DNA of 64,000 nucleotides. Source: a virus. Position 1 is the first letter of the stretch, and every line of letters begins with the position of its first letter. The translations under genes and the position numbers were made by a program. Under the pieces are notes generated by a model that did no database searches, was not told where the DNA came from, and worked only from the letters and a program-made list of their open reading frames with translations. Below are positions 1 to 64,000 of this stretch, in pieces. Location of the stretch: positions 25,365 through 89,364 of IMG/VR virus record IMGVR_UViG_3300041411_000074. One strand, given 5' to 3'.

Positions 1-43
1 ATTCGCTTGGATTCAAGCACATGATTAGTTTTGAGAGGCTTCT

Positions 44-172
44 GTGACTAAATTCGAACAAGCTAGGCAAAGAGCACGCGAGTTAGATAAACTCCATCCT
101 GACTTGATTCACATGGTTGGGATTAGGTATCTGATTACTAGAGTGAGGAAATATAGTGAACCAAACAATTGA
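44..172 (+). CDS. small hypothetical protein (42 aa), paralogue of 1434-1592
   Basis: Function not recognised. GTG start with GAGAGG five bases upstream. The product is short and charged, with the core RARELDKL shared with the 52-aa product at 1434-1592. Both proteins also share a following H-x-VGI segment, so they are paralogues. Its 3' end overlaps the next gene by 17 bases, which suggests co-translation. Confidence 0.6.
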   Translation: MTKFEQARQRARELDKLHPDLIHMVGIRYLITRVRKYSEPNN

Positions 173-404
173 AGAAAGATTTCAGTCAATAGAAGACCAA
201 CTTAAAGCAATTAGGAAAGAGCTGGAGGAGAGTTTGGCGAGGTATTATACTCCGTATAAGAACAAACACTATCCATTTAACGCGGATCTAGATCCTAGGA
301 CTGCTACAGGATATGGCCTAAGATATCTTGCACAAGAAGCTGGTGTAGACTTTGATCCGCTAGATACTGATGAACAAGTGAGAAATAAATTGGGGAACAA
401 ATAA
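156..404 (+). CDS. hypothetical protein (82 aa)
   Basis: Not recognised. GTG start preceded by GAGG. The first 30 residues are a charged amphipathic helix (EERFQSIEDQLKAIRKELEE), likely coiled coil. A more polar C-terminal half with aromatic residues follows. It overlaps both neighbours (17 bases upstream; TAATG junction downstream), so it is part of a tightly coupled operon. Confidence 0.75.
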   Translation: MNQTIEERFQSIEDQLKAIRKELEESLARYYTPYKNKHYPFNADLDPRTATGYGLRYLAQEAGVDFDPLDTDEQVRNKLGNK

Positions 405-577
405 TGAAAGCGTATCAAGTAGTATTGGTTGATGGTGATGGGGCAAGTTTTGAAGAGTTCGTAACTCCTAAAGTGTTTATTGACAAGACAAAGGCTGAAG
501 CTTACAAACAGTTCTTTATTGATGAGGATGCTGGTTGGTGGAAAGTTTATGTTAAGGAAGTGAAGTTGGTAGAATGA
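404..577 (+). CDS. hypothetical protein (57 aa)
   Basis: Not recognised. The ATG overlaps the upstream stop as TAATG and its own stop overlaps the next start as ATGA. The product begins with a beta-like strand (MKAYQVVLV) and ends in a lysine-rich segment with two tryptophans (GWWKVYVKEVK). The couplings support that it is translated. Confidence 0.65.
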   Translation: MKAYQVVLVDGDGASFEEFVTPKVFIDKTKAEAYKQFFIDEDAGWWKVYVKEVKLVE

Positions 578-772
578 AACCAATAATCCTTAAAACACCA
601 GAAGGACTATATGTCTGTGAAATCCCTATTGAGAATGAACCAGAAGACGGAGCATCTGATAGAGAGTGGTGGATATGGGCAGCGACTGGAGTAGGGGCAA
701 GTACGGTGGTGTAACCACATCCCTGTAGAGGCTTATGATAGTTGGGTGAAGGATTGGGAGGAGATGGTGTGA
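574..772 (+). pseudogene. frameshifted small gene (or programmed +1 frameshift)
   Basis: The frame opened by the ATG at 574 ends at TAA 712-714 after 46 codons. Downstream, the +1 frame from about 695 reads as natural protein (GQVRWCNHIPVEAYDSWVKD and four more residues) to a TGA at 770-772. That TGA forms a GTGA overlap with the next gene's start. This coupling implies the second frame was, or is, the real C-terminus. A single-base indel near 690 would explain it; programmed frameshifting is possible but no classical slippery site is obvious. Function unknown. Confidence 0.5.
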
Positions 773-1212
773 GCAGCTTTAAAAGAGAAGAACGTTACAT
801 TGTACTAAAGCTAAGTGATCTTACAGATGATGAGTATAATCACATTGAAGATTACCTTGAAAAATGTATGATTGAACGCCGAGAGTGTGTTGTGGTAGAA
901 TCTGACTGGCCTATTTACGACGAGGTCTGGAAAATGATTGAGAAGATTGAAAATGAAGAGAGAAAAGTTTTGATGGGCGAGGTATCAGTGGAAGACCAAG
1001 CAGTATCATCATTTGCAGAGTTTGATATCATGAATCAATGTGATCCTGAAATTTTCACTGCTAAAGATTGGGAAGAATCTGTTCAAAAAGGTTGGTATAA
1101 TCAGGGTGACGGACGAGCATTGTGGGGGACAAGTACACACTACAACTACGATCATTCTGGATTTAGTAGTCAGCCCGCTAACGCAACACATGTCCATTGG
1201 TTTCCTAAATAA
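769..1212 (+). CDS. hypothetical protein (147 aa)
   Basis: Not recognised. I chose the GTG at 769 because GGAGGAG lies just upstream and the start overlaps the preceding TGA (GTGA). An N-terminal domain of about 65 residues is acidic and has YIVLKLSDL and CVVVESDWP blocks. The C-terminal half is Trp/His/Asn-rich (SGFSSQPANATHVHWFPK). No transmembrane segment or catalytic motif is visible. Confidence 0.7.
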   Translation: MSSFKREERYIVLKLSDLTDDEYNHIEDYLEKCMIERRECVVVESDWPIYDEVWKMIEKIENEERKVLMGEVSVEDQAVSSFAEFDIMNQCDPEIFTAKDWEESVQKGWYNQGDGRALWGTSTHYNYDHSGFSSQPANATHVHWFPK

Positions 1213-1227
1213 AACTTGGTGTTTAAA

Positions 1228-1437
1228 ATGATTAAACCAGAAGACCTAGAAATCAGCACATACCCACCCTATAAAACTGGTGGGCAACATGTAGGACTTA
1301 CTCATAGTGGTGTGTTGATTGTACATATACCCACAGGACTTGGTGTTGTGTCTATTACTGAGAGAAGTCAATATAGAAATAAAGAGAGGGCTTTGACAAT
1401 GTTGGAAATATTGGTTGAATTGGAGGGTACAGAATGA
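1228..1437 (+). CDS. mini peptide-chain release factor-like protein (GGQ domain)
   Basis: The 69-aa product is essentially one RF-1-type catalytic domain. It has PPYKTGGQHVG (GGQ at residues 18-20), then a beta strand with HIPTG (about 38-42), then ERSQYRNKERA. These are the hallmark blocks of class I release factors and ArfB/ICT1-type peptidyl-tRNA hydrolases. It lacks the codon-recognition domains and any long C-terminal basic tail like ArfB. It could hydrolyse peptidyl-tRNA on stalled ribosomes; that role is inferred. ATG 1228 is chosen; TTG 1216 or GTG 1219 are alternatives, and none has a good ribosome-binding site. Its stop overlaps the next start (ATGA). Confidence 0.75.
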   Translation: MIKPEDLEISTYPPYKTGGQHVGLTHSGVLIVHIPTGLGVVSITERSQYRNKERALTMLEILVELEGTE

Positions 1438-1592
1438 ATAGGTTTGAGGAAGCTAAAGCAAGAGCTAGAGAGTTAGATAAATTACAGCCTGAATACTCAC
1501 ATGCTGTCGGTATAAACTACGATATTGTCAGGTGGAGAAACCACAAAGATGAAAAAGAGGAGACTTATGGCACGACTAGCAAAGAAGACTGA
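1434..1592 (+). CDS. small hypothetical protein (52 aa), paralogue of 44-172
   Basis: Not recognised. The ATG overlaps the stop of the GGQ gene (ATGA). The N-terminal 30 residues align with the 42-aa product at 44-172 (RARELDKL, then H-x-VGI). The C-terminus is highly charged. It overlaps the next gene by 26 bases. Confidence 0.6.
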   Translation: MNRFEEAKARARELDKLQPEYSHAVGINYDIVRWRNHKDEKEETYGTTSKED

Positions 1593-2100
1593 CAATGAGA
1601 TTGTAGCTGAGTGGCTTATTGAGCATCGTTGGAAAGAAACACTAAACTCTGATACTAAGCAAAAGATGCCAGCCTTCGTGGAGGAGGCTGTGTGGGCTGC
1701 TGTCTATATTGTAGCTGGTACACACAACGGTAAAGTTAATATCAGTCCAAAGCTTGTATTCAAGTGCCTCATGCTTGATCCAATTACTTCTGAATCTGTT
1801 AAGACAAGAGAGGTGGGATATGCCATGGGAGATAGTACAGCAAGGCGACTGGCACAAACAGCTAGGTTTGCACTCAAAGGGATTCAAGGTCGAATAGAGG
1901 CATACCAACAACAAATACCAGAAGAGGTTTTGAGGGTTAAAGAAATGGAACGTAAGTTTGTGATTGCTTATTACACAGGGTTTGATAGTCCACTTTATTC
2001 TGAACCACTGCCTCCTATACCTAGTGAGATTATGCAGCTTAGATCAGAGGGTAAGTATCTAGAATATGGTGAAGCTGTAAGGGAGTTCCGAAGTAAGTAA
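1567..2100 (+). CDS. hypothetical protein (177 aa)
   Basis: Not recognised. ATG 1567 is favoured because AGAGGAG ends four bases upstream; an in-frame ATG at 1549 is the alternative. It is mostly helical and basic in the middle (ARRLAQTARFALKGIQGRIE) with a proline-rich stretch (PLYSEPLPPIPSE) near residues 145-160. No membrane segment. It is the last gene of the plus accessory block before the mobile gene at 2143. Confidence 0.7.
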   Translation: MARLAKKTDNEIVAEWLIEHRWKETLNSDTKQKMPAFVEEAVWAAVYIVAGTHNGKVNISPKLVFKCLMLDPITSESVKTREVGYAMGDSTARRLAQTARFALKGIQGRIEAYQQQIPEEVLRVKEMERKFVIAYYTGFDSPLYSEPLPPIPSEIMQLRSEGKYLEYGEAVREFRSK

Positions 2101-2142
2101 TTACGCTCGGAGTATAGTAGAGATAATTTAAGTTGAGTGTGT

Positions 2143-3135
2143 ATGGCTAACTGGGAAGATTTATTAGGTGGTGAAGAAATACAGTTTGACGGATTTGAAG
2201 GTACAAGTTATGGAGATTTAACTGTCCTTGGGTGGAATGGTAAATATGGCAATGATAAGAAATATATTGTATCTTGTTCTGTATGTAGACAAGATCCTGA
2301 ACTGCACGGATCGGGGTTATTCGCTATGAGTAAGGGACACCTCAATAGAGGTTGTATCCCTTGTGGTTGTGCAGAAAAGCCTAACTGGACAGAGGACCAA
2401 TATAAGGTAAGAGTAAGTAGAGCTTGCATAGAAAGGGGTTTAATCTTCAGAGGTTGGCACGGGGAATATACTACTGCAAACAAAACCAAAGTTAGAGCAG
2501 AGTGTCCAGATCACGGCGATTTCTGGTCTATGACAATTAGTTTCTTTCTTATAAAAGATGGTTACAAAGGTTGTGCTGGATGCTTTGCTTTAAGGATGGG
2601 AGATTATAAAAGAAAAGATGACTCTGTAATGATTAAAATGTTTATGGACACTGGATGTTATGCTGATGGTACAGTATTTACCAGAAGTGAAAGAGTTGAT
2701 AAACACGGACATAAGAAATACTGGTACATGGATTGTCCTGACTGTGGTGAATCAGGTGAAGGACATTTAGTGGGTTTGTATAAGGGTGCTAGGTCTTGTG
2801 CTTGTAGTGGTAATAGACAACAAGAAACCTATATCAATCTTCTAATGGATAAAGAAGATGTAATTGCTATTAAGTTTGGCATTGCAAATCTATCAACTGA
2901 AAGGATTAAACGACAGAATCAGCTATCAATTTATGATGTTGTAAATTATGGTGTCTGGACTTATCCAACAGTTAAAGACTGTAGAGATGCTGAAAGGTAT
3001 TGTCTGAATAACCTAACTACAAAGGTAATCACTAAAGAGGAAATGCCCGATGGGTATACTGAGACTACCTTCCCCTCAAATTTAGAACCTGTGATTCACA
3101 TCTTTGAGGAATATGGTGGTGTGAGAAATATCTAA
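2143..3135 (+). CDS. zinc-ribbon protein with GIY-YIG-like C-terminal domain (homing-type)
   Basis: A 330-aa protein. At least three Cys-rich ribbons are visible: CSVC...CIPCGC, then C-PDHG-x-FW...GCAGC, then CPDCGESG...CACSG. The second resembles zinc-binding repeats found in phage homing-type nucleases (CPxHGxFW...GCxxC). The C-terminal third (AIKFGIANLSTERIKRQNQ, with Y-x-VV) resembles the GIY-YIG/T5orf172 superfamily. It is a full-length paralogue of the protein encoded at 45634-46623, in unrelated context and opposite orientation, which indicates mobility. ATG 2143 is used; GTG 2137 is also in frame. A terminator follows directly. Confidence 0.65.
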   Translation: MANWEDLLGGEEIQFDGFEGTSYGDLTVLGWNGKYGNDKKYIVSCSVCRQDPELHGSGLFAMSKGHLNRGCIPCGCAEKPNWTEDQYKVRVSRACIERGLIFRGWHGEYTTANKTKVRAECPDHGDFWSMTISFFLIKDGYKGCAGCFALRMGDYKRKDDSVMIKMFMDTGCYADGTVFTRSERVDKHGHKKYWYMDCPDCGESGEGHLVGLYKGARSCACSGNRQQETYINLLMDKEDVIAIKFGIANLSTERIKRQNQLSIYDVVNYGVWTYPTVKDCRDAERYCLNNLTTKVITKEEMPDGYTETTFPSNLEPVIHIFEEYGGVRNI

Positions 3136-3154
3136 TCCCCTGTTAAAATTAGAA

Positions 3155-3179
3155 GCCCTCCTTGTGAGGGTTTTCTTTT
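3155..3179 (+). terminator. rho-independent terminator
   Basis: The stem CCCTC/GAGGG with loop CTTGT is followed by TTTTCTTTT, 20 bases after the stop of the 2143-3135 gene. It closes the plus-strand accessory operon. Confidence 0.85.
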
Positions 3180-3665
3180 GCGTGTCTAGAAAATATGTGA
3201 AAGGTCTATAAGCATTGAAAACACTGGCGCGGTATCAGATTAGCTTAACGCCTTAAGGATTCACCCAATACGAATCATTCTTAAATAATAAAATATCACA
3301 ACAATAATCGTGCCAACTAACTCGCCAGTCATCTGATCAATACCTCTAAAGATATTACCCTTGACATAAACTCTGACAGGTGGATGTAACAAGATAGCTT
3401 GCTTGGGGTGCATATATTTTAACGTTATGTTCAATGGAGCAACTACTCTAAACACCCTAGCACTCATACTGACCAACGTATGTCAACCATAATAATCCAC
3501 TCTGCACAACTAGCACACTTCACTAGCTTAAGTCAATGTATTGTGCAGTTTGTGTGAAGGATTGGCTGAGAGATGGTGGTTAATGTATGTGGAATGGAAT
3601 CGTTACAGGGGAAAGTTGGAGGGATTCGACTACAGGCTTAACATCAGAGATGTCTCGCCCATCCC

Positions 3666-3694
3666 TTGACAGAGTATTATTAGCCACTTATCAC
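3666..3694 (+). promoter_or_regulatory. possible sigma70 promoter for a short RNA
   Basis: A perfect TTGACA is separated by 17 bases from TATCAC. No gene follows on the plus strand. A transcript would end at the hairpin 3804-3824, giving an RNA of roughly 120-130 nt. The -10 is weak, so this is tentative. Confidence 0.3.
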
Positions 3695-3803
3695 TAACTG
3701 AGAGTACATGTGTACACTAGAATCGATAAGGCTTAGAAGGGATTTTACAGGCTAGAGATTTGAAGGGGTATTGTAAGAGGGTGTGCACTGACTATAAACA
3801 ACT

Positions 3804-3824
3804 ACGTCCCACATTGTGGGACGT
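3804..3824. repeat. perfect inverted repeat (hairpin)
   Basis: Nine-base arms ACGTCCCAC/GTGGGACGT flank a 3-base ATT loop, just beyond the 3' end of the minus-strand early block. There is no T-tract on either side. It could be a weak terminator, an RNA-stabilising 3' end or a protein-binding site. Confidence 0.7.
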
Positions 3825-3850
3825 TATAATAACCTGCTAGAATGTTTTAC

Positions 3851-4105
3851 TTAACCTAACAACTCAGCTAGAAGGTCATCGTCAAGAATGTCGTCAATTG
3901 TCTGATAAGGAGTGTCATCTAACATCAGCGTAGCTGTCTTTTTATCAATACCAACCTTTGCATAGCTCTTATCACCAGCCTTAATAGCTTCAAGGTGACG
4001 TTTAAGGTTCTTAATCTCTGAGGCTGTTGACATAGGAGAAGCTTGGGTGTTAAAGAACTTACTACCAGTGCAGTCTGTAATGTAGATGCTATGCCAACCA
4101 TTCAT
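3851..4105 (-). CDS. hypothetical protein (84 aa)
   Basis: Not recognised. The longer frame (ATG 4159) is rejected because the promoter's -10 (4143-4148) lies inside it. ATG 4105 has AGGAAG upstream and follows the predicted transcript start. The product is mixed alpha/beta with an acidic C-terminus (DDILDDDLLAELLG). It is the last gene of the early minus block. Confidence 0.7.
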   Translation of the reverse strand: MNGWHSIYITDCTGSKFFNTQASPMSTASEIKNLKRHLEAIKAGDKSYAKVGIDKKTATLMLDDTPYQTIDDILDDDLLAELLG

Positions 4106-4142
4106 GATCTTCTTCCTAAATGGTGTTTCGTTCTGATGTCTC

Positions 4143-4171
4143 ATTGTAAGAGAATTCATCTACCCTGTAAA
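4143..4171 (-). promoter_or_regulatory. sigma70-type promoter
   Basis: On the minus strand: TTTACA (4171-4166), 17 bases, TACAAT (4148-4143). The upstream context AAATAAAGC is shared with the promoter at 6450-6478. It drives the gene starting at 4105. Confidence 0.75.
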
Positions 4172-4187
4172 GCTTTATTTAAAAGAA

Positions 4188-4529
4188 TTACTCAATTAGT
4201 AAACCATACCTTTTCAAAAGTAGTCGCCTAGCAGCCTGCACAGCTTCATTGTCAGGGTGCCCTTCTGCTGTTCTAATCAACTTCTCTTTTCGAGTTAGTA
4301 AGCTATCAGGATGTATTACACTTCCATTTTCTATGGCTTCTCTGTATAAGTCCTCTGCAATAGCTACTTTAGCTTGTAGCTCTATTGTAGTATTGTTCCA
4401 CCATCTCTGATATGTCTTTGTTTGTGGTGCTGATCTAAGCCCTGCATGTATATGACTCAAAACATCATATTTTGTAGGGTAGCCGTTAGCTATTGACCAT
4501 TGAGTAAGATTCTGAACAGGGATTGACAT
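4188..4529 (-). CDS. hypothetical protein (113 aa)
   Basis: Not recognised. ATG 4529 lies five bases after the stop of the upstream gene; an in-frame ATG at 4574 would overlap that gene by 41 bases. The product is largely helical (AKVAIAEDLYREAIENG; AVQAARRLLLKRYGLL), with no membrane segment. It resembles small phage terminase-adjacent or DNA-binding helical proteins only in general character. Confidence 0.65.
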   Translation of the reverse strand: MSIPVQNLTQWSIANGYPTKYDVLSHIHAGLRSAPQTKTYQRWWNNTTIELQAKVAIAEDLYREAIENGSVIHPDSLLTRKEKLIRTAEGHPDNEAVQAARRLLLKRYGLLIE

Positions 4530-4533
4530 ATTT

Positions 4534-4755
4534 CTAGAAAGCTTCTGGCTGATGTAGATAGTAGAAGTAACCATTTTTGTTACCTAGCCTGTTCCATTCT
4601 TTAACCAGCGTATCAGCTTTTACTAAGCTCAAACCAACATATTCTCCATCCGTTTCAACAAACCAACCTCTGTCTGACATTTGACCATTGCGAAACTTTT
4701 GTTCAACAATGGCACCAGTATTCTTGCTGTATGTCCAGTAAGTGAAGATTCGCAT
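4534..4755 (-). CDS. hypothetical protein (73 aa)
   Basis: Not recognised. The start overlaps the upstream stop as TAATG. It is rich in aromatic residues and predicted mainly beta (MRIFTYWTYSKNTGAIVEQKF; GYFYYLHQPEAF). Middle gene of a three-gene unit served by the promoter at 4997-5025. Confidence 0.7.
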   Translation of the reverse strand: MRIFTYWTYSKNTGAIVEQKFRNGQMSDRGWFVETDGEYVGLSLVKADTLVKEWNRLGNKNGYFYYLHQPEAF

Positions 4756-4955
4756 TAGTAAATCTCCCCACAGAAAGCGATGAATTCAGCTTCAGTGATC
4801 TTAGTTTCAAGGGCATTCAGGACAGCATCAAACACTTGACTAGGAAGCTTTGGAGTCTTAGCATCTTCAATGAGAACACGTTTCATCTCTTCAACTGGCA
4901 ACTGAGTTGCTGTTTGGATCATTTTGTTGAACAGAGCTTTTTGTGTAGTGTTCAT
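4755..4955 (-). CDS. hypothetical protein (66 aa)
   Basis: Not recognised. ATG with AGGA upstream. An all-helical small protein (TQKALFNKMIQTATQLPVEE). First gene after the promoter at 4997-5025, coupled to the next by TAATG. Confidence 0.75.
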   Translation of the reverse strand: MNTTQKALFNKMIQTATQLPVEEMKRVLIEDAKTPKLPSQVFDAVLNALETKITEAEFIAFCGEIY

Positions 4956-4996
4956 GGTCTGTCTTCCTATGCTTGGTTGTTTGTTTCAGTGGGTAC

Positions 4997-5025
4997 ATTA
5001 TCTCTATTTCTGTCCGTAGCTGCAA
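4997..5025 (-). promoter_or_regulatory. sigma70-type promoter
   Basis: Minus strand: TTGCAG (5025-5020), 17 bases, GATAAT (5002-4997), preceded by A-rich AAAATAAAGC. It is 40 bases upstream of the gene starting at 4955. Between here and the small gene at 5280 I see only the composite module at 5123-5160 and very short frames (a 24-codon GTG frame near 5071 is the longest). Confidence 0.75.
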
Positions 5026-5122
5026 GCTTTATTTTCATATATTTCAAAAGAATTTATAGCTGCTTTTCTATCAGGCACAATCCCTGTTTGTCTCGTGTCT
5101 TTGCTTACTCACCATGGAGATT

Positions 5123-5160
5123 ATTCTACAGGCAAACAAAAGCCAGCACAATAGGCTGGC
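5123..5160 (-). promoter_or_regulatory. composite terminator-promoter module
   Basis: Minus strand: hairpin GCCAGC (5160-5155), 7-base loop, GCTGGC (5147-5142), then TTTTGTTT, a classical terminator. The -35-like TTGTGC (5151-5146) spans loop and right arm and is followed by 17 bases, including the T-tract, and TAGAAT (5128-5123). It ends one transcript and could start another. No clear gene begins right after it; the downstream gene may be lost. Confidence 0.6.
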
Positions 5161-5279
5161 ATAGGATTGTTTAATTCATCCTCACAAAGCCTCAAACCTA
5201 ACAGGCGTGTACTCTGCATAATCTCCTGACATCATAATAAACTGCTCATACATCTCAGAACGTTCTACATGGAGCTATT

Positions 5280-5426
5280 TTACCATTGTTTCAAGACAGA
5301 ACGAACACTGGACACGTCATCAATAAGGGAATGCAGCTTCTCAACAGCTTCCCACTCAGAGAAAGCACAAACAAGAATCCACAAGTGACCTTTACAGTAG
5401 TTGGTGTCATAATTCATGATATACAA
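5280..5426 (-). CDS. small hypothetical protein (48 aa), possibly truncated
   Basis: Not recognised. TTG 5426 has GAGGAG eight bases upstream; ATG 5417 is the alternative. The frame ends at TAA 5282-5280. Another frame from about 5270 down to TGA 5184-5182 continues with protein-like sequence (HVERSEMYEQFIMMSGDY and 11 more residues). The original gene may therefore have been longer and been broken by a frameshift, next to the HNH/AP2 gene at 5461. Confidence 0.5.
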   Translation of the reverse strand: MYIMNYDTNYCKGHLWILVCAFSEWEAVEKLHSLIDDVSSVRSVLKQW

Positions 5427-5460
5427 GACTTGTGCTCCTCTGTTGATTTGCTTCAGTAAG

Positions 5461-6114
5461 TTAATAATAGATTAATTCATTAGAGCGGTCAACAACTGTT
5501 TCATCTATTTTTGAGTAGTTTTCATATCGTTCAATCAGAGCTTTTGCTACACGTTTATCTGATTGGCTGTCTGCCAATACGTGTGCTTGATCCAGCTTGA
5601 AAGCCAACCATACTTTGTGTGCCGTATCGGGAGAATCAAACCACCCTAGATTGGTCTGTTTGCCCGTTGTCACTGAGACACACTGAGCCCTATACCTGCT
5701 GGCCTTTTTGTCCCAAGAGACACCTGTAGGCAGTTCTTGCGTGTTGTTAGATCTTTCTAATATAAATAAATTTATTCTCTGTTCAATAAATAAGCATGTC
5801 TCAGGGCTATAAACTTTATTGTCTTTAACTAACAAGTCTTTATCTAGCTGCTTCCCTTGCCAATCCTGTTCTTCCATCCAAGCTTTGAATTTCGAGAAAT
5901 AGAGCCATTCATCACAAACCGAACAGTCTGCATATGTACTGAAGCTAGAGTGGTAAACTTCGGAGTAAGCCCTTTTTAACATGGCACGCCATCTTTCATA
6001 AAATGGGCAGAACCAAGTTTGGAATTGTTTTCCATCAACCATTTTGTTTTGTGTTAAAGAATAGTCCGCATCATTAATACCAACACCGCACACTAGTTTG
6101 TTTCTTTTACGCAT
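5461..6114 (-). CDS. HNH/AP2 homing-type endonuclease
   Basis: A 217-aa member of a paralogous family that recurs at 8854, 10205, 12361, 27273 and (more distantly) 36404. Hallmarks: GVGINDADY near residues 10-18; a W-x-x-ML-x-R-x-Y helix (42-50); W-x-x-F-x-x-F-x-x-WM (70-80); LDKDLL...DNKVYSPETCLF with N114, the HNH-like core in which the usual first His is Asp; and an AP2-like DNA-binding domain (about 128-172, GVSWDKKASRYRAQC, LGWFDSPDTAHKVW). Such proteins nick or cut DNA and spread their own genes. ATG follows GGAGAA. It lies right behind a terminator, as do two paralogues. Confidence 0.8.
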   Translation of the reverse strand: MRKRNKLVCGVGINDADYSLTQNKMVDGKQFQTWFCPFYERWRAMLKRAYSEVYHSSFSTYADCSVCDEWLYFSKFKAWMEEQDWQGKQLDKDLLVKDNKVYSPETCLFIEQRINLFILERSNNTQELPTGVSWDKKASRYRAQCVSVTTGKQTNLGWFDSPDTAHKVWLAFKLDQAHVLADSQSDKRVAKALIERYENYSKIDETVVDRSNELIYY

Positions 6115-6131
6115 TTAATTCTCCAATGATA

Positions 6132-6152
6132 AAACCCTCCTAATGAGGGTTT
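6132..6152 (-). terminator. rho-independent terminator
   Basis: An 8-bp stem AAACCCTC/GAGGGTTT with a 5-base loop sits between the stop of 6168-6416 and the start of the HNH/AP2 gene at 6114. The T-tract is short (TTTTAT). Confidence 0.7.
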
Positions 6153-6167
6153 AAAGGTTTAGTTTAA

Positions 6168-6416
6168 TCACTTACCCTCACCAACACAATTAATTTCCCA
6201 ATCCACCACTGGTGTTTTACCACCATTCTCATCCATATGCTCTGCTTTGAAAGCTTCCATGTAAGATTGATAAGCTTCTTCCACTTCCATCGACATAATT
6301 GTCTTTCTCTCTTCTTTCATCATCCTGATGCATTCTGGTTTGGAGAGATTGTCCGCTACTACATATTCTTCTGTGGACATAGCTGATGTGAAAGCGATTA
6401 CTAGGAGCATGGACAT
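6168..6416 (-). CDS. small exported or membrane-anchored protein (82 aa)
   Basis: Function unknown. The N-terminus MSMLLVIAFTSAMS looks like a short signal sequence. The rest is charged and helical, with Cys residues near 28 and 77 that could form a disulphide after export. ATG has AGGAAA upstream. It is the first gene after the promoter at 6450-6478 and is followed by a terminator, so it is a single-gene unit. Confidence 0.7.
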   Translation of the reverse strand: MSMLLVIAFTSAMSTEEYVVADNLSKPECIRMMKEERKTIMSMEVEEAYQSYMEAFKAEHMDENGGKTPVVDWEINCVGEGK

Positions 6417-6449
6417 GATGTTGTTTCCTATGTCGGTTAGGTATGGCTT

Positions 6450-6478
6450 ATTATGAATCTATCTGTTCACCTTGTAAA
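6450..6478 (-). promoter_or_regulatory. sigma70-type promoter
   Basis: Minus strand: TTTACA (6478-6473), 17 bases, CATAAT (6455-6450), with upstream AAATAAAGC identical to the promoter at 4143-4171. Confidence 0.8.
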
Positions 6479-6488
6479 GCTTTATTTA

Positions 6489-6695
6489 TCAGACACCAGC
6501 ATAATAAACACTAGCATGTGCAGCGGCCCTGTAAGACATAGCGGACTGTACAGCGGCTTGAGCAGCACAAACATAACCCATTGCTTTGTCTTCACGAGCC
6601 AATTTCATCATTTCCCGAGCTTGTTTCATGTACTTCTGAAACTCAGTCTGTTGTTTGTAGCCGAACAGTTTAGCGACAGTTTTAATGAAGTTCAT
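6489..6695 (-). CDS. hypothetical protein (68 aa)
   Basis: Not recognised. A helical, Lys/Ala-rich protein (TVAKLFGYKQQTEFQKYMKQ) with an Ala-rich C-terminal half (AAQAAVQSAMSYRAAAHAS). It is preceded by its own promoter (6745-6772) and followed by the promoter of the next unit. Confidence 0.75.
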   Translation of the reverse strand: MNFIKTVAKLFGYKQQTEFQKYMKQAREMMKLAREDKAMGYVCAAQAAVQSAMSYRAAAHASVYYAGV

Positions 6696-6744
6696 GTTTA
6701 GTAGTCTCTATCTGGTGAGAAGCTTTTGCTTCCCTCTTGAGATA

Positions 6745-6772
6745 ATTCTACCCTATCCACCACACCAGTCAA
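6745..6772 (-). promoter_or_regulatory. sigma70-type promoter (16-bp spacer)
   Basis: Minus strand: TTGACT (6772-6767), 16 bases, TAGAAT (6750-6745), preceded by AAATAATTG. The same A/T-rich flank precedes the promoter at 17406-17434. Confidence 0.8.
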
Positions 6773-6807
6773 CAATTATTTTAATCTTTATTCATTGAAA
6801 GATCCTA

Positions 6808-7146
6808 TCAATCCTGCCCAACATTACTGTAATAACCACCCCCACCACCATTCCCTATTCTTTTGCTCCAAATGTCGTCAGATGTGTATTCAGAGAGAGT
6901 GTTTTCGATGTTATCCCATGAGCTGAAGACATTGTTCAACTTATAGAGTTTGTCAGTCTTCCTATTGAGTTTGTAATGATTGACTGCCTCTTTAGTGGTA
7001 TATGGTCCATTCGAATCAAAACCATGCGAGGCAGCCTGATTATGCACAAACCAAACAGTATTGTCCTCTACATATGTACAGTGAAGAACAATTGATTCAT
7101 AATAGTCGGCTTGGAGCTTGTATTTGGTGCCTTCGAGATAGGTCAT
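6808..7146 (-). CDS. hypothetical protein (112 aa)
   Basis: Not recognised. ATG 7146 overlaps the upstream stop (TAATG), so it is preferred over TTG 7155. Alpha/beta, with Y/W-rich N-terminal half, and a flexible C-terminus with five consecutive glycines (GNGGGGGYYS). Last gene of a three-gene coupled unit (7405 to 6808). Confidence 0.7.
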   Translation of the reverse strand: MTYLEGTKYKLQADYYESIVLHCTYVEDNTVWFVHNQAASHGFDSNGPYTTKEAVNHYKLNRKTDKLYKLNNVFSSWDNIENTLSEYTSDDIWSKRIGNGGGGGYYSNVGQD

Positions 7147-7268
7147 TACATCCAACCCTTCACTATGCCATATATAATTATGATTAAAAGGGTTATCGAT
7201 ATTAACAGGACAGATCCTGACAACACAAGTAACCCTAGATTATTGCTCACTATCGAGCTCATAGGCAT
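7146..7268 (-). CDS. small membrane protein (40 aa)
   Basis: A 40-residue product dominated by one transmembrane segment (GLLVLSGSVLLISITLLIII, residues 12-31) with a short basic end. ATG has GGAGG four bases upstream and overlaps the preceding TAA. The stop overlaps the next ATG. The two TAATG junctions make translation convincing despite the size. Function unknown. Confidence 0.65.
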   Translation of the reverse strand: MPMSSIVSNNLGLLVLSGSVLLISITLLIIIIYGIVKGWM

Positions 7269-7405
7269 TAGCCCTCCATCACATCGTCAGTGTTAAGGGC
7301 TTTCTTGACTTCGTCAAGAGTCCAGTCAGAAGGAAATTCAACCTTCTCAGAAGAGCCATCTACGTAGAAGGCGAAGTAAGTGTTGTAAGATTGAATGGTG
7401 GTCAT
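7268..7405 (-). CDS. small hypothetical protein (45 aa)
   Basis: Not recognised. ATG with GGAG seven bases upstream, first gene after the promoter at 7455-7483. It reads as two beta strands and a helix (YFAFYVDGSSEKVEF; WTLDEVKKAL), acidic. Coupled to the small membrane gene by TAATG. Confidence 0.65.
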   Translation of the reverse strand: MTTIQSYNTYFAFYVDGSSEKVEFPSDWTLDEVKKALNTDDVMEG

Positions 7406-7454
7406 GGTGTAGCTCCAAGCTTGTGAGATGCTTTATTGCGTCTCTGTGTGGTTG

Positions 7455-7483
7455 ATTCTACAGATAGTTAAAACCCTCGTCAA
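7455..7483 (-). promoter_or_regulatory. sigma70-type promoter
   Basis: Minus strand: TTGACG (7483-7478), 17 bases, TAGAAT (7460-7455). It serves 7405-6808. Confidence 0.85.
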
Positions 7484-7507
7484 GCATCTCATGAAAGAAA
7501 TTTCAGG

Positions 7508-7729
7508 CTATTTGGCATAAGCCTCATAAAGATAATTAGCAACCTCATATGTAAACACACGAACGTTGCCATTCAGAATCCAACGCTCGCTACCAATAAC
7601 CCTTCCACTTCGTTGGTAACAGACAATACCATGAGTACGCCCTACATCGTTTCCGATTATGTATGAGTCTTCCTCAAGAGAGTTGATTACCTTTTCAAAC
7701 TCTTGACGTGTACATTCTTTCATTTTCAT
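7508..7729 (-). CDS. hypothetical protein (73 aa)
   Basis: Not recognised. The start overlaps the upstream stop (ATGA). It has a helical N-terminus (MKMKECTRQEFEKVINSLEE), a central beta region and a Tyr-rich helix at the end. Terminal gene of the seven-gene coupled unit running from 8806. Confidence 0.7.
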   Translation of the reverse strand: MKMKECTRQEFEKVINSLEEDSYIIGNDVGRTHGIVCYQRSGRVIGSERWILNGNVRVFTYEVANYLYEAYAK

Positions 7730-7935
7730 GACACATTCAGTCCTATTTGTCTAAGAAGAAAGCTGGCATAGCACTCGTTTTGATACTGAGTGTGTGTCTT
7801 ATCTGTGAGGATCTTTAGTAGAGTGTCTTTAAGTTCAAGTACTTCATTAAAAGGAACCATGACCATTGGCTTACCTTGAACACACAGTTTAGGAAGCTCA
7901 CCACAAACTGTTGAGTAGGCGTTCAAATGGTTCAT
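7726..7935 (-). CDS. hypothetical protein (69 aa)
   Basis: Not recognised. ATG 7935 has GGAG eight bases upstream and an ATGA overlap with the preceding stop. It has a hydrophobic middle (PMVMVPFNEVLELKDTLLKI) and a helical C-terminus. Confidence 0.7.
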   Translation of the reverse strand: MNHLNAYSTVCGELPKLCVQGKPMVMVPFNEVLELKDTLLKILTDKTHTQYQNECYASFLLRQIGLNVS

Positions 7936-8099
7936 ACTTCTTGCTCCCAATTCCTCTTAAGACTGCGCTGACTACTATAGCCTCGCTTCTTGTCCTTACC
8001 ACCTGTGTCATAGTGGTCTGCACACTTGCTCTTAGAAGAACGCGCCCCTCGGGCACTCTCGCGTTCATATTTCTGGAATGTTTCTGTGTAGGTGTTCAT
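7932..8099 (-). CDS. small basic protein (55 aa)
   Basis: Not recognised. ATGA overlaps at both ends. Highly basic and Ser/Arg/Lys-rich (RESARGARSSKSKCADHYD; GGKDKKRGYSSQRSLKRN), hence possibly nucleic-acid binding and largely disordered; this is inference from composition only. Confidence 0.6.
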   Translation of the reverse strand: MNTYTETFQKYERESARGARSSKSKCADHYDTGGKDKKRGYSSQRSLKRNWEQEV

Positions 8100-8311
8100 T
8101 TAGTTTGTTCCTCAATGCGTTTAAGAGCTTCCTGACAATCTTTAACTGTCAGTGTCCAAGTATCCGCACTAAGAAGTACGTCTTCCTTGATACCATCAAT
8201 TCGTACCCATAAGCACTCACCTTCATAGCCACGAACGTAGAGTTCGGCCTTGTGTTTCTTAAGTACCTTCTGTAAATCTTTAATGAGGCTGGTAGCCTGT
8301 ACATTACTCAT
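8096..8311 (-). CDS. hypothetical protein (71 aa)
   Basis: Not recognised. ATGA overlaps at both ends. A basic N-terminal helix (IKDLQKVLKKHKAEL), a beta hairpin (ECLWVRIDGIKEDVLLS) and a C-terminal helix: a compact alpha-beta-alpha layout. Confidence 0.7.
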   Translation of the reverse strand: MSNVQATSLIKDLQKVLKKHKAELYVRGYEGECLWVRIDGIKEDVLLSADTWTLTVKDCQEALKRIEEQTK

Positions 8312-8484
8312 TTTAATTTCTCTTCAAAAATTTCAGTCAAATAAACTTCAATGGCTTCCTTCAAACATCCCTTGAAGTTGTTCCACAAAGGTGCATCCAC
8401 TTGCTGATACTCTTGGATCTTATCTAACAACTTCCATGAAGCTTCATTTAGTACATCAGAGCCTAAATCAATATTAATACTCAT
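8308..8484 (-). CDS. small hypothetical protein (58 aa)
   Basis: Not recognised. ATG with GGGG six bases upstream, inside the 3' end of the preceding gene; stop overlaps the next start. Helical and acidic-amphipathic throughout (ASWKLLDKIQEYQQ; CLKEAIEVYLTEIFEEK). Confidence 0.6.
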   Translation of the reverse strand: MSINIDLGSDVLNEASWKLLDKIQEYQQVDAPLWNNFKGCLKEAIEVYLTEIFEEKLK

Positions 8485-8635
8485 CACTCACCCCTTTAGA
8501 ATTCACTTCCACATTAGACAAAGAAACATGCCAGACTGATTCTTCACGCCAAACTTTGAATGATGTGTGACCTTGTGCTACTAGGTTTTCTACGGTGATC
8601 ATAGCGGCGCTTAGGGTGATATGGGAAGTTTTCAT
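8474..8635 (-). CDS. small hypothetical protein (53 aa)
   Basis: Not recognised. It is predicted helix-beta (ITLSAAMITVENLVAQGH; FKVWREESVWHVSLSNVEV) and overlaps the next gene by 11 bases. The start lies three bases after the stop of the preceding gene. Confidence 0.6.
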   Translation of the reverse strand: MKTSHITLSAAMITVENLVAQGHTSFKVWREESVWHVSLSNVEVNSKGVSDEY

Positions 8636-8638
8636 TTC

Positions 8639-8806
8639 TTAATCCTCTGTGTCGACAGACCAGATTGTACCATTAGGGAAGTCATTGTGGAAGAACTGGC
8701 GAGCATTTAGGTCACTCGATGCTGTGTAAATAACTTTATTCAAAGTGTGCACAGTGGCATCAAAGTCCCAGCCTAGTTCATGGTAGTAAATGTAGTAGTT
8801 GTCCAT
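8639..8806 (-). CDS. small acidic protein (55 aa)
   Basis: Not recognised. ATG with GAGG upstream, first gene after the promoter embedded at 8887-8915. Tyr/Asp-rich (MDNYYIYYHELGWDFDAT), net negative charge. Small acidic early phage proteins often act as inhibitors or DNA mimics; that is only a possibility here. Confidence 0.6.
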   Translation of the reverse strand: MDNYYIYYHELGWDFDATVHTLNKVIYTASSDLNARQFFHNDFPNGTIWSVDTED

Positions 8807-8853
8807 GTTACACCTCACTCAAAGTCTTAATGTATCGTTTGGTTGCTTGTTTT

Positions 8854-9537
8854 TCAGACGGACTTAACTTCTGTCCTCTTGTTAGCATTTAATCGCAGAT
8901 TGGCAGCCCTGTCAAGCAATTTTTCTGCAACAAGCAAAGAGAAATTCTCCGCTTCGCCAGCCAGTCGCCACTTTTCAATTGCGGCTTCAATTTGCACAGC
9001 CTTAGCCATACACCATGCTTGATGAGCAGTTAGAGGATCTTGAAACACGCCAAGGTAGCGTTTACCTTCACCTTGAACTCTGGCTACGTACCGATCACTG
9101 TATCCGCTGACAAAAGTTACACCAAGGGGCAGATCTACTAGGCTTTTGTTGTTAGATGACACTAACATATTTATATAGTTTGGAACAAAGCAGCAGGTGT
9201 TAGGGCCATATTCTTTGTTACCTTTAATAAGTATATCTTTGTCTATCTCCAAACCTTCCCAAATCTGAACTTCCATCCAAGCCTTGAATGCGCTAAAGTA
9301 TTTCCAAACGATGTTTACAGTTGTTCCCTCAAGCACAGGTCTTTTAGAAAGCGTATTCTTGCTATAACCTCTTTTGACCATAGCGCTCCACTTCCTATAG
9401 AATGGACACATCACAGATTTATTTCCAACACGTATAGATACTTTGTAATCCGCATCATTGATACCCCATCCAGATACAGTTGGAAATTCTTTAGGTTTGT
9501 TTAAACCCCTATTTCTTGTGTACTTTGTTTTAGACAT
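8854..9537 (-). CDS. HNH/AP2 homing-type endonuclease
   Basis: A 227-aa paralogue of the genes at 5461 and 10205. It has GWGINDADY (N-terminal block), F-x-AF-x-AWM, IDKDILIKGNKEYGPNTCCF with downstream N (HNH-like core), and an AP2-like domain (LPLGVTFVSGYSDRYVARV, YLGVFQDPLTAHQAW). Its start overlaps the upstream gene by 8 bases. Its last 25 codons contain a complete promoter (8887-8915) that must serve the genes from 8806 on. The reading frame thus runs through pre-existing control DNA. Confidence 0.8.
   Translation of the reverse strand: MSKTKYTRNRGLNKPKEFPTVSGWGINDADYKVSIRVGNKSVMCPFYRKWSAMVKRGYSKNTLSKRPVLEGTTVNIVWKYFSAFKAWMEVQIWEGLEIDKDILIKGNKEYGPNTCCFVPNYINMLVSSNNKSLVDLPLGVTFVSGYSDRYVARVQGEGKRYLGVFQDPLTAHQAWCMAKAVQIEAAIEKWRLAGEAENFSLLVAEKLLDRAANLRLNANKRTEVKSV
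8887..8915 (-). promoter_or_regulatory. sigma70-type promoter inside an endonuclease gene
   Basis: Minus strand: TTGACA (8915-8910), 17 bases, TTAAAT (8892-8887), with the upstream AAAAATTGC context also seen at 13987-14015. It lies within the 3' coding end of the HNH/AP2 gene. Confidence 0.7.
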
Positions 9538-10141
9538 TTTTCAACTCATCCAAGTAATTGCTAATTTTAATTTTATATCGTACCAATGTTTTAGTGATCA
9601 CACAAGCCTTCTTTAAGATATTTTTCAGGCTATTCTCCGAAGATAAGTCATCTATCCAGATCACTCCACAAGGTGTGGCTACCTCTGTGTGGGTGTAATC
9701 TACATCACACGAATTGTAGGTAGTTTCTACGCCAAATTCCTCTATTTCTGTCCGAATTGGTCGGACACTGACAGCCTTCTTCAACAAGACTTCTTGACGT
9801 TCGATTTTAGCCACAATCACATCACGAAGAAGGCTGTACTCAGAGATTGACATGTCTGTTGTTTTATACTCAGTTTCCAGCTCCACCATCTGAGACTGAA
9901 GAGTCTGTAGTCGCTTGAACTGAGGTAAGATTTTATCTTTAATGCTCACCTTAGGTTTATTTGCACCAGCCCGCAAAGCAATCTGTTCATCAGAAAACCA
10001 ATCAACGTTGGCTTTGCCGTGTTGTGTGTACATTGGGATTTCAACGGAACGGACGTGTCTTGAGCCCGTTTGCTGGCCCGAGTAGTCAGGTTCGTTGTCG
10101 TGTGATGAGACCCATGACTGGATTGCGAAATAACGACTCAT
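9530..10141 (-). CDS. hypothetical protein (203 aa)
   Basis: Not recognised. ATG with AGG upstream; first gene after the composite module 10180-10215. The N-terminal 60 residues are polar. A coiled-coil helix spans about 65-125 (ILPQFKRLQTLQSQMVELET; DVIVAKIERQEVLLKKAV). The C-terminal domain has a beta segment (CGVIWIDDL) and a basic helix. Composition matches its neighbours. Its stop overlaps the endonuclease start. Confidence 0.75.
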   Translation of the reverse strand: MSRYFAIQSWVSSHDNEPDYSGQQTGSRHVRSVEIPMYTQHGKANVDWFSDEQIALRAGANKPKVSIKDKILPQFKRLQTLQSQMVELETEYKTTDMSISEYSLLRDVIVAKIERQEVLLKKAVSVRPIRTEIEEFGVETTYNSCDVDYTHTEVATPCGVIWIDDLSSENSLKNILKKACVITKTLVRYKIKISNYLDELKNV

Positions 10142-10179
10142 TGAACACCTACCTAAGCTTGTTTGTTCCTGTTGTGGTG

Positions 10180-10215
10180 ATTCTAACCCAACGAAAACAG
10201 GCCGTCAAGCGGCCT
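10180..10215 (-). promoter_or_regulatory. composite terminator-promoter module
   Basis: Minus strand: hairpin AGGCCG/CGGCCT (10215-10210 and 10204-10199) with a 5-base loop, then TGTTTT. The -35 TTGACG (10208-10203) covers the loop and the first base of the right arm. Seventeen bases on is TAGAAT (10185-10180). On the plus strand the hairpin is followed by TTTT. The TGA of the upstream HNH/AP2 gene (10207-10205) lies inside the -35 box. The 17-bp hairpin is identical to that at 19748-19764. Confidence 0.8.
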
Positions 10216-10861
10216 TTTCAATATAAGTAAAGTTTTCATATTTATCAATTAACGCTTTAGCTACACGTTCATCTGTTTGTTGTGCTGCGAGTACATAGGC
10301 TTGCTCCAGTTTAAACGTAAGCCATGCTTGGTGAGCTTCTTCTGGTGTCTTGAAGTGGCCTAAAACTTTTACCTTCCCTGTGACAACAGAACTGCACGTT
10401 GCCACATACTTACCTCTACTCTTGTCGAAACAAACACCAATAGGCCACTCACCACGATCTGCTGCCCGCTCAATTATGAATGAGTTAACTCTAGCGTCTA
10501 CGAAGACGCAAGTATCAGGACCGTAGATCTTATTGCCCGGAAAGAGGATATCTTTATCCAGCTGTTTACCTTCCCAATCTTGAAGCTCCATCCAAGATTT
10601 GAAGTTGCTGAATGTTAGCCATTCTCTCACCACAGAGCAACCTTTATAACTTGGATACTTTGACTGGTAGTTTTCACTATAACACCTCGTCAACATACTC
10701 ATCCACCTACCATAGAACGGACATACCCATACAAGCTTTCGTTTTTTACCGCCTAGGTAACCGATTGTCTTGAACACTTGTACAACATAATCAGCATCGT
10801 TAATACCAACACCGCGCACTAGCTTAGTTCTCTGGTAGCTCTTCAACTTTCTCTTCTCCAT
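10205..10861 (-). CDS. HNH/AP2 homing-type endonuclease
   Basis: A 218-aa close paralogue of 5461-6114. It has GVGINDADY, CPFYGRWMSMLTRCYSENY, W-x-x-FSNF-x-SWM, LDKDILFPGNKIYGPDTCVF with VN following, and an AP2-like region (PIGVCFDKSRGKYVATC; LGHFKTPEEAHQAW). The C-terminal residues EKAA are encoded by the left arm of the hairpin at 10199-10215 and the stop falls in a -35 box. The gene therefore abuts, and partly consists of, control DNA. It is preceded by a terminator at 10869-10886. Confidence 0.8.
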   Translation of the reverse strand: MEKRKLKSYQRTKLVRGVGINDADYVVQVFKTIGYLGGKKRKLVWVCPFYGRWMSMLTRCYSENYQSKYPSYKGCSVVREWLTFSNFKSWMELQDWEGKQLDKDILFPGNKIYGPDTCVFVDARVNSFIIERAADRGEWPIGVCFDKSRGKYVATCSSVVTGKVKVLGHFKTPEEAHQAWLTFKLEQAYVLAAQQTDERVAKALIDKYENFTYIEKAA

Positions 10862-10868
10862 ATATAAA

Positions 10869-10886
10869 GCCCTCTAGGACGAGGGC
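10869..10886 (-). terminator. rho-independent terminator
   Basis: Minus strand: GCCCTC, 6-base loop, GAGGGC, then TTTATATA. It lies between the LITAF-like gene and the HNH/AP2 gene, the same arrangement as at 6132-6152 and 13196-13216. Confidence 0.75.
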
Positions 10887-10906
10887 ACAATTTTACAACA
10901 CTTACT

Positions 10907-11107
10907 CTAAAACTTCTTACAACACCGTCCACACTTACTGCATTGAGTAGTCCCACAGCAAGCCAAGATTAGGATATAAGGAACAATCCACAACAAGCCT
11001 GTAAGCAACACCAACACGATGTTAACCAGATGCCCACCAGCAGACAACCCTTTAGTGATACCAATTTGAACACCACACGATGGACACTTACACATTGACA
11101 TGCTCAT
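10907..11107 (-). CDS. LITAF-like small membrane zinc-ribbon protein (66 aa)
   Basis: ATG 11107 is chosen for GGAGG upstream. The layout is CKCPSCG (residues 6-12), a hydrophobic segment (28-51, VNIVLVLLTGLLWIVPYILI), then CSKCGRCC (56-63). Two CxxC knuckles flanking a membrane-embedded hydrophobic stretch is the arrangement of LITAF-type domains, which sit on the cytoplasmic membrane face. A role at the inner membrane is inferred. Last gene of a five-gene coupled unit, followed by a terminator. Confidence 0.65.
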   Translation of the reverse strand: MSMSMCKCPSCGVQIGITKGLSAGGHLVNIVLVLLTGLLWIVPYILILACCGTTQCSKCGRCCKKF

Positions 11108-11108
11108 A

Positions 11109-11261
11109 TCACACCTCCAATACACTGATGAACAACGCATCAGGCCAATCAAGGTTAGCGATCACACGAGCGCCTTCATGACTCGTAGCTTCAATATCCA
11201 GGAAGAACTCACCGCTTGAGTCAAGCATTTTTACTTTGAATGTACGAGTATAACTTTTCAC
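11109..11261 (-). CDS. small hypothetical protein (50 aa)
   Basis: Not recognised. GTG start with GAGG upstream and a GTGA overlap with the preceding stop. Predicted beta-alpha-beta (YTRTFKVKMLD; FFLDIEATSHEGARVIANL), the pattern of small phage proteins with one helix packed on strands. Confidence 0.6.
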   Translation of the reverse strand: MKSYTRTFKVKMLDSSGEFFLDIEATSHEGARVIANLDWPDALFISVLEV

Positions 11262-11467
11262 GATATCACCTCAATCAATTCATTTGTGTATAGATTCTGT
11301 AGCCACTGACCCGTACCATCATCAAAAAGTATAGTAGCTGTTTCATTCTCCTCGTCTACGTTGTTAAAGGTTATCTCCTTAACTTCGCAAGCGGATTTGA
11401 ATTTGCTGCCACCCACGCGAACGAATACTTTGTCACCGGGGAGGAGTTGTCCGATGAGCTTTTTCAT
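11258..11467 (-). CDS. hypothetical protein (69 aa), SH3-like fold likely
   Basis: Not recognised by name. Short beta strands with GDKVFVRVGG, EVKEITF and ATILFDDGTGQWL suggest a small SH3/KOW-like barrel. Starts and stops overlap both neighbours by 4 bases. Confidence 0.65.
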   Translation of the reverse strand: MKKLIGQLLPGDKVFVRVGGSKFKSACEVKEITFNNVDEENETATILFDDGTGQWLQNLYTNELIEVIS

Positions 11468-11667
11468 GTCAAGCGCTCCAGCCTACGGATTTTAGACTCT
11501 AGTTGATAGATTGTGCAGATATCTTCTTCTAAGCTTTCACCACTCACTGCTAGTTCAATATCATTAAAGACAAAGGTTACATAGTTGTGTCTGGTGCTGA
11601 TTGCCTGCTCTTTTGCATATTGAACTGCTGTGTAAATGCTGAATCCCGGTGGTATTACAATCTTCAT
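11464..11667 (-). CDS. hypothetical protein (67 aa)
   Basis: Not recognised. ATG 11667 is chosen for GAGGAG six bases upstream; longer starts overlap the preceding gene. Beta N-terminus (MKIVIPPGFSIYTAV), then an acidic/basic helix at the end (CTIYQLESKIRRLERL). Confidence 0.65.
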   Translation of the reverse strand: MKIVIPPGFSIYTAVQYAKEQAISTRHNYVTFVFNDIELAVSGESLEEDICTIYQLESKIRRLERLT

Positions 11668-11677
11668 GACCTTCTCC

Positions 11678-11836
11678 TCATACCAGACGTACGATGAATC
11701 GGACAGCTCCATAGGCCAAGTCCTTCTTGTTAGCAAAAGCACGAGCAGTGCTACCTTTACCTGCTGGGTATTGCTTTACGACAGCCTTGGTCTGGATGTC
11801 AACTACTTCGTAAGCTACGTTGGTTTGAGTAGTCAT
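11678..11836 (-). CDS. small hypothetical protein (52 aa)
   Basis: Not recognised. ATG with GGAG eight bases upstream; first gene after the promoter at 11884-11912. Basic, alpha/beta (YEVVDIQTKAVVKQYPAGKG; ARAFANKKDLAYGAVRFIV). Confidence 0.65.
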   Translation of the reverse strand: MTTQTNVAYEVVDIQTKAVVKQYPAGKGSTARAFANKKDLAYGAVRFIVRLV

Positions 11837-11883
11837 GTCTGTTGCTCCGGTTTGGTTAGAAGCTTTCTGCTTCCTATGTAGAT

Positions 11884-11912
11884 ATTCTAGGGTAGTCAGA
11901 AAGTCCTGTCAA
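11884..11912 (-). promoter_or_regulatory. sigma70-type promoter
   Basis: Minus strand: perfect TTGACA (11912-11907), 17 bases, TAGAAT (11889-11884). The stop codon of the preceding gene lies just upstream (11918-11916). Confidence 0.9.
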
Positions 11913-11915
11913 TAC

Positions 11916-12095
11916 CTATTTATAAATAAATTTAGCAGAGAGCAAATCATTAGCCCACTCGTACATCTCACCAACACCAAATGCATAGGACAGGGCAATC
12001 TTTGTGTGCTTAGCGCTATTAGGGCAGACGTTATCATTTACCATTGAGTTGATAGTGTCACGGTAGGACTGTTTGAACCGCTTAGAGGTTTTCAT
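11916..12095 (-). CDS. small hypothetical protein (59 aa)
   Basis: Not recognised. ATG with GGGAGA upstream, one base after the preceding stop. Basic N-terminus (MKTSKRFKQSYRDTI) and a helical C-terminus with a Gly pair (ALSYAFGVGEMYEW). Confidence 0.65.
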   Translation of the reverse strand: MKTSKRFKQSYRDTINSMVNDNVCPNSAKHTKIALSYAFGVGEMYEWANDLLSAKFIYK

Positions 12096-12096
12096 T

Positions 12097-12279
12097 TTAT
12101 TCTCCCATCTCTTCAGAAATCAAAGCTGGATCACGAGAAGCTTCATACCAACCGTAGCACCAGAGACTGGCTTCTAAAGTATCTTTAGCATAAGGGCAAA
12201 TCGACAACATTTTATGCTCAACACGAGCAGTCCAGCCTTCTGAAAATTCTACGGTGAGTTGCTTTTGTTGAATGTTCAT
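12097..12279 (-). CDS. small hypothetical protein (60 aa)
   Basis: Not recognised. ATG 12279 is chosen because the promoter -10 (12322-12327) lies inside the longer frame. Beta-rich N-terminus (QKQLTVEFSEGWTARVEHK) and a Trp/Cys-rich helix (ASLWCYGWYEASRD). Confidence 0.65.
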   Translation of the reverse strand: MNIQQKQLTVEFSEGWTARVEHKMLSICPYAKDTLEASLWCYGWYEASRDPALISEEMGE

Positions 12280-12321
12280 CTCAATCACCCTTCGGTTCAG
12301 TTGTTTTACTTTCTTGAGTTG

Positions 12322-12350
12322 ATTAAGAGCCCCTTTCGAAGCCCTGTCAA
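12322..12350 (-). promoter_or_regulatory. sigma70-type promoter
   Basis: Minus strand: TTGACA (12350-12345), 17 bases, CTTAAT (12327-12322), upstream AAATAAATGC. It begins 11 bases after the stop of the HNH/AP2 gene at 12361. Confidence 0.8.
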
Positions 12351-12360
12351 GCATTTATTT

Positions 12361-13176
12361 TCAAACCTTCTCTGTATATCTGTAGTTGTCATAGTCTTCT
12401 TGGATCACTTGCCACTTGGCCGCAAGTGGTTCCCGAAGCTCTTCAAGGAATTCAGGGCTTTCGTAGTAGATTCCAATTTCAGTCTTGAGGTGCTCTATCT
12501 TAGCCAACTGCCAAAACCTGTGTGCTTCCATTGGGTCTGATGCCCTGCCCAGTATAGTGGTTACATCACCCCTCTTTATGCTTGCAACGTAAGTGCCCAC
12601 GCCGCTTTTCTTCACACCCATACCATGAGCAGACCTTACAGAAAACTTATCAAGAAACAAATTGTTAATTCTCACAGGTACTGCACGGCAAAATTCGGGT
12701 CCATATTCTTTGTTACCGAAGACTAGTAAGTCCTTGTCAATTCTAAAGTCATCGCTCGGGCAATTGCTGTAGTACCATGCACAATAATTCTGTAAGTTAT
12801 GCCACAAAGGATTCACATAGACACCTTTAGCACCATAGTCTGAGTACGCTTTGTGTCCCGTGTCGTAACACCTACGGATCATGTTTGCCCACCTCTTATA
12901 TGCTGTGTGTTGGTTTCCATCTTTTCCCGTTGTTGAGTATGGTCCAACCCCGCGATATCCAATACCAAGAACCGTCTTTGCTAGTGGGTCTTCAACCTTA
13001 CCCCTGATAGCAGCACTGGCCCTAGTCGTCACAAATGAGCCAGTATTAATAAACCTAACCTTGATGTCAAAGCAACCATCAGCAGATATTATTTCATACG
13101 GTCCTGATACACCTCTAGCCTCAAAGATGTCGCCGACCTTGTACTTTCTAACTTGTCCATCTGGTATTTTACGCAC
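12361..13176 (-). CDS. HNH/AP2 homing-type endonuclease with extra N-terminal module
   Basis: A 271-aa member of the same family, GTG start after AGGAAGA. It carries one N-terminal beta module of about 55 residues (YKVGDIFEARGVSGPYEI, V-x-F-x-x-TG) that the 27273-28355 protein has in three copies. Then a W-x-x-MI-x-RCY helix, IDKDLLVFGNKEYGPEFCRA with N, and an AP2-like end (GVKKSGVGTYVASI, LGRASDPMEAHRFW). Preceded by the terminator at 13196-13216 and immediately followed by a promoter. Confidence 0.75.
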   Translation of the reverse strand: MRKIPDGQVRKYKVGDIFEARGVSGPYEIISADGCFDIKVRFINTGSFVTTRASAAIRGKVEDPLAKTVLGIGYRGVGPYSTTGKDGNQHTAYKRWANMIRRCYDTGHKAYSDYGAKGVYVNPLWHNLQNYCAWYYSNCPSDDFRIDKDLLVFGNKEYGPEFCRAVPVRINNLFLDKFSVRSAHGMGVKKSGVGTYVASIKRGDVTTILGRASDPMEAHRFWQLAKIEHLKTEIGIYYESPEFLEELREPLAAKWQVIQEDYDNYRYTEKV

Positions 13177-13195
13177 TTTCTTCCTCTTAATAGTA

Positions 13196-13216
13196 AACCC
13201 GACACTAGGCCGGGTT
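13196..13216. terminator. hairpin terminator
   Basis: The 6-bp stem AACCCG/CGGGTT has a 9-base loop and lies between the stop of 13243-13650 and the HNH/AP2 gene. The plus strand has TTGTTTTGTT after it; the minus side has only TTACTATT. It may therefore work in both directions, or better against plus-strand transcription. Confidence 0.6.
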
Positions 13217-13242
13217 GTTTTGTTGTGACTGTTGCCAGTCGT

Positions 13243-13650
13243 TTACTCACTAGGCTTAAGAATCTCTTTGCAACTCTTAGAGATTACCAAAAGTTTAGAT
13301 CTATTCTCAATGTTGTCTTGGCTCACCACTTCCGTTAGCTCTACGATACCTTCAACCACTTCAACAAACTTTTCAAGTTGACCTTTCAATTGTGAGATTT
13401 CAAGATCCTGCAACGAAAACAGCTCGTTCATTAGCTCAATACGTTCCGCTGTATCATCTGTACTTGGAAGACTGAGGGCTTCTTCCTTCGGAACTTCTCC
13501 CAAAGGTTCCTCCCTATCTTCTATCAAACCAGACACTAGTGGCGTCACTTTATAGTTAACATCTTCAATTGCCCAAGCCTCAACCTCTTTCATAAACAAG
13601 CTACGGCCATCTCTCTCAATCAAAAACCCTTTAACTTTGGAGTTAGTCAT
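13243..13650 (-). CDS. hypothetical acidic coiled-coil protein (135 aa)
   Basis: Not recognised. ATG 13650 is chosen for GAGGTG upstream. The N-terminal 45 residues are alpha/beta. Residues about 75-120 form an acidic amphipathic helix (ELFSLQDLEISQLKGQLEKF), likely coiled coil. Followed by a terminator. Confidence 0.7.
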   Translation of the reverse strand: MTNSKVKGFLIERDGRSLFMKEVEAWAIEDVNYKVTPLVSGLIEDREEPLGEVPKEEALSLPSTDDTAERIELMNELFSLQDLEISQLKGQLEKFVEVVEGIVELTEVVSQDNIENRSKLLVISKSCKEILKPSE

Positions 13651-13660
13651 GGTCAGCACC

Positions 13661-13861
13661 TCAATTTGATCTAGCAATTGAGGCAAAAGCTTGTGCCAAT
13701 GTCTTCTTGACGCGAGATTTACCGTCGATCCTCTGCACACGATAGCCCTCGGAACACTTGATTATTAAACCGAGAAAATTACCCCGATCATCAAACATGC
13801 GTCGAGTGTTGTTGCCCGATACAGGACTGAAAGAACCTTTGATGCTGTCTGTTTGTGCCAT
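13661..13861 (-). CDS. hypothetical basic protein (66 aa)
   Basis: Not recognised. ATG 13861 has AAGGTG upstream; an in-frame ATG at 13906 would add 15 hydrophobic/basic residues. Basic, Gly/Asn-rich beginning (GSFSPVSGNNTRRMF) and an Arg/Lys-rich end. The leader between the promoter at 13987 and this start is about 120 nt and holds a repeated CCAAGGA, leaving room for post-transcriptional control. Confidence 0.6.
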   Translation of the reverse strand: MAQTDSIKGSFSPVSGNNTRRMFDDRGNFLGLIIKCSEGYRVQRIDGKSRVKKTLAQAFASIARSN

Positions 13862-13986
13862 GATAATCACCTTAAAGATTTTTAGATACTTAACCCAAAG
13901 AACCATTTCCTTGGATTTTGTCTCCTTGGTCTGTCAGATGGCCTACTACTTAATCGCCGTCTCTACATCTCCCTTCGGTATGAAGA

Positions 13987-14015
13987 ACTATAGCGAAAGG
14001 CTTACACAGCGTCAA
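13987..14015 (-). promoter_or_regulatory. sigma70-type promoter
   Basis: Minus strand: TTGACG (14015-14010), 17 bases, TATAGT (13992-13987). It starts about 20 bases after the stop of 14034-14291. One of the strongest matches in the window. Confidence 0.85.
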
Positions 14016-14033
14016 GCAATTTCTGAAAAGATT

Positions 14034-14291
14034 TTACGAATTGTAAATTAACCCTTTAGAAACAAGCACTTGCTCAATACTTCCAAGGTTGATAGCGTAA
14101 GCTTTAGCCTCAGCTGTAGGATACGCAACATCAAAATCAATATCCTCAGCAAACCACAGGTGGCTATCTAGAAACCCTTCCAGTGTGCTGACAGGAAGGT
14201 TTGAGTAAGCTAGACAGTCCAACAAGGCTTCGTTGTGAACACCTTCCACTTTCAGAGATTCCAAAGCTTGCTTGATTTCTTTAACGATCAT
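14034..14291 (-). CDS. hypothetical acidic protein (85 aa)
   Basis: Not recognised. ATG with AGGAG upstream. Helical N-terminus (VKEIKQALESLKVEG) and an acidic aromatic middle (HLWFAEDIDFDVAYPTAEAK). Predicted all helical except for a short end. Confidence 0.7.
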   Translation of the reverse strand: MIVKEIKQALESLKVEGVHNEALLDCLAYSNLPVSTLEGFLDSHLWFAEDIDFDVAYPTAEAKAYAINLGSIEQVLVSKGLIYNS

Positions 14292-14340
14292 TTTATGAAG
14301 CTCCTACGTTGTGTGTGTTGACTCGTTTGTGTTACAGATT

Positions 14341-14372
14341 CAGAGCCTGTGTAAAGTTGGTGAGAGGCTCTG
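14341..14372 (-). promoter_or_regulatory. hairpin, possible weak terminator-promoter
   Basis: The 7-bp stem CAGAGCC/GGCTCTG has an 18-base loop that on the minus strand contains TTTACA. This echoes the composite modules, but no good -10 lies 17 bases downstream (ACACAA; TAACAC at 15). It separates 14434-14592 from 14034-14291. Confidence 0.35.
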
Positions 14373-14433
14373 TTAAGGTGATGATACGCTTGTCGGATCC
14401 CATAGCAAGGGGTGTTTCACGAAATTATCACAT

Positions 14434-14592
14434 TTATTTTCGAGCCCGTTTCCATGCAGCATTAAGAATTTGTAGCGTCTCATCTTCCTCTTTTGTACGG
14501 TGTGCAGGCTCAGAGGATGCTTCCAATTGATTGAGGATCAACCAAAGCTGTTTTTCTGTAAGTCTCACGAGTACAGCTTTGTCTCCAATCAT
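14434..14592 (-). CDS. small hypothetical protein (52 aa)
   Basis: Not recognised. ATG with AGGAG seven bases upstream. Wholly helical (KQLWLILNQLEASSEP; DETLQILNAAWKRARK), a short antiparallel-helix protein by appearance. Confidence 0.65.
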   Translation of the reverse strand: MIGDKAVLVRLTEKQLWLILNQLEASSEPAHRTKEEDETLQILNAAWKRARK

Positions 14593-14638
14593 CTTTCTCT
14601 CCTAAAACATTAATTTAAATTATCAAAACACCATCTCT

Positions 14639-14905
14639 TTAAAACATCCCAGTTATTTTATGCCATTGTTCTTCTACAAACTTGACACCTTCTAAATAAT
14701 CGTGATCATCATTTCGATTAACCACATCCTCAGATTTCCACTCAATCCAATGTGCAATCCACTGTTCCAATCCAATGACACTCAAATCACATGCATACAG
14801 ACCTTCGCTGATTGCATCTTTAAAGCTTTCTGATTCTGTCGATTCATTTAAGACAGTTTGCAAGCGTTCTTTTAGTTGCTGAAGAGGATTAATTCTGTTA
14901 TTCAC
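14639..14905 (-). CDS. hypothetical protein (88 aa)
   Basis: Not recognised. GTG 14905 overlaps the preceding TGA (GTGA); a longer frame would overlap the GC-rich gene. Helical, acidic, with a Trp-rich segment (LEQWIAHWIEWKSEDV). Confidence 0.65.
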   Translation of the reverse strand: MNNRINPLQQLKERLQTVLNESTESESFKDAISEGLYACDLSVIGLEQWIAHWIEWKSEDVVNRNDDHDYLEGVKFVEEQWHKITGMF

Positions 14906-15129
14906 TGGTTCAGCTCCTGCCTCTCGACGATAGGCTCGATCTTCCCAAGACAATCACGCTTCGATTCGGGCCATGTTCTGACGACCTCGGCGCATTGCTT
15001 GCAGTGTTCGGCAAGCGTTGGCTCGGCGGCAGGGGCAGCGAGGAGGAGTCGAAGTTCTTGGAATGCTGACATATCAGCCGCTGCCAGCCTCTCCGCAAGC
15101 TCTTGCGTGATTTCAAATTTACTGCTCAT
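14902..15129 (-). CDS. hypothetical protein (75 aa), GC-rich
   Basis: Not recognised. Helical and Ala/Leu/Glu-rich (MSSKFEITQELAERLAAADM; LLLAAPAAEPTLAEHC), with a CKQC pair. Its DNA is clearly more GC-rich than the surroundings (strings such as GGCGGCAGGGGCAGCGAGGA), which suggests recent acquisition. A second frame at 14910-15116 is a shadow. Overlaps both neighbours by 4 bases. Confidence 0.7.
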   Translation of the reverse strand: MSSKFEITQELAERLAAADMSAFQELRLLLAAPAAEPTLAEHCKQCAEVVRTWPESKRDCLGKIEPIVERQELNQ

Positions 15130-15383
15130 TCGCTTGCTCCCGATTCGGTGGGCTTGAGGGCTGCGTCGATCAATTCACCCAAATAATCGTTCGGTCTATC
15201 GCAGCGATTGCGAGCCCGCCCAAGCAGGTTTTCCAATTTCTTATTCCGCTGCTCAGCGGCTGTAAGGCGCTGAATCAGATCAAGTCTTTCGTTCAGACCA
15301 TCCATGTAAATTTCATTGATACCGTCCAGCTCTTCCCGCAGCCCAGACAGTTGATCTTTCAATAATTTATTTTCAATTTCCAC
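15126..15383 (-). CDS. coiled-coil protein (85 aa), GC-rich
   Basis: Not recognised. GTG 15383 has AGGAG seven bases upstream; the in-frame ATG 15404 has none, so it is the less likely start. A long heptad-like helix spans residues 1-65 (LLKDQLSGLREELDGINEI; ERLDLIQRLTAAEQRNKKL). Shares the elevated GC content of the next gene. Confidence 0.65.
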   Translation of the reverse strand: MEIENKLLKDQLSGLREELDGINEIYMDGLNERLDLIQRLTAAEQRNKKLENLLGRARNRCDRPNDYLGELIDAALKPTESGASE

Positions 15384-15424
15384 AATATTTCTCCTTTTAC
15401 TCATTTGATTAACAACCTATCCAA

Positions 15425-15453
15425 ACAATACCCCAATTTCCCCAACAAAACAA
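15425..15453 (-). promoter_or_regulatory. probable sigma70-type promoter
   Basis: Minus strand: TTGTTT (15453-15448), 17 bases, TATTGT (15430-15425). It is weaker than its relatives but correctly placed before 15383. Confidence 0.45.
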
Positions 15454-15479
15454 CCTTTTCATGCAGCTTTTTCGTATGT

Positions 15480-15500
15480 TTAAGCCACGTTAGGGCTTAA
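15480..15500. repeat. inverted repeat (hairpin)
   Basis: Seven-base arms TTAAGCC/GGCTTAA flank a 7-base loop, between the stop at 15536 and the promoter at 15425-15453. No clear T-tract; possible weak terminator. Confidence 0.5.
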
Positions 15501-15535
15501 TTGATACAAGGGCAAGCCTTGACAATAACCTCTGT

Positions 15536-15850
15536 TTAATTCCACTCCAAAACACTATTCTTCAATGTCTGCATTAATTCTTTATAATCCATCTCACCGG
15601 GCTCGTGATATTTCTTCAAAGATTCTTCCAACCACAAAGCTTCCACACCATCACATTCTATGAAATCCACAAGAGGAGTGCCTAGAATGTAGGCGTGTCC
15701 TTCATTTGTGTAGATCGTTTGTCCTGTAAGTCTGCACACAAAATCTTCATTAGCTTCAATGATGGCTTCGATAATATAGAATCCATTATGTTCCGATAAG
15801 AGTTTACTTTGTAGGATTACCCTCTCTCCGATGCTAAAGAGGTGATTCAT
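15536..15850 (-). CDS. hypothetical protein (104 aa)
   Basis: Not recognised. ATG with GAGG upstream and an ATGA overlap with the preceding gene. Beta-rich N-terminus (FSIGERVILQSKLL, possibly SH3-like) and a helical acidic end. Terminal gene of a long coupled run from 17123. Confidence 0.7.
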   Translation of the reverse strand: MNHLFSIGERVILQSKLLSEHNGFYIIEAIIEANEDFVCRLTGQTIYTNEGHAYILGTPLVDFIECDGVEALWLEESLKKYHEPGEMDYKELMQTLKNSVLEWN

Positions 15851-16032
15851 ACCCTTTCCTCTTTAGTCAATACACGCTGGCTGACATTGCCCACAACATA
15901 CGCACTAATGATAACCATTGTCAATGACTGGAACACATCTGGTGGGAGCGTACCATTCCATAAACACACGAAGAATAGAAGTTGTGTAGTGGAGATTAGA
16001 ATAAACTTACGAGATAGGAATTTATCAATCAT
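15847..16032 (-). CDS. small membrane protein (61 aa)
   Basis: Two transmembrane helices: about 11-26 (FILISTTQLLFFVCLW) and 37-53 (LTMVIISAYVVGNVSQ), with a basic N-terminus and a charged tail. Size and topology resemble small phage holin-like proteins. Its early position and distance from the lysis cassette argue for another membrane role. ATG 16032 has GAGG upstream and overlaps the preceding gene. Confidence 0.6.
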   Translation of the reverse strand: MIDKFLSRKFILISTTQLLFFVCLWNGTLPPDVFQSLTMVIISAYVVGNVSQRVLTKEERV

Positions 16033-16210
16033 TTTGTTCATCCTCATAATAAAATTTCACTTTAAGCTTTTTATCCAAGTCGTGAAACTCTTCCCAACCT
16101 GAGTCTTTATATTTCTCATACCAGAAATTAGAAACATACTCTTGAAGGGCTTCACCGTATTCATCAAAAGCTTCTTCATACCAGTCAACCAACAGTTCGC
16201 GATTGCTCAC
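16025..16210 (-). CDS. small acidic protein (61 aa)
   Basis: Not recognised. GTG start in a GTGA overlap. Strongly acidic and aromatic (WYEEAFDEYGEALQEYVSNF), helical; could be an inhibitor-type early protein, by composition only. Confidence 0.65.
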   Translation of the reverse strand: MSNRELLVDWYEEAFDEYGEALQEYVSNFWYEKYKDSGWEEFHDLDKKLKVKFYYEDEQND

Positions 16211-16425
16211 GCTTCAACCTCCTCTTCAATAACTTGCCCAAACACATTAGCCAAAACATATTCCCTACATGCCTTGTCAAACCTGAAACGACACTGTTTA
16301 AGCTCTTCGCGGCAAAGTATGTACTCAAGGCTATTATCTAGCGAACTTTTCGACTTTGCATAGGCACTTTCTGCCTGCTGGAGACGTTCTAGTAGTTCGG
16401 TAAGGTGGTTCATAGGGTTTGTCAT
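16207..16425 (-). CDS. hypothetical protein (72 aa)
   Basis: Not recognised. Helical throughout, likely coiled coil (LTELLERLQQAESAYAKS; CRFRFDKACREYVLANVF). Coupled by 4-base overlaps on both sides. Confidence 0.65.
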   Translation of the reverse strand: MTNPMNHLTELLERLQQAESAYAKSKSSLDNSLEYILCREELKQCRFRFDKACREYVLANVFGQVIEEEVEA

Positions 16426-16601
16426 TCTGGCGCCCCTTTCTGCTCTTTATACACCAGATATTTAAGGTATTGAGCAACATCAAATAGCTGCTCATCGTCC
16501 TCTAAATCCATATCAGGGATACAGATGTTTGCTGTTCCAACAGAAGCTGTCATCTCAAAGGCAAGCTTGAGAATGGCTACTTGCATCTCTTGTTCATTCA
16601 T
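16422..16601 (-). CDS. small hypothetical protein (59 aa)
   Basis: Not recognised. ATG 16601 has GGAG upstream and an ATGA overlap; the longer frame would lie within the preceding gene. Helical with an acidic stretch (DMDLEDDEQLFDVAQYL). Confidence 0.65.
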   Translation of the reverse strand: MNEQEMQVAILKLAFEMTASVGTANICIPDMDLEDDEQLFDVAQYLKYLVYKEQKGAPE

Positions 16602-16750
16602 TTGTGAACTCCAATAATTCGTGTTGTACGAGCCACACATTCCCACTCATCGAAATCTAGGAAATGATACCCTGAAACTTTACTCCACACAAGCAGAGTT
16701 TTATCTTTGATAGGCTGATTTGTGTATTCTTCAAAGTCTTTGATGTTCAT
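16598..16750 (-). CDS. small hypothetical protein (50 aa)
   Basis: Not recognised. Overlaps both neighbours via ATGA. Reads as helix plus beta (LLVWSKVSGYHFLDFDEWEC), a layout common among small phage proteins that display a 'LVWxxxxG...D...W' pattern. Confidence 0.6.
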   Translation of the reverse strand: MNIKDFEEYTNQPIKDKTLLVWSKVSGYHFLDFDEWECVARTTRIIGVHK

Positions 16751-16902
16751 TTCACCAATCCTTTTGCAAAGTCCATTGCATCAGAAATGTTAGAGAATGT
16801 TTTAGAAACGTCTTTAGAACGTACAGTCCAGACATTCTCTTTATTCTTGAATGGGAGAATTCCCAAACCGTTCATGGTCATTAGTTGGGTTGAGGCGTTC
16901 AT
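16747..16902 (-). CDS. small hypothetical protein (51 aa)
   Basis: Not recognised. ATGA overlaps at both ends. Beta (GILPFKNKENVWTVRSKD) followed by a helix (FSNISDAMDFAKGLVK). Confidence 0.6.
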   Translation of the reverse strand: MNASTQLMTMNGLGILPFKNKENVWTVRSKDVSKTFSNISDAMDFAKGLVK

Positions 16903-17123
16903 TTGGTTTCATCCTTTAAGATTGCAATATCAATTAGACGAACAAGTTCTGTGCTAGCTGTTTCAATATTACTCTGCTCGTCAAAGAATGTCAGCCACTC
17001 ATTCGAGAGACTAATAAAAGGTGTGCCGGATGCGATTAGGAAAGCTTCCCAACGAATAGAGTTTTGAATCTGTTCAGCAGATGGACGCTTTGCTACTGAT
17101 ACTCGCTTAGTTTTTACTGACAT
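16899..17123 (-). CDS. hypothetical protein (74 aa)
   Basis: Not recognised. Basic N-terminus (MSVKTKRVSVAKRPSAEQ), then hydrophobic helical segments. Start has GGGGAGA upstream. First gene of the coupled run 17123 to 15536. Confidence 0.65.
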   Translation of the reverse strand: MSVKTKRVSVAKRPSAEQIQNSIRWEAFLIASGTPFISLSNEWLTFFDEQSNIETASTELVRLIDIAILKDETK

Positions 17124-17135
17124 AACATTCTCCCC

Positions 17136-17342
17136 TTAGTACTTATGAATCGTTATGGAATTATCTACGGATTTATTTGAATTTAAATTTCTTATAAAAC
17201 CTGTTGCTTCTTCTAGACTCCAAAATACTGTATTGTAGTAACCAATTCCATGCATCCCACTCTTAAAATTAAGCCAAAACAACCACAAAAACTTATACTG
17301 AGGATAATACTTATTTCCTACTTGTTTTATACGATAATTCAT
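17136..17342 (-). CDS. hypothetical protein (68 aa)
   Basis: Not recognised. ATG 17342 is chosen for AGAGGG upstream and because the promoter at 17406-17434 lies inside the longer frame. Aromatic-rich (YYPQYKFLWLFWLNFKSG), basic; not a clean transmembrane segment. Confidence 0.7.
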   Translation of the reverse strand: MNYRIKQVGNKYYPQYKFLWLFWLNFKSGMHGIGYYNTVFWSLEEATGFIRNLNSNKSVDNSITIHKY

Positions 17343-17405
17343 AACATTCCCTCTTAAATTCCTGTGATGTATTGCTATCTTTAGATAAATATCTTTGATA
17401 GCCGT

Positions 17406-17434
17406 ATTGTCTCTGTTTTGGTACAGGCTGTCAA
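17406..17434 (-). promoter_or_regulatory. sigma70-type promoter overlapping a stop codon
   Basis: Minus strand: perfect TTGACA (17434-17429), 17 bases, GACAAT (17411-17406), upstream AAATAATTG. The TGA of the gene 17431-17637 is within the -35 box. Confidence 0.8.
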
Positions 17435-17637
17435 CAATTATTTGAAAGCTCTTCCAAAACAAATTCCCAACCATTTCGACGTTGTAGATCAAACTTAACC
17501 AATTCGTACATTCGGCAAAGGGTTGTTGTCTTAATCCTAATCGTTGCACCTTCGCTATCTGTAAAGGTGCTGTAATACTGATTAGGATTTGCCGATACAT
17601 AGTCCTCAACTGTCAAACCATTACCTGTGAGCTTCAT
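17431..17637 (-). CDS. hypothetical protein (68 aa)
   Basis: Not recognised. ATG 17637 has GAGGAG upstream and an ATGA overlap. Alpha/beta with a basic helix (RMYELVKFDLQRRNGWEFVL). The stop codon TGA forms part of the downstream -35 box. Last gene of the run 19303 to 17431. Confidence 0.65.
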   Translation of the reverse strand: MKLTGNGLTVEDYVSANPNQYYSTFTDSEGATIRIKTTTLCRMYELVKFDLQRRNGWEFVLEELSNNC

Positions 17638-17807
17638 GCTGCTTTCTCCTCGTTGTTGACAAACCACTTACACCCATCATTAGGATTCTTGCAAGCTACA
17701 GGCATACAAAGATAAGCCTGATAACGAGGCAAAGGAATCTGCGTGAAACGTTTACAAGCGGTCTTGCGGACACAATCTGTACCCTCGCACATAACGAGAT
17801 TTGTCAT
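17634..17807 (-). CDS. small Cys-rich protein (57 aa)
   Basis: Six cysteines (7, 12, 18, 34, 39, 46) are spaced C-x4-C-x5-C...C-x4-C-x6-C, which could bind zinc or a cluster. Basic, no membrane segment. Overlaps both neighbours by 4 bases. Function unknown. Confidence 0.6.
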   Translation of the reverse strand: MTNLVMCEGTDCVRKTACKRFTQIPLPRYQAYLCMPVACKNPNDGCKWFVNNEEKAA

Positions 17808-17971
17808 TGTTCATCCTCATAAGTAACTTCAAACCAATATTCATGATTAGGAAACTCAACACCTAGTTTCCTAACCTCTTCCCGTGCTTCCGTTTCATCT
17901 GTAATGTGATCACTACAGAATACCACATCCATATTCTTATCTTCGTAATAGATTTCGTAGATGTTACTCAT
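17804..17971 (-). CDS. small acidic protein (55 aa)
   Basis: Not recognised. Tyr/Glu-rich beta start (NIYEIYYEDKNMDVVF) followed by an acidic helix. 4-base overlaps at both ends. Confidence 0.6.
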   Translation of the reverse strand: MSNIYEIYYEDKNMDVVFCSDHITDETEAREEVRKLGVEFPNHEYWFEVTYEDEQ

Positions 17972-18123
17972 CCCTCTTCTCCCAAATCAAATTCAAGCGC
18001 TTCAATAATCTTCTCAATATCGTCTGTCACAGAATAATCGTAGTGCAATTCTTTCTCCAACAAATGTTTAGCATTTTGGAGGAGAGTGATAGTGTCGAGT
18101 ATTGTTTGTTTACGTTGGGTCAT
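17968..18123 (-). CDS. small hypothetical protein (51 aa)
   Basis: Not recognised. Two amphipathic helices (QTILDTITLLQNAKHLLEKE; DDIEKIIEALEFDLGEE). 4-base overlaps at both ends. Confidence 0.6.
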   Translation of the reverse strand: MTQRKQTILDTITLLQNAKHLLEKELHYDYSVTDDIEKIIEALEFDLGEEG

Positions 18124-18332
18124 TTTTCAGCCTCCATATTAGGACGTGCTGTCCACTGCCACTCCTTACAGTTTTCTTGCCAAGCTTCTTGAAACCAATC
18201 GTCTGTATTTTCAAGACATGCATAATACTTCCCATCACCTTCATCTTTGTAGAACCATGCTGCACAGACAAGTCCTGTAGACGGTTGATACCATTGTGCT
18301 TCTTTTGGGGCTTTGTTCCAATTGATATTCAT
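18120..18332 (-). CDS. hypothetical protein (70 aa)
   Basis: Not recognised. Trp-rich (seven Trp; NINWNKAPKEAQWYQPST, DDWFQEAWQENCKEWQW), predicted beta. Coupled to its neighbours. Confidence 0.65.
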   Translation of the reverse strand: MNINWNKAPKEAQWYQPSTGLVCAAWFYKDEGDGKYYACLENTDDWFQEAWQENCKEWQWTARPNMEAEK

Positions 18333-18547
18333 TTCGTCTCCTCTTTCAATACAAATTTAGCACTATTATTACACAGAACATGGTTCGGATCAAGAGTTCG
18401 TGCAACAAACCTGTCTACACCATCATTCTTTGAACAAAACTCTTCAGCCTTTGACCACTCTTCAGGGGTGATGCGAATACTAGATGAGTTAACACCTAGA
18501 AAGATACCAGACAGAAATACACAGAACCAACCAAATAATTCGCCCAT
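18329..18547 (-). CDS. membrane-anchored small protein (72 aa)
   Basis: ATG 18547 has AAGGA upstream. N-terminal hydrophobic helix (residues 4-20, LFGWFCVFLSGIFLGVN), then a polar domain with two Cys. Could be a single-pass anchor or uncleaved signal. Function unknown. Confidence 0.6.
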   Translation of the reverse strand: MGELFGWFCVFLSGIFLGVNSSSIRITPEEWSKAEEFCSKNDGVDRFVARTLDPNHVLCNNSAKFVLKEETK

Positions 18548-18548
18548 T

Positions 18549-18806
18549 TTAATTGTCCTTTGTACCAAGTTGAAGGAATCTTTTATTGTAGCAAGGGTGC
18601 TGCTCTTTTACAAACTGATTGGTAGTGAAGTCTGTGTATTCAAAATGCCGACCACAACCATAAGATTCATCACTAGGATCAAACTCTTCAGTTGTAACAT
18701 TGCCACCTTGATCATAATAACTTGTACCAGATGAGTGGTGCAATACTTCTACGATTGCTTCTTGGTCCTGTGTCTCAAGCCATTTGATAAAGTCTTTAAC
18801 ATTCAT
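18549..18806 (-). CDS. conserved-looking hypothetical protein (85 aa)
   Basis: It starts MNVKDFIKWLETQDQEAIVE followed by VLHHSSG-x-SYYDQGG and later EYTDF. I recognise this pattern as a small protein recurring in many phages, without an assigned function. Acidic, probable beta core. Confidence 0.7.
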   Translation of the reverse strand: MNVKDFIKWLETQDQEAIVEVLHHSSGTSYYDQGGNVTTEEFDPSDESYGCGRHFEYTDFTTNQFVKEQHPCYNKRFLQLGTKDN

Positions 18807-19303
18807 TTCTCGTTCTCCAATTCATCAATCTTATCACTCAACGAGAGCAACCGACTTTCAATGTACTCTTTCTGAGACAACAAGTCGTTATATTCTTTCA
18901 CATACTTCTTCAGCACTGCTGCATTACTAACCTCATTCCCTTTAGGTTTAGCCCACTTCTTCGTACACTGATACCCTACAAACACAATGCCTTCGTAATC
19001 ATCTTTAGCATATTCATGCACAAATTCATAGTCATTCAGGTTGCAGATGAATTCTAAATCAAATCTTCCAACATCAATGTATTTAGAATATTCACGAGCC
19101 AACCCTTCGTGTGTGAAAATGTTTGTGTCTTCTTTGCCATCTTTGAAAGGCCAGTAGTTGTACGTGTCGATTAGGACAATATCACCGTGATCGTCTGTGC
19201 GAGCTACGCAGCGACGATCACGACACCAATAAGGGTCTGATGAAGGGCCGAGGTTAGGTTTCCAACTGTATGAAAAGTAATCACCATCTTTAATTTCTTT
19301 CAT
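18803..19303 (-). CDS. hypothetical protein (166 aa)
   Basis: Not recognised. Tyr/Asp-rich N-terminal 120 residues (DPYWCRDRRCVARTDDHGD; IDTYNYWPFKDG), then a coiled-coil helix at the C-terminus (DLLSQKEYIESRLLSLSDKI). 4-base overlaps at both ends. Confidence 0.7.
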   Translation of the reverse strand: MKEIKDGDYFSYSWKPNLGPSSDPYWCRDRRCVARTDDHGDIVLIDTYNYWPFKDGKEDTNIFTHEGLAREYSKYIDVGRFDLEFICNLNDYEFVHEYAKDDYEGIVFVGYQCTKKWAKPKGNEVSNAAVLKKYVKEYNDLLSQKEYIESRLLSLSDKIDELENEK

Positions 19304-19695
19304 TTCATCTCTCCCAAACGTTCATTGATACGTTGACGACTAATTTCAATAGCTTCTTGTGTAGGAACATAATCTCCAAACCACCAGTTATTGATTCCTT
19401 CAATCAAACTGTCTTTTTCAATAGGATTTACTTTATATCCACGACTGACAGCTTCATTGCACAGAGAGTAATACCTCTTGGTGATGAAGTCAAGCTTATC
19501 ATACAGAAACAAAACATGACCTGTACCCATTGTGTAAGCTGATGGCTGCTTGATCTTATCTTTGAAATTGTACTTGTTAATCTTACGAGCTTGTGCTTTG
19601 CGGACTAGACCAAAGACACGAGTGATCTCATGCAATTCTCCGAGCAAGTGCTTATTGTGCAATTCAGATGGTGCGATAACATTGATTCTTGTCAT
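19300..19695 (-). CDS. denV: pyrimidine-dimer DNA glycosylase / AP lyase (T4 endonuclease V family)
   Basis: DenV cuts the glycosyl bond of UV-induced cyclobutane dimers and then the backbone. The 131-aa product has MTRINV at the start, fixing ATG 19695, because Thr2 is the catalytic amine after Met removal. The catalytic Glu is at 23, with Arg3 and Arg26 also in place. Downstream family blocks RVFGLVRK, MGTGHVLFLYDKLDF and RGDYVP-like FGDYVPTQEAIEISRQR are all present. Normal family length is about 138. It is the first gene after the composite promoter at 19729-19764 and heads a long operon of tiny genes. Confidence 0.92.
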   Translation of the reverse strand: MTRINVIAPSELHNKHLLGELHEITRVFGLVRKAQARKINKYNFKDKIKQPSAYTMGTGHVLFLYDKLDFITKRYYSLCNEAVSRGYKVNPIEKDSLIEGINNWWFGDYVPTQEAIEISRQRINERLGEMK

Positions 19696-19728
19696 GACAA
19701 AGCTTCTGTGTGAGTAGCTGATGTGAGA

Positions 19729-19764
19729 ATCATACAGACAAAAGAAAAGGCCGTCAAGCGGCCT
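19729..19764 (-). promoter_or_regulatory. composite terminator-promoter module
   Basis: Minus strand: hairpin AGGCCG, loop CTTGA, CGGCCT (19764-19748), then TTTTCTTTT, a textbook terminator for the 20012/20242 transcript. TTGACG (19757-19752) in the loop/right arm, 17 bases including the T-tract, and TATGAT (19734-19729) form the denV promoter. The 17-bp hairpin is identical to 10199-10215. Confidence 0.85.
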
Positions 19765-19793
19765 GTGGGGTTGGGGTAGCATATAAAATAAAT

Positions 19794-20012
19794 TTATTTT
19801 AATGTGCATATCTCTTCGTTCAAGTGTAGGACTGTGATACTCCCTCTAAAAAGCTTTACTTCAAACTCTCCGTTGTGACTATTTCTGCTTTCTATTCGTG
19901 AACGTAACAATGCCACCAAACGGTCATCGATTGCTTCTCCAAAGTGCTCTTCTAAGAACTTAGAGATGACCGTTTTTAAATAGAACCTTCTTTTCATCTC
20001 CACTTTGTTCAT
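19794..20012 (-). CDS. hypothetical protein (72 aa)
   Basis: Not recognised. Basic helical N-terminal half (MNKVEMKRRFYLKTVISKFL) and a beta end (EFEVKLFRGSITVLHL). 4-base overlap with the preceding gene. Directly followed by the composite terminator-promoter. Confidence 0.65.
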   Translation of the reverse strand: MNKVEMKRRFYLKTVISKFLEEHFGEAIDDRLVALLRSRIESRNSHNGEFEVKLFRGSITVLHLNEEICTLK

Positions 20013-20242
20013 TTAAAATCTTCCTCTGTAATTTTAGGATATTCCACTTCCATAACACGAGCCTGAATGTCATCACGAAACCTAAACCACTCTTGTTCTG
20101 TGCTTGAGTACCAGAAGGAAACGTTGTTAACTCTCTTTACGTAGTTTAGTTCTGTGAATATACCAAGCTCATCATAAACAGAGACGAAGCATTCAGACCA
20201 GAAATCGTTTGGTAGATCTGTTGGTTTTATCCAATTGTTCAT
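20009..20242 (-). CDS. hypothetical protein (77 aa)
   Basis: Not recognised. Beta-rich and aromatic (ECFVSVYDELGIFTELNYV; SFWYSSTEQEWFRF). TAATG overlap with the polymerase-like gene upstream. Confidence 0.65.
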   Translation of the reverse strand: MNNWIKPTDLPNDFWSECFVSVYDELGIFTELNYVKRVNNVSFWYSSTEQEWFRFRDDIQARVMEVEYPKITEEDFK

Positions 20243-21597
20243 TATTTCTTACTCACAAAGCAAAATTGATTATCACCCACTTCCTCTTTCCATGCATTCA
20301 GCATAATAGAGTGGAGTTTGTCTTCAGCACTTGCACGACAGATGAAACTGTCATGATAAATCAAAAGGTTTTCTCCTTCTTGAATCATGTCTGATACTAC
20401 ACGGGCTGCAATATTGCTGTCAATATTCATCAGTCGCATACCGGCATCAGTATAGAAATAATCTTCAATCAAATAATTATGTTTACGAATAGCCTCACAA
20501 ACGTCTAGCACTTTGGTAGGTTTGATAATCCCAACAAACTTCTTATCTTGATCTTTCTTTTTAGTGTCTTGGAACAGCTTATTACTTACTGCGCTAACTG
20601 CTCCTGTACGATCAATTGCGTTAATAGAGATGAGCAAAGCTACTTTAGCCAGATTGCGCACAGGATCATATGTAGTCAAGCCATACTTTTCTTTGTGGTC
20701 ATCAATCATTTCCTGATCAATCTTTACAATCTCTGAAAGATCAGCACCATATGGCTTGAAGTCTCGACCAATAATATCCCAAACATTGCAGTCATACCCT
20801 CCACTTAGATTCAGCCGTTCTAAACAGAGCATCGGGTGGATTGATGAGTAGTCGAGTTCACAAACAGATTCCCCACCAAATGTCAGATACTTAGAACGAT
20901 ATTTCTCAGGAAGAAGCTGCACGCCGCCACCTGATACAAAGAAGCGTCCAGACTCTTGCAGACTATTGCTGTATACACGTTTGTACTCAACTGTTGCAAC
21001 ACGTTTGCCTTTGAATTCAATACTAGCGTCTTTCAAGCTGTCGTTTAACACTTTAACACCCTCTCTCAGTGTGGTGATACCATTACGTCCACGAAGGGAC
21101 TTGTTTTCACCTGTCTTTCTGTTACGAATTTCAATCATTTCATCAGCCTCAGTGTTAGGCATCAATACTAAATCAATTGTATCCCACAAAGCAAGGTATT
21201 TTTCTTTAAATTGTACAAAAGATTTAACTGTTTTGGTTGGATTACCTTTGGTATCTGTTTCTTTTACAAATCCTTTATAAATGTCAATAAACTGACACTC
21301 CTCTAGATGGTAGAGAAGGGCAGTCACAACACGATAACCAATGTTTTGATCATTAGAGCTATAGTAATTAGAAGATAATGAGATATAGAAGCCTCCAGCT
21401 TTGTTCCTAACTGCCTTAGCACTATTAGTTACAAACCAACGGATAGCTTTCTCCCACCTACCATCTGTAACAGTAAGGAGATACTTCACTACACCCTCAT
21501 ACCATACACTTCTGTGATAATACAAGCTACTATCTGTATTAGTAATCATAGCTTCATACATCTGAAGATCATTCATCTCTCTTAAATCATAAATCAT
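20242..21597 (-). CDS. polymerase-like protein with family-A-type palm motifs (451 aa)
   Basis: Residues 207-260 read KRVYSNSLQESGRFF...LLPEKYRSKYLTF...ELDYSSIHPMLCLE, with Asp249 in a motif-A-like position (compare D-x-S-x-x-E-x-R of Pol A). RNLAKVALLISINA (314-327) resembles the motif-B helix, and LLIYHDSFIC (411-420; H415-D416) matches motif C (HD-E/S). The order A-B-C and the paired aspartates suggest a two-metal nucleotidyltransferase. There is no exonuclease or primase domain and the N-terminal 200 residues are unrecognised. Similar proteins occur on phages and plasmids as hypotheticals. It is distinct from the replicative polymerase at 28365. Activity is inferred. Confidence 0.55.
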   Translation of the reverse strand: MIYDLREMNDLQMYEAMITNTDSSLYYHRSVWYEGVVKYLLTVTDGRWEKAIRWFVTNSAKAVRNKAGGFYISLSSNYYSSNDQNIGYRVVTALLYHLEECQFIDIYKGFVKETDTKGNPTKTVKSFVQFKEKYLALWDTIDLVLMPNTEADEMIEIRNRKTGENKSLRGRNGITTLREGVKVLNDSLKDASIEFKGKRVATVEYKRVYSNSLQESGRFFVSGGGVQLLPEKYRSKYLTFGGESVCELDYSSIHPMLCLERLNLSGGYDCNVWDIIGRDFKPYGADLSEIVKIDQEMIDDHKEKYGLTTYDPVRNLAKVALLISINAIDRTGAVSAVSNKLFQDTKKKDQDKKFVGIIKPTKVLDVCEAIRKHNYLIEDYFYTDAGMRLMNIDSNIAARVVSDMIQEGENLLIYHDSFICRASAEDKLHSIMLNAWKEEVGDNQFCFVSKK

Positions 21598-21631
21598 AGA
21601 CTCGATATCCGGTAATGGTCTTATATAACAT
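21587..21631 (-). CDS. possible 14-codon leader peptide
   Basis: ATG 21631 has GAGGTG upstream. The frame ends at TGA 21589-21587, overlapping the start of the polymerase-like gene by 11 bases. That gene itself has no good ribosome-binding site, so coupling through this leader is plausible. Confidence 0.25.
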   Translation of the reverse strand: MLYKTITGYRVYDL

Positions 21632-21679
21632 TTACACCTCTAGGCCACGTAATACAAGGCTCTCAGGAAAAGAAATCAT

Positions 21680-21874
21680 TTATTCGCTCCACTGAATCAC
21701 AATCTCATCAGTCTTGTAGTCATGAAACTCAAAGTATGTCAACCCATCTTTAGGCTTAGGGTCTAACACACTGCCGTTACAAGGAAATCCTTTCTCTTTC
21801 AGGAGATGCATGATTGAATAGTTAGGTGGCTGGTTTAGGATATCATTCATTCCTATACGGATTTCTTTAATCAT
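21680..21874 (-). CDS. hypothetical protein (64 aa)
   Basis: Not recognised. ATG 21874 forms an ATGA overlap with the preceding stop. Helical start (MIKEIRIGMNDILNQPPNY) and a beta end (TYFEFHDYKTDEIVIQW). Confidence 0.65.
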   Translation of the reverse strand: MIKEIRIGMNDILNQPPNYSIMHLLKEKGFPCNGSVLDPKPKDGLTYFEFHDYKTDEIVIQWSE

Positions 21875-22074
21875 CGTTTCATACTCTCTTTTGTAGGAAA
21901 CTCCCAACCATTATCTTCACAAGTCTTCTTCCAAGCCTTGTCTTTGAAGCTCTCATCTTGCAGACGTTCATAAATGTATAGTGGTAGGTGAATCCAACCA
22001 TCGTAGGACATGGATTCAAAAAGATCCTTCAAATCACCCTTGTTGAAAGCGTATACTGTGTTCTTGTCTTCCAT
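21871..22074 (-). CDS. hypothetical protein (67 aa)
   Basis: Not recognised. ATG 22074 has GAGGAG six bases upstream; ATG 22101 is the in-frame alternative. Helical, with Trp-rich C-terminus (DKAWKKTCEDNGWEF). Confidence 0.6.
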   Translation of the reverse strand: MEDKNTVYAFNKGDLKDLFESMSYDGWIHLPLYIYERLQDESFKDKAWKKTCEDNGWEFPTKESMKR

Positions 22075-22190
22075 ATCAATCTCCTCAATTTGTACAGCCA
22101 TAATCTCACATTTACCCCTCAAATAGCAAGGAAAAGAACATGGTATTATTTCAAGTGGTTAGTGGTTAAGTTGAAGGATATTCATGTTGT

Positions 22191-22475
22191 TTAATCCTCA
22201 ATCCCATCATCAAAATGTCTACGAATCAAATACTGTCTCCACTCTTCACTCACTTCATAATCTTTCTTTGTGTGGTTGTCAAAGAATCCAATAGCCCAAC
22301 CACTGCTACTGATGATACCACCTTCTCGGATAGGCTTCCCCCAAGATTCCTCAACATTCAATACTTCACCTTGAACATATGTGGATGCAAGATAGCGTGA
22401 TTTACTGAGGACAACTGAAGAGTATTTCTTTCCTGAATGTAAGTGTGTGACGTACCAAGCTTTAAGATTGTTCAT
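22191..22475 (-). CDS. hypothetical protein (94 aa)
   Basis: Not recognised. 4-base overlap with the preceding gene. Basic beta-rich first half (AWYVTHLHSGKKYSSVVLSK) and an acidic aromatic end. The 116 bases after it hold no clear gene. Confidence 0.7.
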   Translation of the reverse strand: MNNLKAWYVTHLHSGKKYSSVVLSKSRYLASTYVQGEVLNVEESWGKPIREGGIISSSGWAIGFFDNHTKKDYEVSEEWRQYLIRRHFDDGIED

Positions 22476-22693
22476 TGCAAAACTCCGCTAATCACATCTT
22501 CATACTGCTGAATATAATCCCTCATACCCCTTTCAAACTGATACGAGGGTTCCAGATTACCACAGTATTCAATAGAACCACCTTCAGGATAGATGAACTT
22601 AAGCCGTCCAGCATAACTGTTCTCTACAAAAGCTTTCTCTTTGTAATGTTCCTCAGCTTGCAAGAAACCCTTCCACCACATTGATTTCTGCAT
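22472..22693 (-). CDS. hypothetical protein (73 aa)
   Basis: Not recognised. ATG 22693 has GGGAG upstream and forms a TGATG overlap with the preceding stop. It begins MQKSMWWKGFLQAEEHYKEK and ends in an acidic helix. Confidence 0.7.
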   Translation of the reverse strand: MQKSMWWKGFLQAEEHYKEKAFVENSYAGRLKFIYPEGGSIEYCGNLEPSYQFERGMRDYIQQYEDVISGVLQ

Positions 22694-22884
22694 CACTCTT
22701 CTCCCTTCCAAACCACTTCATAAACAGGACACACATCAGACAGCTTCCTGACATACGTATCATAATCCATAAAATTCCCTACAAGGAAGAACACCCCCTG
22801 ACTATTCATGACAAGCATCTCCTTCTCTTTGAGCTTAAGCTTCTGTCCCGTGGATGTGTCGATTATTTTGAATTTCTTTTTCAT
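22693..22884 (-). CDS. hypothetical protein (63 aa)
   Basis: Not recognised. Lys-rich beta start (MKKKFKIIDTSTGQKLKLKE), then VFFLVGNFMDYDTYVRK. Starts three bases after the preceding stop. Confidence 0.7.
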   Translation of the reverse strand: MKKKFKIIDTSTGQKLKLKEKEMLVMNSQGVFFLVGNFMDYDTYVRKLSDVCPVYEVVWKGEE

Positions 22885-22887
22885 TTG

Positions 22888-23067
22888 TTATTCTCCTAGC
22901 ACTTTCGTGGTATAATTAATAAACTCATCTGACTCAGCAAGCTTTTTCTCATACAGCTCTGCATACTCTTCTGGAAACATCCAGTCAACCAAATTTTCTG
23001 CTGTACTCCTAGACATTTTCCAGCAGAGAAGGCTTATACAATACCCTCTAAACTCTTCATAATTCAT
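22888..23067 (-). CDS. small hypothetical protein (59 aa)
   Basis: Not recognised. ATGA overlap with the preceding gene. Helical with three aromatic clusters (NLVDWMFPEEYAELYEKK) and two Cys. Downstream ribosome-binding site for the next gene lies at its 3' end (TAGGAGAATAAC). Confidence 0.65.
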   Translation of the reverse strand: MNYEEFRGYCISLLCWKMSRSTAENLVDWMFPEEYAELYEKKLAESDEFINYTTKVLGE

Positions 23068-23258
23068 TTGGCATCAGCCTCGTAAGCATCATAGACGTGT
23101 ACAAGCATACCGTTCTCAACAAGTTTATAGAAATTCATGTTATGCTGAGTGGCTTCGTGTACAGAACCTTTGTTGGTTTCCATAAAGGAACGAGCATCAG
23201 AGTCAGTCCAGTGTTTGCCATGCAGTTGAAAGTGGTTACTTCTGAATTTAATGTTCAT
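23064..23258 (-). CDS. hypothetical protein (64 aa)
   Basis: Not recognised. ATG with AGGAG upstream; first gene of the early minus block after the promoter at 23285-23313. His-rich (SNHFQLHGKHW; HEATQHN) with an alpha/beta pattern. Confidence 0.75.
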   Translation of the reverse strand: MNIKFRSNHFQLHGKHWTDSDARSFMETNKGSVHEATQHNMNFYKLVENGMLVHVYDAYEADAK

Positions 23259-23284
23259 GGTGTGTCTCCTTGATTGATGTGCCT

Positions 23285-23313
23285 AGGATAACCTCATCAC
23301 CAACCCCTGTCAA
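23285..23313 (-). promoter_or_regulatory. sigma70-type promoter, leftward
   Basis: Minus strand: TTGACA (23313-23308), 17 bases, TATCCT (23290-23285). It opens the leftward early transcription unit from the divergent region. Confidence 0.8.
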
Positions 23314-23348
23314 CCCCATTTCGAAAAATCTTCTGACAGAGTGTAGAT

Positions 23349-23413
23349 AAATCTACCAAACAAATTTGCTAGACAAATCTACTGAATGAATTTACCAAAT
23401 GAATTTGCCCAAG
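23349..23413. repeat. 13-bp iteron array (five tandem copies)
   Basis: Units begin at 23349, 23362, 23375, 23388 and 23401, exactly 13 bases apart. Unit consensus RAATYTRCYNRAN (for example AAATCTACCAAAC, GAATTTACCAAAT). Two more degenerate units continue the period at 23414 and 23427. It lies between the leftward promoter (23285-23313) and the rightward one (23461-23489), outside any convincing gene. Iterons of this kind bind replication initiators or regulators. Confidence 0.85.
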
Positions 23414-23460
23414 GGGTTTCCCTAAATAGATCGCCTAGAATAATATTTTTAAATCATTTC

Positions 23461-23489
23461 TTGACAGGTGGAGGGATGTGGTGGAGAAT
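23461..23489 (+). promoter_or_regulatory. sigma70-type promoter, rightward
   Basis: Perfect TTGACA (23461-23466), 17 bases, GAGAAT (23484-23489). It drives the gene starting at 23527. Confidence 0.75.
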
Positions 23490-23526
23490 TGGTGTATCTG
23501 AAAAGCAACGTAGAGAGGAAAATATA

Positions 23527-24369
23527 ATGGAAATTAAAGCTTACGCCTGTAAACACTGTGAATCAATCTACAAGACAGCGCAGAAAGCATCTGCCTGTGA
23601 AAAGAAATGTGTAGCCCGTATTGCAGAGGAGAAGACTGAGGAGGAACGTCAGGCAAACCTTCAAACTCTTGTGAATTACGTTCGTCTGAACGCAGAGTCT
23701 ATAGAAGATATCTGCCGAATGTCTGAGGAAGTAAGCCTCAAGTTGTTCCCCAAATCCTCTATCAAGAAGATGAAGCTTCGTGTTTCTTACGCACCACATG
23801 CTAGTAACTCTCATTCTGCACCTCTCGGTGAATTTGAGAATTGGGGACGCAAGGAAGGTAAACCTACGGGATACCCAGCACTTAGAGGTTCAATTACTGT
23901 AGTGTACAACAAGGAACCTAAAGGTTTTTCTTCAAGTACCTTCAATTCTCGTGATGGTATTTGTGGTATTCACACAGGGGATGGTGGCTATCGGTCAGGG
24001 GATGGTGGCTATACTGTGGGTTATGACGTAACCCTCTGGTTGTCTGATTTTCCTAAGATCAAAGCTGCAATTGAGGCTAAACAAAAAGAGATTGATAGTT
24101 ATGAAATTTTTCGTTCCAAACTTTCTGGCGAATACATCGACCAAGTGAGCGCAGATGCTGAGATTAATGCTGCCAAGTCCAATATCGAAGACTTTGAAGA
24201 TGAAATCCGAAAACTACGTGAGCTGATCGCTTGTGAGCAAGGTATTATCAAGGACAAAAAAGAAAACTACTCAACCCCTAAACAAGAAATTCTTGACAAA
24301 GAGTATGAGAAGACTTCTAATGATTTTGGTCTGAGTCGTGGTCAGCAATCATTGACAAGCATCTGGTAA
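23527..24369 (+). CDS. hypothetical zinc-finger/coiled-coil protein (280 aa)
   Basis: Not recognised. ATG 23527 is chosen because the longer frame would start inside the iteron array and span the promoter. The N-terminus has CKHCESIYKTAQKASACEKKC (a C-x2-C...C-x3-C finger, residues 8-28). The middle has a Gly/Asp repeat (GDGGYRSGDGGYTVGYDV, about 151-168). The C-terminal third is a charged coiled coil. As the first gene right of the iterons it could bind DNA there, but this is speculation. Confidence 0.75.
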   Translation: MEIKAYACKHCESIYKTAQKASACEKKCVARIAEEKTEEERQANLQTLVNYVRLNAESIEDICRMSEEVSLKLFPKSSIKKMKLRVSYAPHASNSHSAPLGEFENWGRKEGKPTGYPALRGSITVVYNKEPKGFSSSTFNSRDGICGIHTGDGGYRSGDGGYTVGYDVTLWLSDFPKIKAAIEAKQKEIDSYEIFRSKLSGEYIDQVSADAEINAAKSNIEDFEDEIRKLRELIACEQGIIKDKKENYSTPKQEILDKEYEKTSNDFGLSRGQQSLTSIW

Positions 24370-24375
24370 AACCTC

Positions 24376-24404
24376 TTGACCCCTCACAAACAATGTGACA
24401 AGAT
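24376..24404 (+). promoter_or_regulatory. possible sigma70 promoter
   Basis: TTGACC, 17 bases, CAAGAT, just after the stop at 24369 and before the gene at 24521. The -10 matches only 3 of 6 positions. Confidence 0.35.
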
Positions 24405-24520
24405 ACTGTGACTGAAGCGCTTACGAGTAAGCTAATGTAAGCAAATAAATTTGACTAATTATTAATGTAATGCTATGCAGCGAAAGCTATTCGAAGAGTG
24501 GCGGCTGTGGGAGAGATGGG

Positions 24521-24739
24521 ATGATTTCAGGATATGTGTTAGCAAGGCAAACTGCTGTAGAAATGCCTAATGGTGCTCGTAGTGAGCTAGGTTATACACT
24601 TTTGGATGGTGTTGGCGTATTTCACTCTATTGAAGAGGTGTACGAAGTGATCAAGGACTTGAACTTACCTCTTGGCTGGGTAGCTATGTCGGTGGACCAA
24701 CTTCTTCCGGGTTATATGCTTCCAAAGGAGAATAAATAA
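24521..24739 (+). CDS. hypothetical protein (72 aa)
   Basis: Not recognised. ATG 24521 has GGGAGAG upstream. Hydrophobic beta/alpha (LLDGVGVFHSIEEVYEVIKD). TAATG overlap with the next gene. Confidence 0.7.
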   Translation: MISGYVLARQTAVEMPNGARSELGYTLLDGVGVFHSIEEVYEVIKDLNLPLGWVAMSVDQLLPGYMLPKENK

Positions 24740-24912
24740 TGAGAGTATGTCAGTCAATTCAAGAGCTTCTTGATGAAGAGCTAAGCCAAATGTGGGAAGG
24801 TTTGGACTATGAAGGTCTGAATGTGGAAGCTACGAAAGAGTGGTTTGCAGGGACAGATATTTTTATTCAGATTCTTGATAAACTTAAAGAAGAAAATAAG
24901 CACCTATCATGA
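24739..24912 (+). CDS. small acidic protein (57 aa)
   Basis: Not recognised. Acidic helical (SIQELLDEELSQMWEG; IFIQILDKLKEENK). Its stop overlaps an ATG opening a 14-codon frame (24909-24953, MIDEHMQQLIEMEK), which may also be translated. Confidence 0.65.
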   Translation: MRVCQSIQELLDEELSQMWEGLDYEGLNVEATKEWFAGTDIFIQILDKLKEENKHLS

Positions 24913-24978
24913 TTGATGAACATATGCAGCAATTAATTGAGATGGAAAAATAAATTGAATGGGTGGGAGGAATAAGTG

Positions 24979-25209
24979 ATGAATTGCAAATGGAGACATG
25001 TTGACCTAGGCTGGCGGTGTGGTACAATCTACGAAATGTGTGATGAAGCTGTTCAGGTTGCGAAATTGTTGAACACACAAGTATCATTTACTTTCAACGG
25101 TGTTCGTGTTAATGTCAGCAACCAAAGTGATGTTGAAGGTGTTTCTTTTCAAGCAATGGAAGCTGTAAAGAATAAAACTGATGCAGTCTTTGGGAAGGGG
25201 TGTCACTAA
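24979..25209 (+). CDS. hypothetical protein (76 aa)
   Basis: Not recognised. ATG 24979 has GGAGG upstream. Mixed alpha/beta (AVQVAKLLNTQVSFTFNGV). Next gene overlaps by TAATG. Confidence 0.7.
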   Translation: MNCKWRHVDLGWRCGTIYEMCDEAVQVAKLLNTQVSFTFNGVRVNVSNQSDVEGVSFQAMEAVKNKTDAVFGKGCH

Positions 25210-25448
25210 TGGCTATGATTAATATCACTAAAGATTATCGCAAGTATTCTAGTGAAGAACTTCGGTCACTTGCATATTCAGGCTTGCTTGAGTGTAACGG
25301 GTATGATCTTGACTCGTTCCTTGAATACATCTTTCAGGACATGCACAGCGAACAAGACTTGAAAGAAGCCTTAGAGGAAGGTAAGAAGGAAGCACTTGAC
25401 AGTGAAATTAGTATTTGTTCAGAATGTGAAGAAGAGATTTATGGCTGA
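25209..25448 (+). CDS. hypothetical protein (79 aa)
   Basis: Not recognised. ATG 25209 in a TAATG overlap. Acidic, helical (LDSFLEYIFQDMHSEQDLKE), ending with CSECEEEIYG, a lone CxxC that could be half of a zinc site. Confidence 0.7.
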   Translation: MAMINITKDYRKYSSEELRSLAYSGLLECNGYDLDSFLEYIFQDMHSEQDLKEALEEGKKEALDSEISICSECEEEIYG

Positions 25449-25514
25449 ACATCCTTGCTATTCTTGAAGCAATTTGATTAATATTCTTTGCAGGGTGTTG
25501 GAGGGGAGAAGAGC

Positions 25515-27272
25515 GTGAGTAACAAATACGGCATTGATACATCCCATGAACACAAGACAGGATGTCCAAGGTGTATTCGAAAAGGTGAGGACAGGTCCAA
25601 GAATAATTTGCACGTCTATGGAGAAGGTAAGGGAGCTTTCTGTTGGGCGTGTGAGTTTACTATTCCAAGTGATGAGTGGCTTGCCGAACATGGCGAAATT
25701 AAAGATGAAGAAGAGGAGTTTGATTACATGGGTTCTGAGTTTAACCAAGAGATTCACAATAAATTGAAAGAAAACACGTCAGTAGACCCTAAAGGTTGGA
25801 GGGGTCTACGCCGTGATACTTGTGCCTACTTTGGTGTTCGTCACTCCTTCAACACTGAAACAGGTGAGATTGAAAAACAATATTATCCAACTACCCAGAA
25901 CTACGAGTTGTCGGGTTATAAGGTTAGGCATGAACCAAAGGATTTTGGGGCAATTGGCATCACTGGTAAACAATGTGAATTATTTGGACAATTCCGGTTT
26001 CAGGATGGCAAGGGCAAATATATTCTGTTGGTAGCTGGCGAAATCGACGCCTTGAGTGCCTACCAGCTCCTTGGTGATTATCAGAAATCCAAAGGCTTTG
26101 AACCTATTCCTGTAGTTTCTAGTACTATTGGTGAAGGAGGAAGTGCCAAACAGGTGCAACAGCAGTATGCATTTCTGGACCAATGGGAGCGAGTCCATAT
26201 TTGTTATGACAACGATAAAGCTGGCAAGGAGGCTGCTGAGAAAGTGGCTAAAGTTTTGCCTAAAGGTAAAGCATTTATTGTCAACCTAAGCTTGAAAGAT
26301 TGTAATGAGTATCTTGTGGCAGGGAAGAGTAAGGAATTTATCAAAGCTTTCTATGATGCCAAGGGCTATACCCCGAACGGTATTGTTGGTAGTGGTGAGC
26401 TTTACCAAAAAATCCTTGATGAGGTGGAAGCTGACAAAATCCCTTTTCCACCATTTATGAAAAAGCTCAATGAAATGACTGCTGGTGGTCTGAGCTTGGG
26501 GAAGCTGTGTAACATCGGCGCCGCCACAGGATTAGGGAAGACAGTTTATGTGGACTCAATTATTTACCATCTTATTTTCAACAGTCCATACCGTGTTGGT
26601 GTGGTGAGTATGGAACTTAACAGTGGTCAGTATGGTCTATCTATGTTGTCTCGACATGTTGGTCGGAAGATTGCCAACATTCAGGATAAGGAAGAGCGTA
26701 GTAACTATTTGAAGAGTGATTACGTCCAAGAGAAGCAAAAGGAGTTGTTCTTTAAAGCGGACGGCTCACACCGTTGGCACTTGGTCGATGATCGGGATGG
26801 TTCAATCGAGGATATGAAATCTCTCGTTGAACAGTTGGTTATTAGCTGCGAGTGTAAGGTAATTGTACTTGATCCATTGCAAGACATTCTGGATGGTATG
26901 AGCAACGAAGATCAAGCTTTGTTCCTGAAGTGGCAGAAAGGTTTGATTAAGAGCCACAACATGAGTTTCATTAACATCAATCATGTCCGAAAAAGTGGCA
27001 ATTCTTCGCAATCAAACTCTAACGGCGGGATGATTACCGAAGAGGATTTTGCTGGCTCAAGTACAATTATGAAATCTGCTGCACTGAATATTCTCCTAGT
27101 GAGAGACAAGATGAATGAAGACCCTGTGATCCGCAACACTACCCGAGCTTTTCTTAGTAAGAATCGGGATAATGGTATTACAGGCCCAGCAGGTTCATAT
27201 TACTACAATAATGAAACCCACCAACTTCAAGATTTTGATGAATGGTTAGAGGAAAATCCACAGGAGTTTTAA
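25515..27272 (+). CDS. DNA primase-helicase (T7 gp4-like)
   Basis: It synthesises primers and unwinds DNA at the fork. The 585-aa protein starts at GTG 25515 after GAGGGGAG. It has an N-terminal zinc-binding domain (C17, C20, C43, C46), a TOPRIM primase core (LLVAGEIDALSAYQLL; HICYDNDKAGKEAAEK), and a RecA-like SF4 helicase domain with Walker A GAATGLGKT (335-343), Walker B IVLDPLQD and later INHVRKSG. Layout and length match full-length T7 gp4 (566 aa). It is followed directly by the HNH/AP2 gene and the polymerase, its partner at the fork. Confidence 0.93.
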   Translation: MSNKYGIDTSHEHKTGCPRCIRKGEDRSKNNLHVYGEGKGAFCWACEFTIPSDEWLAEHGEIKDEEEEFDYMGSEFNQEIHNKLKENTSVDPKGWRGLRRDTCAYFGVRHSFNTETGEIEKQYYPTTQNYELSGYKVRHEPKDFGAIGITGKQCELFGQFRFQDGKGKYILLVAGEIDALSAYQLLGDYQKSKGFEPIPVVSSTIGEGGSAKQVQQQYAFLDQWERVHICYDNDKAGKEAAEKVAKVLPKGKAFIVNLSLKDCNEYLVAGKSKEFIKAFYDAKGYTPNGIVGSGELYQKILDEVEADKIPFPPFMKKLNEMTAGGLSLGKLCNIGAATGLGKTVYVDSIIYHLIFNSPYRVGVVSMELNSGQYGLSMLSRHVGRKIANIQDKEERSNYLKSDYVQEKQKELFFKADGSHRWHLVDDRDGSIEDMKSLVEQLVISCECKVIVLDPLQDILDGMSNEDQALFLKWQKGLIKSHNMSFININHVRKSGNSSQSNSNGGMITEEDFAGSSTIMKSAALNILLVRDKMNEDPVIRNTTRAFLSKNRDNGITGPAGSYYYNNETHQLQDFDEWLEENPQEF

Positions 27273-28355
27273 ATGGCAATTAAGTATTTAGAAATTGGCC
27301 AAGTATTAGAAAATAAACAAGGTGAGAAGTATGTAATTGAAGGTCTTGACCACTGTAAATCAGTTAAGGTTAGATTCCTCTCTAATAATTCTGTAAAATA
27401 CACTACTGCAAATTATGCTTATCGTGGCATCGTCCGCATGGAAAGGGTTCTTGTCGGTGAACAATATTTGGATAAGAATGGGGAAACAATTACTGTAGTT
27501 GGCAAGACTAAACAAGATGATATTACAATCCAATGGGATGATGGCGAAACGCGCTCGACAAATGCCTATAGGATTGAGAATAGGCTTGTGATTCGGACCA
27601 ATGACAATAAGCATGTTAATCCAACCGTAAAAGTTGGGCAAATATACGTTAATCGCCAAGGTTCAGAAATCAAGGTTCTTGAATACGAAAATTCAACCAA
27701 GATTTTAGTGGAGATTGGCGAAAGAAAGTACCAGCAATATGTACACGCAGGGAATCTGATATCACTAAATGTACATGACAAGTATGCACCATCTGTTGCA
27801 GGTAAAGGTATTTTTGGAGATGCAGAAGTTGATGTCAAATCTCAAGTCTATACTTCTTGGGCTGGGATGTTAAAACGCTGCTATACTTTTTATGATGATA
27901 AACCAAGGGCAAGAATCAACTATGAAGGCTGTGAAGTCAGGGAAGATTTTCTGTATCTTCCAGATTACATGGCTTGGTATGAGAAACAAATTGTTCAGCC
28001 AAAGTGGCATCTTGACAAAGATCTTTTGGTTCCCGGTAATAAGATCTACAGCCCCGATACGTGTGTGTTTTTACCAAGAGCTTTGAATACGTTCTTAACA
28101 GTCAGGGGTAATGAACGCGGACCATATCCAATCGGCGTTACTTACCATGAACGTCTAGGGAAATATGAGGCTTGCTGTAATCGGGATGGTAAGAGTGTTT
28201 ATCTTGGGCTTTATTTAAATCCTGAAGATGCCTTTGAAGCTTACAAGAAAGAGAAGGAATCTTACGCGAAAGATCTTGCAAAGCGTTGGGAAGGGGTGAT
28301 AGACTCTCGGGCTTGTGAAGCACTGATGAATTATAGGGTTTTAATTACCGATTAG
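27273..28355 (+). CDS. HNH/AP2 homing-type endonuclease with three N-terminal modules
   Basis: A 360-aa protein. Residues 1-165 are three related beta modules of about 50 aa, each starting VG-x-x-Y/L-x-x-K/R-x-G (YLEIGQVLENKQGEKYVI; VLVGEQYLDKNGETITVV; VKVGQIYVNRQGSEIKVL). The catalytic part follows: W-x-GMLKRCY, V-x-x-DFLYLPDYMAWY, LDKDLLVPGNKIYSPDTCVF with LN, then an AP2-like domain (PIGVTYHERLGKYEAC; LGLYLNPEDAFEAY). It begins directly after the helicase stop and is the only gene between helicase and polymerase, a typical homing-gene position. Confidence 0.8.
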   Translation: MAIKYLEIGQVLENKQGEKYVIEGLDHCKSVKVRFLSNNSVKYTTANYAYRGIVRMERVLVGEQYLDKNGETITVVGKTKQDDITIQWDDGETRSTNAYRIENRLVIRTNDNKHVNPTVKVGQIYVNRQGSEIKVLEYENSTKILVEIGERKYQQYVHAGNLISLNVHDKYAPSVAGKGIFGDAEVDVKSQVYTSWAGMLKRCYTFYDDKPRARINYEGCEVREDFLYLPDYMAWYEKQIVQPKWHLDKDLLVPGNKIYSPDTCVFLPRALNTFLTVRGNERGPYPIGVTYHERLGKYEACCNRDGKSVYLGLYLNPEDAFEAYKKEKESYAKDLAKRWEGVIDSRACEALMNYRVLITD

Positions 28356-28364
28356 GAGTAACAA

Positions 28365-30476
28365 ATGCTAGGCGAAAATGAGATTATTCTGGACATTGAG
28401 GCAGATGGATTTATTTTTGAATCCACGAAGGTTTGGACTGTATGTGCAACAAACATCCAAAGTGGTGAAAAGATTAAGGTAAATCCCTTTAAAGATGAAT
28501 CTGCCAAGAGTCAGCTAATCTCATTCATCTTTAAAAAACCTAATCCAACTATTGGCTTTCACTTCGGTCTGGGCTATGACATGTTCGTTCTTCAGAACTT
28601 GTTGGATATTAAGTTCACAGTTGGTAAAGACACAATTGAAGGTCAACCTGTTCAGTTTGTCGATACACTTTATTTGAGTATGTTCCTCAATCCTGATCGT
28701 ATCGGACATAGTGTTGAAGCCTTTGGTGAAGTTCTCGGATTGCCTAAAATTGATTGGCGAGAAAAAGCAATTGAACTGGGACTAATTGAACGTAACGCAC
28801 CAAAAGGTGCTGAGTTTATGCAGTGGCATCCAGAAATGGACGTGTACTGTGAACGTGACGTTGATGTAAACGTAATGTTGTATCAATATCTTCAAAAGGA
28901 ATGGCAGGAGGTTTACGGGAAACCTTTCAGCATTACTGATGCTTACAAATGTGGACAGAAGTCTTTCTATTTAATGTCTTGTCAGGAACTTACAGGATTT
29001 AAGTTTGATGTTGAAGGTGGTATTAAGCTTAAGGAACGGATTGGTGTAATGATGGAAGAGATCCGGGCAGAGGTAGAGCCTAAACTTCCTCCTCGTGCAT
29101 TGAAGAAGTCCGAAGAAAAGTATTACAGTATGCCCGCTAAGCCATGGAAAAAATCAGGAGACTTCTCGTCGTCTTGGGAAAAGTTTGTAGAAAAGCACAA
29201 TGGTGTTTTAGATACCAACACAGGTTTGTGGGACTTCTATGGTGAAAAGTATCCAGTAGTGGCAGGAGCTATGCTGAATATTAAGTTGCCAATGGAGATG
29301 GCTAACCAAGATCAGATGAAAGATTGGTTTCTTGAACAGGGTTGGAAACCTTCGCTGTGGAATTTCCAACGTGGGCCTGATGGTAAGCCAATGCGAGATC
29401 CTAAGACACGCCAACTTATCCAAACAAGTCCTAAGATTCAGGAACAGGGTAAGATTTGCCCCAATCTCATGAAGTTGGAAGGTGATATTGTTAAACAAGT
29501 TGTGAAGTGGCTGAGCTTGCGTAACCGACAATCTGTATTGGAGGGCTGGCTTACAAATGATCGCCTGCAAATGGATGGGCGTATTGGTGCAGGGCGTACA
29601 GGTATTGCTGCGACACATCGCCAAAAGCATCGTACTTGCGTAAACGTCCCGAAGGCTTCTGAGAAGGTTTTGCTTGGCAAAGAGTTCCGTTCTCTGTGGA
29701 TTTCGGGAGATGGGATGCTTATTGCTGCCGGGGATGCCGCTGCGTTAGAGGGACGAGTTCAGGGGCACTATTGCTATAAATATGATGATGGAGCAACGGC
29801 TGAAGAATTGTTGAAAGGCGATGTGCACAGTAAGAATGCGTTTGCTTTCTTTGGACATGAATCTGAAATCCAACAATTTGATTTGCACAGCCCTGACTTT
29901 AATAAAGAACATCCTAAATTCAAGCCTTTCCGAGATAAGAGTAAAAACGGATATTATGCCTGTATGTATGGCTGTGCTGGCCCTAAATTAGCCAGTACAT
30001 TAGGCTTGCCAGTTAAGATGGGAAATGATAAACTTGAGGCATTCTGGGATGCTAATCCAGCCACTAAGGCACTCAAAGAGAACCTAGAAAAGTATTGGAC
30101 AAGTACAGGACGTGAGAAGTATCTTCCTGCGATTGATGGCCGTATGCTTTGCACTCGCAAGAAGTCTGCACTGCTTAATACAATTTTCCAAAGTTGTGGT
30201 GGTATTTCAATGGATTATGCGCTATGCTTTATGGACGCTTGGCTTGGTGGTTTGAAGTGGAAAGATCGTAAACCTTACTACATCTACAAAGGTCATGTAG
30301 TGATGCGTGTTTGCTATCAACACGATGAGGTAGAATTTGAGTGTGAGGAAGAAATTGCAGAGGAAATTTCTCGAATGATTGAAAAAGCTATTGAAAAAGC
30401 TGGACTCTATTTGAAACTTAAAGTACCATTAGCGGGCGAAGGCAAGACGGGAAAATCGTGGTGCGAAGTGCATTGA
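28365..30476 (+). CDS. DNA polymerase, family A (T7-like, with 3'-5' exonuclease)
   Basis: The replicative polymerase, 703 aa (T7 gp5: 704). N-terminal DnaQ-like exonuclease: LDIEADGF (D10, E12) and later YCERDVDVNVMLY. Polymerase motif A GDAAALEGRVQGH (D457), in place of the common DYSQIELR. Motif B RDKSKNGYYACMYG (R/K...YG). Motif C QHDEVEF (H653-D654). ATG follows GGAGTAAC. Host thioredoxin or the phage glutaredoxin as a partner is unproven. Neighbours are the primase-helicase and, downstream, SSB and exonuclease. Confidence 0.93.
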   Translation: MLGENEIILDIEADGFIFESTKVWTVCATNIQSGEKIKVNPFKDESAKSQLISFIFKKPNPTIGFHFGLGYDMFVLQNLLDIKFTVGKDTIEGQPVQFVDTLYLSMFLNPDRIGHSVEAFGEVLGLPKIDWREKAIELGLIERNAPKGAEFMQWHPEMDVYCERDVDVNVMLYQYLQKEWQEVYGKPFSITDAYKCGQKSFYLMSCQELTGFKFDVEGGIKLKERIGVMMEEIRAEVEPKLPPRALKKSEEKYYSMPAKPWKKSGDFSSSWEKFVEKHNGVLDTNTGLWDFYGEKYPVVAGAMLNIKLPMEMANQDQMKDWFLEQGWKPSLWNFQRGPDGKPMRDPKTRQLIQTSPKIQEQGKICPNLMKLEGDIVKQVVKWLSLRNRQSVLEGWLTNDRLQMDGRIGAGRTGIAATHRQKHRTCVNVPKASEKVLLGKEFRSLWISGDGMLIAAGDAAALEGRVQGHYCYKYDDGATAEELLKGDVHSKNAFAFFGHESEIQQFDLHSPDFNKEHPKFKPFRDKSKNGYYACMYGCAGPKLASTLGLPVKMGNDKLEAFWDANPATKALKENLEKYWTSTGREKYLPAIDGRMLCTRKKSALLNTIFQSCGGISMDYALCFMDAWLGGLKWKDRKPYYIYKGHVVMRVCYQHDEVEFECEEEIAEEISRMIEKAIEKAGLYLKLKVPLAGEGKTGKSWCEVH

Positions 30477-30502
30477 TCTGGAAAAGAAATTGAAAATACC
30501 GC

Positions 30503-30531
30503 TGTACAAACCCAATAAATCATGCGAGAAT
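30503..30531 (+). promoter_or_regulatory. possible sigma70 promoter
   Basis: TGTACA, 17 bases, GAGAAT in the gap after the polymerase gene; the -10 equals that at 23484-23489. It would serve the genes from 30567. Confidence 0.4.
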
Positions 30532-30566
30532 AGATAGTACAAATTAAATTGTAAAGGAGAGAAATA

Positions 30567-30950
30567 ATGAAATTTAAAAGTGGCGACAAGGTTGTACGGA
30601 TTAAGTCTGATTGGGATGTGGTTCGTGTTGGTGGAGTTTATATTGTTCGATATCAGGAGACTGATGGTGTATACTTGAGTGATCTGCAAGGTAAGGTACT
30701 TGTAGGCTGTTATGATCCGGCATACTTTCAGCTTCTTGTAGAAGTGTCAGCTACGCCAGTAACACCAAACTACGCAGCAGCCTTCAATACTTGGATGGAC
30801 GACTATGTGAACAATCCACAAGCATACGAGAATTCCCATGAAAGTGCAGTACGCCATTTGAAAGAGAAGCTTAATGGTGAAGAGCCGTCTTATGGTGAAG
30901 TTTGTGCAGAAGTGCTTGTAAATTATATTAATAAATTGGAGAATAAATAA
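30567..30950 (+). CDS. hypothetical protein (127 aa)
   Basis: Not recognised. ATG with AAGGAGAG upstream. N-terminal 60 residues look like a KOW/SH3-type barrel (KFKSGDKVVRIKSDWDVVRV; GVYIVRYQETDGVYL); the C-terminus is helical. TAATG overlap downstream. Confidence 0.7.
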   Translation: MKFKSGDKVVRIKSDWDVVRVGGVYIVRYQETDGVYLSDLQGKVLVGCYDPAYFQLLVEVSATPVTPNYAAAFNTWMDDYVNNPQAYENSHESAVRHLKEKLNGEEPSYGEVCAEVLVNYINKLENK

Positions 30951-31120
30951 TGAAAACTATCTATACCTATCTCGTAGCAGATGACAGCAACGTATATGCT
31001 GAAACAAATACACGCGAAGATGCAAGGAATTACTTGCGTGATATTAAAGCAACAGGTAATAAAGCTGTTAAGATATTCCGTGAAGAATACGTTCGTATTG
31101 CTTATACACAGGTACGTTAA
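30950..31120 (+). CDS. small hypothetical protein (56 aa)
   Basis: Not recognised. TAATG overlap upstream. Beta-alpha-beta (KTIYTYLVADDSNVYAET; REDARNYLRDIKATGNKAVK), basic. Confidence 0.65.
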   Translation: MKTIYTYLVADDSNVYAETNTREDARNYLRDIKATGNKAVKIFREEYVRIAYTQVR

Positions 31121-31121
31121 C

Positions 31122-31388
31122 ATGGGAAAGATTACCATACGTGAAACAAGCTCTGTTGATAACGGAACTTCCTCTTCACACTCAGAAGTAGAGTATATCT
31201 TTGAGGATAGCTCGGATTACTTCGCTTGGAGTGAGCAGAAAGCAGAAGCTATTAACAACGCTGTTAAAGCTTATGTTGGTGGCTTGGATTTTGGTAGTGC
31301 ATTTGAAACACCACTTGAGGAAGAGTCAGCAGATAACGTGACAGAGATTAAAGTGGCTAAGAAGATTAAAGAGCCGACTAAGCATTAA
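31122..31388 (+). CDS. hypothetical protein (88 aa)
   Basis: Not recognised. ATG 31122 begins one base after the preceding stop; the longer frame would lie in that gene. Ser-rich start (SSVDNGTSSSHSEVEYIFED), acidic middle and a Lys-rich tail (VAKKIKEPTKH). Confidence 0.7.
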   Translation: MGKITIRETSSVDNGTSSSHSEVEYIFEDSSDYFAWSEQKAEAINNAVKAYVGGLDFGSAFETPLEEESADNVTEIKVAKKIKEPTKH

Positions 31389-31402
31389 TTAAGGAGAAAT
31401 GT

Positions 31403-31744
31403 GTGTTTAATTATAGTCCTGATGAAACAAAGATTTTGATTGATGGGAAGAAGATTGAAGGCTTGGCTAACAAGTTTCTGACTAACGCAAGCGGACGAGG
31501 CTTTACGCTCACCCTACATGGTGGTAGTCAGTGGCATAAATATCTTGACGGTCTTGTGTTCAGCAAGTACAGTAAAACTGTTAATGTATCTGTGGAAATT
31601 GCTTTGACTGATGAAGACGTGCAGTCCGACTTGTTCGATATTAAAGGTGACTTTATTTTGGTCAGTTGGAGTTACAATCTTAGTTCGGAAACTTTCCCAG
31701 AAGTAAGTTATAGCTTTGTGCATAACAGTCCAATCTATAGTTAA
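31403..31744 (+). CDS. hypothetical protein (113 aa)
   Basis: Not recognised. GTG with AAGGAG upstream. Almost wholly beta (GFTLTLHGGSQWHKYLDGLV; VNVSVEIALTDEDV; DFILVSWSYNLSS). No membrane segment. It precedes the ssb gene. Confidence 0.7.
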   Translation: MFNYSPDETKILIDGKKIEGLANKFLTNASGRGFTLTLHGGSQWHKYLDGLVFSKYSKTVNVSVEIALTDEDVQSDLFDIKGDFILVSWSYNLSSETFPEVSYSFVHNSPIYS

Positions 31745-31751
31745 AAAGAAT

Positions 31752-31780
31752 TTGTCGAAAGACAGATACATCCTCACAAT
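31752..31780 (+). promoter_or_regulatory. possible promoter with two small hairpins upstream of ssb
   Basis: TTGTCG, 17 bases, CACAAT. The same stretch has TGTC-GAAA-GACA (31753-31764) and TCACA-ATAA-TGTGA (31774-31787, with one extra base), so it may also be an operator or a translational control element for ssb. Confidence 0.4.
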
Positions 31781-31823
31781 AATGTGAACATGTAAATATA
31801 CACAACTTAATAGAGAAAATTAA

Positions 31824-32522
31824 ATGACTAACAAAACAGAAGTAATTGTACGTGACTTACCTAAATCGGGCACTCTGGAGACAGCTAACGTTTATATCAA
31901 GAATGCTGTAGTTTACTATGCAGCAGTACATGAACCAAAGCTTAAATATCAATCTGTAGACAAAGAGTTTAGTGCAACAGTCTTCGTAGATGAAGAAGCC
32001 AAGGATCGTTTGCTGGACGAAGTAATGGTTAACAAATCCTTCTCCCAAGTAGGCATCACCAAAACTAGCAAGCCACCTCGGAAGATCAAGTTTGCCTTGT
32101 CTTCGCAAGTTGAAGAAGGTAAAGCTAATTATGATCTGGTAGATGGTTTGTGGGGATTTAACATTGCCAAGCCTGAGTTTAGTAAGAAGGGTTTGCCGAT
32201 GAACGTCAACGTGATTGATGCAGAAGGTAATGCGTTCACTGAGAACGTGGGCAATGGCTCGGTAGTTAACCTGAAGTTGTTCGGATATAAGAATCAGGAC
32301 GGTCAACTCACTGTTACATTGGACACTGTTCAAGTAGTAGAGCACGTAGCTTATGAAGGCAAAGGTTCGTCTGATTCGGTTGATGATGATGTCTTGGGTG
32401 TTAGTTATAAGGTGAAGAAGACTGAGGCTAAGCCTGCTGAAGAGGAAGTTCCAGCACCGAAGGTCAAGGCTGCTCCGCAACCTGAACCAGAGGACGAAGA
32501 ACTGGGTGACTTGCCTTTTTGA
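31824..32522 (+). CDS. ssb: single-stranded DNA-binding protein (T7 gp2.5-like)
   Basis: A 232-aa protein, the same length as T7 gp2.5. Beta-rich OB-fold-like body (NVYIKNAVVYYAAVHEPKL; EFSATVFVDEEAKDRLL; VVNLKLFGYKNQDGQLTVTL) and a low-complexity linker ending in the acidic aromatic tip EDEELGDLPF. That type of C-terminus contacts polymerase and helicase in T7-like systems. Location with exonuclease, polymerase and helicase fits. A long antisense frame is a shadow. Confidence 0.85.
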   Translation: MTNKTEVIVRDLPKSGTLETANVYIKNAVVYYAAVHEPKLKYQSVDKEFSATVFVDEEAKDRLLDEVMVNKSFSQVGITKTSKPPRKIKFALSSQVEEGKANYDLVDGLWGFNIAKPEFSKKGLPMNVNVIDAEGNAFTENVGNGSVVNLKLFGYKNQDGQLTVTLDTVQVVEHVAYEGKGSSDSVDDDVLGVSYKVKKTEAKPAEEEVPAPKVKAAPQPEPEDEELGDLPF

Positions 32523-32534
32523 TCTAAGGAATTC

Positions 32535-32550
32535 TGCACAAGGATGTGCA
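32535..32550. repeat. small inverted repeat
   Basis: TGCACA-AGGA-TGTGCA just after the ssb stop. No T-tract follows; possible mRNA-stabilising or attenuating hairpin. Confidence 0.5.
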
Positions 32551-32587
32551 ACCATTTAAAACAAATTAATTTAGTAGGAGAAATAAT

Positions 32588-32836
32588 ATGAAAGAGCGTC
32601 AATCCCTCTACAGCCGTGCGTATCAATTGGCTCAAGAAGCAATCACCAATAAAGAAGATGTAAAAGAACTTGCTGGTGAATTTACATACGATAAAGAATA
32701 TAACACTGACGGCTTTGATAAAGTCGAAGTAAAGAATATTGTTAAAGCAGCACAAGCAAAAGCCAAGCAAGACAATCTTGCAGAGAAGGTTGAAGAACTG
32801 AATAAACTTCAACAGATTCAAGAAGCTTATAGCTGA
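32588..32836 (+). CDS. hypothetical protein (82 aa)
   Basis: Not recognised. ATG after AGGAGAAATAAT. Helical and highly charged (SRAYQLAQEAITNKEDVKEL; AAQAKAKQDNLAEKVEELNK), ends in a heptad-like helix. Followed by a strong terminator. Confidence 0.75.
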   Translation: MKERQSLYSRAYQLAQEAITNKEDVKELAGEFTYDKEYNTDGFDKVEVKNIVKAAQAKAKQDNLAEKVEELNKLQQIQEAYS

Positions 32837-32852
32837 GCAATTAAGTTCAAAT

Positions 32853-32879
32853 AGCCGGTGAAATATCCGGCTTTCTTTT
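32853..32879 (+). terminator. rho-independent terminator
   Basis: Stem AGCCGG/CCGGCT with an 8-base loop followed by TTCTTTT, 16 bases after the stop at 32836. Confidence 0.88.
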
Positions 32880-32896
32880 ACCAACGGAGTATTATT

Positions 32897-33190
32897 ATGG
32901 GTGTCGAGTATTCAGCACGGATTCTTGTTGGACTTCCCCACGAAGATCTTGAAGAATTCTTACAGGATGTAGAAGATCATTATGATGTGGGGTTGTATGT
33001 TTGCAGTCCGTATTACGATGCAAGCTATGGAGATTCCTTGTTTGGTGTTCTTGTAGAGCACTGTGATGATTTTAGTTATACAGAAATTGATGAGTTTAAT
33101 TGGTCAGAGAAAGTCTGTAAAGCACATCAAGAGTTTACAAAGATCACTGGTAAGAAGGGTGTGCTGTTCCTCTCTACTTACGGGAGTTGA
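32897..33190 (+). CDS. hypothetical protein (97 aa)
   Basis: Not recognised. ATG with CGGAG upstream. Acidic alpha/beta (EYSARILVGLPHEDLEEFLQ; DVGLYVCSPYYDASYGDS). A small conserved-looking protein ahead of the exonuclease, one base apart. Confidence 0.7.
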   Translation: MGVEYSARILVGLPHEDLEEFLQDVEDHYDVGLYVCSPYYDASYGDSLFGVLVEHCDDFSYTEIDEFNWSEKVCKAHQEFTKITGKKGVLFLSTYGS

Positions 33191-33191
33191 A

Positions 33192-34190
33192 ATGACAAAA
33201 CTAACATCAATAATTGACCTAGATTACGTAAAGTACGCTTCTGCATCAGTTGGTGAAAAACGTTCTATTGTTGTCACACACAAAGCTTCGGGACGTGAAA
33301 AGGAGTTTTCCACTAGAACTGAATTCTACGGACGGGATAAAGCAAAATCCGGTGGATGGCTTGGGGAACTAAACGCTAAACGTGAAAGTCCATTTACTGT
33401 AGATGAGTTTGATATTATTGATCGTCAAGTTGCTGAGCCAGTTGATCACGTATTGCAAATTGCAAAGACTCAAGTTGAAGGTGATCTAAAAAGACTTGGT
33501 ACAAATAAATACAAAGCTTTCTTGGGCAAGGGTGATAGCTTTCGTGTTGAACTGTCTACACTGAAGAAGTATAAAGATAATCGAAAAGATATGCTTCGCC
33601 CCTTGCACATGGATGCAGTTACAGAGTATCTTGAACGTAAGTTTAAAGCTGAGATTGTCACAGGGATTGAGGCTGATGATCGTTGTGTAATTGAAGCTTA
33701 CAATAATCCTAATGCTGTGATTCAGGGGTTAGATAAAGATTACTATGGACAACCCGTCAAGTTCTTTAACGTCAATCGACCAGAAGAAGGTATTCAAGAC
33801 TGCAATCAGTTTGGTAGCTTGTGGTTAGATGATAAAGGAGATGTTCGTGGCATTGGACGTATGCACCTTTATTGGCAAGTAGGTAGTAATGATACATCCG
33901 ATAACTATGCTGCAAACTGCTTCTCAGACATTAAATGGGCAGGAAAATCAGCCTATAAAAGCTTAGTAGAAGCTAAGACAGACAGTGAGGCATGGGAGAA
34001 GCTTAAAGAGGTTTTCCAGCATCTTTACCCCGAAGATAAGACTGTTTTAGGCTGGAGAAATGACTCTATCAACATCACTTGGGATTATGTTTTGAATGAA
34101 TGCTTCATGATGGCTAGGATGTTGAAGGTTGAAGGTGAAAATATTAATGCTTATGATGTGATGGATAAATTGGGTGTAAGTTATGCTTAA
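33192..34190 (+). CDS. 5'-3' exonuclease (T7 gp6/FEN-like)
   Basis: It removes RNA primers and degrades DNA from 5' ends. ATG 33192 (332 aa) is chosen, right after the preceding stop; a longer frame is a shadow of that gene. FEN/PIN acidic sites: IIDLDYVKYAS (Asp9/11), VTGIEADDRCVIEAY (the E-A-D-D cluster) and VIQGLDKDYYGQPV (D-x-D), the order of FEN-type nucleases. The C-terminal half corresponds to the helix-hairpin-helix part. Clustered with ssb and the HNH gene. Confidence 0.85.
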   Translation: MTKLTSIIDLDYVKYASASVGEKRSIVVTHKASGREKEFSTRTEFYGRDKAKSGGWLGELNAKRESPFTVDEFDIIDRQVAEPVDHVLQIAKTQVEGDLKRLGTNKYKAFLGKGDSFRVELSTLKKYKDNRKDMLRPLHMDAVTEYLERKFKAEIVTGIEADDRCVIEAYNNPNAVIQGLDKDYYGQPVKFFNVNRPEEGIQDCNQFGSLWLDDKGDVRGIGRMHLYWQVGSNDTSDNYAANCFSDIKWAGKSAYKSLVEAKTDSEAWEKLKEVFQHLYPEDKTVLGWRNDSINITWDYVLNECFMMARMLKVEGENINAYDVMDKLGVSYA

Positions 34191-34737
34191 GGAGCCTTGG
34201 CTAACCCCAGAAGGGATGAAGATATGGAAAACTGAATCCCAATACTGGAACTGGTTGCGTGGCTCACTTCGAAGATTATGGGGTGATTATCCTCTACGCA
34301 AAGAGTGGAAAGCTAGACAACTACGTTTAATTACACCAGAAGAGAAAGCTAGTAAACTGTTTCATCCATCAACAAAGAATCTTGGACAATGTTTTTATTG
34401 TAAGCAATGGTTTGCAGGGAGTAAACTTGAGTGTGACCATAAAACACCATCTGACGGCTGTAGATCAAAAGAGACAGCAGAATCATTCTTGTGGTATTGT
34501 GGAGGTGGTGTAGGAGATGAGTGGGTCTTGAGCTGTAAGCCCTGTCACAAAGTTAAGACTCATTCTGAACGTCAAGGGCTGACAATGGATGAGAGTAGAA
34601 TAGACAAAGAAATCATTGCTATCATGAACGCTAAAACAGATAGACAGTGGCTAGAACAACGTAGTATAGTGCCAGCAAGCAATGCTAAGAAAAGACGGCG
34701 GCAAATTGAGGAGGAAATGAAGAATGAAACTGTTTAA
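34183..34737 (+). CDS. HNH endonuclease, possible replication-associated nuclease
   Basis: A 184-aa protein overlapping the exonuclease by 8 bases. HNH region: CFYCKQWFAGSKLECDHKTP (CxxC, then the catalytic C/E-CDH), W-x-L-x-CKPCHKVKTHSERQ (CxxCH-x2-KT). This is a standard zinc-stabilised HNH fold. The N-terminal 60 residues are Trp/Arg-rich; the C-terminus is basic (KKRRRQIEE). Unlike the AP2-type genes it is translationally coupled to core replication genes. It may therefore supply the resolvase/nuclease role that endonuclease I has in T7; this is inference. Confidence 0.8.
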   Translation: MLKEPWLTPEGMKIWKTESQYWNWLRGSLRRLWGDYPLRKEWKARQLRLITPEEKASKLFHPSTKNLGQCFYCKQWFAGSKLECDHKTPSDGCRSKETAESFLWYCGGGVGDEWVLSCKPCHKVKTHSERQGLTMDESRIDKEIIAIMNAKTDRQWLEQRSIVPASNAKKRRRQIEEEMKNETV

Positions 34738-34954
34738 ACTTTACTGTGTGGAAAGTCCCGGCTGGGATTGCAATCATGGATTCGTTATAAGGGCAAAAGA
34801 TGAATTGGCTGCACGAGAGCTTGCACAAAATCAAATTTCTGATGAAAAGGGTGGCAGTAAAGAATTCTGGCTAGATTCAAACTTCTCTAGTTGCGAAGAG
34901 ATTAAAGTAAACGGTGATCCTGAAATTATCCTTAATGATTTTAACGCTGGTTAG
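34724..34954 (+). CDS. hypothetical protein (76 aa)
   Basis: Not recognised. Overlaps the HNH gene by 14 bases. Beta-alpha pattern (FKLYCVESPGWDCNHGFVIR; DELAARELAQNQISDEKG) as in small phage proteins with a two-stranded sheet and helix. Confidence 0.7.
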   Translation: MKLFKLYCVESPGWDCNHGFVIRAKDELAARELAQNQISDEKGGSKEFWLDSNFSSCEEIKVNGDPEIILNDFNAG

Positions 34955-34964
34955 GAGAACAACA

Positions 34965-35210
34965 ATGACTGACAAGAAACTTAAAGTTAACAATGCAGCG
35001 TACACTGAACTTAGTATTCAAATTGCTGTACTTCAAGCATCTGTGGATAAACTTCTTCAGTTGGCTATGAAGCCTGAGCAAGAGATTACTATTGAACCAC
35101 TTCGTATTAAATCTTTGAAAGACATTATGCCCGAAGACATTGAGAATGCACGACTGTTGTTTAATGATATTGTTCCAACAGATGAAGAATTCTTGGAGAA
35201 TTTCAAATGA
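34965..35210 (+). CDS. hypothetical protein (81 aa)
   Basis: Not recognised. ATG 34965 with TTAGGAG upstream. Helical first half (YTELSIQIAVLQASVDKLL), acidic end. ATGA overlap downstream. Confidence 0.7.
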   Translation: MTDKKLKVNNAAYTELSIQIAVLQASVDKLLQLAMKPEQEITIEPLRIKSLKDIMPEDIENARLLFNDIVPTDEEFLENFK

Positions 35211-35299
35211 TTAAAGATTATTGGACAGCAATCTTCTGGTGCGAATTTATCCAGTTTAGTGTTTATTTTAATGTGTGGTGCTCACAATTGGGGATCTAG
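35207..35299 (+). CDS. very small aromatic peptide (30 aa)
   Basis: ATGA overlap with the preceding gene. Thirty residues rich in Trp/Phe/Tyr/Cys (DYWTAIFWCEFIQFSVYF), possibly membrane-associated. Function unknown; small size leaves doubt. Confidence 0.4.
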   Translation: MIKDYWTAIFWCEFIQFSVYFNVWCSQLGI

Positions 35300-35301
35300 A
35301 T

Positions 35302-35517
35302 ATGTCAGTTATAGAGATGTTTCCAAAGAAACCAGACACAGAGAAATCACTAGGGCACTCTATCTCTAAGTTAGACTTCTGGAAAGGGAGAAATGAGATT
35401 ATAAGCAGAGATTTCCATTCATTTAGTGTCTACCAAAAACAAGAGACGCTGGACACCGTGCTTGACATCAATAACAAATTGTACCAACTTATTTTAGAAT
35501 TGAAGGGAGAGATTTAA
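35302..35517 (+). CDS. hypothetical protein (71 aa)
   Basis: Not recognised. ATG 35302 with GGGG upstream. Helical C-terminus (LDTVLDINNKLYQLILELKG). It abuts the metallophosphoesterase start. Confidence 0.65.
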   Translation: MSVIEMFPKKPDTEKSLGHSISKLDFWKGRNEIISRDFHSFSVYQKQETLDTVLDINNKLYQLILELKGEI

Positions 35518-36420
35518 TTGAGTGAAGTAGAATGGAAACAACAGGCAATTGAATTAGCAAAGACTGGTAAAAGTTGGAGAAAGATTGCAGAATTGGTAGA
35601 CAAACCACGCTCAACTGTTTCTGATTACTTGCGTAAAGAGTTCAGCCAAGTTGTTGTAGACAACCGTCGTTCTTCAGAAACTTATTCTGTACGAAAGAAC
35701 GATAAAGTTGAACATGACAACAGTCGAATCTTGTTGATCAGTGATTTGCATATTCCTTATCACCACCAAGATGCTATTGCTTTCTTGAAACACTTGAAAG
35801 ATAAATATAACCCAACACGAGTAATCTGTTTAGGGGATGAGGTTGATGGTCACGCCTTGAGCTTCCATGATAGTGATCCAGATTTGCCAAGTGCTGGTGA
35901 CGAAATTCGTCAAGCTTTGCCTGTTATTGCTGAACTATTTAAAATCTTTCCAAAGATGGATATTCTTGAAAGTAATCACGGTAGTTTGGTGTGGCGTAAG
36001 GCTAAAGTATTTGGCATTCCAAAGCACTATATTAAATCTTATAATGAAGTGCTGGGCGTAGACAGCGGTTGGAAATGGAGTTTTGATCTTACTGTAGACT
36101 TACCTAATGGACAGAAATGCTATATGCACCACGGTAAGACAAGTAATATTATTCAACTAAGTCAACAGATGGGCATGAATGCAACTCAAGGCCACTACCA
36201 TGAAACATTCAAGATTGATTATTGGGGCAACAGCACAGGACTTTATTGGGGTATGCAGTGTGGTTGTCTTATTGATGATGACAAACTTGCATTTAATTAT
36301 AACAATGTAAATATTAAAAGGCCGATTATTGGGACAGGGTTGATTATTGACTCTATGCCTGTGTTGGAGCCAATGCGGCTAAACTCAGAAGGAAGGTGGG
36401 TAGGTGCAAAAGTCAATTGA
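35518..36420 (+). CDS. calcineurin-like metallophosphoesterase with N-terminal HTH
   Basis: A 300-aa protein. TTG start with GGGAGAG upstream, immediately after the preceding stop. Residues 1-45 are a helix-turn-helix (AIELAKTGKSWRKIAELVDK...STVSDYLRKE). The phosphoesterase core follows with metal motifs ISDLHIPYHH (D-x-H), CLGDEVDGH (GD-x-x-D), ESNHGS (N-H), MHHGK and TQGHYHE (G-H-x-H). It probably hydrolyses phosphodiesters in nucleic acid or nucleotides; substrate unknown. Proteins of this kind are common beside T7-like replication genes. Confidence 0.85.
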   Translation: MSEVEWKQQAIELAKTGKSWRKIAELVDKPRSTVSDYLRKEFSQVVVDNRRSSETYSVRKNDKVEHDNSRILLISDLHIPYHHQDAIAFLKHLKDKYNPTRVICLGDEVDGHALSFHDSDPDLPSAGDEIRQALPVIAELFKIFPKMDILESNHGSLVWRKAKVFGIPKHYIKSYNEVLGVDSGWKWSFDLTVDLPNGQKCYMHHGKTSNIIQLSQQMGMNATQGHYHETFKIDYWGNSTGLYWGMQCGCLIDDDKLAFNYNNVNIKRPIIGTGLIIDSMPVLEPMRLNSEGRWVGAKVN

Positions 36421-37066
36421 TTTGACAGGAAAGATTTTTGGTAGATGGACAGTTCTTTCCAGGGGTGTGGATTATATTTACCCATCCACCGGTAAGAGGG
36501 CTCTTCGATGGAACTGTCTTTGTATCTGCGGAAAAGAAAAACTGGTGCATGGACCACACCTAAAGAACGGGACTAGTGTAAGCTGTGGGTGTTATAATGT
36601 TGAGCAAAGTTCTACACACGGACTATCCAATATGAGGGCTTACAAAGCATACTGGCACATGGTTAGACGCTGCTCCGAAAATGCATCAGATAAGGACAGA
36701 GAGTGCTATTATGATAAAGGAATTGGTGTTTGTGATCGTTGGCAAGATGTGGTACTATTTGTAGAGGATATGGGAGAGTGTCCTGACGGATTTGAATTAG
36801 AGCGTCTCAATCCGGCTTTGGGTTATTTCCCTGATAATTGCATATGGGCAAATGAGCAGAGACAGGCAGAAAATAGAGGAATGTTTAAAAATAACACATC
36901 GGGTAAAACAGGTGTAAATTTTGATGCGAAACTTGGTAAATGGCGTGCTATTCTACAAAAGAATAAAGTAAGATATGATGGCGGTGTCTACTTAAGTTTT
37001 GAGGCAGCTTGTGATGCAAGGGATAAGTTAGAACTTGAACACCTTGGCTATCTTAAGGAGAATTGA
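36404..37066 (+). CDS. HNH/AP2 homing-type endonuclease
   Basis: A 220-aa protein, GTG start, overlapping the phosphoesterase by 17 bases. N-terminal DLTGKIFGRWTVLSRG...CLCICGKEKLVHG...SVSCGC (zinc-binding DNA-contact domain). HNH core: YKAYWHMVRRCSE, YYDKGIGVCDRW, F-VEDMGECPDGFELERLNP...PDNCIWA. An AP2-like end follows (SGKTGVNFDAKLGKWRAIL). Here the ELERLN core resembles the usual LDRID. It belongs to a different branch from the GVGINDADY family. Confidence 0.8.
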   Translation: MQKSIDLTGKIFGRWTVLSRGVDYIYPSTGKRALRWNCLCICGKEKLVHGPHLKNGTSVSCGCYNVEQSSTHGLSNMRAYKAYWHMVRRCSENASDKDRECYYDKGIGVCDRWQDVVLFVEDMGECPDGFELERLNPALGYFPDNCIWANEQRQAENRGMFKNNTSGKTGVNFDAKLGKWRAILQKNKVRYDGGVYLSFEAACDARDKLELEHLGYLKEN

Positions 37067-37223
37067 AATCGAAAATTATAAGCTACTAAAAACCGTTGAT
37101 CGGCTTCAGATTGAGGTTGACGGATTGACGAAGGAGCTGTACACTCTCAAACAACAGCAAGCGGACATGATCGAACAAATTAGACGTTTGAAGGAGATGA
37201 ATAATGACGGTAGCGGAAAGTGA
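37035..37223 (+). CDS. coiled-coil protein (up to 62 aa)
   Basis: Not recognised. Heptad-rich helix (LLKTVDRLQIEVDGLTKELY). Start uncertain: TTG 37035 lies inside the endonuclease gene. AAGGAG at 37055-37060 is followed by no ATG/GTG/TTG in this frame, only ATC (37068) at the right distance. The original 5' end was perhaps replaced when the endonuclease gene arrived. Overlaps the next gene by 20 bases. Confidence 0.55.
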   Translation: MNTLAILRRIEIENYKLLKTVDRLQIEVDGLTKELYTLKQQQADMIEQIRRLKEMNNDGSGK

Positions 37224-37710
37224 GTTTAATATTGGCGATGCTGTAAAGATTAAAGAGTCAGCTTGGGAAGTAAGTTATCCTGCACTTACTCAGTTTGGTT
37301 TCAAACGTGATGCTATTTATGAAGTTAGCGGCGTTTATCCAAATCGTGGTATTTCATTAGTGGGTAATACACGGATTTATTATCCTTATTATTTTGAGGT
37401 GAGTAGTTCCAACATGATCCAATCGAAGGAAGAGGCAGAACACACCGGCGGTTCTGTAAACTACTACAAAGTTCACGTAGCTAATCCTACAACGCTTCCT
37501 GAAGCTTATGATGCTGAAGCCAATGATATTATTGAGTCGCTTGGTTTGACATTCGCTGAAGGGAATTTGTTTAAAGCAATCTGGCGTATGGCCGCTGATC
37601 GTAATGGTAAGAAAAAGAAAGGTAATAACTCTGTCTATGATGCGGAAAAGCTGGTATTCTTTGCAGAACGTGTACTAGTTCAAGAGAAGGCAAAACATGA
37701 GTCAGAGTAA
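37204..37710 (+). CDS. DUF3310-type protein with N-terminal SH3-like domain (168 aa)
   Basis: The C-terminal half reads YYKVH...DAEANDIIESLGLTFAEGNLFKAIWRMAADRNGKKKKGNNSVYDAEKL, the pattern of DUF3310 (Y-Y-...D-I-I-...GN-x-x-K-x-x-x-R...K-x-G-x-x-DAEK). This family is widespread in phage nucleotide/replication regions and is sometimes called nucleotide-kinase-like. Residues 8-65 look like a small beta barrel (GDAVKIKESAWEVSY). Function unproven. Confidence 0.7.
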   Translation: MTVAESEFNIGDAVKIKESAWEVSYPALTQFGFKRDAIYEVSGVYPNRGISLVGNTRIYYPYYFEVSSSNMIQSKEEAEHTGGSVNYYKVHVANPTTLPEAYDAEANDIIESLGLTFAEGNLFKAIWRMAADRNGKKKKGNNSVYDAEKLVFFAERVLVQEKAKHESE

Positions 37711-37921
37711 GAAAGATTCCATTAAAGAGGTTGCATGTTCCACAGCCATTGGTATGATTGGAAGCTGGCTTTTGACAATGGGTTGTTTGATGTTCTTCAC
37801 AGGACCAATTGCTATTGCTACCTCGACAACCATCTTATGCACAATCTGGAGTTTGGGACGTGGGTACATTATCCGTCGCCACTTCAATAACAAACAAAAT
37901 GGAGAAACATATGCAAATTGA
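37697..37921 (+). CDS. small inner-membrane protein (74 aa)
   Basis: SIKEVACSTAIGMIGSWLL (residues 8-26) and IAIATSTTILCTIWSLGRGY (38-57) form two transmembrane helices, followed by RRHFNN. This matches a widespread small phage membrane protein (Q-S-x-x-x-S-x-x-E...IG...R-x-Y-x-x-RR-x-F-N). Function unknown. Overlaps both neighbours. Confidence 0.7.
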   Translation: MSQSKKDSIKEVACSTAIGMIGSWLLTMGCLMFFTGPIAIATSTTILCTIWSLGRGYIIRRHFNNKQNGETYAN

Positions 37922-38294
37922 TTACACTCAAATCGCTGCCCTACAAGAACAAATCTATAAAAACAACGTTAAGGCAGGTTGGTGGACTAACCTCACCACA
38001 GGTTTTATCAAGCCCCAGAAAGATGTAACAGAAATTCTGGCTAAGTTGGCTCTTGTACATTCAGAAGTTAGCGAAGCACTTGAAGGCGTACGTAAGAATT
38101 TGATGGACGATAAGCTTCCACATCGTCCAATGGCTGAAGTAGAATGTGCTGATGCGATCATTCGTTTGTTGGATTTGGGTGGTCATGAAGGTTGGGATAT
38201 TGCAGGAGCTATCAAAGAGAAGTTGGCTTACAACGCTATTCGTGAAGATCATAAGATTGAAAATCGTATGACTGAAAACGGTAAGAAGGCTTAA
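37911..38294 (+). CDS. MazG-like nucleotide pyrophosphohydrolase
   Basis: An all-alpha NTP-PPase hydrolysing (d)NTPs to the monophosphate. ATG 37911 with GGAG upstream gives 127 aa. Metal-binding helices: HSEVSEALEG (E52, E55) and EVECADAIIRLLDLG (E78, D81), the E-x-x-E...E-x-x-D pair of the family. The N-terminal segment and WW pair are consistent with phage versions. It sits at the start of the dNTP genes (thyX, nrdAB), so it likely cleans or balances the nucleotide pool. Confidence 0.8.
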   Translation: MQIDYTQIAALQEQIYKNNVKAGWWTNLTTGFIKPQKDVTEILAKLALVHSEVSEALEGVRKNLMDDKLPHRPMAEVECADAIIRLLDLGGHEGWDIAGAIKEKLAYNAIREDHKIENRMTENGKKA

Positions 38295-38441
38295 ATGAGT
38301 AAAGCCATGAAATTTGATAAAAATGATCTGTATTTGATTAAAGATTATTTAGAAGAACTCTTGGAAGACTATCAACTTGATAATCCTGACACAATGCAAA
38401 GAGCTATTGAAGTGATTGAGAGACTGATTAAGGAGACGTAG
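38295..38441 (+). CDS. small hypothetical protein (48 aa)
   Basis: Not recognised. ATG directly follows the preceding TAA. Two acidic helices (DLYLIKDYLEELLEDYQ; MQRAIEVIERLIKE). GTG of the next gene follows immediately. Confidence 0.65.
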   Translation: MSKAMKFDKNDLYLIKDYLEELLEDYQLDNPDTMQRAIEVIERLIKET

Positions 38442-38615
38442 GTGATTCACGCACATGTTCCAACACAACGACCAAAGTTAGTTTGGCAAGATATTATTAA
38501 ATCAAAAGAAGACTATACAAACCTAGCTAAATCAGGCATGATGCATGTGTACTTTCCAGAGATTAGTTGGAAAGAGGTTGAAGAGTATTTGAATAAGGAG
38601 AGTGTTAGTGAGTAG
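38442..38615 (+). CDS. small hypothetical protein (57 aa)
   Basis: Not recognised. GTG with AAGGAG upstream. Basic start (IHAHVPTQRPKLVWQDII) and an acidic helical end; overlaps thyX by 8 bases. Confidence 0.6.
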   Translation: MIHAHVPTQRPKLVWQDIIKSKEDYTNLAKSGMMHVYFPEISWKEVEEYLNKESVSE

Positions 38616-39480
38616 TCCAAGTGCAAAAGTAATTGCAGATAGTATGTTTGAAGGTAGTCGTCTAATCACACTTGAGATTGAACTTCACAGGTTTGTACTT
38701 CCTGAGTTCAACACTCATCGCAGTCCAAGTCGTAACTTTCAAAGCTCTCGTGCTGTACCAGTCAAACAAATGATTGAGCAAGTACGGAACAATCCAGCAC
38801 TCCCTGTACATTGGGGTAAGAATGAGCCGGGAATGGTTGCAAACAATCAACTCGCTGGCGAACAATTGGTTGATACAAAAGGTGAGTGGTTTCAAGCTGC
38901 AATGAATGCTGCTGATAGTGCCGAGTTTATGTTGGGTGAAGGTGCCCACAAACAAATTGTTAACCGTCTTCTTGAACCTTTCATGTGGACAAAAGGTGTA
39001 ACCACTGCAACTTACAAAGCTTGGCAAGCATTCTTTGACTTGCGTCTACACAAAGATGCCCAACCAGAGATTAGGGCATTAGCAGTAGAGATGAACAATG
39101 CAATAAATGAGAGCACTGTTGCAGAACTAGGACCTGATGATTGGCACATGCCCTACTTTGGAGATGGTTATTGGTTGAAAGGTTGTGGTATTCCACTTAA
39201 AGATGCTTTGATGATTTCCGCATCTTGCTGCGGACAAGTAAGTTATCGTAAATTAGATGATACTCTTGAGAAAGCTACAAAGATTTATGGTATGCTGAAC
39301 CTCCCAGAAAATGGGAGTTACAAAGAAGATCCGCCACACTTTAGTCCAACGGAACATCAAGCCCGTGCAGGGAATGGGGATTTTGAAATGAGTGGTAACT
39401 TCCATACACAAGACTCGTGGATGCAATACCGTAAGATTCTGGAACAAGGTGCAGAATACATTTACGTTGAGGAGAAATAA
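38608..39480 (+). CDS. thyX: flavin-dependent thymidylate synthase
   Basis: ThyX makes dTMP from dUMP using methylene-THF, NADPH and FAD. The signature R-H-R-x7-S is present as THRSPSRNFQSSR (about residues 36-48 of 290). Downstream blocks fit: ANNQ, HKQIVNRLLEPFMWTKGV (phosphate/FAD region), and SCCGQVSYR. GTG 38608, seven bases after AAGGAG, is preferred to GTG 38602. Longer than the typical 220-250 aa because of a C-terminal extension. Operon with MazG-like and RNR genes. Confidence 0.93.
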   Translation: MSSPSAKVIADSMFEGSRLITLEIELHRFVLPEFNTHRSPSRNFQSSRAVPVKQMIEQVRNNPALPVHWGKNEPGMVANNQLAGEQLVDTKGEWFQAAMNAADSAEFMLGEGAHKQIVNRLLEPFMWTKGVTTATYKAWQAFFDLRLHKDAQPEIRALAVEMNNAINESTVAELGPDDWHMPYFGDGYWLKGCGIPLKDALMISASCCGQVSYRKLDDTLEKATKIYGMLNLPENGSYKEDPPHFSPTEHQARAGNGDFEMSGNFHTQDSWMQYRKILEQGAEYIYVEEK

Positions 39481-39481
39481 A

Positions 39482-39673
39482 ATGATTATTGAACGAAGTG
39501 ACTATAGTGCATCAGCATGGTTTGCAGACCTGACCAACATTATTAAGAAACGTGGTTTTCTAGATAAGAAAGAAAATGCTTGGTTGGTAATTGAAGAAAA
39601 TATTGTTGATTTGATTGAGTTGTATGAGGGTGGTGCTTCACCATCCGAAGCATTTATGGAGTATTCGCAATGA
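39482..39673 (+). CDS. hypothetical protein (63 aa)
   Basis: Not recognised. ATG 39482 with GAGGAG upstream, one base after the thyX stop. Helical; W-x-V-x-EENIVDLIELYEG then a short end. ATGA overlap with the next gene. Confidence 0.7.
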   Translation: MIIERSDYSASAWFADLTNIIKKRGFLDKKENAWLVIEENIVDLIELYEGGASPSEAFMEYSQ

Positions 39674-40032
39674 GTGTAGGATTTAATTTGAGCTTGTCGG
39701 ACCTCCTTCTTGTCCAAGGGTTTGCTCAAGCATTTGGAGAAGATAATAAAGAAGTAATTAATAAGTTCCTAGAACAGAACGGCATGGACACCAGCCAAGA
39801 AATTGATGAGGTAGTTTGTAAGCATCGTAATCTTCGTGGACAAGTTGTTGATTGTTTGATGTACCAAGGCCATGAACTAGAGACTAAAGCTTGGCTAGCC
39901 AGTGGTGCGGCATCATGGGATTGCATCGTAGACAACTGTGACCTAGACCTTCGGATTGCTCTTAAGTCAATGGGTAAGTCATATAATAATTCTGGTCATA
40001 TTATTTCTGAACTAGAACGACACAGTAATTAA
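39670..40032 (+). CDS. hypothetical protein (120 aa)
   Basis: Not recognised. Helical (LSDLLLVQGFAQAFGEDNKE; RNLRGQVVDCLMYQGHELET), with three Cys. Lies between thyX and nrdA, so possibly linked to nucleotide metabolism by position only. Confidence 0.7.
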   Translation: MSVGFNLSLSDLLLVQGFAQAFGEDNKEVINKFLEQNGMDTSQEIDEVVCKHRNLRGQVVDCLMYQGHELETKAWLASGAASWDCIVDNCDLDLRIALKSMGKSYNNSGHIISELERHSN

Positions 40033-40042
40033 GGGGTAAGAC

Positions 40043-42226
40043 GTGTTAAAAAGTGTAATCAAATATGATGGAAGCGTAGAAGAGTTCCGAGCTGAGAAGC
40101 TTAATAAGTGGGCACAATACGCGACTAAGACTGGTGGAGATTGGTCAGAGATTGCAATTTCTACCTACAAACGACTTCCAGAAATTGCTAAAGCATCTGA
40201 CATCCATCAGACAATGATTAACGTATGTCTGGATAAAGAGGAAATTGGTTACTCTCGTATTGCTGCTCGATTGGAACAAGCAAGTCTTCGAAAGAACATG
40301 GAGCGTCTTCTTCATGTAAGTGACCGAGATAGCTTTAAAGATATTTACAATGAAATGATTGGTAACGGTGTTTGGGACAAAGCAACAATGCCTGAATACA
40401 ACCCTGTGTGGGAAAGTTGGTATGAAGAGATTTATCCTAGCCGACTTGAATACTGGCAGATTGTTCAATGGGGTGATAAGTACGCTATTCGTAAAGATGG
40501 TGTTCCTGTAGAAACTCCTCACATTGGTTGTATGGGTATTGGTTTGGGTTTGCATGGTGATAGTCAGGATGCTTTTGATCTAGCTAAAGCTTTGGTTGAG
40601 GGTAAAGTAAACCTTCCTACCCCTGCACTTAATGGTATTCGTACTGGTGACTTCGACACTATCAGTTGCTGCATTATTACTGGTGGCGATACGGTAGATA
40701 GTATTGGTGTTGCAGAACACATTGCTTATAAGATGACAGCAAAGAAGGCTGGTATTGGTATCGAGTTTGATACACGCTCCAAAGGTTCTCCAGTTAAGGG
40801 TGGTGCAGTAGAGCATTTGGGTAAGCACAGTATTTATGCAACACTGGATCGTGCAGTAAAGATGTTTACTCAAGTGTCGCGGGGCGGTAGTGCAACAGTA
40901 ACCTTTAAATGTATTGACCCAGAAGTAGAAAGTATTGTAATGTGGAAAACCCAGCGTGTAGATATTGAAACCCGCTTGGATAAGATGGATTACAGCTTTG
41001 CTTACAATGATGCATTCTTGCAAGCTGTAATTAATAACGAAGATTGGTATTTGTTTGACTTGGTTGAAGCTCCAGAAGTTCATGATGCTTTCTATGTTTT
41101 GAAAGCTGTTGAGTATAATGAGGTTGTAAAGAAGTCGATTGATGGTGGTAAGAAGTTTAAGAAACTTAAAGCACGAGATTTGTTGAAGAGTGTGTTGATT
41201 GCACGAAATGAAACAGGTCGTGTCTACTCAATCAATGTAACTCGTGTGAATGAACATACACCTTTTATTGACGTTGTGCGTCTAAGCAACCTCTGCCAAG
41301 AAATATGCTTGGTGACAAACAAATATGTTGACATGCAAGACTTGTATGCCGAAGAGTCTATTGGTGAGACAGCTTTCTGTACTCTGGCAGCTATTAATGC
41401 TGCAAAGGTTAAACTTGCTGAATATGAACATGTTGCAAATGTTGCTTTGAAAGCTGTAGATAAGATGATTGACAAAGCACCAATGATGACAGCTTCCATG
41501 AAGAACAGCATTATGAAACGTCGAAGTGCTGGTATTGGTATCACCGGGCTTGCATCTGCTTTGTATAAAAATGGTTTGGATTATGATGGTAGTGAAGAGT
41601 CTTTCAACTTTGTAAGTCAGCTTGCTGAACACCATTATTTCTATTTGTTGAAAGCTTCACAGCAACTTAGTAAAGAAAGTGGATACGCTGTCGAAGGGAT
41701 TAAGAAAGATTGGCTGCCTATTGATACTGGCTACAACAAAGGTTATACTCCTGCGCTTGATTGGGAGTCTTTGCGGGGTAAAGATCGTAAGCATTCTGTT
41801 CTAGTGGCTCATATGCCTACTGAGTCCAGTGCTTTGTTCTGTGATGCACCTAACAGTTTGTATCCTATTCGTCAAGCCGTAATCAACAAGAAGTCACGTA
41901 AAGGTGTTATTCAATACATCTGTAAAGAGTGGACAAAGGGTAATCTACTAGCTTGGGATGTTGACAACACAACTCTGGCAAAGTATTATTCACGGGTTCA
42001 GGACTTCTCGGATCAGGCTATTAGTGCAGACTACTACTTTGATCCAAGTAAGTATGTAGATGAAAAGAAGCCTCTTAGTGAGCTGATGAAGGAATGGGTT
42101 GTGCAGGCTAAGCTAGGCAACAAGACTCAATACTACATGAACACCCGTGACTATAACGGTGGTGGTATTCAAGAGCTTCTTAGTACAGAAGTAGAAGAGG
42201 AAGCTTGCGAAAGCTGTAAGTTGTAA
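40043..42226 (+). CDS. nrdA: ribonucleotide reductase class I, alpha subunit
   Basis: It reduces ribonucleoside diphosphates to dNDPs. A 727-aa protein with GTG start after AAGGGG. N-terminal ATP-cone (MLKSVIKYDGSVEEFRAEKL; about 1-90). Active-site Cys in SCCIITGG and in NLCQEICLV (the thiyl-radical Cys loop). Y-x-x-RQAVINKKSRK near the C-terminal part, and the C-terminal redox pair CESCKL. Length is close to E. coli NrdA (761). Followed by nrdB and a glutaredoxin that can re-reduce the C-terminal cysteines. Confidence 0.95.
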   Translation: MLKSVIKYDGSVEEFRAEKLNKWAQYATKTGGDWSEIAISTYKRLPEIAKASDIHQTMINVCLDKEEIGYSRIAARLEQASLRKNMERLLHVSDRDSFKDIYNEMIGNGVWDKATMPEYNPVWESWYEEIYPSRLEYWQIVQWGDKYAIRKDGVPVETPHIGCMGIGLGLHGDSQDAFDLAKALVEGKVNLPTPALNGIRTGDFDTISCCIITGGDTVDSIGVAEHIAYKMTAKKAGIGIEFDTRSKGSPVKGGAVEHLGKHSIYATLDRAVKMFTQVSRGGSATVTFKCIDPEVESIVMWKTQRVDIETRLDKMDYSFAYNDAFLQAVINNEDWYLFDLVEAPEVHDAFYVLKAVEYNEVVKKSIDGGKKFKKLKARDLLKSVLIARNETGRVYSINVTRVNEHTPFIDVVRLSNLCQEICLVTNKYVDMQDLYAEESIGETAFCTLAAINAAKVKLAEYEHVANVALKAVDKMIDKAPMMTASMKNSIMKRRSAGIGITGLASALYKNGLDYDGSEESFNFVSQLAEHHYFYLLKASQQLSKESGYAVEGIKKDWLPIDTGYNKGYTPALDWESLRGKDRKHSVLVAHMPTESSALFCDAPNSLYPIRQAVINKKSRKGVIQYICKEWTKGNLLAWDVDNTTLAKYYSRVQDFSDQAISADYYFDPSKYVDEKKPLSELMKEWVVQAKLGNKTQYYMNTRDYNGGGIQELLSTEVEEEACESCKL

Positions 42227-42272
42227 ATAAATTAAAGGGGTTGCAAATGTAGCCCCACTTTAGGAGATAGAT

Positions 42273-43346
42273 GTGTCTGTATTTAACGCAAATAATAAAG
42301 GTTTTGAAACAAGTAAATACCCACTGTTCCTTGGTGAAGACTTGGGGCTGTTTGACACGATCAATGTGGCTTATCCTGAGCTGGAAGACCTGTACCAGAA
42401 ACAAGTAAGTCAAATCTGGAATGAGAACGAAGTCTCTCTGAGTCAAGACAAGCAAGACATGATCAATGCACCTAAAGATGTGGTTGATTTGATGGTAAAA
42501 ACCATCTCTTGGCAGTTCCTTGCAGATTCGGTGGCATCTAAGTCTATCGCAGGTTTGTTGATGCGCTATGTCACTAACTCTGAGCTTGAGGGCATGGTTA
42601 ATGCTTGGAGCTTCTTTGAAACTATCCACGCTCGTACCTACTCTCACATTGTTAAACAGACAGTGGTTAATCCTAACCAAGTGTTGCGTGATACCTATAA
42701 CAACATAGATATTGTTTCTCGCAGTGAAGCTATTGTAAAAGCTTTTGATCAACTTGAATCTCTACCAATCACAGCGAGCATTGAAGAGAAGCGGCGTGCT
42801 ATTGCTCTTGCATTTGCTGCACTATTTGCCCTTGAAGCAATTGCTTTTATGAGTAGTTTTGCTGTTACTTTTGCTATCGCAGAGACTGGTATCTTTCAAG
42901 GTATTGGCTCACTGGTAACTTTGATTGCTCGTGATGAAGTGCTTCACACACGCATGGATTATGCAATTCTAAACATTCTTAAACAAGATCCTGAGTGGTT
43001 GGAAACATTCTCTGAGCTTAAGGGTGAGATTAAAGGTGTGCTGGATGCAATCACAAACCAAGAAGTAAAGAATGCAAACTACTTGTTTAGTGAAGGGCGG
43101 CAGGTGATTGGTCTTACTGCTGAATTGCTTCAAGAATATACGTTGTATATGGCTAAACCTTTGTATGATGCACTGGGTATTCCTTTTGATTTCCAAGTGA
43201 TTGAAAAGAACCCTTGTTCTTACATGGATAAGTATATTGACAGTTCTAAGATGCAGGTGGCCCCACAAGAGATTCAACTGACAGCTTATAAAATTGGTTC
43301 TGTAAAAGACGATACTGACGAACTAGACCTCGATTTTGAAATGTAA
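42273..43346 (+). CDS. nrdB: ribonucleotide reductase class I, beta subunit
   Basis: A 357-aa diiron/tyrosyl-radical subunit. GTG after AGGAG. Ferritin-like helices with iron ligands: FFETIHARTYSHI (E-x2-H), ALEAIAFMSSF, and RDEVLHTRMDYAIL (E-x2-H). The acidic C-terminal peptide (DDTDELDLDFEM) is the type that docks on NrdA. A 46-base gap after nrdA contains a small GGGG/CCCC hairpin. Confidence 0.95.
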   Translation: MSVFNANNKGFETSKYPLFLGEDLGLFDTINVAYPELEDLYQKQVSQIWNENEVSLSQDKQDMINAPKDVVDLMVKTISWQFLADSVASKSIAGLLMRYVTNSELEGMVNAWSFFETIHARTYSHIVKQTVVNPNQVLRDTYNNIDIVSRSEAIVKAFDQLESLPITASIEEKRRAIALAFAALFALEAIAFMSSFAVTFAIAETGIFQGIGSLVTLIARDEVLHTRMDYAILNILKQDPEWLETFSELKGEIKGVLDAITNQEVKNANYLFSEGRQVIGLTAELLQEYTLYMAKPLYDALGIPFDFQVIEKNPCSYMDKYIDSSKMQVAPQEIQLTAYKIGSVKDDTDELDLDFEM

Positions 43347-43355
43347 GGAGTTACA

Positions 43356-43589
43356 ATGATTACGATTTATGGTAAAGATAATTGCACATTCTGTGATCAA
43401 GCTAAAGCTTTGTGTGTTACTAAAGATATTGAGTTTGAATATCTGTCTCTTGGGGTTGACTTTGAACGAGATGATTTCATCAAGACTATGCAAGAACAGT
43501 TTGATGTGACTCCTCGCACAATGCCTCAGATTGTAGAGGGTGCATGCTACATTGGAAGCTTCGATTCTTTGAAGAAACATTTAGGCTGA
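43356..43589 (+). CDS. glutaredoxin
   Basis: A 77-aa thioredoxin-fold protein: IYGKDNCTFCDQAK (C10-T-F-C13), the cis-Pro motif TMPQIV, and ACYIGSFDSLKKHL. Likely electron donor to the phage ribonucleotide reductase, given its place nine bases after nrdB. ATG with AAGGAG upstream. Confidence 0.92.
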   Translation: MITIYGKDNCTFCDQAKALCVTKDIEFEYLSLGVDFERDDFIKTMQEQFDVTPRTMPQIVEGACYIGSFDSLKKHLG

Positions 43590-43619
43590 AGCTTGACACA
43601 ATAAAATAATCTGCTGCCT

Positions 43620-43660
43620 AGACCGTACTGAGCAGAGATGTTCATGCGGTCTTTTTCTTT
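43620..43660 (+). terminator. probable terminator after the RNR-glutaredoxin genes
   Basis: Stem AGACCG (43620-43625) and CGGTCT (43647-43652) with a 21-base loop, then TTTTCTTT. Confidence 0.65.
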
Positions 43661-43675
43661 AGGGAGGGAAATAAT

Positions 43676-43870
43676 ATGAAAACATTTGAAATTATTTACT
43701 CATCGCAGTATGATGGCGATGACTTTGAACACTTTGTTGCAAATCTCAAGTCGTTTCAAGTAGACGCTGAGAATCGTGACCAAGCTTGCTTTGAGTTTGG
43801 TAAAGAAATAGGTTATACAGATATGACGATTGAAATTCTTAAAGTCACTGCTTTGGAGAAAACAGAATGA
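43676..43870 (+). CDS. hypothetical protein (64 aa)
   Basis: Not recognised. ATG after GGGAGGG. Acidic alpha/beta (FEIIYSSQYDGDDFEHFVAN; ENRDQACFEFGKEIGY). ATGA overlap downstream. Confidence 0.7.
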   Translation: MKTFEIIYSSQYDGDDFEHFVANLKSFQVDAENRDQACFEFGKEIGYTDMTIEILKVTALEKTE

Positions 43871-44061
43871 AAGGTTATGAAGATGTCTGTGCAGGCTTGT
43901 GCCTTCTGGTGGTTGTACTAGTCGGTGGATATGTGTATCTTGATTCGCAGGTTTATAAACAGAAACAAGTGTTACAAGTGGAAGCTGTAAAGCATAAAGC
44001 TACAACTGAATCCAAGAGTGATAAGACTATGTTTGAATCAGTGGTAAAACGTACCGAATAA
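43867..44061 (+). CDS. single-pass membrane protein (64 aa)
   Basis: N-terminal transmembrane helix (VCAGLCLLVVVLVGGYVYL, residues 7-25), then a charged, Lys-rich soluble part. Function unknown. Last gene of the rightward block. Confidence 0.7.
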   Translation: MKGYEDVCAGLCLLVVVLVGGYVYLDSQVYKQKQVLQVEAVKHKATTESKSDKTMFESVVKRTE

Positions 44062-44082
44062 CTTTATTTTAAGCATAAAAAT

Positions 44083-44101
44083 AGCCCCGCATTGCGGGGC
44101 T
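44083..44101. terminator. bidirectional rho-independent terminator
   Basis: Perfect 8-bp stem AGCCCCGC/GCGGGGCT with a 3-base loop, between convergent blocks. A-rich AAAAAT upstream (a T-tract for the minus strand) and TAGTCTTGT downstream. Confidence 0.85.
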
Positions 44102-44148
44102 TAGTCTTGTCTGAGATATAGTGAATGGCGTCACTATTCAAATGTCTT

Positions 44149-44526
44149 CTATGGAAGTTCTTGTTTTTGTACCGGCTCACTGTTCTGATAGATAACAGCG
44201 TTCGACTGATTGTTGTTAATTATTTTCTGACTACTTTTCTTATCTAAAACTAATTGCTTCACTTGCATCTCAAGAATATACATACGCTGATTAGTAGACA
44301 CTTGGTAGCTGTCTTGATTCTCAGAAACCTTATTAAGTCTCCCGTCCACGTAATTAATATTGTTGGACATAACTTTTATGCTTTCTTGTTTGTATAACTC
44401 AAGCATCCCTGCAAAGTTAGAAGCCTCTTTAGTAGCAGATGCTGTATTGAGAAGTAAGATAAGCGTAGTGATTGCTAGCATTAAAAATGTAAGGCTTACG
44501 ATCCTATCTACTATAATCCATGCCAT
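44149..44526 (-). CDS. membrane-anchored hypothetical protein (125 aa)
   Basis: N-terminal transmembrane helix (VSLTFLMLAITTLILLLNTA, residues 10-29), then a coiled-coil-like soluble region and a Gln/Asn-rich tail ending in VQKQELP. ATG after AAGGAG. Last gene of the late/lysis block; possibly an accessory lysis or superinfection protein, by position only. Confidence 0.65.
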   Translation of the reverse strand: MAWIIVDRIVSLTFLMLAITTLILLLNTASATKEASNFAGMLELYKQESIKVMSNNINYVDGRLNKVSENQDSYQVSTNQRMYILEMQVKQLVLDKKSSQKIINNNQSNAVIYQNSEPVQKQELP

Positions 44527-44549
44527 GAAGTTGCTCCTTACTGTCGGAG

Positions 44550-44828
44550 CTATTGCCCACTCTTGGTTTTCTGGAAGTACAAGTCAATTCGTGCAAGGAT
44601 GTCAGACTTCATGGCGGAGATGTTAGAGTTGATTCTGTCTTCAACATCTCTCAAATCACCCTTATCGACTTTAGTTGTCTGAAGAACAATAATAGTTCCC
44701 TCTAGTTTCTCAACTCGCTTGGATTGTTCTTGGAAAGCCCACACTGTCAGAGACAACACAGTAGCCATCAGGAATAATCCAATCCTTTCCCAATAATTAT
44801 TAATGCGGTTGCTTGGGTCATTTGGCAT
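44550..44828 (-). CDS. small membrane protein with coiled coil (92 aa), lysis-associated
   Basis: ATG 44828 with AAGGAA upstream, overlapping the o-spanin end by 11 bases. One transmembrane helix (IGLFLMATVLSLTVWAF, about 14-30), followed by a coiled coil (QEQSKRVEKLEGTIIVLQTT). The layout resembles XhlA/hemolysin-type or second-holin proteins beside lysis genes. Exact role unknown. Confidence 0.6.
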   Translation of the reverse strand: MPNDPSNRINNYWERIGLFLMATVLSLTVWAFQEQSKRVEKLEGTIIVLQTTKVDKGDLRDVEDRINSNISAMKSDILARIDLYFQKTKSGQ

Positions 44829-45096
44829 TATAAAGAAGTTCCTTGTCTCGTTTATTATCACGAAGCTTTTTCATCTGCTTCTTGTAAGCCCCAATACATC
44901 CTGTGTTCTTGTTGTAAGCAACAGCCAGTTCAATCAGACTCTCACCTGAAGGTACAGCTTTACAAGGATCAGTTAGAAGACTATCAGGGGGATACACCAG
45001 TACAGGTTTCGACGAGACAATAGGAGGAGTTGAGCAAGCGCTTAAGGTCATCAGACAGAAGCTCAGTCCCATCCAAAATAGTATTTGCTTCAGCAT
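44818..45096 (-). CDS. o-spanin (Rz1-like outer-membrane lipoprotein)
   Basis: A 92-aa protein with an N-terminal hydrophobic signal and lipobox LSAC (residues 18-21; Cys21 is the lipidation site), then Pro-rich CSTPPIVSS. It overlaps the i-spanin gene out of frame by 113 bases, the classical partial Rz/Rz1 overlap. With the i-spanin it would bridge the two membranes and fuse them after cell-wall degradation. Confidence 0.85.
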   Translation of the reverse strand: MLKQILFWMGLSFCLMTLSACSTPPIVSSKPVLVYPPDSLLTDPCKAVPSGESLIELAVAYNKNTGCIGAYKKQMKKLRDNKRDKELLYNAK

Positions 45097-45424
45097 TTTT
45101 AGGTGCCTCTGAATTATTTGTATTTGGTGAAACTGGATGCTTAATACCAGATTTCAATTTAGATATCTGAGTTGTTAAGTCATCAACCTTATCTTTTAAG
45201 ACTTTCTTGTCAGCTTCTAAATCCACGGCGTCTTTGTCATCTTGTTTACAAGACAAATACTTCAAGTTAAGGGCGTTTTGATACCCTGCAATAGCTTCAG
45301 TTGTTCCCTTGAGTGCTTGTTCAGCTATCACCTTATCGTCGTGCAGAGATAGAGAAAGCCAGCCTAAAGACAGAGTACTTGCAGACAGTCCAAGGATAAT
45401 GTAGAACATTAAGCTATTGAACAT
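44984..45424 (-). CDS. i-spanin (Rz-like)
   Basis: ATG 45424 with AGGAAGAGG upstream gives 146 aa. N-terminal transmembrane helix (SLMFYIILGLSASTLSLGWL), periplasmic helical domain with coiled coil (DLEADKKVLKDKVDDLTTQI). Overlaps the holin end by 11 bases and the Rz1-like gene by 113. Inner-membrane partner of the spanin pair. Confidence 0.8.
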   Translation of the reverse strand: MFNSLMFYIILGLSASTLSLGWLSLSLHDDKVIAEQALKGTTEAIAGYQNALNLKYLSCKQDDKDAVDLEADKKVLKDKVDDLTTQISKLKSGIKHPVSPNTNNSEAPKNAEANTILDGTELLSDDLKRLLNSSYCLVETCTGVSP

Positions 45425-45647
45425 TATCCTCTTCCTTATCTTCTTCAGATTGCTTGATAAAACGTCCGAGAAAACCAAGACTAGCTACACCACCCATCAC
45501 CAGAACAATATAGAAAGGACTCATATAAACAAGGCCCATTCCGAATGCTAGGGATAAGCCGTATGCAAGAGCTATCAGGATATTAGCGAATAGGCTAAGG
45601 GCTGAATAAGACTTGAGCTGCTTCTTCCAATCTTCAATTACTGTCAA
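45414..45647 (-). CDS. holin
   Basis: A 77-aa protein with VIEDWKKQLKSYSAL followed by two hydrophobic helices (NILIALAYGLSLAFGMGLVY; FYIVLVMGGVASLGFLG) and a charged tail. It resembles a phage holin family whose members begin VIE-x-W-K/R. TTG 45647 is chosen: GGAGG lies eight bases upstream, whereas ATG 45662 has that GGAGG after it. Its 5' end overlaps the 3' end of the mobile gene 45634-46623, which supplies the ribosome-binding site. Confidence 0.75.
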   Translation of the reverse strand: MTVIEDWKKQLKSYSALSLFANILIALAYGLSLAFGMGLVYMSPFYIVLVMGGVASLGFLGRFIKQSEEDKEEDNVQ

Positions 45648-46623
45648 TTCGGGTTCCTCCATTATCAACATATATTTTATGTATGTTATCCATATTTGAC
45701 ACATATGTTGTCTCAGTGAACCCAGACCTAATTTCATCTTTAGGTAAAATACCACATACAAAGCTTTCCCTACACATTCTTTCAGCTAATGTGCAGGAAA
45801 TATTGTCGGGGAAGGAGTACACGGCATGATTTACAATATTGTAAATACTTCCTCTATTTAAACCTTTAAGTCTTTCATTTGAGTCCCTTGCGATACCAAA
45901 CTTAATAGCTATTGGAATATCAAGATCCATCACAATATTTATATAAGCCTGCCGTTGAGAGATGCTACCACAAGGGCAATACCTTCTACCTTTTTGTAAG
46001 CTTCTTGTGTTTGCTTTAGTTTTTACGCCACAATACCCACAAGCAACTTCCCAGAAACATCCGTCCCATTTATACCTATCACTAAGCTTTTTAAATATTG
46101 TGTCTGGGTGAAAATATCCTGATTCTTTGAAGGTATTTATATAAGTTTGCTCTGGTTTTGCAAATAACATTCCGCGTTGTTTGTAGGCACATTTTGGACA
46201 ACCAACACCATTGTACAATAACGAATTCAGGGTTGTTGACTCCCATATACCATGTTCACTACAGCTAAGTCTTGCTTTAGAGTTTAACCCTTTAAATTCC
46301 CCTACTGTATCAAGGAATTTTATTCCAATAGTTTCACAAGTCCTAGCACACAGAGTTTGAAGTTGATGCTCTTCCCAAGAAGGTGATGGAGAGCAGCCGC
46401 AAGGCAATTGCCCCGAAATTAATTTTGCTTTTGTGGATCTAAAAATTCCATTTGAAAACAGCTCGGGATCTTCTGCACATACATAACATTTCAATACGTA
46501 GTATTCAGACTTAGCAATCTTACCAATGACCTTTATCTGTTGTTCCGGGCCAAATAGTGGTTGAGTTTCTATCCAAGCGTTGCTTTCAAGGTCGGTTATG
46601 ATTGTTTGATCTATTAACTTCAT
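45634..46623 (-). CDS. zinc-ribbon protein with GIY-YIG-like C-terminal domain (homing-type)
   Basis: A 329-aa paralogue of 2143-3135 along its whole length. Ribbons CYVCAEDPEL...PCGC, C-SEHGIW...GCPKC, and CGYCGVK...CPCGS, then a C-terminal AIKFGIARDSNERLKGLNRG and ETTYVSN. The two copies share the order of every block but differ widely in sequence, so they are old or independently acquired paralogues. It is wedged between endolysin and holin, overlapping both (38 and 14 bases). Confidence 0.65.
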   Translation of the reverse strand: MKLIDQTIITDLESNAWIETQPLFGPEQQIKVIGKIAKSEYYVLKCYVCAEDPELFSNGIFRSTKAKLISGQLPCGCSPSPSWEEHQLQTLCARTCETIGIKFLDTVGEFKGLNSKARLSCSEHGIWESTTLNSLLYNGVGCPKCAYKQRGMLFAKPEQTYINTFKESGYFHPDTIFKKLSDRYKWDGCFWEVACGYCGVKTKANTRSLQKGRRYCPCGSISQRQAYINIVMDLDIPIAIKFGIARDSNERLKGLNRGSIYNIVNHAVYSFPDNISCTLAERMCRESFVCGILPKDEIRSGFTETTYVSNMDNIHKIYVDNGGTRIDSN

Positions 46624-47125
46624 TGATAGCCTCTACTGGAACTTCGCCCATGCAATATTTATATTCCAATGAACGCCTAATAACCAAGCCCTTAAGCTTT
46701 TGCTTCTTAGCATAAACCCACTTGGTCAGCTCTTGACAAGCACCATCATAATCTTTTGCGTTAAGTTTCTTAAGCATTGTACTAGATGAGAAATTACCAA
46801 TCCCTGCATTGTAGACAAAAGAGAGCATTGCAGCGTGTTGATAATCAGACTTAAAAGGAACTTTAACAACAGATATCAACTGTTTATCATGTTCTTTTAA
46901 GTCTGTAGCCATTTGATCTAAACACTGATCATCTGTGTAAGTTTTGCCAAGCACAGCTTCTTTGCCAGTATTACCATAACAAACCGTTACGATACCAACA
47001 GGATCAATATAAGCTTTATTCTCTTTACCTTCAAAGGGAGCTACGATGAACGCTCCAGAAATTGCCAAGGCAGAGCCAAGACCAACCCCAAGAAGCTTTT
47101 TATACAAATTAGAGTTGGTTGACAT
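46586..47125 (-). CDS. SAR endolysin (GH24 lysozyme)
   Basis: A 179-aa muramidase. The weakly hydrophobic Gly/Ala/Ser-rich N-terminus (LLGVGLG-SALAISGAFIVAP, 11-30) is a signal-anchor-release segment. The catalytic triad has T4-lysozyme spacing: E32 (FEGKE), D41 (IDP) and T47 (GIVTVCYGNT). Cys49 after T47 may take part in redox control as in other SAR lysozymes. AGAGG precedes the ATG. The 3' end overlaps the mobile gene. Confidence 0.9.
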   Translation of the reverse strand: MSTNSNLYKKLLGVGLGSALAISGAFIVAPFEGKENKAYIDPVGIVTVCYGNTGKEAVLGKTYTDDQCLDQMATDLKEHDKQLISVVKVPFKSDYQHAAMLSFVYNAGIGNFSSSTMLKKLNAKDYDGACQELTKWVYAKKQKLKGLVIRRSLEYKYCMGEVPVEAINEVNRSNNHNRP

Positions 47126-47136
47126 ATACTAACCTC

Positions 47137-47658
47137 TTACCAAACAATTACGTCAATTTGAGCTTTATTTGTAGCAGCATCAACCGCCGCCATTAAAGAT
47201 GCCAACTTGACCTGAGCATCTTTAATGTGCTCATTCATGTCAATCATCACGTCTCTAATCTCTGTTGCTGTGTGGAGCTTCCATTGATAACGAGTACCAT
47301 CAGATGCCCACAGAGGTTCACTGGAGCTTGTCGCATCTGCAATATCCAAACGCATCTTCAAGTTAACTTGATCCACAAGACGACAATCATAGTTATGAAC
47401 TGCACCAAGAGAGGAAGATTGGAAGCTGGAACGAGTTATTTCATCCGAACAAGCACTCCTAATCTCATTTCGTTTAGCTTCAGCTAGTACGGGCAGAGGA
47501 GGTTGATAGACGTAAGGAACCCAATTTGCACCGTCCCAACGAACAGTCCCCGGAATATAATTGAAATCATCCCCAACTTCAATCAACTGGTCACCACTGT
47601 TCGACTCCATGTAACCGTAGGCTGTAAGTACCCCGTTCACATCAATAAACGCATTCAT
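47137..47658 (-). CDS. tail fibre assembly / DUF4376-type protein
   Basis: A 173-aa protein. N-terminal 60 residues are typical of tail-fibre assembly proteins (MNAFIDVNGVLTAYGYME; WDGANWVPYV). C-terminal helical domain has AEAKRNEIRSACSDEI...GAVHNYDCRLVDQVNLKMRL, resembling DUF4376. It lies directly after the fibre gene and likely chaperones its trimer or decorates its tip. Confidence 0.7.
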   Translation of the reverse strand: MNAFIDVNGVLTAYGYMESNSGDQLIEVGDDFNYIPGTVRWDGANWVPYVYQPPLPVLAEAKRNEIRSACSDEITRSSFQSSSLGAVHNYDCRLVDQVNLKMRLDIADATSSSEPLWASDGTRYQWKLHTATEIRDVMIDMNEHIKDAQVKLASLMAAVDAATNKAQIDVIVW

Positions 47659-47660
47659 AT

Positions 47661-48764
47661 TTATTCCCCACCATTAGGTACACTGTAGCCCGAAACGCCG
47701 AGTGTCACAATGTATCCAACCCCAGCGCCCACTACTAATTGATATGCAAAATTCTGGTTAATATTTTGCAGCCTCTTTACCGCGCCGGATACACCCGTAA
47801 CTCCGTTTGCCGCACCAGTACCTTGCATGCCAAACTGGACTGCAACAGCAGTGCCTGAAATCACGATATTACATTGCAAGTTGTACGCACCACTTGCCAG
47901 TGCAGTCAAGGCAAGGTTAGGACACCAGAGTTCAAATTGTAGTGCGTTCGGCGGAACCATTGTAGTCACTGGGATAGATGTTAACCCCGTAGAATTTCCG
48001 TTATTTACGGCCCCCGGTGATGTCTCATATTGGAACCAAGATCCGCGGATAAACCCTTTTGTTAGCAACCCACCAGACCCTAGATATACTGCATGAGCAT
48101 ACGCTGCATAAGAATATCCAGCAGGTAGTGTCGGTGCAGTAGCTGAGGTACTTGAGATCGTCGCAAGCGTTGTACCATTATAGATGAAGTGGAAGTGAAT
48201 CCACGAACTATTAGAAAAGGCACCTACTTGATCCCGCCCATTTGCTATAGGGCCTGCTGTCAAGATGTTGTTTGTTATTGTACCTGTATTAGTCAGGACT
48301 GCTGTATAACCTGTGGTAGGATTTCTCAGTGTAACTGATGCTGCACTAAAATCAAATTGTGTGTTAGGTGTGGTAACATTGTTATTACCAATCAACCCAG
48401 AAACACGAGAACTAGATTTGTTATTAAATGCTAAAGTCCAGTAAGTGTTAGAGGTGTCTGTTACTGGGTTTTGGCCAATGTTGTCAGCTACAGCTACATA
48501 AATCTGACCATCACTACCTTGTACATAACTACGAACGCCAGCAGCAGTAAAATAGTAGTTAGATAGAGAGTCCCACTCACTGATACCTTTCTGAAACAAG
48601 TGTACGATAGCTTCATCTTGACGATTTTGTGACCAATTCTCCCACTGAAGAGGAGGAACCTCAGCCCCCCAGCCGTCTTGAATTTTTACATCGCTTGGGG
48701 CTACTTTAGCACCGCCAGAGGCCCACACGTATTGAAAATTAGGCTTATTTGTTTCAACTGCCAT
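47661..48764 (-). CDS. tail fibre / receptor-binding protein
   Basis: A 367-aa protein. N-terminal attachment-like domain (KPNFQYVWASGGAKVAPSDVKI; WENWSQNRQDEAIVHLFQKG), a middle segment IYVAVADNIGQNPVTDTSN, and a Ser/Thr/Gly-rich beta C-terminus. The C-terminus is rich in small residues, as fibre tips are. Host-range determinant by position (after baseplate genes). Confidence 0.75.
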   Translation of the reverse strand: MAVETNKPNFQYVWASGGAKVAPSDVKIQDGWGAEVPPLQWENWSQNRQDEAIVHLFQKGISEWDSLSNYYFTAAGVRSYVQGSDGQIYVAVADNIGQNPVTDTSNTYWTLAFNNKSSSRVSGLIGNNNVTTPNTQFDFSAASVTLRNPTTGYTAVLTNTGTITNNILTAGPIANGRDQVGAFSNSSWIHFHFIYNGTTLATISSTSATAPTLPAGYSYAAYAHAVYLGSGGLLTKGFIRGSWFQYETSPGAVNNGNSTGLTSIPVTTMVPPNALQFELWCPNLALTALASGAYNLQCNIVISGTAVAVQFGMQGTGAANGVTGVSGAVKRLQNINQNFAYQLVVGAGVGYIVTLGVSGYSVPNGGE

Positions 48765-48778
48765 TTATATATTTCCTT

Positions 48779-49528
48779 TTAGATGAGCTGAGCATATTGC
48801 CCACCCAATGATAAATCACTCAAGTCCCCGTAACCTTTGGCATTAGGGAAGCCTTGAAATCCAAATACGTTCTCTGGAATAAACTCACCAAAATTAACCC
48901 TTACCCCAATTGGTTTCGGGATAAATCTTGAGGGATAACCAGAGGAATATGATGTATAAGTGAGCAACACTTTCTCAAAAGAGGTAAGCTCTGCACCAAT
49001 CATCAATGTAAACTCAGCATTACCTTCAGCTACGACAAGACTAAGGTCTACACCAAATACAAACCGCATAAACTCAATAAATTGGTTTGGTGTAGCGTTG
49101 GTGCTATTCTTAATAATCTTAGCTTTGATAAATAAGCGATATTGCTCGTCCGTCAGAAGGGTATTACCAGCTAAGGGATTATTAATATCGTAATAGGGCC
49201 CACCTAAAGCAGAGTTATTCAAATCACCGTACGATTGGGCATCTGGATAACCTTGGAATGCAAAGAACACAAGGAGTGCTGTATCAATAAGCTCCCTTGG
49301 TTGACCAACAATATCTCCGATAATGTCTAGTTGAGCACCAACAGCAGTATCAATAGAACGTTCTTGCATAAGCTGTCGGAAGACTTCTTGTAGTTCAACC
49401 TTTCCACCAAGAAGGAGTTGGAGGTACTTGTCGAACACCGGGTGATCTTCGGTTTTGAACTGTTCGGTTACTCGTGACCTAGCTACATCCAAATACGATT
49501 CTAAAAAGAAGGAATTAATCTCGGACAT
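48779..49528 (-). CDS. baseplate protein (DUF2612-like)
   Basis: A 249-aa protein. The block ERSIDTAVGAQLDIIGDIVGQPR is characteristic of DUF2612 baseplate proteins that follow baseplate J. Two copies of a GYPDA/GFPNA-K/Q-S/GYGDL motif (residues about 97-105 and 230-238) hint at an internal repeat that may form the fibre-attachment interface. Confidence 0.8.
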   Translation of the reverse strand: MSEINSFFLESYLDVARSRVTEQFKTEDHPVFDKYLQLLLGGKVELQEVFRQLMQERSIDTAVGAQLDIIGDIVGQPRELIDTALLVFFAFQGYPDAQSYGDLNNSALGGPYYDINNPLAGNTLLTDEQYRLFIKAKIIKNSTNATPNQFIEFMRFVFGVDLSLVVAEGNAEFTLMIGAELTSFEKVLLTYTSYSSGYPSRFIPKPIGVRVNFGEFIPENVFGFQGFPNAKGYGDLSDLSLGGQYAQLI

Positions 49529-49537
49529 GCTCCCTCC

Positions 49538-50977
49538 TTAAGTAATGATGATATTAGTTGTATTCAGGCTTGCAATCTCATCAAAGGCAATTACAATATT
49601 ACTAGTACCAACAGGTGCTGGCGAAGTACCAATTGTAAGAGAGACAACTTCATGTCCCGGAATACTGTTGATGGGAGTATACAGACGACTGTAAATCACA
49701 TCATCACCAGTGCCAAAGTTAGCAGTGAAGTACTCAATCAACGCTGACTTGATGGCATCATTCCCATTAGGTGGGAAGTTCACATCTGTGGTGATGTTCA
49801 TGCTAATATAAATTACAACAGGGCCTGGACGAGAAAAACTAATGTCGTGAGGGAAACCCTGAACATCAGAGATGCTTACAGTGGTGTTACCATAGCTTAA
49901 AATACCAATTGGTTTGTTATCCCAAATAGCATTAGCAATGTCTGTACTCAACCCACCAGAAACAATAGGAAGGAAGCTGTGCGCAGGAACACCATTACCA
50001 TCTACAACACTCGTGTCATTCTCATAGATAGTAACTTCACTAACATTATCCAAGTTGATAAGAGCTGAATAGATAGCATCTAGTGTATTGGTTGCACGAT
50101 CAAACTTGCCATTACGAAAGCGTAGACGAAGCTGCTCATCTGTCTCACGATCTTCACCGGGAGTAGCTGCAACAGGATTGTTTACACTGTCCCAACCAAG
50201 CATTGGTGTGAGGATTGTATCAATTGTATTTGCAGGTTGTTCAATGATACCAGACTCTACAGCCACCACTTCACCAACGGTTCTTACTTTATTAATACCA
50301 AGATTAACTGAAGTGGTGAAGTTTACAGTCTGGAAGATATCATTGCGGTCAATTACAAGGGTCGTTCCAACAACAGAAGAAGTCAGTGTTGGGTGAGCAC
50401 CAGCAATAACACTTTGCAACCCTGCCAAGATTTCAGCAACAGTAGCACTCGCATCAGATGTAAATGTGATGGTGTTAGAGGTTGTTGTATTGGCATAAGT
50501 GATGGTGTAAGCTGTGCTATCTTGTAAGGTGACAACTGATACGGTAATGCCGCTAGCGTTGCTAGGAGACAGAGAAATAGCGCCAACTGTAGTGAATTGC
50601 TCACCAGTTGTAGAGCTACTTACAGTTTGTCCTACAGGGATTAGTGTGTTAGTGTCACCAGCTACTAGAATAGACGATGTGGTGAAGGTTTGTTCTTTGC
50701 GGGTGATACCAGCGTATGCTACAAGGTTGTCAAGAGCAATACCTGTTGCAGAGTTTGGATCAAAGGCTGCATACACTTCTTGAGCTGCTTCCCAAAGGTC
50801 AGCTTCACTTGGGGCAGCTAGGGAGATTAGGCGGCCGAGTGCGGAAGAGTCACTTGTATCGACGTTTTGCCCCGGAGAAACGAGGTCTTGGAATAATTGT
50901 ACTGCTAAGGCTCTGTCATCAGCTAGAATTTCTGCAAGCCGTTTAATAACAAAGCCTGCATCTGTTAAACCGGCCAT
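49538..50977 (-). CDS. baseplate J-like protein
   Basis: A 479-aa wedge protein. Family blocks: AYAGITRKEQTFTTSSILV, TPMLGWDSVNNPVAATPGEDRETDEQLRLRFRNGKF (the P-G-x-x-x-E-x-D-E-x-x-R-x-R signature), and SEVTIYENDT. Ends with a beta domain. Same operon position as in P2-like and simple myoviruses (after gp25-like, before DUF2612). Confidence 0.9.
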   Translation of the reverse strand: MAGLTDAGFVIKRLAEILADDRALAVQLFQDLVSPGQNVDTSDSSALGRLISLAAPSEADLWEAAQEVYAAFDPNSATGIALDNLVAYAGITRKEQTFTTSSILVAGDTNTLIPVGQTVSSSTTGEQFTTVGAISLSPSNASGITVSVVTLQDSTAYTITYANTTTSNTITFTSDASATVAEILAGLQSVIAGAHPTLTSSVVGTTLVIDRNDIFQTVNFTTSVNLGINKVRTVGEVVAVESGIIEQPANTIDTILTPMLGWDSVNNPVAATPGEDRETDEQLRLRFRNGKFDRATNTLDAIYSALINLDNVSEVTIYENDTSVVDGNGVPAHSFLPIVSGGLSTDIANAIWDNKPIGILSYGNTTVSISDVQGFPHDISFSRPGPVVIYISMNITTDVNFPPNGNDAIKSALIEYFTANFGTGDDVIYSRLYTPINSIPGHEVVSLTIGTSPAPVGTSNIVIAFDEIASLNTTNIIIT

Positions 50978-50996
50978 TTATAATCCTTTTGTTTAA

Positions 50997-51368
50997 TCAG
51001 TTGATCGGGGATACCACAATCGGGCCAGAAATAGTTCCGTCAATAACTCTTACTTGGAAAGTCAGGGAGTACTTCCGATTAACGAAAGTTGAGTTCCAAG
51101 AAATAATTTCTTTTACACCGGGATCAGACAACACTTTCTGTTGCAGTATGAGGTCAGTGGATGCTTTGGAGGTTTGCTTGATAGCGATGATACGTTGCGC
51201 CCAAGGGATGCCATAAGTTGTGTCCAAAAACCACTCCGTCAACCAAGTTTGAAGAAGTATTAGCAGACGTTGGCCTGTTACTTCAACTTGAGATTGAGTG
51301 GTATCTTCAACTTGTAGCGGGCCATTGTTCCAGATTATATCGTTCTGGTCGTTGAGCTTAAAATCCAT
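50997..51368 (-). CDS. baseplate wedge protein (gp25/DUF2634-like)
   Basis: A 123-aa protein. QRLLILLQTWLTEWFLDTTYGIPW is the conserved core of gp25/W-like wedge proteins (Q-x-L-x-L-x-L-x-x-x-x-G-E/W...G-x-P). Abuts the spike gene by one base. Confidence 0.82.
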   Translation of the reverse strand: MDFKLNDQNDIIWNNGPLQVEDTTQSQVEVTGQRLLILLQTWLTEWFLDTTYGIPWAQRIIAIKQTSKASTDLILQQKVLSDPGVKEIISWNSTFVNRKYSLTFQVRVIDGTISGPIVVSPIN

Positions 51369-52132
51369 TAAACCATACCTCCAGAGTTTGAAGGGCCTGA
51401 GACAACACCTGAGTGAACGTGTAGGTTCACATTTATAGTATTCAAGGTGTATGTACCAACCTGAGTTAGATTACCCTGAAGGGTTACATTTCCTAACCAG
51501 AGCGTTTCAGCAACATCTACTGTCATCTGTGGAGAGTTCAAACTAATACTTTCAGAAGCATTTACTGTAGCTTCGGAGCAATTAATAGTCACAGGTTGAT
51601 TGGAGGTGTTAATCTCGATACTACCATCAGCCTTAAGTCTAACTTCACTCTCTATTCCGCCCAGATTCTGGAAGACAACAGTGTCCTTGGTATCATGTGT
51701 AAGAACATGCTTTGCTGGGTTATTCACAGCAACCCCGGGAGGTTGAATACCCGGAAGAAAGATGGCATCCCCCTTATCCATCTTGGCAAAGTTCATAGGA
51801 CTTGCCGGTCTGCCGTTACCAGCCTTCCAACCATCCATGTTTCTCATAGAGAACATTGCTGTGCCAGTATCACCAACTTCAATTGGAAAAGTGAAGCCAG
51901 CTTTCTTGGACACTTGAAACGATACAGGAACACCGGGAATAACCGCACGTTCTTTAACTGTACCATCTTGTTCTTTTTGGTTAATGGTAGGTTGTATATC
52001 CACCATTTGACCATTCAACCCATCTCTTACAGCAACCACAATACATGGGATGATGGTGTACTTATTGTTCATGAGACTATCAAAAGCTCCTGTCATAGTA
52101 CTTTGAATAGCTGAGGTAACTTCTGCACTCAT
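51368..52132 (-). CDS. baseplate central spike (Gp138/gpV-like)
   Basis: A 254-aa protein. An N-terminal OB-like domain (about 20-110: IIPCIVVAVRDGLNGQMVDI; RAVIPGVPVSFQVSKKAGFT; GDTGTAMFSMRN) matches the Gp138 N-terminal family. A beta-helical C-terminal stem follows, with repeats such as VTINCSEATVNASESISLNS, and HVHSGVVSGPS near the tip (H-x-H may bind iron). It punctures the outer membrane. Confidence 0.85.
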   Translation of the reverse strand: MSAEVTSAIQSTMTGAFDSLMNNKYTIIPCIVVAVRDGLNGQMVDIQPTINQKEQDGTVKERAVIPGVPVSFQVSKKAGFTFPIEVGDTGTAMFSMRNMDGWKAGNGRPASPMNFAKMDKGDAIFLPGIQPPGVAVNNPAKHVLTHDTKDTVVFQNLGGIESEVRLKADGSIEINTSNQPVTINCSEATVNASESISLNSPQMTVDVAETLWLGNVTLQGNLTQVGTYTLNTINVNLHVHSGVVSGPSNSGGMV

Positions 52133-53031
52133 GATCCAGCCCCTTTCTGAACAACTTTCTCAAGACTTGATGCTTTGATGTCCGTATACCAAGTTGGCGA
52201 ACGCCATCCGCCATAGTGTCTGAGAGAATCCACTTTCATCCAGCCTGTGATTAATGTATCTTCAAGATAAATAATATCACCAGCTTTAATATCTGGATTG
52301 AGAAGAATCCTCATCTGAATTCCGGGCTTCTTAGCCTTATCCTTTGCGGATCTACGTCTATCACCTGATACACGATAAGCTGTATCAACCAAACCTGTAT
52401 ATTGAGAAATCACATAAGCTTGTTGAAAGTTTTCTGTGGCAGCTCTATCATTATTATGGACATACAAAACGTCATCATCTATCTGAGTGTCAAGTTGATA
52501 CTTTTCAGCCAACTCATCTAACATCTCTTTAGGCGTACCCATCAAAGGGTAGCCATAAATGATTTCGTTGTTTAAGTTGGTGCCGTTATAAACACCTCTA
52601 GATACGCCGGGAAGATTCTTACGGATAGCTTCTGCAACATCTTTTACAGTCTGACCGGGTGCTACAAGTTCTGAAAGTATTTGATGATTAAGCTCTGTAT
52701 AACCAGCACCTAATTGAACCTGAGTAACAAGATCCGTACCAGATTTACGGGTGCTTACATGTGTAACTTGCCCGCCAAATAACCTCTTAGGACCCCCGGT
52801 ATCTAAGTATCCAGCACTGAATATCGCAGCAGGATAGTCTGTATCTAAAAGCTTAATCTGATCCCTAGAGAGGTTATAAATCTCAATAGCAGCACTATTA
52901 GTCTTTTTCTTGTTATCTGTGGATTTAGATATGTCGAAGGTAACTTGTAGATCCGTAATCTCCAGAGCTTCACCAGAGTTACTGTCACCAATTATCAAAA
53001 TATACTGGCGGTTTCTCTGGATTAGGTCCAT
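52129..53031 (-). CDS. baseplate hub protein
   Basis: A 300-aa protein. Beta-rich, with EIYNLSRDQIKLLDTDYPAA and AGYLDTGGPKRLFGGQVTHV typical of gpD/gp27-like hub proteins, PGVSRGVYNG, then PLMGTPKEMLDELAEKYQLD. It caps the tube and holds the spike encoded next (4-base overlap). Confidence 0.82.
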   Translation of the reverse strand: MDLIQRNRQYILIIGDSNSGEALEITDLQVTFDISKSTDNKKKTNSAAIEIYNLSRDQIKLLDTDYPAAIFSAGYLDTGGPKRLFGGQVTHVSTRKSGTDLVTQVQLGAGYTELNHQILSELVAPGQTVKDVAEAIRKNLPGVSRGVYNGTNLNNEIIYGYPLMGTPKEMLDELAEKYQLDTQIDDDVLYVHNNDRAATENFQQAYVISQYTGLVDTAYRVSGDRRRSAKDKAKKPGIQMRILLNPDIKAGDIIYLEDTLITGWMKVDSLRHYGGWRSPTWYTDIKASSLEKVVQKGAGS

Positions 53032-53369
53032 TAATCTTCCTCTGGGGTATACAAGTAAAATAAATTATAATATTGATCGATTGAATCAGGATAAACCTTG
53101 TATGGTTCACTAATGATATCTGCCTTCTCTTCCATCCAAATGAATCCAGTTAGGGGGAAGATTGCATAATCAAGGAACAAGGGATAGTTGGGAACTAAAG
53201 CTTCCCCCAACACAATAGGGTTGTTATCAGCGTCATAAAGATTTATGAAATACAGCTTAGCTCTCTCATTATAAATGAACTCAAAGATATATGAGTCACC
53301 TTGAAAAGCAATTGTGTAAGTGTAGTATGGATCACTGAAAAAAGGCATTGCTATATATTTATCAGCCAT
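53031..53369 (-). CDS. baseplate plug / hub-associated protein (112 aa)
   Basis: Beta-rich (YYTYTIAFQGDSYIFEFIYN; AKLYFINLYDADNNPIVLGE; FIWMEEKA), resembling the small baseplate plug proteins of simple myoviruses (Y-x-F-x-x-x-YN...W/YFI-x-x-L-D-x-x-x-NPI). Located between two hub genes, overlapping both. Confidence 0.65.
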   Translation of the reverse strand: MADKYIAMPFFSDPYYTYTIAFQGDSYIFEFIYNERAKLYFINLYDADNNPIVLGEALVPNYPLFLDYAIFPLTGFIWMEEKADIISEPYKVYPDSIDQYYNLFYLYTPEED

Positions 53370-54159
53370 TTTCCCTTGCCTGTCTTAGTGGATCAGTGTC
53401 TTTAGGTGCATTACTTCCAGCATCAGGTCCATCTACATCTTGAGGAGTGCTGTCCTGTTTACCTTTTGATGCTTTAGGGGCTGCTTTCTTTTTAAGAGAT
53501 TCCTGTACATCTTTTGGGATTGTGGTCTTCTTCAAGAAAGCAAAAGTCACTTGCTCAAAGGTGATATCACAATACAAACCATACCCTGTATTTGCATCTT
53601 CCTTAAAAGTAATCTTGGTCATTACAAGATTATTGATTACTTTACGAAGCAGAGTATTATCGTATTCAAACAAGCGGACAAGTTGAATGCTAGGATCGAA
53701 TTGACCAGTCTTCTCGTTGAAGATAACGCCAGCGGTGAGGTCTACCAGAGCCTGACGAATCTGCTCTATAAGATCAGTACGTCTTGCGTCAACAACTACT
53801 TCAGGTGTACTATCGGATAGGAACTGACCAATGCTATCAGGAATAAATTTCTTTAGTACACTTTGGTCAGTAGAATTCACACTGACAGCATTAGGAGCTT
53901 CATTACTATTATAGGGAGAGTTACCATCCAAATCTTGGATTAGGTAAGTTCCTGTAGAGATATCTACACCCGTAATCACAGCACCAATTGTAAAAACTGG
54001 GTTACTTTTGATGTAGTGATCAGTGATATTTCCACCTAAAGCGACGGGATGTTTGGTTACTTGTCCGCTGTAGTTTTGTGTATAGCTTGTTACAGCATCA
54101 CAGTAGATCAGTCCCCCCTCTTGTACAGAGGAGTCACCCCAAGAAATTGCTAATGACAC
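53362..54159 (-). CDS. tail/baseplate hub protein (265 aa)
   Basis: Not identified beyond position. A beta-rich N-terminal 200 residues (AISWGDSSVQEGGLIYCDAV; NPVFTIGAVITGVDISTGTY) and a polar, Lys/Pro/Asp-rich tail (KKKAAPKASKGKQDS; PDAGSNAPKDTD). Between the tape measure and the plug gene, where the tape-measure-proximal hub proteins of contractile phages lie. Confidence 0.65.
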   Translation of the reverse strand: MSLAISWGDSSVQEGGLIYCDAVTSYTQNYSGQVTKHPVALGGNITDHYIKSNPVFTIGAVITGVDISTGTYLIQDLDGNSPYNSNEAPNAVSVNSTDQSVLKKFIPDSIGQFLSDSTPEVVVDARRTDLIEQIRQALVDLTAGVIFNEKTGQFDPSIQLVRLFEYDNTLLRKVINNLVMTKITFKEDANTGYGLYCDITFEQVTFAFLKKTTIPKDVQESLKKKAAPKASKGKQDSTPQDVDGPDAGSNAPKDTDPLRQARENG

Positions 54160-54169
54160 AGGTGCCTCC

Positions 54170-56050
54170 TTATTGTTTAACTGGGAACTGTACGTTCACT
54201 TGCTCAAAGGATTGAACAAACATATTTGCTACAGCTTCACCAATTGCCTGAGCCTGAGCATTTGCATCCATACTTTGGAGGGTAGAGCCGTCAACATTAA
54301 CTTCGATGTTGATTTCATTACTGTTGTTATTTACAATACCCATTGCTTTATCTTCAGCAGCAGCTTTAGCCATGTCAGCTTGTTGTGAGTCATACCCAGC
54401 AGCATCTTGGTAATAGGGAGAGGTTGGGTCATCATAAACTGCACGACCTCTTTCACGAGCTTTGTTCATGTTAAAGCCGGTGTTGTTTATGATGTCACCA
54501 ACAATGGCTGCTGGTGATGCATATTCTAAACCAAACAAACTAGCTTTTTCAGTGGAACTGTTACTTGTCTCGGAAGTCGGAAGAGACCCGCTTTTCCACT
54601 TCTGGAACTCAGCAATAGCATTCATGATAGAAGCAATCTCTCTTGCTGTAGCTTCTAGAGTTGGGAGGAAGTCAAACTTGATCGTGGAGATATCAGTGAA
54701 GATTTGTTTGATATCAGACCAGTCTTTCTTGAGTTGGTTGGTCTTGTCCACGCCTAACCAATCCGCCACAACACTATCTTTACCCTCAAGAGCACGAATA
54801 AAGGATTGTGGGAATAGGAGAAGGTCATCAGCCCATTTTGTTGCTTCGTTAAACCCTTCTGCAAGCCTCTTAACTAGGTCTCCACTTTCATTCAAGCCCG
54901 CCGCGAGTGTACGGAAAATACGAGCAAAACCCTCTTCTACGCCTGCGTTTGATGCCAATACGGCCATGTCATTTACAGAGTTTTGATAACGAGCTTGCTC
55001 AGCTTGGGATGCTTGGGATGCTGTACCTAAAGCCCCACCCTGATTAGCTCGTTGAGAAGCAGCAGCACCAGCATAAGTGAGGATATCGCTGGTTACTTTG
55101 CCCTTCTTCATATCGGCTAAAAGCTGTTGAATAGCTTCGGCACCAGTTTTATTACCGCCAATCTTTGCTTGATATGCTTGAGCGAACAGTGCCGTACCAC
55201 CCGGCAATGCCTCTGCAATTTGCCCAGTAAGTTCCTCAGACATCAACTTACCCTTGCCCGCAACTTGAGACAATGCTCTGAACAAACGGTTCTGAGTAGT
55301 TTTATCTAGTTTGTTTACACGGGCAAGTTCAGCAAAGCCAGAGAATACTTTTTGACTTTCTTTTAAACCAATACCCGATCCAGTAAGACCTGATATTAGT
55401 TTATTATAGTCGCCAGATGCCTCAAGGAAATTGAACCCCACACGGTTCGCTTCAGACCTCAAATATTGGAAAGAATCTGAGCCTTGTTGTGCTGTTCCCC
55501 CGGCTTGCTGTACAACCGCTGACGTTTGCAACTGGGCAGAGACGACTTCTTGGTTACGCCTATTTAATGCCCCGAGACCATAGCCCCCTAAACCCAGTGC
55601 AAGTGCGGGACCAAGTAGACTGGGCATACCTCGGGAACGTCCAAGGCCAGCGGCAGCTCCTGTAACAACAGCCTCACCTGTCCTCCCTCTGGGAGTAACA
55701 ACAGTAGGTGTATGTCCCGGAACAACTTGAGGAACAATCCTCATAGGGTGAGACATACCTGCACGGGCCATCGCAACAGCAACAGTTTGATTTAAGGCAG
55801 CTTGATTGACATTGAACTTATTAATATCAAAGACAGTACGATTGCTCGCCATATCTAAGGCGTTACCAAGGACTCTCTCAAGCTTTCGTTGGTCAACCGT
55901 AAAGTTACCAATGCCAAAATTTAAGGAGTTACCAAAACCTTTAAATTTATTTAGCTTCTTCTCAAGAGTAGCTAATGCTTTGTCAACCTTTTTTAAACCT
56001 CTTGTGTCAACATCAAAACCGATACTGGCGAAGTACTTGGCGATCTGCAA
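54170..56050 (-). CDS. tail tape measure protein
   Basis: A 626-aa protein. Starts with ASIGFDVDTRGLKKVDKALA and a coiled-coil helix. A central tape-measure domain (ALALGLGGYGLGALNRRNQE; EEGFARIFRTLAAGLNESGD; GKGKLMSEELTGQIAEALPG, PGG-x-x-x-FAQAY) is typical of the TMP family. Ends in a Gln/Asn-rich tail. Its length predicts a short to medium tail. Follows the chaperone genes, as usual. Confidence 0.88.
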   Translation of the reverse strand: MQIAKYFASIGFDVDTRGLKKVDKALATLEKKLNKFKGFGNSLNFGIGNFTVDQRKLERVLGNALDMASNRTVFDINKFNVNQAALNQTVAVAMARAGMSHPMRIVPQVVPGHTPTVVTPRGRTGEAVVTGAAAGLGRSRGMPSLLGPALALGLGGYGLGALNRRNQEVVSAQLQTSAVVQQAGGTAQQGSDSFQYLRSEANRVGFNFLEASGDYNKLISGLTGSGIGLKESQKVFSGFAELARVNKLDKTTQNRLFRALSQVAGKGKLMSEELTGQIAEALPGGTALFAQAYQAKIGGNKTGAEAIQQLLADMKKGKVTSDILTYAGAAASQRANQGGALGTASQASQAEQARYQNSVNDMAVLASNAGVEEGFARIFRTLAAGLNESGDLVKRLAEGFNEATKWADDLLLFPQSFIRALEGKDSVVADWLGVDKTNQLKKDWSDIKQIFTDISTIKFDFLPTLEATAREIASIMNAIAEFQKWKSGSLPTSETSNSSTEKASLFGLEYASPAAIVGDIINNTGFNMNKARERGRAVYDDPTSPYYQDAAGYDSQQADMAKAAAEDKAMGIVNNNSNEINIEVNVDGSTLQSMDANAQAQAIGEAVANMFVQSFEQVNVQFPVKQ

Positions 56051-56064
56051 TGTTTATTACTCCG

Positions 56065-56289
56065 TCATTTCGGTTTATTTTTATCAGCTTTAGCTTTATC
56101 AAATGCTTGCTTACTTAAAGCATCGTACACATCAAGGAATTCAAGGAGCTTCAGCATTTGTCGTGTAGAGTATTTCCACTCCATTTCAGCAGCCAATTCA
56201 AGACCACCTTTCTCATGCATGGCGATCCTATAGATACTCCAGTGCTGAGAGAAAGTTTTATCAATTTCTTTTTCTAGCTGTGTAGCCAA
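56065..56289 (-). CDS. tail assembly chaperone, downstream frame (74 aa)
   Basis: A helical, charged product (LEKEIDKTFSQHWSIYRIAM; DVYDALSKQAFDKAKADKNK). TTG start, with CGGGAAG close upstream. The frame is -1 to the preceding gene and stays open back to 56345, so it may be made as a C-terminal extension by -1 frameshifting at CTTTTTC (56337-56343), as for lambda gpG-GT. No independent function recognised. Confidence 0.6.
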   Translation of the reverse strand: MATQLEKEIDKTFSQHWSIYRIAMHEKGGLELAAEMEWKYSTRQMLKLLEFLDVYDALSKQAFDKAKADKNKPK

Positions 56290-56312
56290 TCTTCCCGACT
56301 CAGACTTTTCAG

Positions 56313-56633
56313 TTACTCTTCTGAATCGGGTGCCTGAAAAAGCTCTTCGAAGTTAAAATTCAGCACCTCTTTATAGAGTTTATTGAGGTGTGCATACTTG
56401 CGAGAAAAGGATACATCAAAAGACTTTTCAGTGATCTGCATGTTCTCTTTAGAAACGTAGTTGCAGATAATTTGTTTCATCTGACTAAGGTCAGCCTTAC
56501 CTTCATCAATAGCAGCTTGATGCTTTTCAATAAACATCAAACCTTTAGTTGCAGGCATTGCCGTTACAAGGTATTCAATATCATCAACTGTAATAGTTGT
56601 TTGTTCAAGTACTTCAAATTTTGGAGCTGCCAT
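56313..56633 (-). CDS. tail assembly chaperone (106 aa)
   Basis: Small alpha/beta protein (EVLEQTTITVDDIEYLVTAM; GLMFIEKHQAAIDEGKADLS) of the sort that precedes tape-measure genes; begins MAAPKFEV and ends FEELFQAPDSEE. The run TTTTT near its 3' end is a possible slippage site. Confidence 0.7.
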   Translation of the reverse strand: MAAPKFEVLEQTTITVDDIEYLVTAMPATKGLMFIEKHQAAIDEGKADLSQMKQIICNYVSKENMQITEKSFDVSFSRKYAHLNKLYKEVLNFNFEELFQAPDSEE

Positions 56634-56657
56634 TTATTTTATCTCAGAAAATACAAA

Positions 56658-57155
56658 TTAGAAAATGTTGTCAAAGAAGTTACCAGCTTCACTAAGCGCC
56701 CTGTCAAATAGATCAGTTGCAGGTTTAGCATTCCCTGACACAACATAAGTATTTGTAGACTGTAAGAAGAATTCCCAGTTACGATACTCAAACTGTCCTG
56801 AGAAAATTGTTGTTGGATACCCAGTGATATATGCCTCATTAGATGAGAACACACTACGTCCAGAGTTATCTTTCAACATCAAAGCAATTCGTGCAGTGCC
56901 CTCATTTAAATCAAGTTCATGGATATACGAAAGTACATCGTTACCCTGAGATGTCTGAAGAAGGGAGATGGTAATTGTAGCTGAAGTGTCTACGTTCGGA
57001 ACTCGTGTGTTCTTGCCACGGATGCCGCGAATAGGAGTAAACCCCTTTACGGTCCTACTAATATTGATACTCTGCCAACCAGTTAGTTGATAACCACCAA
57101 CAGTCAGAATTACGTCCTTGGGGCTGTATGTATTCACAGTAAAGGAGTTAGCCAT
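56658..57155 (-). CDS. tail tube-like protein, copy 3
   Basis: A 165-aa beta protein with YSPKDVILTVGGYQLTGW, then RVPNVDTSATITISLLQTSQGND, LKDNSGRSVFSSNEAYITGY and NWEFFLQST. These blocks recur in the same order in 57155-57652 and 57710-58243 and match the DUF3277-type tube family (starts Y-x-P-x-x-V...G-x-x-L-x-G...). Probably an inner tube or tube-end protein. TAATG overlap with copy 2. Confidence 0.8.
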   Translation of the reverse strand: MANSFTVNTYSPKDVILTVGGYQLTGWQSINISRTVKGFTPIRGIRGKNTRVPNVDTSATITISLLQTSQGNDVLSYIHELDLNEGTARIALMLKDNSGRSVFSSNEAYITGYPTTIFSGQFEYRNWEFFLQSTNTYVVSGNAKPATDLFDRALSEAGNFFDNIF

Positions 57156-57652
57156 TACAACACCCCCTCTGCAACTGAAGCTGCACCAGATGCAAGGTTA
57201 ATCAAGTCTTGTAGAATACCGCTAGCATCTTGGTTGCTACCAACATTGATAACTGCTTGAGAGGAGCGAAGAATCCAAGTACGTGTGTCAAAGTTAGTGC
57301 TTTGCACCATACTAGGAATACCTTCAATCCAAGTATTAGTTGAAAAGAAAAGGTCTGTACCGGATAAATCTTTTACGAACAGGGGAAATTTCCCCATCTG
57401 CGTAAACTCATCTAGTTGCCACAGCTTAGTAAGAATATCATTAGATGTAGAGCCACGGTGAAACGTCAACGAGATAGTGTATGTCTGACTGTTTGTATAA
57501 AGTCTAGAAATAGAACCGTCTGCTGTTTCTGTAGAACCGTATGGAACTTTATCTTTAGTTACCGTAATAAATGTTCCATCTGCAAAACCGTTTAGTGGAA
57601 TACCAAAAGCTAAACAATTAACGTTTTCTGGGCTATAACTTGCAATTCCCAT
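57155..57652 (-). CDS. tail tube-like protein, copy 2
   Basis: A 165-aa paralogue of its neighbours: YSPENVNCLAFGIPLNGFAD, TYTISLTFHRGSTSNDILTK, VKDLSGTDLFFSTNTWIEGI and RTWILRSSQAVINVG. Preceded by a hairpin (57669-57701). One of the three may be the main tube, the others the tube terminator or initiator. Confidence 0.8.
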   Translation of the reverse strand: MGIASYSPENVNCLAFGIPLNGFADGTFITVTKDKVPYGSTETADGSISRLYTNSQTYTISLTFHRGSTSNDILTKLWQLDEFTQMGKFPLFVKDLSGTDLFFSTNTWIEGIPSMVQSTNFDTRTWILRSSQAVINVGSNQDASGILQDLINLASGAASVAEGVL

Positions 57653-57668
57653 AAAATCTCCTTAATTA

Positions 57669-57701
57669 AGGGGTGTTTGAGTAGACTCAGTTATCACCCC
57701 T
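57669..57701 (-). repeat. intercistronic hairpin
   Basis: Outer 7-bp stem AGGGGTG/CACCCCT and inner GAGT/ACTC pairing between tube-like copies 1 and 2. No T-tract; likely an mRNA processing/stability element that lets copy 1 be made at a different level. Confidence 0.55.
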
Positions 57702-57709
57702 ATTTCCGA

Positions 57710-58243
57710 TTAAGGATTCAACCGCCATCTTTGGTCAACTGTGCCGCCTGCTGCTTCAACAGCAGCAACTTCGGCTGGTGCCAGCGGCATGTTACCACCG
57801 ACAAATAGGTCACTACCAAAGAGGTAAATCTGCCAGCCACGGGTAGAAGTTTCAGAACTAAACTCTACAGCAGGAGGGGCGGCGATAATTGCACTATTAG
57901 AAGATACAACTGTTTGACCACTCAAATCTTTGATCGTGACAGAAAAAATCCAAGTATTATCTGTGGTTGCTGCGTCTGCAATTTGAAGTTGTTGCAGTAC
58001 AGTATTAGACTGTGAATACTGATGTAGAGTTACATCTACAGTCATAGCAGTTACAGTACGTTTTACACGACCCATTGATCCGCTGCGACCAACCCCAACG
58101 TAAGGTGTGCTTGAAGGTACAAGCCGGTTCAGTGATACAAAAGTACCGTCAGCAAATCCAGAGACAGTGTGGACAAAATCATCCTTAGAAATTACGATAG
58201 TAAAGTCGTCAGGGCAATAATTGCCGATGTAGTTTGAGGCCAT
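57710..58243 (-). CDS. tail tube-like protein, copy 1
   Basis: A 177-aa paralogue: YCPDDFTIVISKDDFVHTVS, GFADGTFVSL (shared with copy 2), TAMTVDVTLHQYSQSNTVLQ, IKDLSGQTVVSSNSAIIAAP, RGWQIYLFGS. First of the three in transcription order, separated from the sheath by the GIY-YIG gene, so the best candidate for the major tube protein. Confidence 0.8.
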   Translation of the reverse strand: MASNYIGNYCPDDFTIVISKDDFVHTVSGFADGTFVSLNRLVPSSTPYVGVGRSGSMGRVKRTVTAMTVDVTLHQYSQSNTVLQQLQIADAATTDNTWIFSVTIKDLSGQTVVSSNSAIIAAPPAVEFSSETSTRGWQIYLFGSDLFVGGNMPLAPAEVAAVEAAGGTVDQRWRLNP

Positions 58244-58252
58244 TAGATTTTC

Positions 58253-59059
58253 CTATGCGTATTGAAAATCAGGATGATTTTCTTTTATTCTTGAATGGAT
58301 AATATATTTAGAAAACCCAGTATTTTCTGTGGCTTCTTTAATACTACCATATTTAATATTTTTAATAATTACGACAACTGCACTGGGATGCTCGGAAGGG
58401 ATTTTATTTTTACCTAGGAGCTGGTTACCACCACGCCTTTGTGGGATAAACTCCTCCACATCCCCACGAGAATACCTTGACACTAGGACAGAATAAACTT
58501 TATTCAATGCTTTAGCTGCCACATTAAAACTTGGGAACCAAAAACCACTAATATATCTTGGTGTTTGAATAAGTTTTTCAATACCCTTGTTACTCTTAAC
58601 ACTGTAGTTTTGAACAATATTTCCCAGTGTACCACGACGTTTCCTATTCTTATAAACATCGACAGTCATATCCAGACTTTTAAGCGCTGACCTTCTACTG
58701 GGAAACCAGAATCCACTTACAAAAGTTGGGATATCACGTTTAGTACCATTAACAGAGTAACCACGTCCTGATTGACCGCCCGGTTTGATATTGTAGCCAA
58801 ACTTCTTTTCACAAGTTCTGTACAGAGTAATTGCTTTTACTTCCAGCTCAAGAATATATTCCTTACTACCAATACAAAGTATTTCAAAAGAAAAGTTCTC
58901 CCTTCCATACTTATCCATGGCCTTGCGAATAATAGAAAATGCACTGTGTCCAGTTTTGGAGAAATGTCTTTGTTTTCTCTTCGTAGGTTCAGAAGTGATA
59001 CCAATATACATCTTATCATTAATCTTATTAACAATCTTATACAAGTAACAGTTCTTCAT
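58253..59059 (-). CDS. GIY-YIG homing endonuclease
   Basis: A 268-aa protein. N-terminal GIY-YIG nuclease: CYLYKIVNKINDKMYIGITS (L-Y-K...Y-I-G), R27-KR-Q-RH, KYGRENFSFEILC, and LEVKAITLYRT with the catalytic Glu. C-terminal DNA-binding repeats (FVSGFWFPSRRSALKSLDM; YISGFWFPSFNVAAKALNK; IKYGSIKEATENTGF), NUMOD-like helices. It interrupts sheath and tube, an essential-gene cluster, as homing genes do. ATG with no strong ribosome-binding site. Confidence 0.88.
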   Translation of the reverse strand: MKNCYLYKIVNKINDKMYIGITSEPTKRKQRHFSKTGHSAFSIIRKAMDKYGRENFSFEILCIGSKEYILELEVKAITLYRTCEKKFGYNIKPGGQSGRGYSVNGTKRDIPTFVSGFWFPSRRSALKSLDMTVDVYKNRKRRGTLGNIVQNYSVKSNKGIEKLIQTPRYISGFWFPSFNVAAKALNKVYSVLVSRYSRGDVEEFIPQRRGGNQLLGKNKIPSEHPSAVVVIIKNIKYGSIKEATENTGFSKYIIHSRIKENHPDFQYA

Positions 59060-59124
59060 AGAGCCCCCTAAATAAAATGATTTAGCATCATATCACCTAA
59101 AAGGCTCTTCGTAAAGCTAAATCG

Positions 59125-60408
59125 TCATACGCTGAGGTAAAATTGGATTGCAACACTGCGAATTGCACCTTGCAAACGAGCCCGAATAACAAATACACCA
59201 GCAGCACGTTGCGCACGAAGAGTTGCAGGGATCGACAATACTGGAGGCGTTTGCACGGTCCAGCCAGAATCAATCATGCCGTTGCTTTCAGCCAAGGACA
59301 GTACAGAACGAATTTCATTCTCTACAATCAGAAGGCCGGGATCAGTCATTGGAATTTTAAGGCTGTTAATGATGCGGAAATAGATACCTTCCTGAAGTCG
59401 AGCTTTAAGCCAGTCCTTAGAAATTTGAATATCAATTGGCTTGGCATCAAACATGTTACCGTCTTGGAAGACATCAACACCACCTTTACGGCGGAAGAAG
59501 TTCCAGGATTTAGCACGCAAGTTGACAATCTGAGTCGAGCTAAGGATGCTACGAGTAACGCCTACAGCACGCTTAAAGTCCCAGTCGTTAGAGCCCGGAG
59601 TTACAGCCAACTGACTGCCAGACCAAGCAAGCTCAGGGAATTCAGTTGCAGCAGTTGCAGACCATACGCCAAAGGTACGACCAGCAGATTTAGCATTAAG
59701 TTTGTAGCCAATATCTGTAATACCGGTGGTAGGTGCAACAACGTCAGCAGAGGACAGACCGTAGATCTTATCCATTGCTTGAATGGTATCGGACAGAGCT
59801 TCTTGTTCAGCAACTACTTGAGTTTCAGCAGTCAGTTCATACCAGATGTCATTATCAGCATCAACGGCAAGAAGAGCAGCAGGCCAAGTTTCAGTGGCTG
59901 TGTTTACACCAACGAGGTTTACCGAAGTCAGAACACTCCAAGCTGTACCGGGTACAGTGGCTGCCAGAGTCAGGGTAGTTGTGCCGCCGACTGTAATACC
60001 AGTTGGTGTACCAATAGCAGCTTTCAGACCAGTTACGATAGTAGTGGCTGTAGCACCAACACCTGATGTGAAAGTATAAGGGGTGCCATTAAGAGTAACA
60101 GTATAAGCAGTGCTATCAGCAACGGTTGGTGTAAATACTACACTATCTACTTGACGACGACCAACAACGATAGATGGAGGTGGGGCACCAATTACAGAAT
60201 CTTGGCCAAATGCCTTGCTAGCCATAATGTAAACATTACTAGTAGTAGCGAAATCACCACCAACTTCAGTAATATTTAGGTAGGTACGTGCACGTTCAGC
60301 AAAATTAGTAAACGTAGCAAGGATAAGGGGAATTGCGAAGCTAGTCGTAGCAATAGCAGTGGTCTGATCGGTAATAACAACCGAAACTACATCATCCAAA
60401 TCGGACAT
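59125..60408 (-). CDS. tail sheath protein (DUF3383-type)
   Basis: A 427-aa contractile sheath. N-terminal DDVVSVVITDQTTAIATTSF and ARTYLNITEVGGDFATTSNV are DUF3383-type blocks. A bacterial-Ig-like insert with TAYTVTLNGTPYTFTSGVG follows, then a C-terminal domain (AKSWNFFRRKGGVDVFQDG; FRIINSLKIPMTDPG; IENEIRSVL-like). Its presence shows a contractile tail. A 307-codon antisense frame is a shadow. Confidence 0.9.
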   Translation of the reverse strand: MSDLDDVVSVVITDQTTAIATTSFAIPLILATFTNFAERARTYLNITEVGGDFATTSNVYIMASKAFGQDSVIGAPPPSIVVGRRQVDSVVFTPTVADSTAYTVTLNGTPYTFTSGVGATATTIVTGLKAAIGTPTGITVGGTTTLTLAATVPGTAWSVLTSVNLVGVNTATETWPAALLAVDADNDIWYELTAETQVVAEQEALSDTIQAMDKIYGLSSADVVAPTTGITDIGYKLNAKSAGRTFGVWSATAATEFPELAWSGSQLAVTPGSNDWDFKRAVGVTRSILSSTQIVNLRAKSWNFFRRKGGVDVFQDGNMFDAKPIDIQISKDWLKARLQEGIYFRIINSLKIPMTDPGLLIVENEIRSVLSLAESNGMIDSGWTVQTPPVLSIPATLRAQRAAGVFVIRARLQGAIRSVAIQFYLSV

Positions 60409-60440
60409 AGGTATTGTGATCCTTTGTTATGTAGCCTTTG

Positions 60441-60983
60441 CTACGGATAAATGATACTTTCTGGAATTTTTATAATTACTGGAATCTCTGAAGCCTCATC
60501 AGCAATGACTACGCCTTCAACAACGTCAACAAGTTGGTCAGTAATAGTGATGTAGTTAAATGTTACATCAAGATTATGATACTCAACCCATTTGGTATCT
60601 CTTTTCTGAGGTGCCCTACGAATCTGGCTTTTCCTCATCAACCCCAATTTATTTCTTTGTAACTCTAAACGAGTAAGGGGGTTGTTATTAATGTTCTGTG
60701 TGAAGCTTTGGGACATATCGCCACTCAAACTTCCAATAAAACTTAGTTGGCACATGACTTCATAAGCTACTTGAAACGTCAGTGTCTCGTTAGTGTTAGC
60801 TAAAGTAGAAGTACTGTGATGACCCTGTTGTTCAATATTCAATATATTTACAACAACATAACTCTCAGCAGGCTCGGTTCCGTTCGAATTACTGAAAATC
60901 ACGATAGGGTTTGTAAATTCTGATAGGGCTGATAGGGCACTTCTACGAATGGCAGCTCTAACGTCTGTGTAAATACCTGCCAT
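60441..60983 (-). CDS. neck/tail terminator protein (gp12-like, LIC_12616 type)
   Basis: A 180-aa protein. AAIRRSALSALSEFTNPIVI, PAESYVVVNILNIEQQGH and NLDVTFNYITITDQLVD resemble neck-terminator proteins next to DUF3383 sheath genes. A hairpin (60431-60444) lies after it. Confidence 0.72.
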   Translation of the reverse strand: MAGIYTDVRAAIRRSALSALSEFTNPIVIFSNSNGTEPAESYVVVNILNIEQQGHHSTSTLANTNETLTFQVAYEVMCQLSFIGSLSGDMSQSFTQNINNNPLTRLELQRNKLGLMRKSQIRRAPQKRDTKWVEYHNLDVTFNYITITDQLVDVVEGVVIADEASEIPVIIKIPESIIYP

Positions 60984-61492
60984 CAGTTACTCCCTTTCTT
61001 TTCTACTTTAGCTGTTACGTTAGCAATCAATTCGCTGGAATCAACCAAAGGATTATCAAAACCCTTCATCTCAACAGTCAGTGGTGAGTTTCGTGGCGTA
61101 TCCCAATCAAGCATCACTTTACGAAGAGTCCTTTCAAAGTTACTTGTACTCTTCTGCATAGCTGTGAGGACAGACTTACCTGTAAGGACGGCTTGCACCA
61201 TATCCTTGAAATCATCCTTATTAGCGCCAGCTTTAAGAGCTCCCGGTAATCCTACTGACATGAAGGGTCGTGGGGGAGTAATAGCACCGGGAACTAAAGA
61301 GTTAGCCCCGTTGATGTGACCTTCATTGTTCCACTGAGCAACTTGAGCAAATGGAAGATTGTCATTATCAGAACCGTAATTCTGACCTTCAAACCAACCT
61401 AAGTTTACATTATAGATTTCAGCTTCTTTGAGATTCTTTTTAAGCTTCTCCCAGCCAGACTTATCAACCTTCAACTTAAAAGACATTTTCAC
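60983..61492 (-). CDS. neck / tail-completion protein (169 aa)
   Basis: VNLGWFEGQNYGSDNDNLPF, VAQWNNEGHINGANS and PPRPFMSVGLPG match the HK97 gp10/virion-morphogenesis-type neck proteins (G...A...E-x-G...PPRPF-x). Start ATG 61492 or the internal ATG 61486. One-base abutment with the previous gene. Confidence 0.7.
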   Translation of the reverse strand: MKMSFKLKVDKSGWEKLKKNLKEAEIYNVNLGWFEGQNYGSDNDNLPFAQVAQWNNEGHINGANSLVPGAITPPRPFMSVGLPGALKAGANKDDFKDMVQAVLTGKSVLTAMQKSTSNFERTLRKVMLDWDTPRNSPLTVEMKGFDNPLVDSSELIANVTAKVEKKGSN

Positions 61493-61497
61493 TATCC

Positions 61498-61872
61498 TTA
61501 GCTTGGGGTTAATTCAATTCTGGCTGCTTGAATTTTAACGTGCTCAAGAATTCCCATTCCGTTGGTCCAATCATCAACCTTCATAATCTTATAACGATCA
61601 TTCTTCCAAATGAACTCATCAGCATCCCAGCCTGAAGTTCCCTCTTTAAGAGTACGGGCATAATCAGCAGAGTAAAACTTAACCCACACCCTTGTCCTGT
61701 CAGCTTCGGGAAGCATCATGATTTCATAAGGCTTTAGTGGCTGGATATTTACTTGAAGAGGCACTTCAGTAACAGTGCCCTCAACCCAATCACCATCAAC
61801 AAATGAGCCAGATGTTTGTCTGTAGATTGTCAGAGGAATCTTATGCGTTAAAAGGAATTGTGGTTTTAACAT
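61498..61872 (-). CDS. head-tail joining / head closure protein (124 aa)
   Basis: Beta-rich (IPLTIYRQTSGSFVDGDWVE; VPLQVNIQPLKPYEIMMLPE; ADRTRVWVKFYS; WKNDRYKIMKVDDWTNGMGI), the pattern of SPP1 gp16/lambda FII-type head-completion proteins. Located between connector and neck genes. Confidence 0.72.
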   Translation of the reverse strand: MLKPQFLLTHKIPLTIYRQTSGSFVDGDWVEGTVTEVPLQVNIQPLKPYEIMMLPEADRTRVWVKFYSADYARTLKEGTSGWDADEFIWKNDRYKIMKVDDWTNGMGILEHVKIQAARIELTPS

Positions 61873-61880
61873 ATCGACTC

Positions 61881-62309
61881 CTAATAAACAAAAGTATCAC
61901 CAGCAGCATGACAACTATCACATCCTGTTTCACAACAAACTGCTTCCCTGCAATTATCGCCATCACAAACTTCAATATTCATGAGCTTACTTGGGCAACT
62001 ATTAGCGGACCAAGGCATTAGCCCCATAGGAATCAATACTGTAGGATTATTAATGAAGTTACCAAGAGCTGCTAGATAGTTCTTAGCGTAGTCGTTCCAC
62101 ACTTCAATCTCACCAGTCCTCTCACGGGATGAATATCCGGAGATAGTAAAGGAGGCTGAAATTGCTGCCATCCGTGCAGCTTGATAAACATTCTGATTGT
62201 TTAGATCAAGAAACTGTTGAATTTCAATGTCACTAAATACCGGATAAAACGGATTGGAAATTGTATCGCCAATCAAAAGTCGAACTTGTTCTACGGGCGT
62301 TAAGGCCAT
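61881..62309 (-). CDS. head-tail connector protein (142 aa)
   Basis: MALTPVEQVRLLIGDTISNP...FSDIEIQQFLDLNNQNVYQA is the gp6-like connector pattern (V-R-x-L-I-G-D...F-S/T-D-x-E-I...L). ATG 62309 has AGGAG five bases upstream, so it is chosen over the longer frame. The C-terminus is unusually Cys-rich (MNIEVCDGDNCREAVCCETG), a possible metal- or disulphide-stabilised tip. Confidence 0.8.
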   Translation of the reverse strand: MALTPVEQVRLLIGDTISNPFYPVFSDIEIQQFLDLNNQNVYQAARMAAISASFTISGYSSRERTGEIEVWNDYAKNYLAALGNFINNPTVLIPMGLMPWSANSCPSKLMNIEVCDGDNCREAVCCETGCDSCHAAGDTFVY

Positions 62310-62354
62310 AGCCACTCCTAGTAAATTAAGGAGGGCAGACAAGCTGCCCGAGTA

Positions 62355-62552
62355 TCAAGGAAAAATCTGTTCGTACTCTGGACTGTAACGAACATTGACA
62401 AGGTTGAAGTTATCAGGAGTATTATCCAGCGCCCACTGCTCAATTGTAGATTCATCAAACACACCTGCGCCAGGGCTGGATGAATGTTCAATAGTGAGGT
62501 TGATGTAGCCACCACTTCCGTTAGAGTAATCGATTAAAGCTCTAGATGCCAT
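62355..62552 (-). CDS. small virion-region protein (65 aa)
   Basis: Not recognised. Beta-like (ALIDYSNGSGGYINLTIEHS), acidic end. Between capsid and connector genes, so perhaps a head decoration or completion protein. Confidence 0.6.
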   Translation of the reverse strand: MASRALIDYSNGSGGYINLTIEHSSSPGAGVFDESTIEQWALDNTPDNFNLVNVRYSPEYEQIFP

Positions 62553-62566
62553 AAGAATTCCTCAAC

Positions 62567-62794
62567 TTAGCTTGCAGGCATAATACCGGCAGCAATCAAT
62601 TTAGTAAGCAGTGCATTATAAGCAGCAGTTGCAGCAGCAAGGTTTGCAAATTCAGCAGCTTGTGCAGTGAAAGTAATTTGTTTTACTTTACCAGCCAGTG
62701 CAGTTGTTGCAGCGGGAACCAGAGCGCCAGTTGCTACTTTTGCATCCATCTCTTGTGCAGCAAAGATCCAACCATTTTTAGTTGTTACAGCCAT
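62567..62794 (-). CDS. small Ala-rich virion-region protein (75 aa)
   Basis: Not recognised. ATG after CGGAGTAAAAGAAT. Ala-rich helix (AAEFANLAAATAAYNALLTK) after a short polar start; could be a head-decoration or fibre-like accessory. Follows the major capsid gene; a GGGGCAC/GTCCCC hairpin lies in the gap (62822-62837). Confidence 0.6.
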   Translation of the reverse strand: MAVTTKNGWIFAAQEMDAKVATGALVPAATTALAGKVKQITFTAQAAEFANLAAATAAYNALLTKLIAAGIMPAS

Positions 62795-62852
62795 ATTCTT
62801 TTACTCCGTCAATAAGGGGAGGGGGCACTACGTCCCCATCTCCATTTGATTC

Positions 62853-63920
62853 TTAAGTCAACGACAGACGCACGATAGCTTCTGGATTCAAGCAAGCGTT
62901 CAAGAAGTTCTGTTCAGTCATGATTTCGATCTGATCATCTTTCTCGTTCAGGTATTCGAAGAAATAGCTGCCCTGAGCACGACGGTTGATGCTGCCAAAA
63001 CGGTTAGCCGGAGCGTAGTAGGTTTTGAGGAAGTTACGGACACCAACAGGCATCATGTAAGCGTCACCTTCTGGGATGAACGGTACGAAAGTACCAGCAG
63101 CATTCTCATAACCAGCAGCGCCAGCATTGATAAAGGTCATACCAAATACGCTCATCATTTCAAAGCGAGCATCCAGACCCGGTACATCAACACCACCAGC
63201 ACCCAACAGGATACGGGTAGCTTGGCCTTGGTCAACATACTTGAATGCGTCAGTTACATAAGCATTCTGTTGAACAGCGTTGTAGTACGAATCAGAGCAC
63301 AGCACAACGAAAGAACGAACAGTACCGGCTTGACCATCACGCAGGGCGTTACGGGTTGCTTTCTTAGCATCGTTGAAGTCTGCACGAGGATCGGTAGCCG
63401 AGGACAGATCGGTAACAATCTCAATACGAGTAACACCAAATTCAGTGTAGAAGTTGGTAACTACAGTGGCGCGCGGTGCATACACAGTACCAGTGGTAAT
63501 CAACTGCATACGAGCAGCTTCTTTGGTCAGTGCGTGAGCTTCACGAACATCAATCATCTTGTCAGCACGAACCGATGCAACAGTTTCCAGTTCAGCAAAC
63601 TCTGCCAGCGAACCAGCCTGTACAATGCCATCGACATCGTTAGGGGTGATTGCATCATCCAGTGGGAAGTGAGGGATTTTCAGCAGCAGGGAATCTTGTT
63701 CACGACCAGCGATGGTCTGGTTACGTTCGTCCCAGTTGCGATCTTCCAGCAGGTGGGATTTACGGGTACTACGAGTAATCTCGATAGTCTTCTGGGTGGA
63801 GTATACATCTTCAAACAGACCCAGTGCATTGGTGATACCAACGGTGTTGGGAATTACAATCAGCGAGTCGGTGCGGTCAACAACTTTACCGAGGTTCTGA
63901 CGATCTAGTACAATAGCCAT
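62853..63920 (-). CDS. major capsid protein (lambda gpE/phage_cap_E family)
   Basis: A 355-aa HK97-fold capsid protein. E-family blocks include STQKTIEITRSTRKSHLLED (beta strand), FPLDDAITPNDVDG, VREAHALTKEAARMQLITTG, ATDPRADFNDAKKATRNAL and EGDAYMMPVGVRNFLKTYYA, ending YLNEKDDQIEIMTEQNFLNA. Length is close to lambda gpE (341). Good Shine-Dalgarno AAGGAA upstream. A 228-codon antisense frame is a shadow. Confidence 0.92.
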   Translation of the reverse strand: MAIVLDRQNLGKVVDRTDSLIVIPNTVGITNALGLFEDVYSTQKTIEITRSTRKSHLLEDRNWDERNQTIAGREQDSLLLKIPHFPLDDAITPNDVDGIVQAGSLAEFAELETVASVRADKMIDVREAHALTKEAARMQLITTGTVYAPRATVVTNFYTEFGVTRIEIVTDLSSATDPRADFNDAKKATRNALRDGQAGTVRSFVVLCSDSYYNAVQQNAYVTDAFKYVDQGQATRILLGAGGVDVPGLDARFEMMSVFGMTFINAGAAGYENAAGTFVPFIPEGDAYMMPVGVRNFLKTYYAPANRFGSINRRAQGSYFFEYLNEKDDQIEIMTEQNFLNACLNPEAIVRLSLT

Positions 63921-63925
63921 ATTAT

Positions 63926-64000
63926 TTATATTTCCTTAGCTTGGAGAGTTTGTTTAAACAGTCGCTTAAACTGTTTTAAGTACTTGGATGCCTTGTTGTT
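63926..64000 (-). CDS. C-terminal end of an upstream late gene (partial)
   Basis: An open frame enters from the window edge and ends at TAA 63928-63926, six bases before the capsid ATG. The last 24 residues are very basic (KYLKQFKRLFKQTLQAKE), as in scaffold/prohead C-termini, but identity cannot be set from this fragment. An AAACAGT/ACTGTTT inverted repeat lies within it. Confidence 0.5.
   Translation of the reverse strand, partial: NNKASKYLKQFKRLFKQTLQAKEI

What the first reader, a model, noticed from the sequence alone, without database searches (positions are those of the whole stretch)
19729..19764. Terminator hairpin whose loop carries the next promoter's -35 box
On the minus strand a 6-bp GC hairpin (AGGCCG/CGGCCT) plus TTTTCTTTT ends the upstream transcript. 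TTGACG sits in its loop and right arm, and the T-tract forms part of the 17-bp spacer before TATGAT. The 36 bases act as terminator and promoter at once, insulating adjacent early units in minimal DNA. The same 17-bp hairpin recurs at 10199-10215, and an unrelated hairpin with the same design is at 5123-5160. I do not know of a described phage element of exactly this form.
Basis: partly seen in the sequence, partly recalled or inferred. Interest (0 to 1): 0.75.

Follow-up and report, generated by a model that had tools for sequence, protein, structure and literature searches.

The report
Phage promoter nested inside a terminator
In this virus of bacteria a 36-base piece of DNA appears to stop one gene's message and start the next one's at the same spot; the same trick recurs with different sequences in its relatives and in unrelated phages, and closely resembles a promoter-terminator cassette already described in T4-like phages.

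Summary
At 19729-19764 (-) a T-tailed hairpin has TTGACG in its loop and right arm, then a 17-bp spacer (mostly the T-tract) and TATGAT. The same 17-bp hairpin is at 10199-10215, and a different hairpin of the same design at 5123-5160. Chance is excluded: the early region holds 4 such composites against 0.065 per shuffle. Across the window and 11 relatives, 23 of 82 T-tailed hairpins carry TTGAC; all 18 distinct ones have a -10-like hexamer at exactly 17 bp and at no other spacing consistently, although stems differ. At the denV site the hairpin is identical in eight phages while genes on both sides are swapped, so it sits at module boundaries. Best reading: a compact terminator/early-promoter cassette that works like the PeSLs (promoter-early stem-loops) of T4-like phages. 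It has precedents: nt-1, a PeSL phage, has terminator hairpins holding TTGACA, RB49 has a -35 in a terminator's right arm, and an unrelated 167-kb phage carries about ten copies. New are the lineage (relatives of Pseudomonas phage vB_PsaM_M1, not T4-like) and the loop-nested -35. Promoter and terminator activity are inferred, not measured.

The parts
19748..19764 (-). site 1 terminator hairpin AGGCCG-CTTGA-CGGCCT
   Evidence: identical in the denV-site cassettes of 8 phages including this one
19739..19748 (-). site 1 T-tract (TTTTCTTTTG), also part of the 17-bp promoter spacer
19752..19757 (-). site 1 -35 TTGACG, TTGA in the loop and CG in the right arm
19729..19734 (-). site 1 -10 TATGAT
   Evidence: TATGAT/TATTAT/TATTGT in relatives at the same place
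19696..19728 (-). conserved leader (TCTCACATCAGC...CACAGAAGC) ending at the denV start
   Evidence: mean identity 85% among 8 phages while the following gene differs
19300..19695 (-). denV-like pyrimidine-dimer glycosylase, downstream gene of site 1 (start at 19695, not 19809 as in the longest ORF)
   Evidence: phrog_1183 E 4e-39; 91-94% identical relatives start there
10199..10215 (-). site 2 terminator hairpin, same 17-mer; contains the TGA stop (10207-10205) of the HNH gene
10203..10208 (-). site 2 -35 TTGACG
10180..10185 (-). site 2 -10 TAGAAT
   Evidence: same in relatives L034, L036
5142..5160 (-). site 3 hairpin GCCAGC-CTATTGT-GCTGGC with T-rich tail
   Evidence: homologous copy in relative L031
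5146..5151 (-). site 3 -35-like TTGTGC (weak, 3 of 6)
5123..5128 (-). site 3 -10 TAGAAT

Best explanation
A compact composite terminator/early-promoter cassette that works like the PeSLs of T4-like phages. In RNA from the upstream early unit the GC stem forms and RNA polymerase stops in the T-tract. In double-stranded DNA the loop and right-arm bases are read by host sigma-70 as the -35, the T-tract doubles as the spacer, and the next unit starts about 6-8 bases after the -10. Because terminator, promoter and leader travel as one piece of about 75 bp, any gene placed behind it becomes its own early unit; cassettes therefore also serve as short homologies or neutral junctions at which early genes are swapped. 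Shown here: the anatomy, the fixed 17-bp spacing, stem variation with the -35 kept, and gene swaps exactly at the cassette. Inferred: real termination and initiation, use of host sigma-70, and homologous recombination as the cause of the swaps.
For: Hairpins chosen only by stem, T-tail and presence of TTGAC: 18 of 18 distinct ones have a -10-like hexamer (at least 4 of 6; 15 with at least 5) at spacer 17, while other spacers have 0-7. Shuffled sequences give 10-20 such hairpins and none with TTGAC. Stems differ (AGGCCG/CGGCCT, GCCCCG/CGGGGC, AGCCCC/GGGGCT, AAAGAGCG/CGCTCTTT, AGGAGCC/GGCTCCT, AGCCATC/GATGGCT, AGCTCTC/GAGGGCT) with TTGAC kept; own left arms pair in 16 of 67 promoter-like sites against 3.5 with left arms swapped. 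At the denV site eight phages share 100% of the 17-bp hairpin and 94% of the spacer/-10, but flanking 150-nt blocks are at background identity (0.59) in most pairs; L032 and L035 share 99% upstream yet have different genes downstream. In G011 the same denV start is preceded by a different stem, AAAGCCCTC/GAGGGCTTT, again with TTGACT in the loop and TAAAAT at 17. About ten copies in an unrelated 167-kb phage. Where the neighbouring ORFs could be called, upstream stop codons usually lie 5-23 nt before the hairpin and downstream starts about 70-77 nt after its first base.
Against: No transcript data. Site 3 has a poor -35. Many other early promoters of these phages have no overlapping hairpin, so the design is optional. 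M1, the nearest named relative (68% in DNA polymerase), has none. The 5-6 bp stems with a 5-nt loop are modest terminators.
Confidence: 0.82

Rival explanations
1. Promoter only: the inverted repeat around the -35 is a DNA operator for a phage or host regulator, not an RNA terminator.
For: Inverted repeats around -35 boxes are classic operator positions (general knowledge).
Against: Stem sequence differs from site to site within one genome, which a single operator would not allow; each stem is GC-rich, followed directly by a T-rich tract and preceded by a co-directional gene end.
Confidence: 0.07
2. Terminator only: TTGAC in the loop and the TANNAT are chance or composition.
For: Terminators of this shape are common; site 3 has a weak -35.
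Against: 18 of 18 TTGAC hairpins have the -10 at exactly 17 bp; shuffles give none.
Confidence: 0.04
3. The cassette is kept mainly as a recombination site or homing-endonuclease target; transcription functions are secondary.
For: Cassette identical while both flanks are swapped; HNH genes (phrog_953) abundant nearby and one ends inside site 2.
Against: Other cassettes at the same kind of junction have different stems but keep stem pairing and the 17-bp promoter geometry, which recombination alone does not require.
Confidence: 0.07

Closest known systems
PeSLs (promoter-early stem-loops) of T4-like phages: RB49/phi1 and PST/nt-1 (Arbiol et al. 2010, 10.1093/gbe/evq006; Comeau et al. 2014, 10.1093/gbe/evu129)
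   Same: Sigma-70-like early promoter fused to a terminator stem-loop between small variable genes, several per genome, gene exchange at the cassette. nt-1 has AAAGGG-TTGACA-TATG-TGTCAGCCCTTT-TTTG-TATTCT; RB49 has AAGCCAATCCGAAAAGGGTTGGCTT-TTTCGTTTTATGATGA-TATGAT with the -35 in the right arm and the T-tract in the spacer.
   Different: Here the phage is not T4-like, the -35 lies mostly in the hairpin loop, and many RB49 cassettes have other geometries (terminator then promoter, or a hairpin over the -10). The two PeSL papers could not be read here.
Overlapping terminator and promoter annotated in Pseudomonas phage phiPMW (KU862660, terminator 15066-15109, promoter 15093-15142)
   Same: Predicted sigma-70 promoter overlapping a predicted rho-independent terminator between co-directional small genes.
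   Different: The loop reads TTAATT rather than TTGAC, and it is an annotation without experiment.
Composite cassettes in other phages: IMG/VR 2706795891_000001 (167,619 bp), Serratia phage BF, Vibrio phage Bakedbeans
   Same: AAAGCCCCTTGACAGGGGCTTT...TAGAAT with 17-bp spacing, about 10 copies in the first; BF one in the 10 kb read; Bakedbeans TTGACGGCCTTTTCTTTTATCTGTATGAT differs from site 1 by one base from the -35 to the -10.
   Different: Unrelated genomes. In Bakedbeans TTGACG is entirely in the right arm of a 13-bp stem.

Membership tests
PeSL (T4-like phages) | Composite of a sigma-70-like early promoter and a terminator-like stem-loop | tested here: met
   sequence level only:
PeSL (T4-like phages) | Located between small variable genes in plastic early regions | tested here: met
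PeSL (T4-like phages) | Genes exchanged with breakpoints at the cassette | tested here: met
PeSL (T4-like phages) | Several similar copies per genome able to recombine | tested here: inconclusive
   two identical 17-mers in the window and in the record of L034; homology beyond the hairpin is limited
PeSL (T4-like phages) | Carried by a T4-like myovirus | tested here: not met
   nearest named relative is Pseudomonas phage vB_PsaM_M1, filed under Ounavirinae; polymerase is phrog_17 / DNA polymerase I-like
PeSL (T4-like phages) | Stem-loop shown to terminate transcription; promoter shown active | not testable with these tools
   needs Term-seq/Cappable-seq or reporters
Intrinsic terminator | GC-rich stem followed directly by a T-rich tract | tested here: met
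Sigma-70 promoter | -35 and -10 hexamers 16-18 bp apart | tested here: met
   10 of 12 consensus matches at sites 1 and 2; site 3 weaker

The most novel reading that the evidence does not exclude
The nested geometry is selected because it hands polymerase over: after releasing the upstream RNA in the T-tract, the polymerase is already sitting on the next promoter's spacer and can rebind sigma and restart there, as post-termination recycling in vitro suggests (PMC6978380). Unrelated phages have converged on it as a relay of early units.
Probability: 0.12. Interest if true: 0.75.

Novelty: new variant of a known kind. Interest (0 to 1): 0.42.

Why it matters
It shows that PeSL-like composite cassettes are not a T4 peculiarity: the same design, with different stem sequences, occurs in a lineage related to Pseudomonas phage M1 and in other phages, and marks the points where early genes are swapped. 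That gives a sequence rule (T-tailed hairpin with TTGAC inside and TANNAT 17 bp on) for finding early-unit boundaries in unannotated phages, and a ready template for testing whether a terminator can feed polymerase to the promoter nested in it.

Tried and rejected
A near-identity search of 12 kb of the window in phages found no close named genome. Two scripts had a loop bug that dropped hairpins; corrected versions are and the conclusions did not change. The composite-like hit on the + strand at 3805-3823 is a near-perfect palindrome at the end of the convergent early operon, conserved there in relatives with other sequences; judged to be a bidirectional terminator. The two PeSL papers are not in the held library. 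Searches for other described overlapping terminator-promoter elements in phages found nothing. No Rfam family in the window. M1 has no such cassette even with long loops allowed.

Full report
What is there. The window is 64 kb of an 89,364-bp virus record. Sheath, tape measure, major head protein, NrdA, primase/helicase and a DNA polymerase I-like gene mark it as a myovirus; the nearest named genome by DNA polymerase is Pseudomonas phage vB_PsaM_M1 (89,387 bp, 68% identity), filed under Ounavirinae. The minus strand between about 3.8 and 23 kb carries many small genes and is taken to be the early region (inference, from gene layout).

Site 1 (19729-19764, -): AGGCCG CTTGA CGGCCT then TTTCTTTTGTCTG then TATGAT, with TTGACG and TATGAT 17 bp apart. 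It lies between a small ORF and denV, whose real start is 19695. Site 2 (10180-10215, -) has the same 17-mer, a different T-rich tail and TAGAAT; the TGA of the upstream HNH gene is part of its -35. Site 3 (5123-5160, -) has another stem, a weak -35 (TTGTGC) and TAGAAT at 17 bp. RNA folds are 2.8-4.0 sd better than shuffles. In 200 shuffles of the early 20 kb the composite scan never gave more than one; the real region gives four, one of which I reject as a promoter.

Relatives. An exact scan for the 17-mer in IMG/VR returned 17 stretches; 11 of them, in 10 contigs of this phage group, continue with a T-rich tract and a -10-like hexamer at 17 bp, while the other six do not and are chance or unrelated. 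Early regions of 11 related records were then read. Selecting hairpins by stem, T-tail and presence of TTGAC only, the -10 hexamer appears at 17 bp in 18 of 18 distinct cases (at least 4 of 6 matches; 15 with at least 5), and at other spacings in 0 to 7; shuffled sequences gave 10-20 hairpins and no TTGAC. The stems are of many sequences, the loop keeps TTGAC. Among 67 distinct promoter-like sites, 16 pair with their own left arm and on average 3.5 with a swapped one. In G011 the orthologous denV promoter has a wholly different stem with TTGACT in a 17-nt loop and TAAAAT at 17 bp. Two constraints, pairing and promoter geometry, are therefore kept together while sequence changes.

Module boundary. 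At the denV-type cassette of eight phages the 17-bp hairpin is identical in all, the spacer and -10 94% and the leader 85% identical, while 150 nt upstream and downstream are mostly at the level of unrelated sequence (0.59). Seven different upstream sequences and three downstream genes (denV, an MNIFV... gene, an MNLLN... gene) occur; L032 and L035 share 99% upstream and nothing downstream. A second family has the same upstream gene followed by different stems and different downstream genes. Where the neighbouring ORFs could be called, upstream stop codons lie usually 5-23 nt before the hairpin and downstream starts about 70-77 nt after its first base.

How it probably works. In RNA the stem and U-tract end the upstream transcript; in DNA the same bases serve as -35 and spacer for host sigma-70. 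The result is a short, self-contained junction behind which any gene becomes a new early unit. Shown: anatomy, spacing, variation of stems, gene swaps. Inferred: activity of both halves, host sigma-70, recombination as the cause of swaps.

What is known. T4-like phages have promoter-early stem-loops (PeSLs), described as composite conserved promoter-terminator motifs that mediate gene shuffling (titles and one summary sentence in PMC4503421; the original papers are not held; what I say of their content beyond that, including which phages were used, is from memory). The public genomes of two phages used in that work were examined. RB49 has three geometries, including a terminator whose right arm is the -35 and whose T-tract is the spacer, at 53585-53609. 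nt-1 repeats AAAGGGTTGACA...TGTCAGCCCTTT-TTTG-TATNNT, a terminator with the -35 in its left arm. phiPMW is annotated with an overlapping terminator and promoter. An unrelated 167-kb phage, distantly like Stenotrophomonas phage DLP6 by its DNA ligase, has about ten loop-nested copies. So the design is not without precedent. It works like a PeSL; by the feature 'carried by a T4-like phage' it is not one in the strict sense. I call it a new variant of a known kind.

Noticed in passing
window 3805-3823: Near-perfect palindrome CGTCCCACATTGTGGGACG at the end of the minus-strand early operon, followed on the + strand by TTATAAT...CCTGCTAGAAT; relatives have other palindromes at the same place with a similar TATAAT...CCTGCT tail. 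Probably a bidirectional terminator.
   Followed up: partly
window 5000-5122, minus strand; L031 about 11050-11150, minus strand: After site 3 about 100 nt of conserved non-coding sequence (CTCCATGGTGAGTAAGCAAAGACACGAGACAA...AAAGCAGCTATAAATTCTTTTGAAA) precedes the next start codon; it may be a structured leader or small RNA. No Rfam match.
   Followed up: no
window 8854-9537, 10205-10861, 12361-13176, 5461-6114 (-), 27273-28355 (+): At least five HNH endonuclease genes of one family (phrog_953) spread through the window, one ending inside the site 2 cassette.
   Followed up: no
G012 (IMGVR_UViG_2706795891_000001), e.g. L219 8060, 9004, 15118: About ten copies of AAAGCCCCTTGACAGGGGCTTT...TAGAAT in one 167-kb phage, the densest use of the nested design seen.
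   Followed up: partly
L026/L029 (RB49) early intergenic regions: A common RB49 geometry places a hairpin over the -10 box (for example GGGAGTATGCTATAATACTCCC), so the promoter core itself sits in an inverted repeat.
   Followed up: no
L213 3001-3029 (Vibrio phage Bakedbeans): 28 of 29 bases from the -35 to the -10 match site 1, in an unrelated phage, but the left arm of the hairpin is different.
   Followed up: partly
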